Below, piece after piece: positions 1 through 36,074 of a stretch of 36,074 nucleotides of DNA. A program made the position numbers and the translations under genes. Origin of the DNA: Clostridia bacterium (GTDB taxonomy: Bacteria; Bacillota; Clostridia; Oscillospirales; CAG-272); contig JAFQWY010000146.1 in NCBI GenBank assembly GCA_017407225.1, positions 1 to 36,074 on the forward strand, read 5' to 3'. Within the stretch, counting starts at the first letter, position 1, and the number at the start of each line of letters is the position of its first letter. The notes beneath the pieces are model-generated. The model was not told where the DNA came from, made no database searches, and saw only the letters and a list, made by a program, of their open reading frames with translations.

Positions 1-1
1 C

Positions 2-565
2 TCCCTGGGTGCTCTCCGCTGTGAGGCTGCAAAGCGCATGGGCATCATCGACAAGAGTAAGTTCAACTTCCTGTGGGTAACGGAATTCCCTCTCCTTGAG
101 TACAGCGAAGACGACGGCCGCTTCTATGCAAAGCACCATCCCTTCACCATGCCCATGGAAGAGGACCTGCCTCTCCTTGACACCGATCCCGGTGCGGTCC
201 GCGCAAGAGCATACGACTGCGTACTCAACGGTACCGAACTGGGCGGCGGCTCCATCCGTATCCACACCACCGAGCTGCAGACCAAGATGTTTGAAGTTCT
301 GGGCATCGGCGAAGAAGAAGCGGACGAAAAGTTCGGATTCCTCCTGGAAGCCTTCAAGTACGGCGTACCTCCGCACGGCGGCCTTGCATTCGGTCTGGAC
401 CGTGTTGTTACCCTGCTTCTGGGTCTGGAAGATATCCGCGATGTTATCGCATTCCCCAAGGTACAGAACGCATCCGAACTCCTCTCCAAGTGCCCCGCTG
501 CTGCTGACCCCAAGGCACTGGCCGAACTGGGCATTGCTGTTGTTGCGTCTGCCGAAGAAGAATAA
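2..565 (+). CDS. aspS: Aspartyl-tRNA synthetase, C-terminal part (5' truncated by window edge)
   Basis: This is the last 187 residues of a class II aspartyl-tRNA synthetase, which charges tRNA-Asp with aspartate in the cytoplasm. The reading frame is open to the left edge, so the anticodon-binding domain and catalytic motifs 1 and 2 lie outside the window. The segment [12 protein letters not shown], the HHPFT segment, the [12 protein letters not shown] strand and motif 3 (GLAFGLDR) are characteristic of bacterial AspRS, including its C-terminal IAFPK region. The stop is followed within 20 bases by an intrinsic terminator, so it ends its transcription unit. Whether the enzyme is discriminating or also charges tRNA-Asn cannot be judged from this fragment. 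Confidence 0.96.
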
Positions 566-581
566 TTTCAATAGATCCATC

Positions 582-609
582 AAATCCGGTATTTTCTGCC
601 GGATTTTTT
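582..609 (+). terminator. Intrinsic terminator of aspS
   Basis: An 8-bp perfect stem (AAATCCGG at 582-589 with CCGGATTT at 599-606) is followed by a T run to 609. It lies just behind the aspS stop codon. Confidence 0.85.
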
Positions 610-631
610 GGTATCCGACACAGGAGGAATT

Positions 632-862
632 ATGCTGAAACTGTTCAAGAATCCCGCAGTCCGTGAGCTGGAAGAAATCGCGGCGGATCTGCAGGCCAAT
701 CTGGAAAACAACTACAAGGATGCGGCGCAGGCTGCCCGGGAAAAGCTGAAGCGGCGGCTGGACGAGCTGAATGCGGAAGGGAAGCTGAAGGAGAAGGATT
801 ACAAACGTTTTTCCGTGATGTATACCGAGTATTCCGTGAAAATGACGGGGTATCACCATTGA
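632..862 (+). CDS. Small helical protein of unknown function (76 aa)
   Basis: I do not recognise this family. The start at ATG 632 is chosen because AGGAGGAATT lies directly upstream; an in-frame earlier start at 608 would lie in the aspS terminator and adds an implausible leader. The product is charged and looks almost entirely helical, with a Leu/Glu/Lys/Ala-rich stretch (residues about 10-55) that could form a coiled coil or short helical bundle. There is no signal peptide, membrane segment or Cys/His metal motif. It has its own ribosome-binding site but no promoter that I can see between the aspS terminator and its start, so it may depend on aspS readthrough. It is flanked by unrelated housekeeping and esterase genes, which gives no hint of function. 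Confidence 0.7.
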   Translation: MLKLFKNPAVRELEEIAADLQANLENNYKDAAQAAREKLKRRLDELNAEGKLKEKDYKRFSVMYTEYSVKMTGYHH

Positions 863-863
863 A

Positions 864-889
864 CCGGTACATATTTCAGTTGTACCCGG
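864..889. other. Stem-loop in the intergenic region after the small ORF
   Basis: GGTACA (866-871) pairs with TGTACC (881-886), and the stem can extend with CC/GG through a one-base bulge. No T run follows, so it does not look like a standard intrinsic terminator. It could be an mRNA 3'-end structure. Confidence 0.35.
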
Positions 890-972
890 AGGAATACCAA
901 CCGGTTCCCGGGAATTTCCCTGCCGGAAAATTCTCCTGAGTTATCTTTGAAAATTCGATATTTACGCACATC

Positions 973-1001
973 TTGACTGTGCCGGAAAAATCTGCTATAA
1001 T
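973..1001 (+). promoter_or_regulatory. Promoter of the esterase gene
   Basis: TTGACT (973-978) and TATAAT (996-1001) are separated by 17 bases, a sigma-A type promoter. The start codon of the esterase follows at 1045. Confidence 0.8.
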
Positions 1002-1044
1002 CAAGCCAACAATATTTCTGTCAGAACAAAGGAGAAACACCATT

Positions 1045-1833
1045 ATGACTATCATTCAGATGTGGGATAAAGTCCCTGGAATGTGCGAAGAGGTTCCCGT
1101 TCTGGAGTATTATCCGGCGGAAAACAAGAAAACCGATGCGACGTGTGTGATCTTCCCCGGCGGAGGATACGGTGCGCGGGCTCCTCACGAAGGCAAGGGC
1201 TACGCGGAATACTTCAATTCCATCGGCATGGACGCATTCGTCTGCGAATACCGGGTATCCCCTCACAGATTCCCCCTGCCGCTGCTGGATGCAAGACGCG
1301 CTGTCCGTTATGTGCGCGCTCATGCTGCCGAATACGGCGTGAATCCCGACAAGGTAGCCGTTATGGGTTCCTCTGCGGGCGGTCATCTGTCCGCACTGGT
1401 TTCCACCTACCGGGATCCCATCGATTTTGAAGATATCGACGAAATCGACAAGCTCTGCCCCATTCCCAACGCCACCATTCTGTGCTATCCCGTGGTTCAC
1501 AAGCCCGACGAGATGAACGTAACCCATGTGGGCAGTTATAAGAATCTTCTGGGCGGCGTTCCCGAGGATGTGGAAAAGTATTCTCCCGATCTGCTGGTTG
1601 TGGACGAAACTCCTCCGGCATTCATCTGGCATACCTCCGATGACGGCGGCGTGGATGTACGGAATTCCTACCTGTACGCATCCGCTCTCCGGGCTCACAG
1701 AATTCCCCACGAAATGCACGTATTCCCCAACGGCCCCCACGGTCTGGGACTGGCCCCGAACCATCCCCACGTGGCTCAGTGGGCGGGTTTGATGAAGAAC
1801 TGGCTCATCTTCATGGGCTGGCTGTCCGAATAA
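1045..1833 (+). CDS. Alpha/beta-hydrolase, esterase/lipase family (acetylxylan-esterase-like)
   Basis: A 262-aa cytosolic alpha/beta hydrolase predicted to cleave ester bonds, in the family often annotated as esterase/lipase or carbohydrate acetyl esterase. The oxyanion-hole strand is FPGGGYG (37-43), the nucleophile elbow is GSSAGGH (108-114, nucleophile S110), the acid is probably D199 or D200 in HTSDDGG, and the base is H232 in NGPHGLG. There is no signal peptide, so any acetylated substrate must be imported first. I chose ATG 1045 because AAAGGAG precedes it and a consensus promoter ends at 1001; an in-frame earlier start at 973 would fall inside that promoter. The gene stands alone between its promoter and a terminator. 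The substrate is unknown; an acetylated oligosaccharide is an inference from the family. Confidence 0.85.
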   Translation: MTIIQMWDKVPGMCEEVPVLEYYPAENKKTDATCVIFPGGGYGARAPHEGKGYAEYFNSIGMDAFVCEYRVSPHRFPLPLLDARRAVRYVRAHAAEYGVNPDKVAVMGSSAGGHLSALVSTYRDPIDFEDIDEIDKLCPIPNATILCYPVVHKPDEMNVTHVGSYKNLLGGVPEDVEKYSPDLLVVDETPPAFIWHTSDDGGVDVRNSYLYASALRAHRIPHEMHVFPNGPHGLGLAPNHPHVAQWAGLMKNWLIFMGWLSE

Positions 1834-1840
1834 GAGTTCA

Positions 1841-1877
1841 GCACGGTACCTCCTACGGGAGATGCCGTGTTTTCTTT
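1841..1877 (+). terminator. Intrinsic terminator after the esterase
   Basis: GCACGG (1841-1846) and CCGTGT (1865-1870) form the outer stem, with an inner CTCC/GGAG pairing around a TACG loop. A T-rich tract (TTTCTTTT) follows. Confidence 0.75.
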
Positions 1878-1944
1878 TCTCCGGATTGGTTCGTTTGTGA
1901 AACATCCGTCCATTCGGACAGTCGAAAAACTGTGGATTCTGCCA

Positions 1945-1973
1945 TTGTATTTGACGGGGGGCAATGCTATAAT
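1945..1973 (+). promoter_or_regulatory. Promoter of the MATE transporter gene
   Basis: TATAAT (1968-1973) with an extended TGC before it, and TTGTAT (1945-1950) 17 bases upstream. A TTGACG at 1951 gives only an 11-base spacer and is probably not the -35. Confidence 0.65.
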
Positions 1974-2019
1974 ATAGTTGTAAGAATTTGCGTTATCGAG
2001 ACATAAAACGGAGAAAGAC

Positions 2020-3402
2020 ATGACGGACACCAAGAAGAAATCCCTGACCGACGGCCCCCTTGTGCCGAGAATCATACAGTTTATCCTGCCCCTGATGCTG
2101 ACGGGGATTCTGCAGCTGCTGTACAATATGGCGGACAGTATCATCGTCGGACGCTGGGAAGGATCCAATGCACTGGCGGCGGTAAGCTCGGTCGGTGCTC
2201 TTATCAACCTGATTCTGAACGTGTTCATGGGACTGGCGGTGGGGGCATCCGTTGCGGTTGCCCATGACTACGGCGCCAAGGACTACAACGGCGTGGAACG
2301 GATTGTACATACCTCCATGCTTCTCTCCGTCATCGGCGGTATCGCGGTGGGCGCGGTCGGCATGATCTTTGCCCGTACCTTCCTGACATGGATGGATTCC
2401 CCAGCCGACGTTCTGCCTCTGTCTACGATCTATCTGCGGATTTATTTTGCCGGAACTCCCGCCAACATGGCATATAACTTCGGCGCATCGGTGCTCCGGT
2501 CCGTCGGAGATACCAAACGTCCCCTCTACTTCCTCACCATCTCCGGGATCGTCAATGTGGTTCTGAACCTGATTCTGGTGGCGGTGTTCCATATGGGGGT
2601 GGCCGGTGTTGCCATTGCGACCATTGCATCCCAGTATCTGTCCGCAATCTTTGTCATCGTTCACATGATGCGTACTGATGAGTGCATCCGTCTGGATCTG
2701 CGCAAGCTCCGGTTCCACAAGGACAAAATGGTCAAGATCGTTACGGTAGGTCTTCCCGCAGGCTTCCAGGGAGCGGTGTTCTCCATTTCCAACGTGCTGA
2801 TTCAGTCCTCCGTCAACTCCTTCGGCTCCCTCGTAGTAGCGGCAAACGGCGCGGCGGGCGGTCTGGAAGGCTTCACCTATACGGCAATGAACTCCGTTTA
2901 CCACGCGGCACTGACCTTCGTCGGTCAGAACGTGGGGGCAAGACGGTACGACCGGATCAACCGGGTGATCTTCACCTGCCTGATTACCGTAATGGTGATC
3001 GGTATTGTGATGGGGGCACTTACCTTCATCTTTTCCGAGCCCCTTCTCGGTCTGTATCTGCCTGACGATCCCGATGCCATCCCCTTCGGCCAGACCAGAC
3101 TGACCTATGTCATTCTGCCCTATTTTATCTGCGGCATGATGGAAGTCATGGTGGGCGGTCAGCGTGGCATGGGTATGTCCATTCTGCCCATGATCAACTC
3201 TCTGCTGGGATCCTGTGCCCTGCGGATCGTGTGGATTTTCACCGTATTCGCGGCAAATCCCACCCTGCCCATGCTGTACATCTCCTACCCCATTTCGTGG
3301 ACGGTCACGACAATTGCCCATTCCACCTTCTACGCCATCCGCCTGCACAAGCTGAAAAAGCAGGATGCCATGGATCGTCTGCTGGAAAAGGAAATGGTAT
3401 AA
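2020..3402 (+). CDS. MATE family efflux transporter (460 aa)
   Basis: A polytopic membrane protein of the MATE (MatE/NorM/DinF-like) family, which exports cationic drugs or metabolites in exchange for Na+ or H+. The length of 460 aa and about 12 hydrophobic segments are typical. The N-terminus has the family pattern: a short cytosolic lead, then a first helix running into LLYNMADSIIVGRW, the hallmark of the first MatE repeat. The second repeat begins around residue 240 with VGLPAGFQGAVFSISN. The start at ATG 2020 follows GGAGAAAG. The gene is monocistronic, with a promoter at 1945-1973 and a terminator at 3411-3444. Substrate and coupling ion cannot be read from the sequence. Confidence 0.92.
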   Translation: MTDTKKKSLTDGPLVPRIIQFILPLMLTGILQLLYNMADSIIVGRWEGSNALAAVSSVGALINLILNVFMGLAVGASVAVAHDYGAKDYNGVERIVHTSMLLSVIGGIAVGAVGMIFARTFLTWMDSPADVLPLSTIYLRIYFAGTPANMAYNFGASVLRSVGDTKRPLYFLTISGIVNVVLNLILVAVFHMGVAGVAIATIASQYLSAIFVIVHMMRTDECIRLDLRKLRFHKDKMVKIVTVGLPAGFQGAVFSISNVLIQSSVNSFGSLVVAANGAAGGLEGFTYTAMNSVYHAALTFVGQNVGARRYDRINRVIFTCLITVMVIGIVMGALTFIFSEPLLGLYLPDDPDAIPFGQTRLTYVILPYFICGMMEVMVGGQRGMGMSILPMINSLLGSCALRIVWIFTVFAANPTLPMLYISYPISWTVTTIAHSTFYAIRLHKLKKQDAMDRLLEKEMV

Positions 3403-3410
3403 TGCGAATC

Positions 3411-3444
3411 AAACGGCTGTCAGAGCATCTCCGGCGGCCGTTTT
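3411..3444 (+). terminator. Intrinsic terminator after the MATE gene
   Basis: AAACGGC (3411-3417) pairs with GCCGTTT (3437-3443), followed by T residues and a T-rich stretch. It sits eight bases after the stop codon. Confidence 0.7.
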
Positions 3445-3545
3445 CTGCGTTTTCTGGGAAATTTTCAGGATCTGACGGAACATTCCGCCGGAAAATACGT
3501 CTTATTTAACAGAACGACCGATATTATCCCGAAAGGAGACTGAAC

Positions 3546-4895
3546 ATGAAGAACAATCGAATGAGAATCGGCGGAGTCCTGCTTGCCGCCGCATTGCTTT
3601 TCACGGGATGCACGGCAGGCGGTGCCGGAGTCCGTGAGATTGCCTCTGCGGATTACCCGAAGATGGCACCCTATCCGGGAGATGAAGCACTGCCGGGGCA
3701 TGAAGCAAGATTTGAAACATGGCGGGAATCCCGGAAAGCACTGCACAGCCAGCCGGAGGGATACCGTAACGGAATGGCGGAATACTGCACATCGGTGATC
3801 CGGGAATTCATGGCGGACACGGACGGACAGAACCGGGTATTTTCTCCCCTGAGTCTGTATTCCGCTCTCGCCATGACTGCGGAGACTGCCGACGGAGCAA
3901 GCCGGGATCAGATTCTGGCTTTGCTGGGGTATGCCGATATGGAGGAGCTGCGGCAGAAGGCAAAATCCGTGTGGGAAGCCAATTACACCGACGACGGCGC
4001 ATCCGTGAGCGTTCTTGCCAACTCCCTGTGGCTGAACGTCGGGGTGAAGTACAACGCCGATACCCTGCAGACGCTGGCGGAGAACTATTACGCCTCCTCC
4101 TTCAGTGGGAAAATGGGATCGGATGAATACGACAAGGCTCTGCAAAGCTGGCTGAATGAGCAGACCGGGGGACTTCTCACCGATGCCGTGCAGTCGGAAA
4201 CCATGACCGAGGACACCGTGCTGTCGCTGATCTCCGCTGTGAATTTCTCAGCCAGATGGATGGGGGAATTCAATCCGTCGAACACGGAAGCTGGTACCTT
4301 CCACGGTGCACAGGGGGATGAGAGCGCGCAGTTTATGAAGTTCCATGAGATGGACGACAATTACTACTGGGCGGAGGATTTCGCGGCGTATTACATGGAT
4401 CTGGAAAACACGGGTGGCGTATGGTTCATTCTGCCCGATGAAGATGTTTCGCCCGATGAGGTGCTGGCAGGGGAAGACTTTTACCGGCTGATTTTCGATC
4501 CTATCAATACCCGGGATGCGGAGTGGGAGAACAAAATCTACATCAAGATCAATCTGGCTGTCCCGAAATTCAGGGTACAGTCGGAGCTGGATCTGACGGA
4601 TGGGCTGGAAGAGCTCGGCGTGACGGACATTTTTTCAGCCGGAAACGCGGATTTTTCGCCGCTGACCGTGGACTTCACTGAACCTGTATGGCTGGATCAG
4701 GCAAAGCAGGCGGTGACGGTGGAAATCGACGAGGAAGGAATCACCGCCGCCGCATATACGAAAATGCGGTATTACGGTGCACCGCCGCCGCCCGAGGAAG
4801 TGGTGGATTTCATCTGCGACCGTCCGTTCCTCTTCGCGGTGCTGGGGAACGATAATCTTCCGATGTTCACCGGCGTGGTCAATACGGTAAACTGA
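3546..4895 (+). CDS. Serpin-family lipoprotein, predicted serine protease inhibitor
   Basis: A 449-aa secreted serpin. Residues 1-22 are a lipoprotein signal peptide ending in LLFTGC, with C22 as lipidated residue, so the inhibitor should be anchored outside the cytoplasmic membrane. The serpin core runs from about residue 80, with FSPLSLYSALAMTAETADG (about 99-117), the shutter-region SLISAVNFSARW, and the C-terminal DRPFLFAV (425-432). The reactive-centre loop hinge is EEGITAAAYT (396-405). By the usual count P15 is G398, so P1 would be A412 and P1' P413, inside GAPPPPEE. P14 is Ile, not the usual Thr or Ser, and P9 is Tyr. The gene has a good ribosome-binding site (AAAGGAG) and stands alone; no promoter is obvious. 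Gut bacterial serpins are known to inhibit host or bacterial elastase-like proteases; the target here is unknown. Confidence 0.92.
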   Translation: MKNNRMRIGGVLLAAALLFTGCTAGGAGVREIASADYPKMAPYPGDEALPGHEARFETWRESRKALHSQPEGYRNGMAEYCTSVIREFMADTDGQNRVFSPLSLYSALAMTAETADGASRDQILALLGYADMEELRQKAKSVWEANYTDDGASVSVLANSLWLNVGVKYNADTLQTLAENYYASSFSGKMGSDEYDKALQSWLNEQTGGLLTDAVQSETMTEDTVLSLISAVNFSARWMGEFNPSNTEAGTFHGAQGDESAQFMKFHEMDDNYYWAEDFAAYYMDLENTGGVWFILPDEDVSPDEVLAGEDFYRLIFDPINTRDAEWENKIYIKINLAVPKFRVQSELDLTDGLEELGVTDIFSAGNADFSPLTVDFTEPVWLDQAKQAVTVEIDEEGITAAAYTKMRYYGAPPPPEEVVDFICDRPFLFAVLGNDNLPMFTGVVNTVN

Positions 4896-4900
4896 ACAAA

Positions 4901-4946
4901 AAAACGGGCTTTAACTTGTAAAGAAACACAGTCAGAGTCCGTTTTT
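4901..4946. terminator. Bidirectional terminator between convergent serpin and FAD-oxidoreductase genes
   Basis: AAAACGGGCT (4901-4910) pairs with AGTCCGTTTT (4936-4945) with one G-T wobble. A T run follows on both strands, so it can stop both convergent genes. Confidence 0.75.
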
Positions 4947-4964
4947 GACGTTTATTATGCGGTT

Positions 4965-6734
4965 TTATCTTGCATCAAAGGAGAAGAGATGTACTTCCTT
5001 GGCTTCCGCATCCCAAAGGGAGTCGATCCGCAGGGTCAGGGAAGTCAGCGTACGGTTCACGGGAATGTTCACGCAGTGGCGGATATTGCAGTCATCCGTG
5101 AACAGGGTGATTTCTTCGCCGGATTCCGTGATGCCCGTGACGGTGTATGCTTTTGCCAGCGTCTTCGGCATGGTCATGGTCGGGGATTCGGGAACGATGT
5201 TGGCGCGCATGGAATGCCGTTTTTCGCACCAGTCGCCGGGAAGGGTGGCGCGGTCAAGGTCGGAGTCGAACACAAGGTGCACCTGAGTTACATCGGCAGG
5301 AGATGCGAAGGTGTAAACTACGGTCTTGCCGAGAGGAATCGTCACACCCATATCCCCGTCACCGTAGGTGTGGTTGGTGCGGTCGATGCCGTTTCTGAGG
5401 TTTTCGCATCCGGAAGTCAGCTGTGCATTCCGGATGAAGTCTGCCGCATTCCGCTTGTTGTAGGGCAGGAAGCATCCGTTTTCCATGAGTCTCTGCTGCA
5501 GCTCGGAGATTTTCTGCTCATAAACGCCCCGGGGAGTCAGTCCGTATTCTCTTGCCAGATCAGCCGCCGTACCCACCGCTTCGCCGAGGGTGGCACAGGT
5601 TGCCATGACTCTCGCACTGCTCATGGCCGCGTGGCTGAGGGAGATATTCCGTCCTGCGAAGAAGAGATTTTCGATATTTTTCGAGTACACACACCGGTAG
5701 GGAATTCCGTAGGGAGCGGGAGTCTTGCCCCACACATTGGGGTTGCCCGCATGGTAGAATCCGTCGGGATGGTGGTCGTCAAGGGGCCATCCGCCGAACG
5801 CGATGATGTCGTCAAAATGACCACCGGAGAGAACATCCCCCTGATGCATGATGTAGTCACCCACCATGCGCCGGGATTCCCGTTTTCCGGGGAGGAAGCC
5901 GAGAAAATCCAGATGCCAGTAGTCCGCATCCGGCACATCCCCGCTGTTCTTGATGTAGTCAAACATACCGTAAGCCAGGGAAACCAGCTCGTCCCGCACC
6001 TCTTCCGTATCGGCGATGGAATCACGGTTTCCTCCCAGCTCCAGATACCAGAAGTTTTCGGAAGAACTCACCATGTGGGGCTTGCGGAGCGCGATTACCT
6101 CGGGAGTCATCTTTTTTGCCCAGTCGGGGGCGATGAAGACGGATTTCCGGTCGGTTTTCCGGCACTGGATCAGACAGCTCATGCCCATGGTCTGACGGTC
6201 TTCTTCGGTCTGGGATGTCTTTTCGCCGAATTCCGATGCCGCTTCCCGTCCCACACGGTATTCCGCACCGGTCAGGGGCGCAAGGATGCTGTCGCCGGAA
6301 CAGTCCGCGAAGTATTTTGCCTCCACGGTATGCCACTGCTGGGTAGTGGTCTGCCAGCCGGTGATGCTGACGATGCGGCTGCCGTCCATTTCCGCATCGC
6401 AGCAGGAGCAGTTGAGGAGCATGGTGATATTCTTTTCATCCCGCGCCTTGCCGTAGAGGATGCCGTCCCAGATGGCGTATACCTTGTCGGGATTCTTGTA
6501 AAGGGATTCCAGCTGGATTTCCTCGATCAGGCCGGTTTCACGGTTATTCGATCCGTCGGAGCCGCAGACCCACATCCGGATCTCGGACGATGCATTGCCG
6601 CCGAACATGGGGCGGTCCTGCATGATGACGACCTTGGATCCGCCGCGCGCTGCCGCAATTGCCGCACAAAGCCCCGCCAGACCGCCGCCAACCACGCAGA
6701 AATCACAGGTGTGATGAATTTTCGTCAGTGCCAT
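4965..6734 (-). CDS. FAD-dependent oxidoreductase (FAD_oxidored family, 589 aa)
   Basis: A cytosolic flavoprotein of the FAD-dependent oxidoreductase family related to PF12831. The N-terminal Rossmann fold has GGGLAG (16-21), and the next conserved segment is PMFGGNASSEIRMW (about 42-55). The second FAD contact region includes YFADCSGDS, and FFAGRNISLSHAAM late in the protein is the C-terminal FAD-binding stretch. A beta-sandwich-like tail of about 130 residues extends beyond the usual oxidoreductase core. No signal peptide is present. The start follows GGAGG on the minus strand. Members of this family are abundant in glycan-degrading anaerobes, often near glycosidases, but the reaction is not established and I do not assign one. 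It is monocistronic, divergent from the HAD gene. Confidence 0.85.
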   Translation of the reverse strand: MALTKIHHTCDFCVVGGGLAGLCAAIAAARGGSKVVIMQDRPMFGGNASSEIRMWVCGSDGSNNRETGLIEEIQLESLYKNPDKVYAIWDGILYGKARDEKNITMLLNCSCCDAEMDGSRIVSITGWQTTTQQWHTVEAKYFADCSGDSILAPLTGAEYRVGREAASEFGEKTSQTEEDRQTMGMSCLIQCRKTDRKSVFIAPDWAKKMTPEVIALRKPHMVSSSENFWYLELGGNRDSIADTEEVRDELVSLAYGMFDYIKNSGDVPDADYWHLDFLGFLPGKRESRRMVGDYIMHQGDVLSGGHFDDIIAFGGWPLDDHHPDGFYHAGNPNVWGKTPAPYGIPYRCVYSKNIENLFFAGRNISLSHAAMSSARVMATCATLGEAVGTAADLAREYGLTPRGVYEQKISELQQRLMENGCFLPYNKRNAADFIRNAQLTSGCENLRNGIDRTNHTYGDGDMGVTIPLGKTVVYTFASPADVTQVHLVFDSDLDRATLPGDWCEKRHSMRANIVPESPTMTMPKTLAKAYTVTGITESGEEITLFTDDCNIRHCVNIPVNRTLTSLTLRIDSLWDAEAKEVHLFSFDAR

Positions 6735-6760
6735 AAGTACCTCCGCGATGTTTTTTCTTC

Positions 6761-6789
6761 ATTATATAAAAAATTTGCAGTTCCGTCAA
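6761..6789 (-). promoter_or_regulatory. Promoter of the FAD-oxidoreductase gene
   Basis: On the minus strand TTGACG (6784-6789) and TATAAT (6761-6766) are separated by 17 bases. It lies back to back with the HAD promoter, and the two -35 boxes are about 30 bases apart. Confidence 0.8.
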
Positions 6790-6819
6790 GGGCGGCAGAA
6801 CGAAAAAATTCCGTGGAAA

Positions 6820-6848
6820 TTGACAAAACAGAAGATTGGGTATATAAT
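6820..6848 (+). promoter_or_regulatory. Promoter of the HAD hydrolase gene
   Basis: TTGACA (6820-6825) and TATAAT (6843-6848) match the consensus exactly, with a 17-base spacer. Confidence 0.85.
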
Positions 6849-6881
6849 ATAACGGTAAACTGAACTTTACGGAGCAACCAT

Positions 6882-7535
6882 ATGAAATACAAAGCTGCCA
6901 TATTCGATCTGGACGGAACTCTCCTGAATACCCTCGATGACCTGTGCGATGCGGTCAACGCAACCATGGATCACTACGGTTATCCCCGCCGCACTCTTGC
7001 GGAGGTCCGTGCTTCTGTGGGAAACGGCGTGGAGAGACTGATCGCCCTGAGCCTCCCGGACGGGCTTGATACACCGGATTTTGACAAAATTGCTGCCTAT
7101 TACCGCAGTTACTACGCCGCGCACTCGGAAGTGAAGACCGCACCCTATGACGGGGTTCTGGATCTGATCGACCGGCTGGAGTCCGCAGGTGTGAAGACTG
7201 CGGTGGTATCCAACAAGCCCAACGGCGCCACCGTGAAGCTGTGCGCGAAATATTTCCCGCGGATCAGCGTGGTCGGCGGTGAAAGGGAAGCGGAAGGGGT
7301 GAGACGGAAACCCTACCCCGACATGGTATGCCGTGCGGTTGAGGAGATGGGACTGACTCCCTCGGACTGCGTGTACATCGGTGACTCCGAGGTGGACGTG
7401 CTGACGGCGAAGAATGCCTCCATGGACTGCATCACGGTTCTGTGGGGATTCCGTGACCGTGACGAGCTGGAGAGGAAAGGCGCATCCCGCTTTGCTCTGA
7501 CGGCTGACGAGGTGTTCCGGCTGATCGCCGAATAG
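6882..7535 (+). CDS. HAD-superfamily hydrolase, phosphoglycolate-phosphatase-like
   Basis: A 217-aa haloacid-dehalogenase phosphatase, subfamily IA, closest in pattern to phosphoglycolate phosphatase (Gph). Motif I is DLDGT (9-13, nucleophile D9 and acid D11), motif II is the Ser of VVSN (S110), motif III is K143 in RRKPYP, and motif IV is GDSEVD (167-172). A helical cap lies between residues 15 and 90. The length and the LLNTLDDL sequence after motif I are usual for Gph/PgmB-type proteins. A consensus promoter precedes it and a terminator follows, so it is a single-gene unit. The biological substrate could be 2-phosphoglycolate or another small phosphate ester; the sequence does not decide. 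Confidence 0.88.
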   Translation: MKYKAAIFDLDGTLLNTLDDLCDAVNATMDHYGYPRRTLAEVRASVGNGVERLIALSLPDGLDTPDFDKIAAYYRSYYAAHSEVKTAPYDGVLDLIDRLESAGVKTAVVSNKPNGATVKLCAKYFPRISVVGGEREAEGVRRKPYPDMVCRAVEEMGLTPSDCVYIGDSEVDVLTAKNASMDCITVLWGFRDRDELERKGASRFALTADEVFRLIAE

Positions 7536-7551
7536 ATTTTACACAATAAAA

Positions 7552-7578
7552 AGCGGCGGAGAGATCCGCTGTTTTTTT
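7552..7578 (+). terminator. Intrinsic terminator after the HAD gene
   Basis: AGCGG (7552-7556) pairs with CCGCT (7566-7570), followed by G and seven Ts. Confidence 0.8.
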
Positions 7579-7633
7579 GCGGATGTAATTGTAAAATTGC
7601 TGTGACTTTACCGGGAAGAATGTCGAAATATCA

Positions 7634-7662
7634 TTTACAAAGCATCCGGAAAGTGGTATAAT
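7634..7662 (+). promoter_or_regulatory. Promoter of the O-acyltransferase operon
   Basis: TTTACA (7634-7639) and TATAAT (7657-7662) with a 17-base spacer. Transcription should begin near 7669, at the foot of the leader hairpin. Confidence 0.8.
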
Positions 7663-7667
7663 AGCAT

Positions 7668-7710
7668 CGGGTAGTGCCTGCCGCCGGTCATCATTGCGGT
7701 ACGGTACCCG
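7668..7710 (+). promoter_or_regulatory. 5'-terminal leader hairpin of the O-acyltransferase mRNA
   Basis: CGGGTA (7668-7673) pairs with TACCCG (7705-7710), and CCGC (7681-7684) pairs with GCGG (7696-7699). The hairpin begins where the transcript is expected to start and ends two bases before GAGAGG, the likely ribosome-binding site of the first gene. It may protect the 5' end of the mRNA or affect translation. Confidence 0.5.
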
Positions 7711-7722
7711 GAGAGGTTATTC

Positions 7723-9129
7723 ATGGTATTTTCCAATCTGTTTTTTCTGTATATTTTTATGCCGGTGCTGTTTCTGGCATATTTCATCATAAAAAATAAC
7801 GCATACCGACGGGCTGTTCTCGTCGCTTTTTCGCTTTTGTTCTATGCATGGGGGGAGCCGGTCTATGTATTCCTCATGATCGGCATGGTGCTTGCGGACT
7901 ACATATTCGGTCTGCTGATCGACAAATGCATCTCCGTAACATGGAAATCGTTCTGGCTGGTGCTGGCGGTAATTACCAATCTGACAGTTCTCGGCTTGTA
8001 TAAATACCTTGGCTTTTTTACGGAAACCGTCAATGCGGTTTTCAACGTAACCATTCCGGTGACAGAGTTTGTCATGCCCATCGGCATCAGCTTCTTCACG
8101 TTCCAGACCATGTCCTATGTGATTGATGTGTACCGGGAAGACGCGGATGTGCAGAAATCGTTCTTCCGGCTTCTTCTGTATGTGTCCTTCTTCCCACAGC
8201 TGATTGCGGGACCCATCGTGCGGTACAAGGACATCGAAGCCCAGCTTGACGACCGTCAGATCACTATTCCCCAGTTCAACGACGGTCTGTTCCGGTTTGC
8301 ACTGGGGCTTGGCAAGAAAGTTCTCATCGCCAACAGCTGCGACCTGGCAGTCACCCAGCTTTACTCCCTGTCGGAAGTGACATTGGCCGGACGCTGGGCA
8401 GGTGCATTGTTCTTCACCCTGCAGCTGTATTTCGACTTCTCAGGATACTCCGATATGGCTATCGGCCTCGGGAAGATGTTTGGATTCAGCTTTCTCGAAA
8501 ACTTCAATTATCCCCTGATTTCCCGCAGTGCCACCGAATTCTGGCGCAGATGGCATATGTCCCTGGGAACCTTCTTCCGCGACTATGTCTATATCCCCCT
8601 GGGCGGCAACCGTCACGATCAGCAGAGAAACATCATGGTCGTATGGTTCCTGACCGGTATGTGGCACGGCGCATCCTGGAACTTCATTCTGTGGGGCGTC
8701 TACTACGGCGTTCTGCTGATGTGGGAGAAGAAGTATTTTCTCTCCGCTCTCGAAAAAATGGCAAAACCGGTGTCTTTCGTCCTGTCCCATGCCTACACAC
8801 TGTTCATCACCGTGTTCGGCTTTGCCATCTTCTATTTTGATAAGGGACTGTGGAAGAATCTGGGGTACCTGTTCGGCATCGGCGTGAGCGGCGTCACTAA
8901 TATCTTCGCCACCTCCGTTGTGATGGAGAATATTATCCTGCTGGCTGCCGCACTGATTCTGGCAATGCCCGTGTTCCCGGCTTTCTGGAAATTCCTGACG
9001 GAAAAGTGCAGACTGCCCTACGGTGCACAGCGGATTCTGAAGACCGTGATTCTGATTGGATTGATTTCCGTCTGCACTGTACGTCTGGTCGGCAACAGCC
9101 ACAATCCCTTCCTGTATTTCCGATTCTGA
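7723..9129 (+). CDS. MBOAT family O-acyltransferase (AlgI/DltB-like)
   Basis: A 468-aa polytopic membrane O-acyltransferase that moves acyl groups, usually acetyl, across the membrane for transfer to extracellular polymers. Recognisable parts are the N-terminal VFSNLFFLYIF segment, MPIGISFFTFQTMSYVID (about 118-135), FPQLIAGPIVRY (157-168), the YFDFSGYSDMAIGLG signature (236-250), FWRRWHMSLGTFFRDY (273-288), and the conserved MWHGASWNF with putative catalytic H315. Length and order match AlgI-type enzymes. The next gene, 29 bases downstream, is a DHHW/AlgX-like protein, the usual partner that finishes the acetyl transfer outside. The polymer is unknown; it may be an exopolysaccharide, a cell-wall glycan or a teichoic acid. 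The start at ATG 7723 follows GAGAGG. Confidence 0.93.
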   Translation: MVFSNLFFLYIFMPVLFLAYFIIKNNAYRRAVLVAFSLLFYAWGEPVYVFLMIGMVLADYIFGLLIDKCISVTWKSFWLVLAVITNLTVLGLYKYLGFFTETVNAVFNVTIPVTEFVMPIGISFFTFQTMSYVIDVYREDADVQKSFFRLLLYVSFFPQLIAGPIVRYKDIEAQLDDRQITIPQFNDGLFRFALGLGKKVLIANSCDLAVTQLYSLSEVTLAGRWAGALFFTLQLYFDFSGYSDMAIGLGKMFGFSFLENFNYPLISRSATEFWRRWHMSLGTFFRDYVYIPLGGNRHDQQRNIMVVWFLTGMWHGASWNFILWGVYYGVLLMWEKKYFLSALEKMAKPVSFVLSHAYTLFITVFGFAIFYFDKGLWKNLGYLFGIGVSGVTNIFATSVVMENIILLAAALILAMPVFPAFWKFLTEKCRLPYGAQRILKTVILIGLISVCTVRLVGNSHNPFLYFRF

Positions 9130-9158
9130 GATTTTTACTCTAAAAAGAGGCGATTACC

Positions 9159-11006
9159 TTGAAGAATAAGATTATTGATATTGTCAGTCTGTGTGCGGCG
9201 GCGGCACTGTTCGGTGCGGTTGCACTCCTGAATATCCTTCAGACCGACAGACCTACCGTTTCCGAAATCGAACAGCGCAATCTGGCGAAGATGCCGGAGT
9301 TTTCCATGGAATCTCTCACCGATGGCAGTTATTTCAATGATCTGTCGCTGTTCTTCTCCGATACATTCCTGTACCGGGATAAGCTGGTGGGAATTTCAAA
9401 AGAGATTGACACGCTCAAAGGGCTGGACTATTCCGTAGGGGACAATTTTGCTCTCATCGGCACATCGGACAGCGTGAGCGGTGATGAAGACGCGGCGAGT
9501 GCGGGGATGGACAAGGTCAATGCGGCACTGGATTCTCTTCTGAATGCCGGAAAGACCGAAGAAACCGAACCGGCTGATTCTGCTCCCGACGAAACCGTCC
9601 CCGAAGAAACCACCGATGCACCTCCCATGGGTGAAATCGTTGAGGATACCGATCATCCCGAGACGGAAGCAACCGATCCGGATGAAGGATTCATCATTAC
9701 CGACGACGATACCGGTGAAACCATCGGCGGGACCGAAACTCCCGAAACGGAGTCCGAAGAAATCATTTCCGGGGAGACCGAGCCGGCTGAAAGTGAACCT
9801 GAGGAGACGGAACCCGAACCTGTTATTACCGTTACCGCCATCCATCTTTCCAAGAAGAATCTGAATCTGACTGTGGGCAGCGGCGCTGTGGTATACGCTA
9901 CCGTTGAATCCGATTCTCCCGACGGTGCAACGGTGAGCTGGTCCATTTCCGATAAGAATGTGGCATCCATTTCCCTCAATCCCAAGGGCGGCATTGACGT
10001 GAAGGCTGTGGCAACCGGTACCTGTACACTCACCTGTTCCTACGGTGACAAACTGAAGGAATCCTGTGAGGTCAAGGTGACGGAGATCAATACCACCGTT
10101 TCCAACCCCGGCGCGGACAATGCGGACTTCCTCCTGAACGGTATGTTCATCTACGGCGATGCGGTGTATACCCAGGGCTTCTTCTCCCAGACCGGAGCGG
10201 AGCTTTACGCCAAGACCGCGCTGTACTACAAGCAGCTGTTCGGGGAAGACGTAAATGTCAGCGTGGTGGTTGCGCCTGTGTCCTCCATTGTGGTGGACAA
10301 CGAGGAAATCCAGCAGAAGATCCCCGATCAGAAGAGTATTTTCACAAAGATGGAAGCTCTCATGGACGACAGCATCAACTTTGTGGATGTGTACAGCGAA
10401 ATGTACGACAACCGGGATGAGTACCTCTACTTCAAGAGCGACCATCACTGGACACAGAGAGGCGCGTACTACGCTTACCGGGCATTCGCTCAGTCCATCG
10501 GTCTGACTCCGGCGGAACTGGATGATTTCGATTATGAAATCCGGAACGACGCCTACAGCGGATCCATGTATACCTATACCTATGATGCCCGTGTGAAGAA
10601 CTTTGTGGATATTATTGAAGCCTTCAAGCCGCGGAAGGATCTTACCATGACGATCACCACGGCAAACGGTGCCACCATTAATTACGATACCTGTATTGTC
10701 AATACCAACAAAACCTATGTGACTTTCATTGCCGGCGACAACCCCTATACCGTTATCAATGTGCCCGAAAATCCTCAGGACAAGAATGTGCTTGTTCTCA
10801 AGGATTCCTTCGGCAATGCCTTTGTGCCGTTCCTGTGTGAACACTTCGGCAACATCATTGTTGTGGATGTACGGCACTCCAGCTTCAACATTTACGACCT
10901 GCTGAAGGACTACGGTCTGACCGACATTGTTTTCATGAACAATGTTCAGGCCGCAAACTCCGCACAGTGGGCGAATATGTATCTTGCAGCGGTAGGTGTG
11001 AATTGA
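9159..11006 (+). CDS. DHHW/AlgX-like O-acetylation protein with acidic linker and Ig-like insertion
   Basis: A 615-aa exported protein of the DHHW (AlgJ/AlgX-like) group, probably the extracytoplasmic acetyltransferase partner of the preceding MBOAT. The start is TTG 9159, preceded by AGAGG; no better start lies nearby. Residues 7-28 are an uncleaved or signal-anchor helix. Residues 31-105 carry the usual N-terminal family segment (SEIEQRNLAKMPEF, then SLFFSDTFLYRD). The family-typical catalytic pieces are DHHW (428-431) in SDHHWTQRGAYYAY and the Ser of KDSFGNA (S550). Between these two parts sits an inserted block: a Glu/Thr/Pro-rich linker (131-222) and a Big_2-type Ig-like domain (about 224-307, with ISLNPKGGIDVKAVATGTCT). 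The insert is unusual for this family and may bind or reach through the wall. The last bases overlap the next start codon. Confidence 0.85.
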   Translation: MKNKIIDIVSLCAAAALFGAVALLNILQTDRPTVSEIEQRNLAKMPEFSMESLTDGSYFNDLSLFFSDTFLYRDKLVGISKEIDTLKGLDYSVGDNFALIGTSDSVSGDEDAASAGMDKVNAALDSLLNAGKTEETEPADSAPDETVPEETTDAPPMGEIVEDTDHPETEATDPDEGFIITDDDTGETIGGTETPETESEEIISGETEPAESEPEETEPEPVITVTAIHLSKKNLNLTVGSGAVVYATVESDSPDGATVSWSISDKNVASISLNPKGGIDVKAVATGTCTLTCSYGDKLKESCEVKVTEINTTVSNPGADNADFLLNGMFIYGDAVYTQGFFSQTGAELYAKTALYYKQLFGEDVNVSVVVAPVSSIVVDNEEIQQKIPDQKSIFTKMEALMDDSINFVDVYSEMYDNRDEYLYFKSDHHWTQRGAYYAYRAFAQSIGLTPAELDDFDYEIRNDAYSGSMYTYTYDARVKNFVDIIEAFKPRKDLTMTITTANGATINYDTCIVNTNKTYVTFIAGDNPYTVINVPENPQDKNVLVLKDSFGNAFVPFLCEHFGNIIVVDVRHSSFNIYDLLKDYGLTDIVFMNNVQAANSAQWANMYLAAVGVN

Positions 11007-11662
11007 GTACGAAAAAGCCTCATGACGGACACCGCGAACGGATGCGGCAAAGGTTCGCGGAAAACGGTTTTGAGAATTACAGACCTCACGAAGTTCTGGA
11101 ACAGCTGCTGTTTCATGTGATTCCCAGAGCCAACACCAACGAAACGGCTCACGCTCTTCTGGATCGGTTCGGATCACTGGAAAATGTGCTGGATGCAGAG
11201 CCGGCGGAGCTGACGGAGATACCCGGAATCGGCATAAAAGCAGCGGAATATCTGGCTTCCGTCAGGATGCGTTTTGCAGAGTGCGTAATTGCCGAATATC
11301 GCGGGAGCGGACATTTTGACAGTGCAAATCTGGCGTTTCTGGCAAGTATTCTGCTGAGTGACAGAAACAGAGACCGGATCCTGCTGGCGGTATTTGACGA
11401 GCTTGGAAATTTCCTGAGAGTTGATCTGCCGGAAGCGGTCAGAAATCCCGATGCCGGAATTGCATTGACCGAAACTGCGCGGAACATCGCGGATGCAGCG
11501 GCCGGTCTGGAATTCGCTGCTGTGACAATCCTTGCAGAACTGACGGATCCGGAGCGGAGTGCTGTGCTCTACCGGTCTGTCAGAGCGGCAGGAGGAAAAC
11601 TGTGTCAGCTTCTGATCTATGAAAACGGAGATCTCTACGATCTTCTGGACCGGGAAGACTGA
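11003..11662 (+). CDS. RadC-like protein with degenerate JAMM domain
   Basis: A 219-aa protein resembling RadC (UPF0758) in its N-terminal half: a DGHRERMRQRF opening, then a helix-hairpin-helix region with EIPGIG (72-77). The C-terminal half aligns by spacing with the MPN/JAMM domain, but where RadC has the metal-binding HNHPSG sequence this protein has ELTDPERS (179-186), so the zinc ligands are absent. I chose TTG 11003 because it overlaps the previous stop (TTGA) and GGTAGG lies just upstream; an in-frame ATG at 10967 lies deeper inside the previous gene. The overlap points to translational coupling with the O-acetylation genes, an unexpected partner. RadC proteins have no settled function; loss of the metal site suggests a non-enzymatic role here. 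Confidence 0.8.
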   Translation: MSTKKPHDGHRERMRQRFAENGFENYRPHEVLEQLLFHVIPRANTNETAHALLDRFGSLENVLDAEPAELTEIPGIGIKAAEYLASVRMRFAECVIAEYRGSGHFDSANLAFLASILLSDRNRDRILLAVFDELGNFLRVDLPEAVRNPDAGIALTETARNIADAAAGLEFAAVTILAELTDPERSAVLYRSVRAAGGKLCQLLIYENGDLYDLLDRED

Positions 11663-11701
11663 CACAATCGGAACGAAAATTATTTTTCTGGGAGGTATTC
11701 C

Positions 11702-12526
11702 ATGAAACTTGGCATTATCAACGGATGGGACGAAAACAGCTTCGCCTATGTGGCACAGAAGGGACTGCACGCCGTGGAATTCTGCTGCAACCACAACTAT
11801 GACAGCATGGAAGTGGCGGGACACATCGACGAAATCCGGGAACGGATGGCGAAATACGATGTGTCTGTAGGCTCCATCGGACGCTGGGGACAGGAACGCA
11901 TCGATGCAAACGGAGAAATCATTCCCTCGGCTCTTCAGCATGACAAGAACCTCATCGACGCCGCATCCGCTCTCGGCTGTCCCGTGTTCAACACCGGATG
12001 CAACGCTGTGGAAGGCAAATCCTTTGAGGAAAACTGCGAAATCGCAATCAACTACTTCCGTACCCTCATCGAATACGCAGCGGGAAAGAACGTGAAGATC
12101 GCGGTTTACAACTGCAGCTGGTCCAACTTTGTTGTGAACGATCCCGCATGGGAAGTGGTTCTCGGCGCACTGCCGGAGCTGTGGATCAAGTACGACACTT
12201 CCCACTGTCTCGGCAGAAGCGGTGACTACATCGCGGAAATGCACAAGTGGGGCGAAAGAATTGCGCACTTCCATCTCAAGGGATCCCAGTACATCAACGG
12301 CAGACATTACGACGATCCTCCGGCAGGTCTGGATGACGTAAACTGGGGTGCGGTCATGAATTTACTGTACACCAAGGGCTACAACGGCATGATCTCCATC
12401 GAACCCCATTCCGGTAAGTGGATGGGCGTCCGCGGTCAGTGGGGTGTTGATTTCACCATCAACTTCATCAAGCCCTACATCATGCCCGAGGACTACACCT
12501 GGAACGGTAATCCCTATATGCCGTAA
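11702..12526 (+). CDS. TIM-barrel sugar phosphate isomerase/epimerase family protein
   Basis: A 274-aa AP-endonuclease-2-like TIM barrel, the xylose-isomerase-type fold used by many sugar isomerases and epimerases. Metal-ligand candidates are E26 (AVEF), D165 and H168 (KYDTSHCLG), H189/H191 (AHFHLKGS) and E234 (SIEPHSGKW). The strand that usually carries a catalytic Glu in a VxxEN pattern here reads IAVYNCSW (133-140), so Tyr136 stands where Glu is expected. Three of four usual metal positions are therefore present. A strong GGGAGG site precedes ATG 11702. It lies 39 bases after the RadC-like gene with no terminator between, so it may be the last gene of the O-acyltransferase operon. Substrate unknown; a keto-sugar or inositol derivative is likely from the family. 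Confidence 0.85.
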   Translation: MKLGIINGWDENSFAYVAQKGLHAVEFCCNHNYDSMEVAGHIDEIRERMAKYDVSVGSIGRWGQERIDANGEIIPSALQHDKNLIDAASALGCPVFNTGCNAVEGKSFEENCEIAINYFRTLIEYAAGKNVKIAVYNCSWSNFVVNDPAWEVVLGALPELWIKYDTSHCLGRSGDYIAEMHKWGERIAHFHLKGSQYINGRHYDDPPAGLDDVNWGAVMNLLYTKGYNGMISIEPHSGKWMGVRGQWGVDFTINFIKPYIMPEDYTWNGNPYMP

Positions 12527-12541
12527 ATCAAACCGAAACAC

Positions 12542-12579
12542 AAAACGCAGACTTTCCGCGTAGGATTGTCTGCGTTTTT
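12542..12579. terminator. Bidirectional terminator between convergent genes
   Basis: AAAACGCAGAC (12542-12552) pairs with GTCTGCGTTTT (12568-12578), with T runs on both strands. It separates the TIM-barrel gene from the convergent ABC ATPase. Confidence 0.85.
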
Positions 12580-12582
12580 CGT

Positions 12583-13272
12583 TTACAGATTACCGGTGAT
12601 GTTTTTTGCAGTCCCGTCCGTCATGCGGTAAACCGTGTCTGCGATGGACAGAAGGGATTCGTCGTGTGTGACCATCACAATGGTCTGACCGAACTCCCGG
12701 TTGGTCATTTTCAGAAGCTCAATCAGCTCGTCCGAGGATTTCCGGTCAAGATTTCCCGTGGGTTCATCGGCGAACAGCACCGATGGCTGACCGATGAGGG
12801 AGCGCGCCACCGCAACTCTCTGACATTCACCGCCCGACAGCTCGGCAGGCAGATGATTCAGCCGGTCTGTGATCCCCAGCCGGTCGCAGATCTGACGGAA
12901 ATAGGCTTCGCTCCACTGCCGTTTTCCGATCTGCATGGGGGCTATGATGTTCTCGAACGCCGTCAGAATGGGCAGAAGGTTGTAATTCTGGAACACAAAG
13001 CCGATTTTCTCGTTCCGGATCCGGCATCTTTCCTTTTCAGGAGCATCGTTGATGTCAACACCGTCGATGAAAACTCTTCCCGATGTGGGCGTATCGAAGC
13101 CTGACAGCATATTCAGAAGGGTGGACTTGCCGCTGCCCGATTTGCCGCAGATCATGACGAACTGACCGCGCTTTACTTCCAGATTCACATCGCGCAGGGC
13201 GTAGATGGAGTTTTCACCCTGCCGGTACAGCTTGACAACGGACTCGCATTTCAGTATGATGTCGTTTTCCAT
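12583..13272 (-). CDS. ABC transporter ATP-binding protein (LolD/MacB/FtsE type)
   Basis: A 229-aa ATPase subunit of a type VII (MacB/LolCDE/BceAB-like) ABC system. Walker A is GKSGSGKST (43-51), the Q-loop sits in FVFQNYNLLP, the signature is LSGGE (145-149) followed by Cys150 where Gln is more common, Walker B is VLFADE (165-170) with the D-loop in TGNLD, and the H-loop is H203. It begins 8 bases after the stop of the FtsX-type permease on the same strand, so the two form one unit with the permease first. Such pairs export peptides, antibiotics or lipoproteins, or act as mechanotransmission devices; a two-component system, which often marks Bce-type resistance modules, is not visible next to it. 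Confidence 0.93.
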   Translation of the reverse strand: MENDIILKCESVVKLYRQGENSIYALRDVNLEVKRGQFVMICGKSGSGKSTLLNMLSGFDTPTSGRVFIDGVDINDAPEKERCRIRNEKIGFVFQNYNLLPILTAFENIIAPMQIGKRQWSEAYFRQICDRLGITDRLNHLPAELSGGECQRVAVARSLIGQPSVLFADEPTGNLDRKSSDELIELLKMTNREFGQTIVMVTHDESLLSIADTVYRMTDGTAKNITGNL

Positions 13273-13280
13273 GATTCCTC

Positions 13281-15494
13281 CTAATTTTCGGTATGCTTTA
13301 CGTTTTCGGCGATGGGTTCCCGGACGACTTCTTCAACGGTGTTTAACGCGGCGCGCCATGCACAGATACCGTATCCGATCATGGCGAGAATACAGCTGAT
13401 TCCGATGCAGATGAAGTAGGAGAGGAGGGTATCCATTCCTTCAAACACCCACTTTCCGGTTCCGGGCACTTTGTAAAACCGGATGCTCTCGTCCGCCAGC
13501 GCCGCCATGACAGTCAGACCGACATAGGTGATGCCCGACATGACTGCAATTCCAACGACCTGACGCCGGACTGCCATGGTTCGGAGGGACTCGCTGTCCA
13601 GACCCAGTGCCCGGAGAATGGAAAATTCACGCTTGCGTCCGTCCACCTCATAGGAAGTCACCGAATAGATCACCGCACCGGCGCAGATCAGCAGATATCC
13701 GGCTTCCGTCAGCAGGAACAGGATCAGAAAAGTATCACGGATATCTGTGATGCGGTTTTCCAGAAACCATGCTGATCCGGTGAAATCAATGAGACGGAGC
13801 TGGTGCAGCTGCCGGTCATAGTCGTTGATGTAATTGCCGGACAGGCCTGCTGTTTTCTCGATCAGGGAAGTCATCTCCTCCTCCCGTCCTTTTTCGCAGT
13901 AGATGTTCAGCCGGGAGTACCGCATTTCCTCCCAGCCCATGATCTCAGCGACGGTTTCTTCGGACAGAATGAAGTCGGCTTCGTAATAGCTGTAATCTCT
14001 GATTTTTACTTCCCGGATTCCGTTGTCCGACAGGGCTGAAACGGTCAGCGGATATTTTCTGCCGTCTACGGTGAGAGTGAAGGTGTCACCGACCTGATAG
14101 TATTCAGCCGGTGCGATGCAGGTGCCGAGGGGCGGAATGTCCTCATCCTTCGAGAGAACCGAGCGGTAGTGAAACTCCGGATGCAGGCTCTTTTCGTTGT
14201 ATGTCTGAGGGAGTCCGGATGCTTTGGCATTATGGAACGGCGCGGATCCCGTTTCCCTGAAATCTTCCACCCCGGTGATGCCGTCCAGGGTCAGAATCAG
14301 ATCGGCAAGGGACTGGGGAACAGCCCAGCTTCCCGCACTGGTGATATCCGATCTGAAGGAGTAGACCAGCGTTCCCGGAATGTCCGTCTGCCGTCCGCCG
14401 CCCGTGGAGAGCCATGCGGCAACACAGAACGTGAACATCATGATGGGGAATCCGGTCAGGGCGGCGAACAGCACCCGTGTGGGCAGCAGATTTTTTCGGT
14501 TTCTGCGGGATTCTATTCTGCCGTACAGGGAGAAATCCGAACAGTTGACGTACTTTTCCGAGGTTTGCGCCACATATGGAACCTTTTCATCGGATCCCTT
14601 TGTCATCTCGGCAACCGAGCGCTTTTTCATGGATTTTGTACAGAAGAAAATTGCCAGATATGCCGCCAGTATGTAGGAAATCAGAGCGATCCCCACACCT
14701 GTCCACGGCACATGGAAGTGCAGGATGGAATTCAGTCCGTAATCGGCGTATATGTATTCACTGAGCCGGCATACCAGCCGCATTCCTCCGAGAGAGAGCA
14801 GAAACGCCGGGGCATACATGGCGAGAGTAATTCCGACAGCTTCCATCTGGTTGATCTGCCGCAGGATCCGCATCGGCGCACCCATCCCGCGCATGGCGGC
14901 ATATTCCTGACGGCTTCTGCGGATTTTCATGCCGAATACCAGTGTCATGGAAGCAAGATGCATCAGGAATGACAAGAAGATGACAAACAGCATGGACCCT
15001 GACGCCATGGGGTTTGCCGCAAGTCTGCGCATATAATAATCATTGAACAGACCGCAGTGCTGAAACTGCGAGGAGGACAGTCCGAACTCCTCGTACCGGA
15101 ACCAATAGCCCGCGTACGGTTCCCGGTTTTTCAGATGCATATCCTCCATGATCCGCACGCCTGTCCGGGTGTAGGTGCCGTAGTCGGAGCAGTATTCGTC
15201 CTCAAGCTCCACAAAGCAGATGTATGTATTACCGTTTTCCGCCTCTTCCACGGATTTCACATATTCCAGCTGCCGGAGCCTCGCGGTATCATCGGAATCC
15301 AGATTTTCCATGACAAACTGTGTGCGTACCTTGTAATACGCCAGATCCGAACGGTACTCCGATTCGATGAAGATCATCAGCGAATTCATCAGCAGAACTA
15401 CCCCGAACGCGATGCAGAAAACCGGCAGGAATGCCCGCTTCCGCACCTTCAGTTCACGCAGAGCGTACTGCACGGCGAAGGAATGATTCTTCAT
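13281..15494 (-). CDS. ABC transporter permease, FtsX-like (737 aa)
   Basis: The membrane partner of the adjacent ATPase. An N-terminal helix (about 20-42, FLPVFCIAFGVVLLMNSLMIF) is followed by a soluble extracytoplasmic region, then three helices (about 172-285) forming the first FtsX core. After a second soluble region of roughly 220 residues, three C-terminal helices (about 590-720) form the second FtsX core, with the SxLRALGLD element (VDGRKREFSILRALG) that usually contacts the ATPase. The first core has the matching QEYAAMRGMGAP. Length and layout match the double-FtsX permeases of Firmicutes exporters. The ribosome-binding site AAGGAGG and a TTGACA/TATACT promoter precede it. Cargo unknown. 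Confidence 0.88.
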   Translation of the reverse strand: MKNHSFAVQYALRELKVRKRAFLPVFCIAFGVVLLMNSLMIFIESEYRSDLAYYKVRTQFVMENLDSDDTARLRQLEYVKSVEEAENGNTYICFVELEDEYCSDYGTYTRTGVRIMEDMHLKNREPYAGYWFRYEEFGLSSSQFQHCGLFNDYYMRRLAANPMASGSMLFVIFLSFLMHLASMTLVFGMKIRRSRQEYAAMRGMGAPMRILRQINQMEAVGITLAMYAPAFLLSLGGMRLVCRLSEYIYADYGLNSILHFHVPWTGVGIALISYILAAYLAIFFCTKSMKKRSVAEMTKGSDEKVPYVAQTSEKYVNCSDFSLYGRIESRRNRKNLLPTRVLFAALTGFPIMMFTFCVAAWLSTGGGRQTDIPGTLVYSFRSDITSAGSWAVPQSLADLILTLDGITGVEDFRETGSAPFHNAKASGLPQTYNEKSLHPEFHYRSVLSKDEDIPPLGTCIAPAEYYQVGDTFTLTVDGRKYPLTVSALSDNGIREVKIRDYSYYEADFILSEETVAEIMGWEEMRYSRLNIYCEKGREEEMTSLIEKTAGLSGNYINDYDRQLHQLRLIDFTGSAWFLENRITDIRDTFLILFLLTEAGYLLICAGAVIYSVTSYEVDGRKREFSILRALGLDSESLRTMAVRRQVVGIAVMSGITYVGLTVMAALADESIRFYKVPGTGKWVFEGMDTLLSYFICIGISCILAMIGYGICAWRAALNTVEEVVREPIAENVKHTEN

Positions 15495-15526
15495 ATATCC
15501 TCCTTACTACTGTGTTTGCTGAATAT

Positions 15527-15555
15527 AGTATACCATGATCTTTGTCTTGTGTCAA
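15527..15555 (-). promoter_or_regulatory. Promoter of the FtsX-permease/ATPase operon
   Basis: On the minus strand TTGACA (15550-15555) and TATACT (15527-15532) with a 17-base spacer. Confidence 0.8.
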
Positions 15556-15601
15556 TGTAATTGGACTAAATTTTACAAAAAAAGAAAGTGTGCCGCTGCT
15601 C

Positions 15602-15630
15602 TTGCAAAATTACGGCAGTTGTGAGATAAT
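15602..15630 (+). promoter_or_regulatory. Promoter of the DUF5662 gene
   Basis: TTGCAA (15602-15607) and GATAAT (15625-15630) with a 17-base spacer. The boxes are imperfect, but the position 36 bases before the start is right. Confidence 0.55.
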
Positions 15631-15665
15631 AGGGGATAATACAGAATAATAAGGAAGAAAACAAA

Positions 15666-16232
15666 ATGGATATTCTCGGACACCTGAAAACCGTCACCCG
15701 CCACCGGAATTTGGTACTGCTCCACTGCATCAAGTGCGGAATCCCGTTCAGGGGACTGGTGCACGATCTGTCGAAATTCTCTCCGGCCGAATTCATCCCC
15801 GGTGCCATGTACTACGAAGCCGGCAAACGCAGCCCCAACGAACATGAACGGGAAGAGAAGGGCTATTCTTCTGCATGGCTCCATCACAAGGGCAGAAACC
15901 GTCACCACTACGAATACTGGTACGATGTCAGCGTAGTTTCCCGTACCTATGAACCGGTTCCCATGCCGCTGGAGTTTCTCAAGGAATCCTTCTGCGACCG
16001 GGTTGCCGCAACAAAGGTGTACAAAGGAGAGAATTACAAAAACTCCGATGCGCTGGACTATTTCAGAAGCCGGCCGGCGGAACAGCTGATGCATCCCTGC
16101 ACTGCCTGCATCATGGAAAAATGGCTGACCATGCTTGCCGAAGAAGGGGAGGAGAAAACCTTCCGCCATATCCGTTCCATCGGGGAGATCCGGTACTGCG
16201 AAACCTGCTCCCGGGCGAAAATCATCCGCTGA
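15666..16232 (+). CDS. DUF5662 family protein (188 aa)
   Basis: A small soluble protein matching the DUF5662 family, common in Firmicutes and of unknown function. The family pattern is clear: an N-terminal HLKTVTRHRNLV helix, GLVHDLSKFSPAEF (30-43), the SPNEHEREEKGYSSAWLHH segment and then HKGRNRHHYEYW. The HD followed by a Lys/Asp-poor helix and the several His pairs suggest a metal site reminiscent of HD-domain hydrolases, but this is only a resemblance. A CxxC pair (CETC, about 179-182) lies near the C-terminus. It is a single gene, divergent from the FtsX permease. No terminator of standard form follows it. Confidence 0.85.
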   Translation: MDILGHLKTVTRHRNLVLLHCIKCGIPFRGLVHDLSKFSPAEFIPGAMYYEAGKRSPNEHEREEKGYSSAWLHHKGRNRHHYEYWYDVSVVSRTYEPVPMPLEFLKESFCDRVAATKVYKGENYKNSDALDYFRSRPAEQLMHPCTACIMEKWLTMLAEEGEEKTFRHIRSIGEIRYCETCSRAKIIR

Positions 16233-16418
16233 ATGTGAACATCCGGTATACGGAAAAACGATAATTATGCAACAGCAAAAACATATGACGGCGGAATCGA
16301 AATGCAGGAAAAACCATCCCATAAATCATAATTCGGCAAAATGCACCTTAAATTCGGGCTGAAATTGCGAAAAACTGAAATTTTGATGAAAAAAGTTGAA
16401 GAATTTCCCGTTTTGCTA
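16233..16418. other. Intergenic region between the DUF5662 and TAXI genes
   Basis: AT-rich sequence without a convincing open frame, tRNA or intrinsic terminator. A short CCG/CGG hairpin near 16244 has only a short A/T flank. The TAXI promoter begins at 16419. Confidence 0.5.
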
Positions 16419-16447
16419 TTGCAATTTCCATGGAAATCATGTATACT
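16419..16447 (+). promoter_or_regulatory. Promoter of the TAXI-TRAP operon
   Basis: TTGCAA (16419-16424) and TATACT (16442-16447) with a 17-base spacer; the start codon follows at 16484 behind TGGAGG. Confidence 0.7.
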
Positions 16448-16483
16448 TAATCAAACGAAATTCATACATTTCTGGAGGAAATC

Positions 16484-17443
16484 ATGAAAAAGAAATTATC
16501 CCTTATTCTTGCTCTCGTTATGATGGCAGGACTCATTCTCACATCCTGCGGCGGTACTGCAAAGATGACCATGGGTACCGGCGGCGTACAGGGTACTTAT
16601 TACGCATTTGGCGGCGTACTGGGTCAGTACATCAAGAACAATGCCGGCGTGGAAGTGAACGTTGTTTCCACCGACGGCTCCAAGGCCAACATCCAGGGCA
16701 TCGACATCGGCGACTATCAGCTGGCAACCGTTCAGTCCGACGTTATGGCATACGCATGGGCAGGCACCAACTCCTTCGCGGATGAGGGCGCTATCCAGTC
16801 CTTCCGCGTCATAGGCGGTCTCTATGCAGAAGCTGTTCAGCTTGTAACCATGGATCCCGCAATCAAGAGCGTGGCTGACCTCAAGGGTAAGAACGTATCC
16901 ATCGGCGCTCCCGGCTCCGGCGTTTACTTCAACGCAATCGACGTTCTGGCTGCAGCAGGCCTGACCGAAGAAGACATCAACGCTCAGTACCAGAGCTTCG
17001 GCGACAGCACTGAAGCACTCAAGGACGGCAAGATCGACGCAGCGTTCATCGTAGCAGGCGCTCCCACTCCCGCGATCACCGAACTTGCAACCACTACTGA
17101 TGCATATCTGGTTCCCATCGACGGCGATATCGCAGCTGCTGTTATGGCAAACTGCCCCTACTACACCGTTGTTACCATTCCTGCAGGTACTTATCCCAAG
17201 CAGGAAGCAGACGTTCAGACCGTTACCGTTAAGGCTACTCTGATCGTTTCCGCATCCGCTGACGAAAACACCGTTTACGAAATCACCAAGGCAATCTTCG
17301 ACAACGCTTCCGCAATCGCTGCAGAACACGTCAAGGGCGCTGAACTCTCTCTCGAAAACGCAACCTCCGGCATGACTGCTCCTTTCCACAAGGGTGCTGC
17401 AAAGTACTTCGCTGAAAAGGGCATTACCGTTACCGCTGAATAA
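16484..17443 (+). CDS. TAXI-type TRAP transporter solute-binding lipoprotein
   Basis: A 319-aa TAXI-family solute-binding protein that captures a carboxylate outside the cell for the fused TRAP permease downstream. Residues 1-22 are a lipoprotein signal peptide (LILTSC, C22), so it is membrane-anchored. The TAXI hallmarks follow: MGTGGVQGTYYAFGGVLGQY (30-49), the Q-rich AxVQSDV segment, and VSIGAPGSGVYFNAIDVL (about 139-156). Codon use is strongly biased to C-ended codons, as expected of a highly expressed gene. The permease begins 79 bases later, with a hairpin between. Substrates known for TAXI systems include dicarboxylic amino acids and 2-oxoglutarate-type acids; none can be assigned here. 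Confidence 0.93.
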   Translation: MKKKLSLILALVMMAGLILTSCGGTAKMTMGTGGVQGTYYAFGGVLGQYIKNNAGVEVNVVSTDGSKANIQGIDIGDYQLATVQSDVMAYAWAGTNSFADEGAIQSFRVIGGLYAEAVQLVTMDPAIKSVADLKGKNVSIGAPGSGVYFNAIDVLAAAGLTEEDINAQYQSFGDSTEALKDGKIDAAFIVAGAPTPAITELATTTDAYLVPIDGDIAAAVMANCPYYTVVTIPAGTYPKQEADVQTVTVKATLIVSASADENTVYEITKAIFDNASAIAAEHVKGAELSLENATSGMTAPFHKGAAKYFAEKGITVTAE

Positions 17444-17460
17444 ACGGCACCGCAATTCAC

Positions 17461-17493
17461 GGGACTGTGGTTTGAGATCGCAGTCCCATTTTG
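17461..17493 (+). terminator. Intercistronic hairpin, weak terminator or mRNA stabiliser
   Basis: GGGACTG (17461-17467) pairs perfectly with CAGTCCC (17481-17487); the following tract (ATTTTGCTTT) is only partly T-rich. It would allow the binding protein to be made in excess over the permease. Confidence 0.6.
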
Positions 17494-17522
17494 CTTTATC
17501 CTAACCAAACTGGAGAAAACCA

Positions 17523-19541
17523 ATGGCATTGAAACTGTTTCAGAAAAAAGATAAAACCATGACGGCAGAGCCAACCGACCTTGACTCCGTCATGAAAAAA
17601 TATGACCAGGAGTCCAATGTGCGGATCTGGCAGGGTGTGCCGAAGATCGTTGTGACCTGCATTCTGGCGGCGTTCTCCCTGTTCTGCATCTATGTGACCC
17701 TGTTTACCACATGGCTGGAAGAAATCCGCCTGACCTCCTTCGTTGCGCTCATCGTATTCATGGGATTCCTGGTATTCCCGGCGAAGAAGGGCGTTCAGCG
17801 GGTCAACTATATGCCGTGGTATGACATCGTTATGGCCATCATCGGCCCGGCGGCATTCCTGTACTTTACCGCCAATGCGCTTAGCATCATCCAGCAGGGC
17901 GCAAAGTTCCAGACTTATCAGATTCTTATCGGCGTGGTGGGCATTCTCGCTCTGGCGGAAGTGTGCCGCCGGGCGGTCGGTCTGCCCATCCTCATCGTGG
18001 CGGCGTGCTTCATTATCTATGCACTGACCGTGGGCTTGGCAAACCCCACCTTCTCCGGAAGACTGAACTACGTGGTGCGCTCCCTGTTCTATTCCAAGGA
18101 AGGGATCCTCTCCACTCCCATCAACACCTGTTCCAAGTACATTGTCGTGTTCATCATCTTCGGTGCATTCCTGGAAAGAACCGGTATTGCGGACTTCTTC
18201 ATTCAGGCGGCTAACGCTGTTGTGGGCGGCTTCTCCGGCGGTCCCGCGAAGGTAGCCGTAGTTGCCAGCGCACTGGAAGGCATGGTATCCGGTTCCTCAG
18301 TTGCCAATACCGTGGGAAGCGGCTCCATCACCATCCCGCTCATGAAGAAAACCGGCTACAAGGGTGAATTTGCAGGTGCGGCCGAAGCTGCTGCATCCAC
18401 CGGCGGTCAGATCATGCCTCCCATCATGGGTGCCGCGGCATTCCTGATGGCGGACAATATCGGTATTTCTTACAGCAATATCATCAAGAGCGCGATTCTT
18501 CCCGCTCTCCTGTACTTCGCGGGTATCTTCATCGCGGTGCATCTGGAAGCGAAGAAGCTGGGTTTGCGCGGCATCGACAAGAGCGAGCTTCCCAAGTGGA
18601 AATTCCTCATCCGTCAGATTTATCTGCTTATTCCTCTGGGCGTTCTCATCGTTCTGGTTACAACCAACTCCAAGACCATCCAGACTGCGGCTGCCATTGC
18701 GATTCTTGCGGCAATCGGCGTAAGCCTGCTCAGCTTTGTGTTCCGCACCATCGGCAGCAGAAAGTTCGACCGGAATACCCTGAAGGATCTGGGCAAGACT
18801 CTCCTCAGTTTCTTTGAAGCACTGGGTGCCGGCGGTCAGGGTACCATCGCCGTTGCTGCAGCCTGCGGTATTGCGGGCATCATCGGCGGTACCATCACCA
18901 TGACCGGTCTTGCAAACCTGATGATCAACGGTATCGTAACCGTAGCCAACGGTCAGGTTATCATCGCCCTGTTCTTCACCATGATCTGCTGCATCATTCT
19001 GGGTATGGGCGTTCCCACCACCGCAAACTACTGCATCATGGCGGCAACCTGTGCTCCCATTCTGGTTCGTATGGGCGTTCCCATGATCGCGGCTCACTTC
19101 TTCGTATTCTACTTCGGCATTGTTGCCGATCTGACTCCTCCCGTTGCGCTTGCGGCATATGCAGGTGCGGCAATTGCACAGGCGAATCCCATGAAGACCG
19201 CACTGCAGGCAACCAAGCTGGCCATTGCGGCGTTCGTCGTTCCTTATGTGTTCGCACTGAACCCTGTCATGCTGTTTGAAGGCAATCCCGGCGTGTTCCA
19301 GGTGATCCTGATTGCGGCAACCTCCCTGATCGGTATCTTCGGGGTATCGGCGGGACTGGAAGGCTGGATTCTCACAACTATGAATCCGCTCCAGAGAATT
19401 ATCTCTGCGGCAGCAGGCATTCTTCTCATCGACCCCAGTCCTCTGACCGACGTGATCGGCGTTGCCATCATCGCTCTGGTTATCGTATGGCAGATCATAC
19501 AGAAGAAAGCCGGTTCCGCCCCGGATCTGAAAGCGGCGTAA
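17523..19541 (+). CDS. TRAP transporter fused permease subunit (TAXI system)
   Basis: A 672-aa polytopic protein joining the small DctQ-like and large DctM-like TRAP subunits, as is usual for TAXI systems. The small subunit occupies roughly residues 40-170, where helices flank FPAKKGVQRVNYMPWYD, and the DctM part follows. The latter contains GAFLERTGIADFFI, the GGPAKVAVVASALEGMVSGSS motif (about 239-259), GGQIMPPIMGAAAFLMAD (about 298-315), and a matching second-half GMGVPTTANYCIMAA. It imports a carboxylate using an ion gradient, supplied by the lipoprotein encoded just upstream. The gene starts at ATG 17523 behind TGGAGAAAAC. A terminator hairpin lies 12 bases after the stop. Confidence 0.93.
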   Translation: MALKLFQKKDKTMTAEPTDLDSVMKKYDQESNVRIWQGVPKIVVTCILAAFSLFCIYVTLFTTWLEEIRLTSFVALIVFMGFLVFPAKKGVQRVNYMPWYDIVMAIIGPAAFLYFTANALSIIQQGAKFQTYQILIGVVGILALAEVCRRAVGLPILIVAACFIIYALTVGLANPTFSGRLNYVVRSLFYSKEGILSTPINTCSKYIVVFIIFGAFLERTGIADFFIQAANAVVGGFSGGPAKVAVVASALEGMVSGSSVANTVGSGSITIPLMKKTGYKGEFAGAAEAAASTGGQIMPPIMGAAAFLMADNIGISYSNIIKSAILPALLYFAGIFIAVHLEAKKLGLRGIDKSELPKWKFLIRQIYLLIPLGVLIVLVTTNSKTIQTAAAIAILAAIGVSLLSFVFRTIGSRKFDRNTLKDLGKTLLSFFEALGAGGQGTIAVAAACGIAGIIGGTITMTGLANLMINGIVTVANGQVIIALFFTMICCIILGMGVPTTANYCIMAATCAPILVRMGVPMIAAHFFVFYFGIVADLTPPVALAAYAGAAIAQANPMKTALQATKLAIAAFVVPYVFALNPVMLFEGNPGVFQVILIAATSLIGIFGVSAGLEGWILTTMNPLQRIISAAAGILLIDPSPLTDVIGVAIIALVIVWQIIQKKAGSAPDLKAA

Positions 19542-19553
19542 ATCAAACGAATG

Positions 19554-19578
19554 AGCGGCGGAGAAATCTGCCGCTTTT
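19554..19578 (+). terminator. Intrinsic terminator after the TRAP permease
   Basis: AGCGGC (19554-19559) pairs with GCCGCT (19570-19575), then TTTTCCTTT. The ribosome-binding site of the next gene begins only about four bases later. Confidence 0.7.
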
Positions 19579-19592
19579 CCTTTGGAGGGACT

Positions 19593-20492
19593 ATGTATAG
19601 AGAAGGAAAATGGGCGAAGGAAATTATAGCTCTGCAGGAAGAAGACGGGAAGTGGGGATGCTTTCACTCCCTGGCGCAGTCCTATGGCGCCACCATGACC
19701 ACGGAACAGGCACTGCGGAGATTAGAACGGCTTGGGTTTACCATGGAGGACGAATGCATCCGGCGTGCCGTGAAATATATGGCGGACTGTCTTGCGGGCG
19801 AAAAAGAGATCCCCGATTACCGTGAGAAATTCCACGACTGGGATGTTTTCACCAGCCTGATGCTGTCCACTTGGATCCGGCGGTTTACCATGGAGAACGG
19901 TGACGCCAACCGTGTGGCTGAAAACTGGTCGGCTGTGGTGTCTGCGGGATTTGAGGACTGTGAGGACGTGTCCGAGGAGAATCAGGGACTTCACGGGATT
20001 TACAGGCGTGCCGGATTCAATCAGAAGCGGTACGAAGAGGCTTACCGGGATATCATCAGACCCACCCACGGCACACTGCTGGGATTCGGGAATTTCTATC
20101 ATGTATCCCTGCTTGCCGGATGTCTCGCGGATGGAACCGAGGAGGCGTATTTCGGCAACATTCTCGCCGGCGGGATCTACTATATTTACGAGCATCCGCT
20201 GACCGAACTGCCGGAATCCTTTGAGAGCAGAGCGGCGAGCCGGTATATGGCGGCTATGGAACTGCTTGCGTATTATCACTGTGCCGGGCGGAAACTGAAG
20301 TTTTTCACCGACTGGCTTCAGGAAAACCGCAGGGAGGACGGAACATGGGACATGGGAAAGAATTCGGCTGACAAGGTATACTTCCCGCTGTCCGATTCGT
20401 GGCGGAAGGCGGAAACAAGAATTGCCGACTGCACATGGCGCATCGAGGGCTTTCTCGCACGGCTTGAGCGTCAGAATATACAAAACGCATGA
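19593..20492 (+). CDS. Uncharacterised protein, probable alpha/alpha-toroid (prenyltransferase/cyclase-like) fold
   Basis: A 299-aa cytosolic protein that I cannot name. Two motifs resemble the QW-type repeats of squalene-hopene cyclases and prenyltransferase-like toroids: LQEEDGKWG (14-22) near the start and NRREDGTWDMG (245-255) near the end, in a helix-rich chain. The catalytic DxDD of cyclases is absent, so I do not assign cyclase activity. ATG 19593 is preferred because TTTGGAGGG stands seven bases before it; an in-frame ATG at 19551 falls in the terminator stem. It follows the TRAP permease by 51 bases, filled by the terminator and its own ribosome-binding site, so expression may depend on readthrough. 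No promoter can be placed in that gap. Confidence 0.75.
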   Translation: MYREGKWAKEIIALQEEDGKWGCFHSLAQSYGATMTTEQALRRLERLGFTMEDECIRRAVKYMADCLAGEKEIPDYREKFHDWDVFTSLMLSTWIRRFTMENGDANRVAENWSAVVSAGFEDCEDVSEENQGLHGIYRRAGFNQKRYEEAYRDIIRPTHGTLLGFGNFYHVSLLAGCLADGTEEAYFGNILAGGIYYIYEHPLTELPESFESRAASRYMAAMELLAYYHCAGRKLKFFTDWLQENRREDGTWDMGKNSADKVYFPLSDSWRKAETRIADCTWRIEGFLARLERQNIQNA

Positions 20493-20520
20493 TTAAACTT
20501 GCATAATCTGCAATTTGCTG

Positions 20521-20549
20521 TTGACAATTATTCAAAAACGGTGTATAAT
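20521..20549 (+). promoter_or_regulatory. Promoter of the aconitase/isocitrate dehydrogenase operon
   Basis: TTGACA (20521-20526) and TATAAT (20544-20549), both perfect, 17-base spacer. Confidence 0.88.
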
Positions 20550-20611
20550 AATCAGCATACAGCCTGAATATTGAATCATCAGACGACAGAAATTTCATTT
20601 TGGAGGCATCC

Positions 20612-22543
20612 ATGGCACTCACACTCGCAGAAAAAATACTGAAAAACCACATCGTGGACGGCGAACTGGTGAAGGGTACCGAAATCGGTCTGAAAATCGA
20701 CCAGACCCTGACCCAGGACGCGACCGGCACGATGGCTTATATAGAATTCGAAGCAATGGGTATCGATCAGGTCAGAACCGAGAGAAGCGTGGCGTACATC
20801 GACCACAACACCCTCCAGTCCGGCTTTGAAAATGCCGATGACCACAGATTCATCGCGTCCTGTGCCAAGAAGCACGGCATTTACTACTCCCGTCCCGGCA
20901 ACGGCATCTGCCATCAGGTACATCTGGAACGGTTCGGCGTACCCGGCAAGACCCTCATCGGCTCCGACAGCCATACTCCCACCGGCGGCGGTATCGGTAT
21001 GTTGGCAATCGGTGCGGGCGGTCTGGACGTTGCGGTTGCCATGGGCGGCGGCGCATACTATATCACCTGCCCGAAGATCGTCAATGTGGAACTGACCGGA
21101 AAGCTTCAGCCCTGGGTAGCCGCAAAGGACATGATTCTCACTCTCCTGAAGATCATGTCTGTCAAGGGCGGCGTGGGCAAGATCATTGAATACACTGGCG
21201 AGGGCGTAAAGACTCTGTCCGTTCCCGAACGTGCAACTATCACCAACATGGGCGCTGAGCTGGGGGCGACCACCTCCATTTTCCCCTCCGATGAGAATAC
21301 CCTCGCTTTCCTCAAGGCGCAGGGCAGAGAAGAAGTTTACACTCCTCTGGCGGCTGACGAAGGCGCGGTTTACGATGAATATATCAGGATCAATCTCTCC
21401 GAGCTGGAACCCATGGCGGCTTGTCCCCATTCTCCCGACAACGTAAAGTCCATCAAGGAAATCGGTCAGATGAAGATCGACCAGGTCTGCATCGGTTCCT
21501 GCACCAACTCCTCCCTGATGGATATGCTGAAGGTTGCGTATATCCTCGACGGCAAGACCGTGCATCCCGACGTTTCTCTGGCGGTTTCTCCCGGATCCAA
21601 GCAGGTTCTGGGCATGATGGCGGAAAACGGTGCGCTCTCCAAGATCATTGCGGCAGGCGCAAGAGTACTGGAATCCGCATGCGGTCCCTGTATCGGTATG
21701 GGTCAGTCCCCCAACTCCAAGGGTATCTCCCTCCGTACTTTCAACCGGAACTTTGAAGGCAGAAGCGGTACCAAGGACGGTCAGATCTATCTGGTATCCC
21801 CCGAAGTTGCGGCGGCTTCCGCTGTAGCAGGTTATCTTTGTGATCCCCGTGAGCTTGGCAATATGCCCGAATTCGTGATGCCCGAAACGTTCACCGTCAA
21901 CGACAATATGATCACCCTTCCCGCACCCGCCGACTGTGCAAAGGATGTGGAAATTCTCCGCGGTCCCAATATCGGCGAGTATCCCAGGACCGAGCCTCTC
22001 ACCGATACCATCGCGGCTGACTGTTCCCTCAAGGTCGGCGACAACATCACCACCGACCACATCATGCCCGCCGGTGCCAAGATTCTGCCCCTCCGCTCCA
22101 ACATTCCTGCTATTTCCAAACACTGCTTCGCTGTATGCGATGAAAAGTTCCCGGAACGCGCGCTGAGCCTGGGCAGGAGCATTATCGTTGGCGGTACCAA
22201 CTACGGACAGGGCTCCTCCCGTGAGCACGCGGCTCTGGCACCCCTGTATCTGGGTGTAAAGGCAGTTATCGTCAAGTCCTTCGCAAGAATCCACCGCCAG
22301 AATCTCATCAACGCCGGCATCCTGCCCCTTGAATTTGTAAACGAAGCAGACTACGAAACCATCGAACAGGGCGACAGCCTGGTGATCGAAGGTCTGCTGG
22401 AAAATATCGGGGACGGCGAAATCACCGTAAAGAACACCACCCGCGGCACCTCCTTCGCTGTCAAGTGCGAACTGAGTGCAAGAATGAAGGACATCATCCT
22501 CTGCGGCGGTCTGCTGGAATACACCAGAAACAACCTGAAATAA
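20612..22543 (+). CDS. acn: Aconitate hydratase (short, Aquifex-type)
   Basis: A 643-aa aconitase that interconverts citrate and isocitrate in the cytosol with a [4Fe-4S] cluster. Cluster cysteines are C297 in IGSCTNSS, and C357 and C360 in [22 protein letters not shown] (117-131) and [19 protein letters not shown] near the C-terminal domain are catalytic-loop signatures. It is shorter than the roughly 750-900 aa of mitochondrial, AcnA and AcnB enzymes, and matches the shorter putative aconitase group first described from Aquifex and found in Clostridia. ATG 20612 follows TTGGAGG; the in-frame TTG at 20600 overlaps that site and is unlikely. The next gene, 19 bases on, is isocitrate dehydrogenase, supporting the citrate role over homoaconitate or isopropylmalate chemistry. 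Confidence 0.93.
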
Positions 22544-22562
22544 TCAATCCGGAGATATAACC

Positions 22563-23762
22563 ATGGCTAAGATTAAAATGACAACTCCCCTCGTTGAGAT
22601 GGACGGGGACGAAATGACCAGAGTGATCTGGAAATGGATCAAGGAAATTCTCATTGAACCCTATGTGGATCTGAAGACCGAATACTATGATCTGGGTCTG
22701 GAATACCGCAATGCCACTGGCGACCAGGTGACCATTGATTCTGCTGAGGCTACCAAGAAGTACGGTGTTGCGGTCAAGTGCGCCACCATCACTCCCAACG
22801 CGGCCCGCATGACTGAGTACAACCTGACCGAAATGTGGAAGTCCCCCAACGGAACCATCCGCGCCATTCTGGACGGCACCGTGTTCCGCGCTCCCATCAT
22901 CGTCAAGGGCATCACTCCCTACATCCCCACCTGGACCAAGCCCATCACCATCGCACGTCACGCATACGGCGATATCTACAAAAACACCGAAATGGCTGTT
23001 CCCGCGGGATGCAAGGCTGAACTGGTCTGCACCGATGAAAACGGCAACGAAACCCGCAAGGTGATCCACGAATTCACAAAGTCCGCCGGTATCGTGCAGG
23101 GCGTGCACAATCTGGATTCCTCCATCGCATCCTTCGCACGTTCCTCCTTCAACTATGCCCTCGATCAGAAGCAGGACGTATGGTTTGCGGCAAAGGACAC
23201 CATTTCCAAGACCTACGACCACCACTTCAAGGATGTATGGCAGGAAATCTACGACAACGAATACAAGGAAAAGTTCGAAGAAGCCGGCATCACCTACTTC
23301 TACACTCTCATCGACGATGCTGTTGCCCGTGTGATCCGCAGCGAAGGCGGCTACATCTGGGCGTGCAAGAACTACGACGGCGACGTGATGAGTGATATGC
23401 TTGCCACCGCATTCGGCAGCCTTGCCATGATGACCTCCGTTCTGGTATCTCCCGACGGTGTATACGAATACGAAGCGGCTCACGGTACCGTTCAGCGCCA
23501 CTACTATAAGCATCTGAAGGGCGAGGAAACCTCCACCAACAGCGTTGCCACCATTTTTGCGTGGACCGGCGCCCTCAGAAAGCGCGGGGAACTGGACAAC
23601 CTGCCCGATCTGTGCGATTTCGCCGACAGACTTGAAAACGCCTGCGTGAAGACCATCGAAGACGGCATCATGACCGGCGACCTGTACACCCTGTCCAAGC
23701 TGGAAAACAAGAAGAAGGTCAACACCCTTGACTTCCTCCGCGCCATCGCCGACAGAATCTGA
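22563..23762 (+). CDS. icd: NADP-dependent isocitrate dehydrogenase (homodimeric, eukaryote-like)
   Basis: A 399-aa isocitrate dehydrogenase that oxidatively decarboxylates isocitrate to 2-oxoglutarate, making NADPH. It belongs to the type II dimeric group found in eukaryotes and some bacteria. Evidence: [13 protein letters not shown] (11-23), [17 protein letters not shown] substrate-binding segment, [27 protein letters not shown] with the catalytic metal-binding aspartates, and the NADP-site [12 protein letters not shown]. Length is normal for this type. It is the second gene of the aconitase operon, with its own GGAG site, and ends in a strong terminator. Together the pair provides 2-oxoglutarate for glutamate synthesis; citrate synthase must be elsewhere. 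Confidence 0.95.
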
Positions 23763-23780
23763 CTCCCATAAGCAAAACGA

Positions 23781-23823
23781 AACCGCTCCGTTCTCATTTC
23801 TGAGGACCGAGCGGTTCTTTTGT
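23781..23823 (+). terminator. Intrinsic terminator after isocitrate dehydrogenase
   Basis: AACCGCTC (23781-23788) pairs with GAGCGGTT (23809-23816), with an inner CTCA/TGAG pairing and a T-rich tail to 23823. The convergent PHP gene ends at 23829, so it may also act on the minus strand, where the A-rich upstream flank gives Ts. Confidence 0.75.
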
Positions 23824-23828
23824 TTGGT

Positions 23829-24512
23829 TTATTTTCTCACAGGCTTCGGCGGGATGGGATCCTTGATCAGCTCGTAATTGCCCGAGCGGATGATTTCGAT
23901 CAGCTGGGGAATAGAGGTGATAGGCTCATCGGTCAGGATGCCGCCGTCGGGGATGTGATGGGGATCGTGATGGTCGGTGCCGGATGTCATGATTTTGTTG
24001 TACTTCTTCGCCCACATTTCCGCGATGTCGTTGTTGGAATTGTGGCTGGAGTGTCCGTTGAACACCTCAATGCCGTCCACGTCGTTGGGATTCACCGTGG
24101 TCATGCCCCAGCGGAAGGGATGGGCCTGAATGGTCAGGAAACCGTCCTCCCGTGCGGTCTTGATGAAATCCCGGATGGACTGCTTGAGAATATCGGGACG
24201 GTCTTCCAGATACTTCCGTTCAAAGCCGTACACCAGATAGTCATTGAAATTGGTGGTGAAGCGGAATTCCAGTCCCATCAGGATGTTCAGTCGCCCGTCA
24301 GCGGCAGCTACCAGCTTGTCGTAGGCGTCGTATTTCTGCTTGACCTTTGCCATCCAGTCGTTATCCATGGAGTCGGGGCAGAAGTGATTGGTCAGAACGA
24401 TGGTGGTGTATCCCGCAGCAAGGTATTTTTCCACAATGCCTTCCACGGATTCGTGGGAACAGCCGCTGGCGTCCTTGCTGTGGCAGTGAAGCTCGGTCTT
24501 GTATTTTGCCAT
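23829..24512 (-). CDS. PHP-domain metal-dependent phosphoesterase
   Basis: A 227-aa PHP-superfamily phosphoesterase, probably cleaving a phosphate monoester or sugar phosphate in the cytosol. Metal ligands visible in the usual order: H9 and H11 with D14 (LHCHSKDAS), H43 (TNHF), E82 (GLEF), H131 (QAHPF), and D180/H181 (GTDHHD). The size is that of a stand-alone PHP protein. It starts 3 bases after the stop of the GH38 alpha-mannosidase, so the two are co-transcribed and probably co-translated. That pairing suggests a role in handling sugar phosphates or regulating the mannose route, but the substrate is not shown. The start has only a weak ribosome-binding site, consistent with coupling. Confidence 0.88.
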   Translation of the reverse strand: MAKYKTELHCHSKDASGCSHESVEGIVEKYLAAGYTTIVLTNHFCPDSMDNDWMAKVKQKYDAYDKLVAAADGRLNILMGLEFRFTTNFNDYLVYGFERKYLEDRPDILKQSIRDFIKTAREDGFLTIQAHPFRWGMTTVNPNDVDGIEVFNGHSSHNSNNDIAEMWAKKYNKIMTSGTDHHDPHHIPDGGILTDEPITSIPQLIEIIRSGNYELIKDPIPPKPVRK

Positions 24513-24515
24513 GAT

Positions 24516-27500
24516 TTATTCTCTCTCCACAAGAATGGTCTTGATCTCAAAAGGTCTGAAGTTCAGCTTGACCTTGCCCTTTTCCATGGGCAGCTCTTCG
24601 ATGGTTTCTTCCAGCATATTGGTCAGTCTGACGGATTTTGCACCGGTCAGGGTGAGAGTGCAGCCCGTGGTGCTTCTTTCCGCTTCGTACAGACGGAGAA
24701 CGTATGCACTCGGTACATCTTCGGCGGTCTTGACGGATTCGCAGATGATGTTGGATGCGCTCAGGCTGAACAGCTTTGGAACATTGTACTTCACACCGTC
24801 GCCGGTAAGGGCATCGTAGTTGAATTCGTATGCCGGACGGACAACGGTTTCTGCGGAGAAGGGACCGACGTGGGGCAGGAGGGCGTACTTCATGTAGTGA
24901 ACGCCGAAATCAGTAACGGGGTCGGGACGGCAGCCGCCTCTCTGGAGGGTCAGACGGAGATCGCTGCCTTCTGCGGAGATGCCGTACTTGCAGTCGTTGA
25001 GAACTGCCACGCCGTAGTTGGTTTCGGACAGATCGGACCACTTGTGGTTGCAGATTTCAAACTTCGCGCATTCCAGGGAAGTGTTTCTGGTGGTGGGACG
25101 ATCCACATGACCGAACTGGATTTCGTTCTTCACGAATGCGGAGCGGATGTTCACATCGAATCCTGCCTTCAGGAGGGAGTGACGATCCTGCCAGTCCAGC
25201 TTCAGTTCAAAGTCGATCTGGCGGCTGCCCGCATGGAATACGGTGTCAACGGTGGCGGTCGATTTGCGTCCTACCTTGTAAACGGAGCGGATGCGGTACT
25301 GTACAGCACCGTCGGAAACCACTTCGCGGGACTGCAGAGCGGTGACGGGCTTCAGCTTTCTGAAAATGTCGTCTTCCACTTCCCAGTTGTCGTATGCGGT
25401 GGGCATATCTTCCCCGAACCAGAGAGTGCCGAGAGGAGCGCCGTTCAGGTTGGCAACTTCGCGGTCCTTCTGCTTGTCGATGAGGGAGGAAATGTAGCCG
25501 TTTTCATTGAAGGTGACGGTGTAGTAGGGAGTTTCCAGCTTGTTTCCGTCGGCGGTGAAGCGGCTTGCCTGTTCGGTGACGGGAGTCTTTCTGTAGTTGA
25601 CAACACCCATGGCGGGAATTTCCGCACGGAATACGGTCACAGTTTCGTTGTCCTGGTTCTGATAAGTCTGGGTTGCCTTGTTTTCCAGACCGAACGCGCC
25701 GGGCATTTCCACAGCGGACTGACGCTCGAAGGAGAGGGGATTGAGCACGGAAACATTGCCGTCGGCTTCTTCCTGCATCTTTGCGAGGGAGGAAGCGGTG
25801 GTAAGACCGGCATCGGCGATCATCTTCCGCATTTCGGGAACAGCCACTTCGTAAACCTTCGGGATGGAGGTGCCGGGGAGAATATCGTGGAACTGGTTCT
25901 TCAGAAGGATCTTGTACAGCTCGTCCCGCTGTTCGGTATTCGCATCGTTTGCCAGAACGCCTGCCAGTTCCATGTTGTGCAGGGCGATTTCACCCTTGCG
26001 GTTGTTCTGCTTTACATCGTGCATCTGGGTGAGGGTACCGCGGTGGAATTCCAGATACAGCTCACCGTCATACAGGGGCAGACTGTCACGGCGTTCTTCC
26101 AGATTCTGCATATATGCACTTGCGGTGGTGGGTTCGATTTCGGGCATGCCGGGCAGTTCCTTCACGCGCTTGAGGTATTCCAGCATACCGTAGGTGGGAC
26201 CGCCGCCGCCGTCACCGAAGCCGTATGCGGACAGACGCATATCGTTGGAGCGCTTGTCGCGGATTTCGGTCACGGTGCCCATAAGGGTGCGTACATCGGG
26301 AATCAGATGCATCCGGTTCAGATGGGTGATGACCTCGGAACCGTCGATGCCGCGCCATACAAAGGTGTCGGCCGGGAACTGGTTCAGGTCGTTCCAGGAC
26401 ATTTTTGTGGTGTAGAAATACTTTACGCCGGAGCCCTGCATGATCTGGGGAATGGCTGCGTTGTAGCCGAAGGTATCGGGGAGCCAGAAGGAATCGGAGC
26501 GGTAGCCCAGATACTTTTCGGTGAACCGCTGACCGTAGAGGAACTGACGGACCATGGATTCGCCGCCGGTCACGTTGCAGTCGCATTCCACCCAAACGCC
26601 GCCGTTGGGTTCGTATCTGCCTTCGGCAACCTTTTCGCGGATGCCTTCAAAGATGTCGGGGTAGTATTCCCGCATCCAGTCCAGATGGAGGGCGGAGGAC
26701 TGCATGAAGGTGTAGTCCGGGTACATTTCCATCAGATTCAGGGTCTGGGAGTAGGTACGGGCGCACTTGCGGATGGTTTCGGATACGGGCCACAACCATG
26801 CGGTATCCATGTGGGAGTGTCCGATGACGCCGATCTTGCCGCGGGAACGGTCACTGCCGGTCTTTTCCAGAGCGGGAGCAATGCATTCTCTCACCTTTTC
26901 GCAGGAATAGCGGATTTCTTCCTCGTCAGCGGAGGCGGGATCCTGCAGCAGGTAGGGGAAGGCGTTCATGAGGCATTCGTGAGCCTTCATGGCAGTGAAG
27001 TTTTCGCCGGGCAGACGTGCAATCTGCAGAACGGTGGACAGGTCGAACACGAAGTCCCGCATCAGGGCATCAACCACACAGATCCGGATGCCGTTGTAGC
27101 GGTGAGTGAACCCGGGGTTCCAGCCGTCGTCGTTGTAGTGGGAATAGGGAGTGCATTCCAGACAGGTGTGGCCGGCATAGCACTCGAAGCCAAGCTGAAT
27201 CGTTTCGCCCGCTTTTGCAGAGGGGGACACGAACATGGCACTGTGCTCGCCGCCGATGAAACGGTTTTTGGAGTTGATGATGCCTGCGGGCTTGCCGTTG
27301 CGGAAGCAGAGGATTTCTACCGCATTGGCATCGGGGATGGCGCAGAGAATCTGTCCGTCCAGCTCGGCGGGAACGGTGTATTCCGTTACCAGCCAGAGAT
27401 TGGAGTATTCCTTGCCCCAGTCTGTTCCGGCGGAGATTTCCGTGAGCAGGGAAGCATCCGGAACCTTTCTCAGATGCTCGGGAGTCTCCATGCCGTATAC

Positions 27501-27602
27501 GGCTGCCGCTCTGTCAACGGTCTTGAAGATCCGGGCTGCATAGAGGTCCAGCACATTGTCGAACTTCCGGTAGGTACGTTCGATATAATTGTGATTGTTC
27601 AT
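24516..27602 (-). CDS. Alpha-mannosidase, glycoside hydrolase family 38
   Basis: A 1028-aa GH38 alpha-mannosidase, a zinc retaining enzyme that removes alpha-mannose from oligosaccharides. The N-terminal region (1-250) is a beta-rich domain, then the catalytic barrel begins with GHSHMDTAWLWP (261-272): H262, H264 and D266 are the zinc-site residues. The nucleophile is D376 in WLPDTFGY. A helical segment and the C-terminal beta-sandwich domains follow, giving a normal length. No signal peptide: the enzyme is cytosolic and would act on imported oligomannose or N-glycan fragments. ATG 27602 is chosen because GAAAGGAA lies upstream and a promoter sits at 27640-27668; an in-frame upstream start would span that promoter. 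The PHP gene follows at once. Confidence 0.94.
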   Translation of the reverse strand: MNNHNYIERTYRKFDNVLDLYAARIFKTVDRAAAVYGMETPEHLRKVPDASLLTEISAGTDWGKEYSNLWLVTEYTVPAELDGQILCAIPDANAVEILCFRNGKPAGIINSKNRFIGGEHSAMFVSPSAKAGETIQLGFECYAGHTCLECTPYSHYNDDGWNPGFTHRYNGIRICVVDALMRDFVFDLSTVLQIARLPGENFTAMKAHECLMNAFPYLLQDPASADEEEIRYSCEKVRECIAPALEKTGSDRSRGKIGVIGHSHMDTAWLWPVSETIRKCARTYSQTLNLMEMYPDYTFMQSSALHLDWMREYYPDIFEGIREKVAEGRYEPNGGVWVECDCNVTGGESMVRQFLYGQRFTEKYLGYRSDSFWLPDTFGYNAAIPQIMQGSGVKYFYTTKMSWNDLNQFPADTFVWRGIDGSEVITHLNRMHLIPDVRTLMGTVTEIRDKRSNDMRLSAYGFGDGGGGPTYGMLEYLKRVKELPGMPEIEPTTASAYMQNLEERRDSLPLYDGELYLEFHRGTLTQMHDVKQNNRKGEIALHNMELAGVLANDANTEQRDELYKILLKNQFHDILPGTSIPKVYEVAVPEMRKMIADAGLTTASSLAKMQEEADGNVSVLNPLSFERQSAVEMPGAFGLENKATQTYQNQDNETVTVFRAEIPAMGVVNYRKTPVTEQASRFTADGNKLETPYYTVTFNENGYISSLIDKQKDREVANLNGAPLGTLWFGEDMPTAYDNWEVEDDIFRKLKPVTALQSREVVSDGAVQYRIRSVYKVGRKSTATVDTVFHAGSRQIDFELKLDWQDRHSLLKAGFDVNIRSAFVKNEIQFGHVDRPTTRNTSLECAKFEICNHKWSDLSETNYGVAVLNDCKYGISAEGSDLRLTLQRGGCRPDPVTDFGVHYMKYALLPHVGPFSAETVVRPAYEFNYDALTGDGVKYNVPKLFSLSASNIICESVKTAEDVPSAYVLRLYEAERSTTGCTLTLTGAKSVRLTNMLEETIEELPMEKGKVKLNFRPFEIKTILVERE

Positions 27603-27639
27603 ACGGATTCCTTTCGTTGAAGTAAAATTCAGCACGTAC

Positions 27640-27668
27640 AGTATAGCATAAATATACAAAGAAATCAA
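27640..27668 (-). promoter_or_regulatory. Promoter of the GH38/PHP operon
   Basis: On the minus strand TTGATT (27663-27668) and TATACT (27640-27645) with a 17-base spacer. It is divergent from the T-box promoter, about 84 bases away. Confidence 0.75.
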
Positions 27669-27751
27669 GGTGATTTGCCCAATTCCGAGGACGAGGGAAA
27701 TCGAGCTCCGTAAAAAACAATAAAAAAACCCGGAAAAATTTGAAAAACCGG

Positions 27752-27780
27752 TTGACAAATCCGACGTCCGGTGCTATAAT
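27752..27780 (+). promoter_or_regulatory. Promoter of the T-box leader transcript
   Basis: TTGACA (27752-27757) and TATAAT (27775-27780), both perfect, 17-base spacer, with an extended TGC. Transcription should begin near 27787. Confidence 0.88.
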
Positions 27781-27786
27781 ACAACA

Positions 27787-28074
27787 CATCAACCGAATAA
27801 ATACACAAAAGACTATGACGAAGACTGATTTCGGTCATCAACCATCACAGAGAGTCCGCAGGGGTGGAATGCGGATATGGCGGGCATGAAATCCTATCAC
27901 TTCCGAGTCGGGAAAGGAAAGGCGGAAACGCTGAGTAATGATTCCCCGTACGTGCTGCGTGACTGCACAGGGCTTGTCTGAGCCTGCTGAGGGGCATACA
28001 TTGTATGCAATTTGAGTGGTACCGCGAATTTGAATTTCAAGTTCGTCTCAAAGAGAATTGAGACGGACTTTTTT
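27787..28074 (+). ncRNA. T-box leader (transcription-attenuating tRNA sensor)
   Basis: The conserved Stem I apex is present: AGAGAG (27849-27854), stem TCCGCA/TGCGGA (27855-27860 and 27870-27875) with loop GGGGTGGAA, supported below by CCAT/ATGG. A Stem III-like hairpin is GCATAC/GTATGC (27994-28008). The T-box element is GAGTGGTACCGCG (28014-28026). Antiterminator: TTTGAG (28011-28016) with CTCAAA (28047-28052), and GCGAA (28024-28028) with TTCGT (28042-28046), leaving the bulge TGGTACC unpaired. TGGT would pair with ACCA, so the tRNA should have A73. The overlapping terminator is described separately. The specifier is tentatively ATC (Ile) at 27896-27898, followed by A. The Stem I base is not resolved by eye, so the amino acid is uncertain. 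Confidence 0.93.
28039..28074 (+). terminator. T-box-controlled intrinsic terminator
   Basis: AAGTTCGTCTCAA (28039-28051) pairs with TTGAGACGGACTT (28058-28070), 13 pairs with one G-T wobble and a six-base loop, followed by a T run to 28074. Its 5' arm (TTCGTCTCAA) is the same sequence used in the antiterminator, so the two structures exclude each other. Confidence 0.92.
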
Positions 28075-28125
28075 ATTGTTTCGGTAGTCCGTCTGCCCCA
28101 AGATTATTATACGGAGGAACCCCAA

Positions 28126-30426
28126 ATGGAAAACATCATCGAAAAAGTGGCGGCCAGAGTCCGTGAGACCCGTCTTACCTGTGAGATCTCCGAAGAAGAA
28201 ATGGCCCAGTGTACCGGTCTGACAGTAGAGCAGTACAGAGACTACGAAGCCGGCAAGAACGACTTTACCTTTACTTTCATTTATAAATGTGCGGCGAGAT
28301 TCGGCGTGGATACCACCGACCTTCTCAAGGGTGAATCTCCCACACTGCATGAATACACCGTAACCCGCGCCGGCGAAGGGCTTCCCATTGCCCGCAGAGG
28401 CGGCTTTGAATACTACAATCTTGCTCCCATGTTCAAGAACAAGATCGTGGAACCTTTCTACACCGTTGCCAAGTACAATCCCGAGGAACGTGCCCAGCAG
28501 ATGAAGATGAGCCAGCACGAAGGTCAGGAATATGACTACATCATCTCCGGTAAGCTTCTGGTTTCCGTGGACGGTCATACCGAAATTCTCGGCCCCGGCG
28601 ACTCCATCTACTACGACTCCTCCAAGCCCCACGCCAATATCGCTTACGAGGGCGACTGCGAATTCCTCGCCATCATCATTTCCAACGGCGAAACCGCATA
28701 CGATACCAAGAGTGTTATGGCGGAAGACCATGAAGTGAAGCCCGTTGATCTGCAGGATGTTCTCTCTCCTCTGCCCGAAAATCCCGTTGCGGCAAACTTC
28801 ATTGACTGCACCGAAGAAAACGGCAAGCTGACCAGGATTCAGTTCAAGAACGAAGAACAGTACAACTTCGCATACGATACCGTTGACGCCATTGCTGCGA
28901 AGACTCCCGATAAGGTGGCTCTGCTCCATCTGGATGTCAACAAGAATGAGCGCCGCTTCACCTACAAGGATATCTCTCTGCTGTCCAATCAGGCGGCGAA
29001 CTACTTCGATTTCCTGGGAATCGGTCATGGCGACACCGTTATGCTGGTTCTCAAGCGTCACTGGCAGTTCTGGATTGCATCCATCGCACTGCACAAGCTG
29101 GGTGCTGTGGCAATTCCCGCAACCCATATGCTGGTGGAACACGACTTCGACTACCGTTACAAGGCTGCAAATGTAAAAGCAATCGTATGTACCGCTGACG
29201 GCGACACCGCAATGCACGCAGAAAACGCCGAAAAGAACGTACCCCAGGATATCATCAAGATCATCGCAAACGGTACCCGTCCCGGCTGGCACTCCTTCGA
29301 CCGCGAATTCAAGATGTTCACCAACGAATTCGAACGCCGTGAAAAGGCCTGCGGCAGTGAGACCATGTATATGCTCTTCACCTCCGGCACCACCGGCTAT
29401 CCCAAGATCGCGGCTCACAGCTACAAGTACGCGCTGGGTCACTACATCACCGCAAGATACTGGCACAACGCCGATCCCGAAGGCATCCACTTCACCATCT
29501 CCGACACCGGCTGGGGCAAGGCTCTCTGGGGCAAGCTCTACGGTCAGTGGCTGTGTGAAAGCTGCGTATTTGCCTACGACTTTGAAAAGTTCGACGCAGC
29601 CGACATCCTGCCTCTGTTCAAGAAGTACAATATCACCACCTTCTGTGCACCGCCCACCATGTTCCGGTTCTTCATCAAGGCGGGCGTCGAAAACTACGAT
29701 CTGTCCTCCCTCAAGCACTGCACCATCGCAGGCGAAGCACTGAACCCGGAAGTATTCCACAAGTTCAAGGAATACACCGGCCTGTCCCTCATGGAAGGCT
29801 TCGGTCAGACGGAAACCACGCTGGCCATCGCAAACTTTGTGGGTGACACTCCCAAGCCCGGCTCCATGGGCAGACCTTCTCCCATGTACGACGTTGACAT
29901 CATCACTCCCGAAGGCAAGTCCTGTGAAGTGGGTGAAACCGGTGAAATCGTCATCAGCACCAAGGACGGCGTTCCCGCCGGTCTGTTCAAGGGCTACTAC
30001 ATGAACGAAGAAGCTACAAAGGAAGCATGGCACGACGGCTACTACCACACCGGCGACACTGCATGGCGTGATGAAGACGGATACTTCTGGTATGTCGGCC
30101 GTGTGGATGACGTTATCAAGTCTTCCGGCTACCGCATCGGGCCCTTTGAAATCGAATCCGTTATCATGGAACTGCCCTACGTTCTGGAATGTGCCATCAC
30201 CGGCGTTCCGGATCCCATCAGAGGCCAGGTTGTCAAGGCGACCATCGTTCTGGTGAAGGGAACTGAAGGCACCGACGAGCTGAAGAAGCAGATCCAGACC
30301 TACGTCAAGGAACACACCGCACCCTACAAGTACCCCAGAATCGTTGACTTCGTGGATGAACTTCCCAAGACCATCAGCGGCAAGATCCGCAGAGTGGAAC
30401 TGAGAGCGAAGGACAGCGCGAAATAA
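28126..30426 (+). CDS. XRE-HTH / cupin / acyl-CoA synthetase fusion protein
   Basis: A 766-aa three-part protein. Residues about 8-68 are an XRE-like helix-turn-helix, residues about 95-190 a cupin (EGQEYDYIISGKLLV, then LGPGDSIYYDSSKPH), and residues about 240-766 an AMP-forming acyl-CoA synthetase resembling medium-chain acyl-CoA ligases (ACSM). The synthetase has P-loop TSGTTGYPK (419-427), GFGQTET (558-564), YHTGD (640-644), GRVDDVIKSSGYRIG (658-672) and the adenylation Lys K753 in KTISGKIRR. It would activate a carboxylic acid with ATP and CoA. ATG 28126 follows GGAGG; earlier in-frame codons lie within the terminator. A T-box controls it. I infer that the substrate is a precursor acid of the amino acid sensed; the acid itself is unknown. 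The HTH-cupin part could sense a ligand or bind DNA. Confidence 0.9.
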   Translation: MENIIEKVAARVRETRLTCEISEEEMAQCTGLTVEQYRDYEAGKNDFTFTFIYKCAARFGVDTTDLLKGESPTLHEYTVTRAGEGLPIARRGGFEYYNLAPMFKNKIVEPFYTVAKYNPEERAQQMKMSQHEGQEYDYIISGKLLVSVDGHTEILGPGDSIYYDSSKPHANIAYEGDCEFLAIIISNGETAYDTKSVMAEDHEVKPVDLQDVLSPLPENPVAANFIDCTEENGKLTRIQFKNEEQYNFAYDTVDAIAAKTPDKVALLHLDVNKNERRFTYKDISLLSNQAANYFDFLGIGHGDTVMLVLKRHWQFWIASIALHKLGAVAIPATHMLVEHDFDYRYKAANVKAIVCTADGDTAMHAENAEKNVPQDIIKIIANGTRPGWHSFDREFKMFTNEFERREKACGSETMYMLFTSGTTGYPKIAAHSYKYALGHYITARYWHNADPEGIHFTISDTGWGKALWGKLYGQWLCESCVFAYDFEKFDAADILPLFKKYNITTFCAPPTMFRFFIKAGVENYDLSSLKHCTIAGEALNPEVFHKFKEYTGLSLMEGFGQTETTLAIANFVGDTPKPGSMGRPSPMYDVDIITPEGKSCEVGETGEIVISTKDGVPAGLFKGYYMNEEATKEAWHDGYYHTGDTAWRDEDGYFWYVGRVDDVIKSSGYRIGPFEIESVIMELPYVLECAITGVPDPIRGQVVKATIVLVKGTEGTDELKKQIQTYVKEHTAPYKYPRIVDFVDELPKTISGKIRRVELRAKDSAK

Positions 30427-30435
30427 TCGCAACTG

Positions 30436-30469
30436 AACGGAGAATTTCTGCGGAGATTCTCCGTTTTTT
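30436..30469 (+). terminator. Intrinsic terminator after the acyl-CoA synthetase
   Basis: AACGGAGAAT (30436-30445) pairs with ATTCTCCGTT (30456-30465), followed by a T run to 30469. Confidence 0.88.
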
Positions 30470-30528
30470 GTGTGGAAAACTCAACCGGCGGTTAAGATAA
30501 GGTGGGGGAACGGTTTCCGGACAGGTTT

Positions 30529-30557
30529 TTGACAAAACACATCCGGTATGGTATACT
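30529..30557 (+). promoter_or_regulatory. Promoter of the XRE regulator gene
   Basis: TTGACA (30529-30534) and TATACT (30552-30557), 17-base spacer. Confidence 0.82.
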
Positions 30558-30606
30558 GAAGTCACAGAAGACGCGCGGCTCTGAATATCTTGAAGGAGAG
30601 TATCGT

Positions 30607-31821
30607 ATGAATTATGAAGAAAACCGGATCGGGAAGAATATCGCCGAGCTGAGAAAGCGGGATCACATGACGCAGGAGCAGGTGGCAAAGCTGCTGAATG
30701 TCAGTCCGCAGGCCGTCAGCAAATGGGAGAATGGGGTCAGTCTGCCGGACACCGAGATGATGCCGAAGATTGCCGGGATATTCGGAACAAAGGTGGATGA
30801 TCTTTACTTTGGCCGGAGATGGGCGGCATCCGCAGCTCCCGAGCCGAACGGGGAACCTGCCGTTGACCGCAGAAAGAAGAGACACGCCAATCTGCTGATC
30901 TACCGGTATTTCAAGGAAGAGGATGTGGATGAGCTGACCGATGAGGAATTTGCCGTTCTTCAGCGGAAGCTGTGGTATGAGATGAAGTCGATCAGCGGAA
31001 TCACCTGCAGCTTCACAGATTTTTACGCAGGATGCAACGGGGACGATATCAGCGGAAACGGCGACTGGACGGATTACCAGATTTTCAAGCGGAAGAACAT
31101 GGTGGATGACACGCTCAGATTGTGGATGTTCGGTATGTATGAGCGGATGTTCACCATGGGCAGACTGCTTGGCGTGACAAACTTTTTCGATTACGGATGC
31201 CGTGAGGATCTGCAGGGACTGATCCTCCTGTACGACGACCGGATGCATTACACCGGTATTGATGACAATATTTTCCACAATTATTTTGATAATTTCCACA
31301 CTGAGCCGGAGTATGTGAATCAGGTGATGCAGTCCTTTACAGGCGGTGTCGACAGAATCCGCTACATCAAATCCAAATATCCCTGTCCGCTGGAGATTCC
31401 GGAGAACAATATGATGCTGATGCCTTTCAGAGGATGCAGTCCAAAGGTTTCCCATTATTACAACGCTGAAACAAATGAGGAACTGCTTGAGAATCTGGCA
31501 CGGGATTTCGAGAGAGTGGTAATGCTGGTGCACACTGAGATTGACAATCCGGAACTGAAAAACATGAAGCCGAGGGATCTGGTTTACAACGATATTCCGG
31601 TGAAGGTGGAATGTTTTGAAGAGGAGTACGCTTTCATCAAGCAGAATATGCCCGGGTTCGAGTTCTACCGGATGGGGAAGCGCAGACACGGTGATATGCT
31701 GATCTTCGGCACAAGAGTACCCACTGACCGGATCACGCTGGAGAAGGAATACACCATTGTCGGCGACAAGCTGCTCAGCTACGTGATCGACACCCACTGG
31801 CACGAGATGATATACGAATAA
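30607..31821 (+). CDS. XRE-family regulator with a methyltransferase-like C-terminal domain
   Basis: A 404-aa protein. Residues 8-68 are a textbook XRE/Cro helix-turn-helix (MTQEQVAKLLNVSPQAVSKWE, split here only by convention), so it should bind DNA. The remaining 300 residues I do not recognise with certainty. FFDYGCRED (193-201) and MHYTGIDDN (213-221) have the spacing of motifs I and II of Rossmann methyltransferases, and MMLMPFRGC (269-277) could be a later strand; the glycine-rich loop is incomplete, so a catalytic role is doubtful. ATG 30607 follows AAGGAGAG and a promoter; the in-frame upstream start at 30502 precedes the promoter and is unlikely. Monocistronic. It may sense SAM or a nucleotide, but this is only a guess. 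Confidence 0.8.
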   Translation: MNYEENRIGKNIAELRKRDHMTQEQVAKLLNVSPQAVSKWENGVSLPDTEMMPKIAGIFGTKVDDLYFGRRWAASAAPEPNGEPAVDRRKKRHANLLIYRYFKEEDVDELTDEEFAVLQRKLWYEMKSISGITCSFTDFYAGCNGDDISGNGDWTDYQIFKRKNMVDDTLRLWMFGMYERMFTMGRLLGVTNFFDYGCREDLQGLILLYDDRMHYTGIDDNIFHNYFDNFHTEPEYVNQVMQSFTGGVDRIRYIKSKYPCPLEIPENNMMLMPFRGCSPKVSHYYNAETNEELLENLARDFERVVMLVHTEIDNPELKNMKPRDLVYNDIPVKVECFEEEYAFIKQNMPGFEFYRMGKRRHGDMLIFGTRVPTDRITLEKEYTIVGDKLLSYVIDTHWHEMIYE

Positions 31822-31827
31822 TCACGG

Positions 31828-31856
31828 AAGAGGTGATCCTGCGGGACGCCTCTTTT
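31828..31856 (+). terminator. Intrinsic terminator after the XRE regulator
   Basis: AAGAGG (31828-31833) pairs with CCTCTT (31849-31854), with an inner TCC/GGA pairing and a short T run. Confidence 0.65.
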
Positions 31857-31894
31857 GCTGTGCGGAAATTTCGGGTGAAATCATAAAAAAGCAG

Positions 31895-31923
31895 TTGAAA
31901 TTATACCGGAGTTATAGTATAAT
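31895..31923 (+). promoter_or_regulatory. Promoter of the sulfatase gene
   Basis: TTGAAA (31895-31900) and TATAAT (31918-31923), 17-base spacer. Confidence 0.8.
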
Positions 31924-31963
31924 ACGTATAGATTGTCAATCCACTGAACAGGAGGATGTGTAT

Positions 31964-33427
31964 ATGAGAATTGTATTCTTCGACCTTGATACCCTGCGTC
32001 CCGACCATCTGGGATGTTACGGTTATTTCCGCAATACCTCCCCAAATATCGACTCCATCGCGGCAGAGGGAGTAAGATTCGACAACTACTACTGCTCCGA
32101 TGCGCCCTGCCTGCCTTCCAGAAGTGCGCTGTCCTCCGGTCTGTTCGGCATCCACAACGGTGCTGTGGGACACGGCGGAACCGCAGGCGACCAGACACTG
32201 CAGGGAAGGGACAGAGGTTTCCGCAGCCGGTTTTCCCGCACCAATCTGTTCCAGCAGTTCCGCGATGCCGGTCTTCATACCGTGAGCATTTCCACCTTCG
32301 CCGAAAGACATACCTCCTACTGGTACTACGGCGGCTTCAAGGAAATGTACAATGTAGGCATGGGCGGCGGTGAACGTGCGGATCAGGTATCCCCCATCGC
32401 CATCGACTGGATCAGGCGCAACGCAAAGAACGACAACTGGTTCCTGCACATCAATATGTGGGATCCGCACACCGCATACCGTACTCCCGAGGAGTTCGGC
32501 AATCCCTTTGAAGGGGACGATTTCTTCGATCACACCTGGATGACCCAGGAAATCATCGACGAACAGCGGAAGGAAGCATCCCCCCACGGTGTTCGGGAAA
32601 TCGGGATGTACGACAACACCCCGTGGCCGGAATACCCCCGTCAGCCCATGGAAATCTTCGACATGAACGACTATCGGAAGCTCATGGACGGATACGACTG
32701 CGGCATTGCCTACATGGATATGCACATCGGGTACATCCTCGATGCACTCCGGGAAGAAGGCGTGTACGATGACGTTTCCTTCATCATCACCTCTGATCAC
32801 GGTGAGAACATCGGGGAACTGAACAGCTACGCCGAGCACTCCACAGCCGACCACATCACCTGCCGGATTCCCATGATTATCAAGTGGAACGGCGGTCAGA
32901 AGGGCATCTCCGACGACTCCCTCCGGTACAATATCGACCTGGCGCCCACCGTGGCCGATCTGTTCGGACTGAAGAAGGCGAAGATCTGGGATGGCGAAAG
33001 CTACGCGAAGACCATCACCAACGGCGAATCCGTGCCGAGAGACTATCTGGTTCTCTCCCAGATGGCGCACGTCTGCCAGCGAAGTGTCCGCTTCGGCGAC
33101 TGGATCTATATGCGTACCTACCACGACGGCTACCACAACTTCCCCCGTGAAATGCTTTTTAATATAAAGGAAGACTTCCATGAGACAAAGAATGTGGCAG
33201 CAGAGCATCCCGACATCTGCGACAGGGCATCCCATATGCTTCTGGACTGGTTCGATGAGCAGATGATGAAATCGGAAACCGGCGTGGATCCCATGCAGAC
33301 CGTGCTGAGAGAGGGAGGTCCCTACCACACCCGCGGCTGGCTTAAATACTACTGCGAGCATCTGAGAAAGACCGACCGTGCTGAGGAAGCCGACCGTCTG
33401 ATTGCACGACATCCCGGTGAACTCTAA
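31964..33427 (+). CDS. Sulfatase (type I, Cys-type formylglycine motif)
   Basis: A 487-aa alkaline-phosphatase-superfamily sulfatase that removes sulfate esters, probably from a sugar. The Cys-type activation motif is CLPSR (49-53, C49 to be converted to formylglycine), followed by SALSSG. The N-terminal metal site is FFDLDTLRPDHLGCYG (5-20) with D7 and D9 as ligand candidates, and the later site is ITSDHGENIGE. No signal peptide is present, so the enzyme appears cytosolic and would act on imported sulfated oligosaccharides. ATG 31964 follows GGAGGATGTG. A maturase (anaerobic sulfatase-maturating enzyme) is needed and is not in the window. MscS follows 39 bases later; shared transcription is possible. 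The natural substrate cannot be named. Confidence 0.92.
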   Translation: MRIVFFDLDTLRPDHLGCYGYFRNTSPNIDSIAAEGVRFDNYYCSDAPCLPSRSALSSGLFGIHNGAVGHGGTAGDQTLQGRDRGFRSRFSRTNLFQQFRDAGLHTVSISTFAERHTSYWYYGGFKEMYNVGMGGGERADQVSPIAIDWIRRNAKNDNWFLHINMWDPHTAYRTPEEFGNPFEGDDFFDHTWMTQEIIDEQRKEASPHGVREIGMYDNTPWPEYPRQPMEIFDMNDYRKLMDGYDCGIAYMDMHIGYILDALREEGVYDDVSFIITSDHGENIGELNSYAEHSTADHITCRIPMIIKWNGGQKGISDDSLRYNIDLAPTVADLFGLKKAKIWDGESYAKTITNGESVPRDYLVLSQMAHVCQRSVRFGDWIYMRTYHDGYHNFPREMLFNIKEDFHETKNVAAEHPDICDRASHMLLDWFDEQMMKSETGVDPMQTVLREGGPYHTRGWLKYYCEHLRKTDRAEEADRLIARHPGEL

Positions 33428-33466
33428 TCCGTCCCAAATTTTTTATACATAAAGGAGCATACAATC

Positions 33467-34276
33467 ATGACTGAATGGCTTATGAACTTCGTCAACACCT
33501 ACGTTGTCCAGTTCGCCATTGACCTCGTACTTGCCGTACTGATCCTCATTGTCGGCTTTGCGGTGATCAAGGCGCTGGTCAAGAACATCAAGAAGGCAAA
33601 GGGCTTCCAGAAAATCGACGTGAACGCCCAGTCCTTCCTCATTAACTTCGTTTCTATCCTGCTCAAGGCAGTGGTCATTCTCTCCGCTGTCATCGTCCTT
33701 GGCGTACCGGAATCCTCCGTGGTAGCCGTTCTCGGTTCCTGCGGTCTGGCAATCGGTCTGGCACTTCAGGGCGGTCTGTCCAACATCGCTTCCGGTGTGG
33801 TTATCGTTCTCTGCAAGCCCTTCCATGTCGGTGACTTCATCATTGCAGGTGATGTAAGCGGTGTTGTCAAGGATATCGGTATTTACTACACTCTTGTAAC
33901 CACTCCCGACAATCAGGACATCCACGTTCCCAACGGCACTCTGGTCAACAGCACCATTTCCAATCTCTCCACCGAATCCACCCGCCGTATTGACTTCGAT
34001 TTCAGCGTAGCATACGACACCGATATCGATCTGGTGAGAAAGGTACTCCTCGCTTCCGCTTCCATGAACGACATGGCTCTGAAGGATCCCGCACCTCAGG
34101 TTTATGTTGCCGCTCACGCAGAATCCGCGCTGACCGTTAAGCTCCGCGTATGGGTTGCAGCAGAAAACTACTGGACTCTCTATTTCGATATGTACGAAGA
34201 CGTGAAGAAGGCATTCGATAAGTTCAACATCGAAATTCCTTACAACCATCTCAACGTTACTATCGACAACAAGTAA
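33467..34276 (+). CDS. Small-conductance mechanosensitive channel (MscS family)
   Basis: A 269-aa MscS-type channel, which opens under membrane tension to release solutes on osmotic downshock. Three helices are visible: about 13-36, 57-79 and the pore-lining 82-115, the last rich in small residues (GSCGLAIGLALQGGLSN) and followed by the hallmark KPFHVGDFI (117-125). The cytoplasmic beta domain follows, with VPNGTLVNSTISNLS and RRIDFDFSVAYD. Length matches short MscS. AAAGGAG precedes ATG 33467. It lies 39 bases after the sulfatase with no terminator between, so it may share that transcript. A terminator follows. Confidence 0.95.
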   Translation: MTEWLMNFVNTYVVQFAIDLVLAVLILIVGFAVIKALVKNIKKAKGFQKIDVNAQSFLINFVSILLKAVVILSAVIVLGVPESSVVAVLGSCGLAIGLALQGGLSNIASGVVIVLCKPFHVGDFIIAGDVSGVVKDIGIYYTLVTTPDNQDIHVPNGTLVNSTISNLSTESTRRIDFDFSVAYDTDIDLVRKVLLASASMNDMALKDPAPQVYVAAHAESALTVKLRVWVAAENYWTLYFDMYEDVKKAFDKFNIEIPYNHLNVTIDNK

Positions 34277-34284
34277 TTCACATG

Positions 34285-34315
34285 CAGCGGATATCTTCGG
34301 ATGTCCGCTGTTTTT
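34285..34315 (+). terminator. Intrinsic terminator after the MscS gene
   Basis: CAGCGGA (34285-34291) pairs with TCCGCTG (34304-34310), followed by five Ts. Confidence 0.85.
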
Positions 34316-34427
34316 CTGCTTTGCAAAATATGAACTGTAATTCACAATTGAATTACAAAAATCACAGTAAGAGTGAGAAAATTCCGGGAAGATTTATACA
34401 GTGTTAATAAAAATATCATAATTAAAT

Positions 34428-34435
34428 GCTATAAT
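34428..34435 (+). promoter_or_regulatory. Extended -10 promoter of the CBS-domain gene
   Basis: TGCTATAAT includes an extended TG and a perfect -10 (34430-34435). No good -35 box is found at the usual distance, so recognition probably relies on the extended -10. Confidence 0.5.
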
Positions 34436-34491
34436 AAAATCAGAAAGAGCGGGGGATGTATCCTGCCGCGAAATATTACCGGAGAGAGATC

Positions 34492-34902
34492 ATGAATGTC
34501 CTGATGCTTCTGAGACCCAAAAGTGAAGTGCAATATGTATACGATAACTGGACCCTGCGGAAAGGACTGGAAAAGATGCGCAGCGGCGGCTACACAGTCA
34601 TGCCTGTTCTGTCCCGCGACGGATTGTACATGGGCAGTATCAGCGAAGGGGATTTTCTGTGGTATCTGGCTGACAACGGTGAGTTCCGTGAAAGTGCGAA
34701 AATCAAGGATATTGTCCGGAAAAACTGGATGCCTGCCGTGAACGTGAATGTGTCCATGGAAAGTCTGATTCACAGCGCGGAAAGCCAGAATTACATCCCC
34801 GTTACCGATGACTGGGGAACTTTTATCGGACTTGTAACCCGAAGCACCATCATTAAAACATTCTGCAGTGCAGAGAACAGCGTTCCCGCATCCGCAAGAT
34901 GA
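34492..34902 (+). CDS. CBS-domain pair protein (136 aa)
   Basis: A small stand-alone protein made of two CBS domains (about residues 7-61 and 72-126), a module that usually binds adenine nucleotides, SAM or other adenosyl ligands to control partners. The first repeat has GGYTVMPVLSRDGLYMGSIS, with the usual D/G turn, and the second has ESQNYIPVTDDWGTFIGLVT. There is no catalytic or membrane part. ATG 34492 follows GGAGAGAG; an in-frame start at 34456 would precede that site. The gene is single, flanked by its own extended -10 and a terminator. Its partner is unknown, and no neighbour is an obvious target. Confidence 0.85.
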   Translation: MNVLMLLRPKSEVQYVYDNWTLRKGLEKMRSGGYTVMPVLSRDGLYMGSISEGDFLWYLADNGEFRESAKIKDIVRKNWMPAVNVNVSMESLIHSAESQNYIPVTDDWGTFIGLVTRSTIIKTFCSAENSVPASAR

Positions 34903-34909
34903 ATAACCG

Positions 34910-34941
34910 ACCGCCTGATTTCTTTGGGCGGTTGATTTTTT
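34910..34941 (+). terminator. Intrinsic terminator after the CBS gene
   Basis: ACCGCC (34910-34915) pairs with GGCGGT (34927-34932), followed by TGA and six Ts. Confidence 0.8.
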
Positions 34942-34942
34942 G

Positions 34943-34971
34943 TTTACAATTTTACGATCCTGTGATATAAT
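34943..34971 (+). promoter_or_regulatory. Promoter of the Gfo/Idh/MocA gene
   Basis: TTTACA (34943-34948) and TATAAT (34966-34971), 17-base spacer, directly behind the CBS terminator. Confidence 0.8.
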
Positions 34972-34995
34972 AAGAAAAAAACAAGTGAGGCAGTT

Positions 34996-35982
34996 ATGAT
35001 TAGATTTGGCATCATCGGTTCCAATTTCGTTTCCGACTGGATGTGCGAGAGCGTGGATGTGTCCGAGGGCATCGTGAACCATGCAGTGTACTCCCGGACG
35101 ATGGAAAAAGGCACAGAATTCGCACAGAAGCACCATATTCCCAATGTTTTCGCCGATATGGAGGCGTTTCTTTCCTCCGATATCGATGCGGTGTACATCG
35201 CCAGCCCCAATTTCTGTCACTTCGGGCAGGCCATGGACGCCATGAATCACGGCAAGCACGTTCTGGTGGAGAAGCCCGGTGCTCTCAACGAGGCACAGTG
35301 GGCAGAAATGTGTGACTGTGCGGCGAAGAACGGCGTGGTTCTCATGGAGGCAATGCGCCCGTCCCACGATCCCGCCATCACCGGCGCAAAAGCAAAGCTG
35401 GACGGGATCGCACCCGTCCGCAGATCGGTGTTTGAATACTGCCAGTATTCCTCCCGTTACGACAAGTTCAAGGCCGGTGAGATTCTCAATGCCTTCAATC
35501 CCTCCTACGGCAATGCGGCGCTGATGGATATCGGGGTGTACGCCCTGCAGTGCTGTGTACTGTTCTTCGGGGAACCGGAATCCGTGTACGCAAAATCCGT
35601 GAAGCTTCACAATGGCATGGAAGGCATGGGATCCATTTTCCTGGATTACGGCACCCATCAGGCAGAGGTGGTTTACTCCAAGATCACCCAGTCCTGCACG
35701 CCCACCGTCATCACCGGCGAAGGAGGCAGCATTACCATCGGCAAGCTGTCCACCGGTGAGGATGTGAAGTTCTGCCCCAGATCCCGTGAAGCTGAGGATA
35801 TCACGCCGGAAAAGCCGGAGAACAATATGGTGTACGAGATTGCGGATTTTCTGGACTGCATCGGCGGAACGGCGGATCCGAAGAGGTGGCAGGAGCTGAC
35901 CCGCATCACGATCCGAATCATGGACGAAGTACGCCGTCAGAACGGCATCACCTTCCCGGGCGTGGAGCTGATCGGGGAATAA
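34996..35982 (+). CDS. Gfo/Idh/MocA family NAD(P)-dependent oxidoreductase
   Basis: A 328-aa oxidoreductase of the Gfo/Idh/MocA family, cytosolic enzymes that oxidise or reduce sugars, inositols or amino sugars with NAD(P). The N-terminal Rossmann fold has FGIIGSNFVSDW (4-15), where the second glycine of the usual GxGxxG is Ser9. The family strand VYIASPNFCHF (67-77) and the catalytic EKPGA (92-96, K93) are present. The C-terminal alpha/beta domain has the AALMDIGVYAL segment that carries the usual Asp and His-like catalytic position. Length is normal. The start is ATG 34996 behind GTGAGG. It is a single gene with a clear promoter and terminator. The substrate is unknown. Confidence 0.9.
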   Translation: MIRFGIIGSNFVSDWMCESVDVSEGIVNHAVYSRTMEKGTEFAQKHHIPNVFADMEAFLSSDIDAVYIASPNFCHFGQAMDAMNHGKHVLVEKPGALNEAQWAEMCDCAAKNGVVLMEAMRPSHDPAITGAKAKLDGIAPVRRSVFEYCQYSSRYDKFKAGEILNAFNPSYGNAALMDIGVYALQCCVLFFGEPESVYAKSVKLHNGMEGMGSIFLDYGTHQAEVVYSKITQSCTPTVITGEGGSITIGKLSTGEDVKFCPRSREAEDITPEKPENNMVYEIADFLDCIGGTADPKRWQELTRITIRIMDEVRRQNGITFPGVELIGE

Positions 35983-35986
35983 AGAG

Positions 35987-36016
35987 AAAACTTCCGGTGA
36001 AAATCGGAAGTTTTTT
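35987..36016 (+). terminator. Intrinsic terminator after the Gfo/Idh/MocA gene
   Basis: AAAACTTCCG (35987-35996) pairs with CGGAAG plus Ts (36005-36014), giving a stem with T run TTTTTT at 36011-36016. The remaining 58 bases of the window are AT-rich and contain nothing I can name. Confidence 0.85.
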
Positions 36017-36074
36017 ATTCAATCAGCATTTGTGGAATTTTTTCGTTTTTTTCAAATCCAAAATCTGTTTTTAC

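Follow-up and report, generated by a model that had tools for sequence, protein, structure and literature searches.

A T-box leader with an isoleucine specifier upstream of a predicted 2-methylbutyryl-CoA synthetase gene in a Clostridia bacterium

T-box leaders of the Rfam family RF00230, such as those of ileS, valS and the ilv operon, share a Stem I that carries a specifier codon, a TGGN bulge, and an antiterminator that competes with a terminator. Their usual targets are a tRNA synthetase, an ilv gene or a transporter. Unlike these, the leader analyzed here precedes a gene for an acid-activating acyl-CoA synthetase, in a window of 36,074 nucleotides (contig JAFQWY010000146.1, the whole stretch of DNA considered). 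This raises the question of what amino acid such a switch would sense and which acid the enzyme would activate in response. The original prediction proposed that uncharged tRNA switches on an enzyme that commits a branched or aryl acid to amino-acid synthesis, with Ile and 2-methylbutyrate as the tentative fit, an interpretation that our results support.

The leader and its parts

All the parts that had been predicted, namely a complete T-box with a TGGTACC bulge, an antiterminator and a competing 13-bp terminator, are found in the sequence between 27806 and 28075 (Table 1). The downstream product carries Pfam AMP-binding and AMP-binding_C domains, so the arrangement of a T-box leader ahead of an acyl-CoA synthetase is confirmed at the sequence level.

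Table 1. Features of the leader and the synthetase gene (positions in the window)
Feature	Position	Strand	Basis or remark
Promoter-like pair TTGACA (27752-27757) / TATAAT (27775-27780), 17-bp spacer	27752-27780	+	putative, from reading the sequence
T-box leader RNA	27806-28053	+	RF00230, 71.5 bits, E 1.5e-15, model 1-219 of 219
Stem I	27811-27909	+	sequence, model alignment and family alignment; helices by eye
Specifier ATC (Ile)	27896-27898	+	conservation and register; A27899 is the single base before the CTTC helix
Antiterminator TTTGAG/CTCAAA plus GCGAA.../...TTCGT around the bulge	28011-28052	+	covariation, 30 leaders
T-box bulge TGGTACC, pairs with the tRNA NCCA end	28017-28023	+	sequence, RF00230, family alignment
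Intrinsic terminator, 13-bp hairpin and T tract	28039-28075	+	sequence; hairpin present in the predicted fold
HTH_3, Cupin_2, AMP-binding acyl-CoA synthetase, 766 aa	28126-30426	+	Pfam; predicted 2-methylbutyryl-CoA synthetase
Codon 464 (Gly) in GWGKALWGK	29515-29517	+	codon of the residue that varies with the specifier in the family

The proposed check against RF00230 came out in part: the match spans the full model, but its score lies below the curated gathering cut-off of 93, in the window and in a whole-genome search alike. Because of this, a default Rfam scan of the window lists nothing, and the leader was recovered by a lax search. The genome holds 15 RF00230 matches, of which three exceed the cut-off, and the leaders read as those of ileS and serS score just 66.6 and 60.2 (gene names behind the other T-boxes, i.e., ileS, valS, thrS, serS, trpB and cysE, come from reading translations, with no family search). 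Among 14 control genomes, 10 gave a match at E up to 10 and two a match over the cut-off; the weak ones may be chance events. The element described here is more than chance: among the 30 best homologous loci, 28 have such a leader upstream, which answers the proposed search of related genomes.

Stem I is built from a base helix (GACT 27811-27814 with AGTC 27906-27909), a kink-turn-like loop, a lower helix (GAAG 27820-27823 with CTTC 27900-27903), the specifier loop and an apical part with AGAGAG. The codon stands where a specifier is required, one base ahead of the lower helix (ATC-A-CTTC). Its register was taken from this genome's ileS, valS and thrS leaders and from the TBDB priority rule, and it equals that of the ileS-read leader. 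The tentative ATC assignment was correct in its place, and the codon is kept in 27/27 alignable Stem I sequences among the 30 best homologues. In the same alignment the bulge is conserved, with TGGTAAC in four rows. The A73 of tRNA-Ile would suit the U of this bulge. A pattern search of the draft genome for tRNA-Ile(GAU) found none, its lone match having CAT at the anticodon.

The antiterminator arms (TTTGAG 28011-28016 and CTCAAA 28047-28052) overlap the terminator hairpin (28039-28051 with 28058-28070; one G-U pair, then T's), so that by sequence the bulge-bearing UGGN antiterminator and the terminator are mutually exclusive. Comparable terminator hairpins are visible in the leaders of homologues, and GGAGG lies ahead of the ATG of the gene. 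Across 30 leaders (that of the window plus 29 of 50 homologue leaders), 93.1% of the antiterminator cells are paired. The covariation score is 0.267, against 0.150 for shuffled and at most 0.113 for slid alignments, and 39 cells are changed on both sides, against 19.4 after shuffling. Two of the five measures are not clearly above the shuffles (4 vs 4.0 pairs with two-sided changes, and 15 vs 12.9 further pair types), and folding the entire leader by plain minimum energy does no better than folding shuffled sequences (z -1.09).

Specifier codons and residue 464 in the family

The family contains leaders for more than one amino acid. A T-box motif lies ahead of 87 of 94 homologous genes and is lacking upstream of the other seven. 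Among the 85 leaders that could be read, the specifier is ATC (Ile) in 57, GTA (Val) in 23, GTC (Val) in 2 and CTG, probably Leu, in 3, under a rule that leans to the expected codons because the first regex candidate reading ATC, GTA, GTC or CTG was chosen. A single candidate was present in 51 leaders, 33 had extra candidates elsewhere, and one (L073_1) was assigned by eye; the nine unlabelled genes comprise the seven without the motif, one cut by a contig end and one that was not parsed. Both Val codons encode the same amino acid, and with the register moved by one base the GTA leaders would read TAG or TAA. One scan of relatives covered the best 80 of 567. In a second, partly overlapping set of named records, the motif is found for 64 of the 79 genes with more than 300 bases upstream (58 ATC, 5 GTA and 1 unreadable, by a reading that likewise favoured branched-chain codons). 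Among cultured bacteria, the record of Neglectibacter timonensis has the ATC leader (L121).

Residue 464 follows the specifier in every readable case. It is glycine in all 57 ATC genes and alanine in all 25 GTA/GTC genes and all three CTG genes; in the second set, it is glycine in 59/59 ATC genes and alanine in 5/5 GTA genes. The 15 second-set homologues that lack the motif upstream have Gly464 nonetheless. A GTC gene with Ala464 (L085) is placed among the Ile genes, and given the independent-switch test for it (AU p 0.101), the Val class may have a single origin. One leader has two readings (L002; TAC if the helix has 5 bp, ACA if it has 4 bp), and a Phe (TTC) assignment for another (L010) was dropped, as the common register gives CTC-A-CCCC (Leu).

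This agreement bears on the idea that the substrate is some other short acid and that the leader was merely captured from an ileS-like gene. In Firmicutes, duplication of leaders and shifts in their specificity are on record (PMC3766115), and the substrate of the enzyme is predicted from its sequence, which leaves room for such a capture. A captured leader, however, does not account for specifiers that match one position of the pocket motif in 85/85 readable genes, or for vor and IlvE genes that follow in operons, and we regard this explanation as very improbable.

Predicted substrate and gene neighbourhood

The synthetase (HTH_3, Cupin_2, AMP-binding and AMP-binding_C) finds its best PDB match in 3etc at 652 bits, the next reaching 365. 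Its residues 243-765 align to residues 52-579 of the 3ETC chain, the Methanosarcina acetivorans synthetase MacsMa (Macs), for which PMC10455477 gives 2-methylbutyrate as the preferred acid. With the alignment anchored on the motif 431-YHTGD-435 (PMC10455477), W468 matches MacsMa Trp259, and G560 matches the Gly that replaces Acs Trp416; W446, K465, W468, C507 and G560 are invariant in a 10-row alignment. The sequence features of a MacsMa-type enzyme are present, i.e., the AMP-binding and C-terminal domains, 3etc as best match and both of these residues (W468 and G560). MacsMa differs in being archaeal and in having no counterpart to the HTH-cupin part in its alignment. We infer that the substrate is 2-methylbutyrate, in line with the Ile reading of the leader that was originally put forward.

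Among NCBIfam models, the best is MbcS (NF047394), at 439.7 bits. Staphylococcus aureus MbcS is likewise an AMP-forming synthetase for 2-methylbutyrate and isobutyrate, and it serves lipid synthesis (PMC10026030), unlike the role that we propose. By analogy, the enzyme could make 2-methylbutyryl-CoA and isobutyryl-CoA to prime the synthesis of branched-chain fatty acids, with the T-box switched on because isoleucine shortage starves the usual primer supply too. The match, however, falls short of the model's cut-off (440 vs 850 bits), and the clusters inspected place a 2-oxoacid:ferredoxin oxidoreductase (VOR) and an aminotransferase beside the synthetase, with no fatty-acid genes. In addition, lipid priming does not predict the anticorrelation with IlvC described below, and separate paralogues with amino-acid-specific switches better fit amino-acid supply. 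Lipid priming is, in our judgment, unlikely, although it is the strongest competitor to the amino-acid route.

The link to oxidoreductases that had been proposed is seen in many relatives, in which vor genes lie directly 3' of the synthetase. There are at least 46 contigs with both genes, and in 45 of 46, vorB follows the synthetase on its strand at a distance of no more than 6.2 kb. IlvE, a branched-chain aminotransferase, is found in six of eight fetched synthetase-vor clusters and was confirmed by a family model in one of them. VorB is present in 104/110 genomes with a strong synthetase match versus 7/86 without, and IlvC is rarer with the synthetase (29/110 vs 60/86). In both tables the group without the synthetase includes 19 genomes whose matches are weaker (E about 1e-151 to 1e-222); if these count as carriers, the IlvC figures become 44/129 vs 45/67. 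Fisher p-values for these tables overstate independence because the genomes are related.

VOR enzymes also run oxidatively, which counts against a reductive reading, and VOR-type enzymes occur in amino-acid fermentation. The synthetase could then belong to amino-acid catabolism. Such a role would be the reverse of what a T-box does, as it activates its gene at amino-acid shortage, and AMP-forming synthetases use ATP to drive the reaction in the direction of the CoA ester. The Ile and Val specifiers, moreover, agree with residue 464 of the paralogues in all readable cases. We therefore give a catabolic function little credence, slightly more than a captured leader.

The genome of the window has the oxidoreductase that reductive synthesis requires, as predicted, in the form of a VorB-type subunit truncated where its contig ends (NF005507, 384.2 bits vs a cut-off of 399, the last 107 model positions missing) together with IorA and IorB, the former above its cut-off. 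In the genus-mates G041, G099, G142 and G185, the VorB model is matched nearly full-length. The synthetase in the window's genome is not adjacent to vor. In G041 and G099, the fetched stretches of the vor clusters contain neither a T-box motif nor a synthetase.

The expectation of a gap in ilv biosynthesis holds for one level of comparison and fails for the other: IlvC is depleted among synthetase-bearing genomes, but the window's own genome has Pfam matches to IlvC and IlvD, so no such gap was found there. Neither protein is matched in G041 or G099. The window's genome also has a tandem Leu+Ile T-box (C100). We rejected it as another acid-salvage leader, as its 88% match in G142 precedes an ilv operon (L206; IlvC and IlvD by Pfam, the remaining genes by reading). 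That operon shares T-box control of branched-chain supply with the locus studied here, but encodes the canonical pathway, unlike acid salvage. Geobacter leuA, with a Leu T-box (PMC2700814), is similarly a branched-chain amino-acid gene under such control; it is canonical, and no acid activation is named in that description.

A proposed tRNA-controlled route from branched acids

In rumen bacteria, branched acids are reductively carboxylated on the way to branched-chain amino acids (Allison, Robinson and co-workers, 1966-1971; cited in PMC7356843 and PMC2812497), with 2-methylbutyrate giving Ile, isobutyrate Val and isovalerate Leu (PMC7356843). The chemistry and habitat that we predict are the same, whereas the genes, operon and control are proposed here. 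We hold it to be very likely that the Ile-specific T-box controls the activation of 2-methylbutyrate for reductive carboxylation to isoleucine, and that paralogues do likewise for Val and, in a few cases, probably Leu. At isoleucine shortage, uncharged tRNA-Ile would pair with both the Stem I specifier ATC and the bulge, holding the antiterminator so that the gene is transcribed, whereas charged tRNA-Ile would leave the terminator to form. The gene product would convert 2-methylbutyrate, a branched acid found in the gut and rumen, to 2-methylbutyryl-CoA. Reductive carboxylation by a VOR-type oxidoreductase encoded elsewhere in the genome would then give 3-methyl-2-oxopentanoate, from which a branched-chain aminotransferase would make isoleucine. 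In related genomes, the Val-specifier paralogues, often in one operon with vor and IlvE, would serve the same route from isobutyrate, and the few likely Leu-specifier paralogues would do so probably from isovalerate.

A wider model, which we favour with some reserve, treats switch and enzyme as a module. In each paralogue, the T-box codon would specify the amino acid formed from the acid that the enzyme activates, with the pocket (Gly464 or Ala464) changing in step with the codon. Salvage operons of synthetase, aminotransferase and VOR would be run by tRNA charging and be able to replace ilvC and ilvD, with the HTH-cupin part as a second layer of control. If so, the specifier could be used to annotate the substrate of the enzyme.

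Our literature search found no paper naming T-box-controlled activating genes for branched short-chain acids. If the proposal is true, it would extend the T-box targets that we have seen described to carboxylic-acid activation, and would provide a gene set, its regulatory logic and a one-codon substrate prediction that is directly testable. Altogether, the sequence comparisons suggest that gut and rumen Clostridia most likely rebuild Ile, Val and probably Leu from branched fatty acids, which, if true, would help to tell which gut bacteria depend on isoacids from their neighbours or from feed.

T-box leader and specifier codon

The DNA ahead of the window's acyl-CoA synthetase gene reads as part of one transcription unit with it (see table). 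The Rfam T-box model matched the leader over its whole length (E = 1.5e-15), but the score of 71.5 bits lies below the curated cut-off of 93. Such a score is usual for this genome, since just 3 of the 15 T-box matches found in it (E up to 10) reach that threshold; the leaders of putative ileS and serS score 66.6 and 60.2 (ileS, serS, thrS and valS being named by our own reading). Together with a TGGTACC or TGGTAAC element upstream of the gene in 28 of the 30 best homologous loci of the family, the full-length match confirms the original prediction of a T-box leader before an AMP-forming acyl-CoA synthetase, one that relatives share. Across 30 leaders, the antiterminator covariation score was 0.267, compared with 0.150 for shuffled and at most 0.113 for slid controls; pairs changed on both sides numbered 4, no excess over shuffles. 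The folding energy of the whole window leader was unremarkable (z = -1.09). The leader is remarkable for its conservation and not for its whole-leader energy.

Specifier codons in the ileS, thrS and valS leaders of this genome sit one base 5' of the lower helix (ATC-A-CTCC, ACC-G-CTCC and GTA-G-TCCC). The paper on the T-box database describes the same priority rule, with -1 and +1 frames also considered (PMC7778990); the register is not absolute, since the serS leader needs one extra base. The window leader reads ATC-A-CTTC in this register, bearing out the tentatively proposed isoleucine specifier. Among 94 homologous family genes, the 85 readable leaders carry ATC (57), GTA (23), GTC (2) or CTG (3). 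ATC is constant in the Ile-class leaders while the flanking base on either side varies, and in GTA leaders a register shifted by one would read stop codons. For the three CTG genes, which are close relatives, leucine is likely rather than sure, since ATC is also present three bases 5' of CTG.

As a second set, the 80 top-ranked loci out of 567 relatives were taken from named records, mostly gut and rumen Clostridia bins with Neglectibacter timonensis among them. The T-box motif was found in 64 of the 79 genes with more than 300 bases upstream and was missing in 15; specifiers were ATC in 58 (56 by a first script, 2 by eye and a second script), GTA in 5 and unreadable in 1, locus L166 of a Ruminococcus flavefaciens bin. 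Directly upstream of the gene in two loci, L033 and L035, the T-box motif is absent and a terminator-like hairpin (GTCTCGAG...CTCGAGAC) plus a CACAATTTGAGGAA stretch remain, as if the T-box had been lost or altered.

Coordinates of features in the window and in related loci
Feature	Location	Strand	Remarks
Transcription unit	window 27752-30426	+	promoter-like pair, T-box leader, overlapping terminator, ribosome-binding site, single gene
T-box model match	window 27806-28053	+
Specifier ATC	window 27896-27898	+
HTH and cupin domains	window 28126-28700	+	fused to the synthetase: regulator-enzyme fusion
Frame divergent to the synthetase gene	window 24516-27758	-	weak mannosylglycerate hydrolase match, 94.9 bits (cut-off 1138)
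Consecutive genes	window 17523-23762		TRAP transporter fused permease, 313-aa protein without NCBIfam match, aconitase, NADP isocitrate dehydrogenase
Synthetase paralogue (53%)	L013, window's genome, contig C201		T-box GTA-G-CTCC (Val); cut by contig end
TIM-barrel/AMP-binding fusion	L010 / L094 1794-4328, window's genome (G000), C197		T-box CTC-A-CCCC (Leu); xylose-isomerase-like barrel
AMP-binding protein	L002 / L095 4290-5549, G000, C234		T-box TAC (tentatively Tyr) or ACA; cut by contig end
Third synthetase homologue	L047, G000, C192:119636-120562		69% identity over residues 454-762; cut by contig end
Partial T-box	L166 3550-4001, Ruminococcus flavefaciens bin		specifier part of Stem I apparently gone; deletion or assembly fault
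Carbon-nitrogen hydrolase	L201 7101-7904		inside synthetase-vor cluster

Agreement of specifier and substrate pocket

The window protein carries HTH_3, Cupin_2, AMP-binding and AMP-binding_C domains. Its best NCBIfam model is MbcS, at 440 bits under a cut-off of 850, and its top solved structure is 3etc, at 652 bits against 365 for the next. This structure is MacsMa of Methanosarcina acetivorans, described as preferring 2-methylbutyrate, with Trp259 and a Gly in place of Acs Trp416 as pocket features (PMC10455477). In an alignment anchored on 431-YHTGD-435, their counterparts in the window protein are W468 and G560. MacsMa Lys256, Trp237 and Cys298, which we take to be further pocket residues, correspond to K465, W446 and C507, and all five are invariant in a 10-row alignment (A1).

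When the catalytic parts of 56 Ile-class and 24 Val-class enzymes were compared (L043_1 and L085_1 excluded), positions 323, 464 and 467 split the classes at ≥80% on each side. Position 464 lies within GW[G/A]K, adjoining K465; in an acetyl-CoA synthetase its counterpart is the Val of GWVTG, an acetate-pocket residue. With the two excluded genes restored, residue 464 is Gly in 57/57 ATC genes and Ala in 25/25 GTA/GTC and 3/3 CTG genes; nine unlabelled family genes have 4 Gly and 5 Ala. In the second set (best 80 of 567 relatives), it is Gly in 59/59 ATC genes and Ala in 5/5 GTA genes, with Gly also in 3/3 unreadable genes, 15/15 without a T-box and 3/3 cut genes. The 3etc enzyme carries Gly at the matching position. 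Ala464 offers a bulkier side chain than Gly464, as the smaller isobutyrate, compared with 2-methylbutyrate, would require.

Specifier labels are clustered on the protein tree (11 changes, 34 in shuffles). The GTC gene L085 is placed among Ile genes, yet has Ala464; the test of its separate origin gave an AU p of 0.101, which is also compatible with one origin of the Val class. Specifier and pocket residue agree across paralogues.

Oxidoreductase, aminotransferase and ilv genes

VorB (NF005507), of the 2-oxoacid:ferredoxin oxidoreductase, occurs in 111 of 196 family genomes: 104/110 with a strong synthetase match, compared with 7/86 without. Among the matches listed, 46 contigs show both genes, and in 45 of them vorB follows downstream, on the same strand and no more than 6.2 kb away; genome G100 is the exception. 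In G057 (locus L197), an Ile-T-box synthetase and a Val-T-box synthetase, classed by specifier, precede a branched-chain aminotransferase (472 bits against a cut-off of 307), a protein of 214 residues that has a P-loop-like GHYGSGKT and matches no family, a short ferredoxin-like protein, VorB (567 bits against 399), and TPP-type and gamma subunits matched below cut-off. From the Val synthetase onward, neighbouring genes are separated by fewer than 30 bases or overlap by 4, suggestive of a single transcript. IlvE-like genes were found in 6 of 8 synthetase-vor clusters examined, following the vor genes in two. A carbon-nitrogen hydrolase was present in 2 of the 8 (L201, L207); we would guess that it is perhaps an omega-amidase partner of a transaminase.

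The window's synthetase gene stands alone. VOR/IOR-type enzymes do turn up in its genome, VorB as a reading where contig C204 ends and IorA/IorB on C229, along with what we read as a pyruvate-type enzyme on C22; none of the genome's 15 T-box matches is on C204. In two genus-mates, G041 and G099, the vor genes cluster away from the synthetase, with no T-box motif in the stretches examined.

IlvC was matched in 29/110 genomes with the synthetase versus 60/86 without, and IlvD in 36/110 versus 60/86. G041 (93% complete) and G099 (94%) matched neither, and have Ile and Val synthetases (L018/L058, L019/L057) and VorB. The ilv gap looked for did not appear in the window's genome, where IlvC and IlvD both matched; in that genome the route would serve as salvage alongside synthesis.

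A wider T-box set and its meaning

Counting the window gene, L013, L010 and L002, at least four acyl-CoA synthetase-like genes stand behind T-boxes in one genome. Elsewhere, a CTC-reading T-box is followed by a LeuA-like gene, matched below cut-off, and by a TIM-barrel protein (L199, genome G133), and a TAC-A-CTTC T-box (Tyr) precedes what we read as a putative FAD-dependent protein (L007, window's genome, contig C9). The window's transporter-to-dehydrogenase genes possibly serve tri- or dicarboxylate uptake feeding 2-oxoglutarate.

A rumen study reports 2-methylbutyrate, isobutyrate and isovalerate as precursors of Ile, Val and Leu (PMC7356843); this route to Ile is also inferred in the genome paper on Methanobrevibacter ruminantium (PMC2812497). 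A T-box before leuA is described for Geobacter (PMC2700814). Among the papers listed we recognised none that links a T-box to a branched acyl-CoA synthetase or to VOR, though one may be catalogued elsewhere. The terms acyl-CoA, CoA ligase, CoA synth and ferredoxin are all absent from the main text of Wels 2008 (PMC2494555) and from that of Sun 2013 (PMC3766115), and the text of the T-box database paper (PMC7778990) has neither acyl-CoA, CoA nor ferredoxin.

Altogether, the ATC specifiers, the 3etc match, Gly464 and the vor neighbourhood support T-box-switched acid activation for isoleucine, and we consider a 2-methylbutyrate-to-isoleucine role for the window gene very probable. None of the three elements (T-box, branched acyl-CoA synthetase, reductive carboxylation) is new in itself; what is new, as far as could be seen, is the joining of the three, the paralogue-specific codon set and the matching pocket residue.
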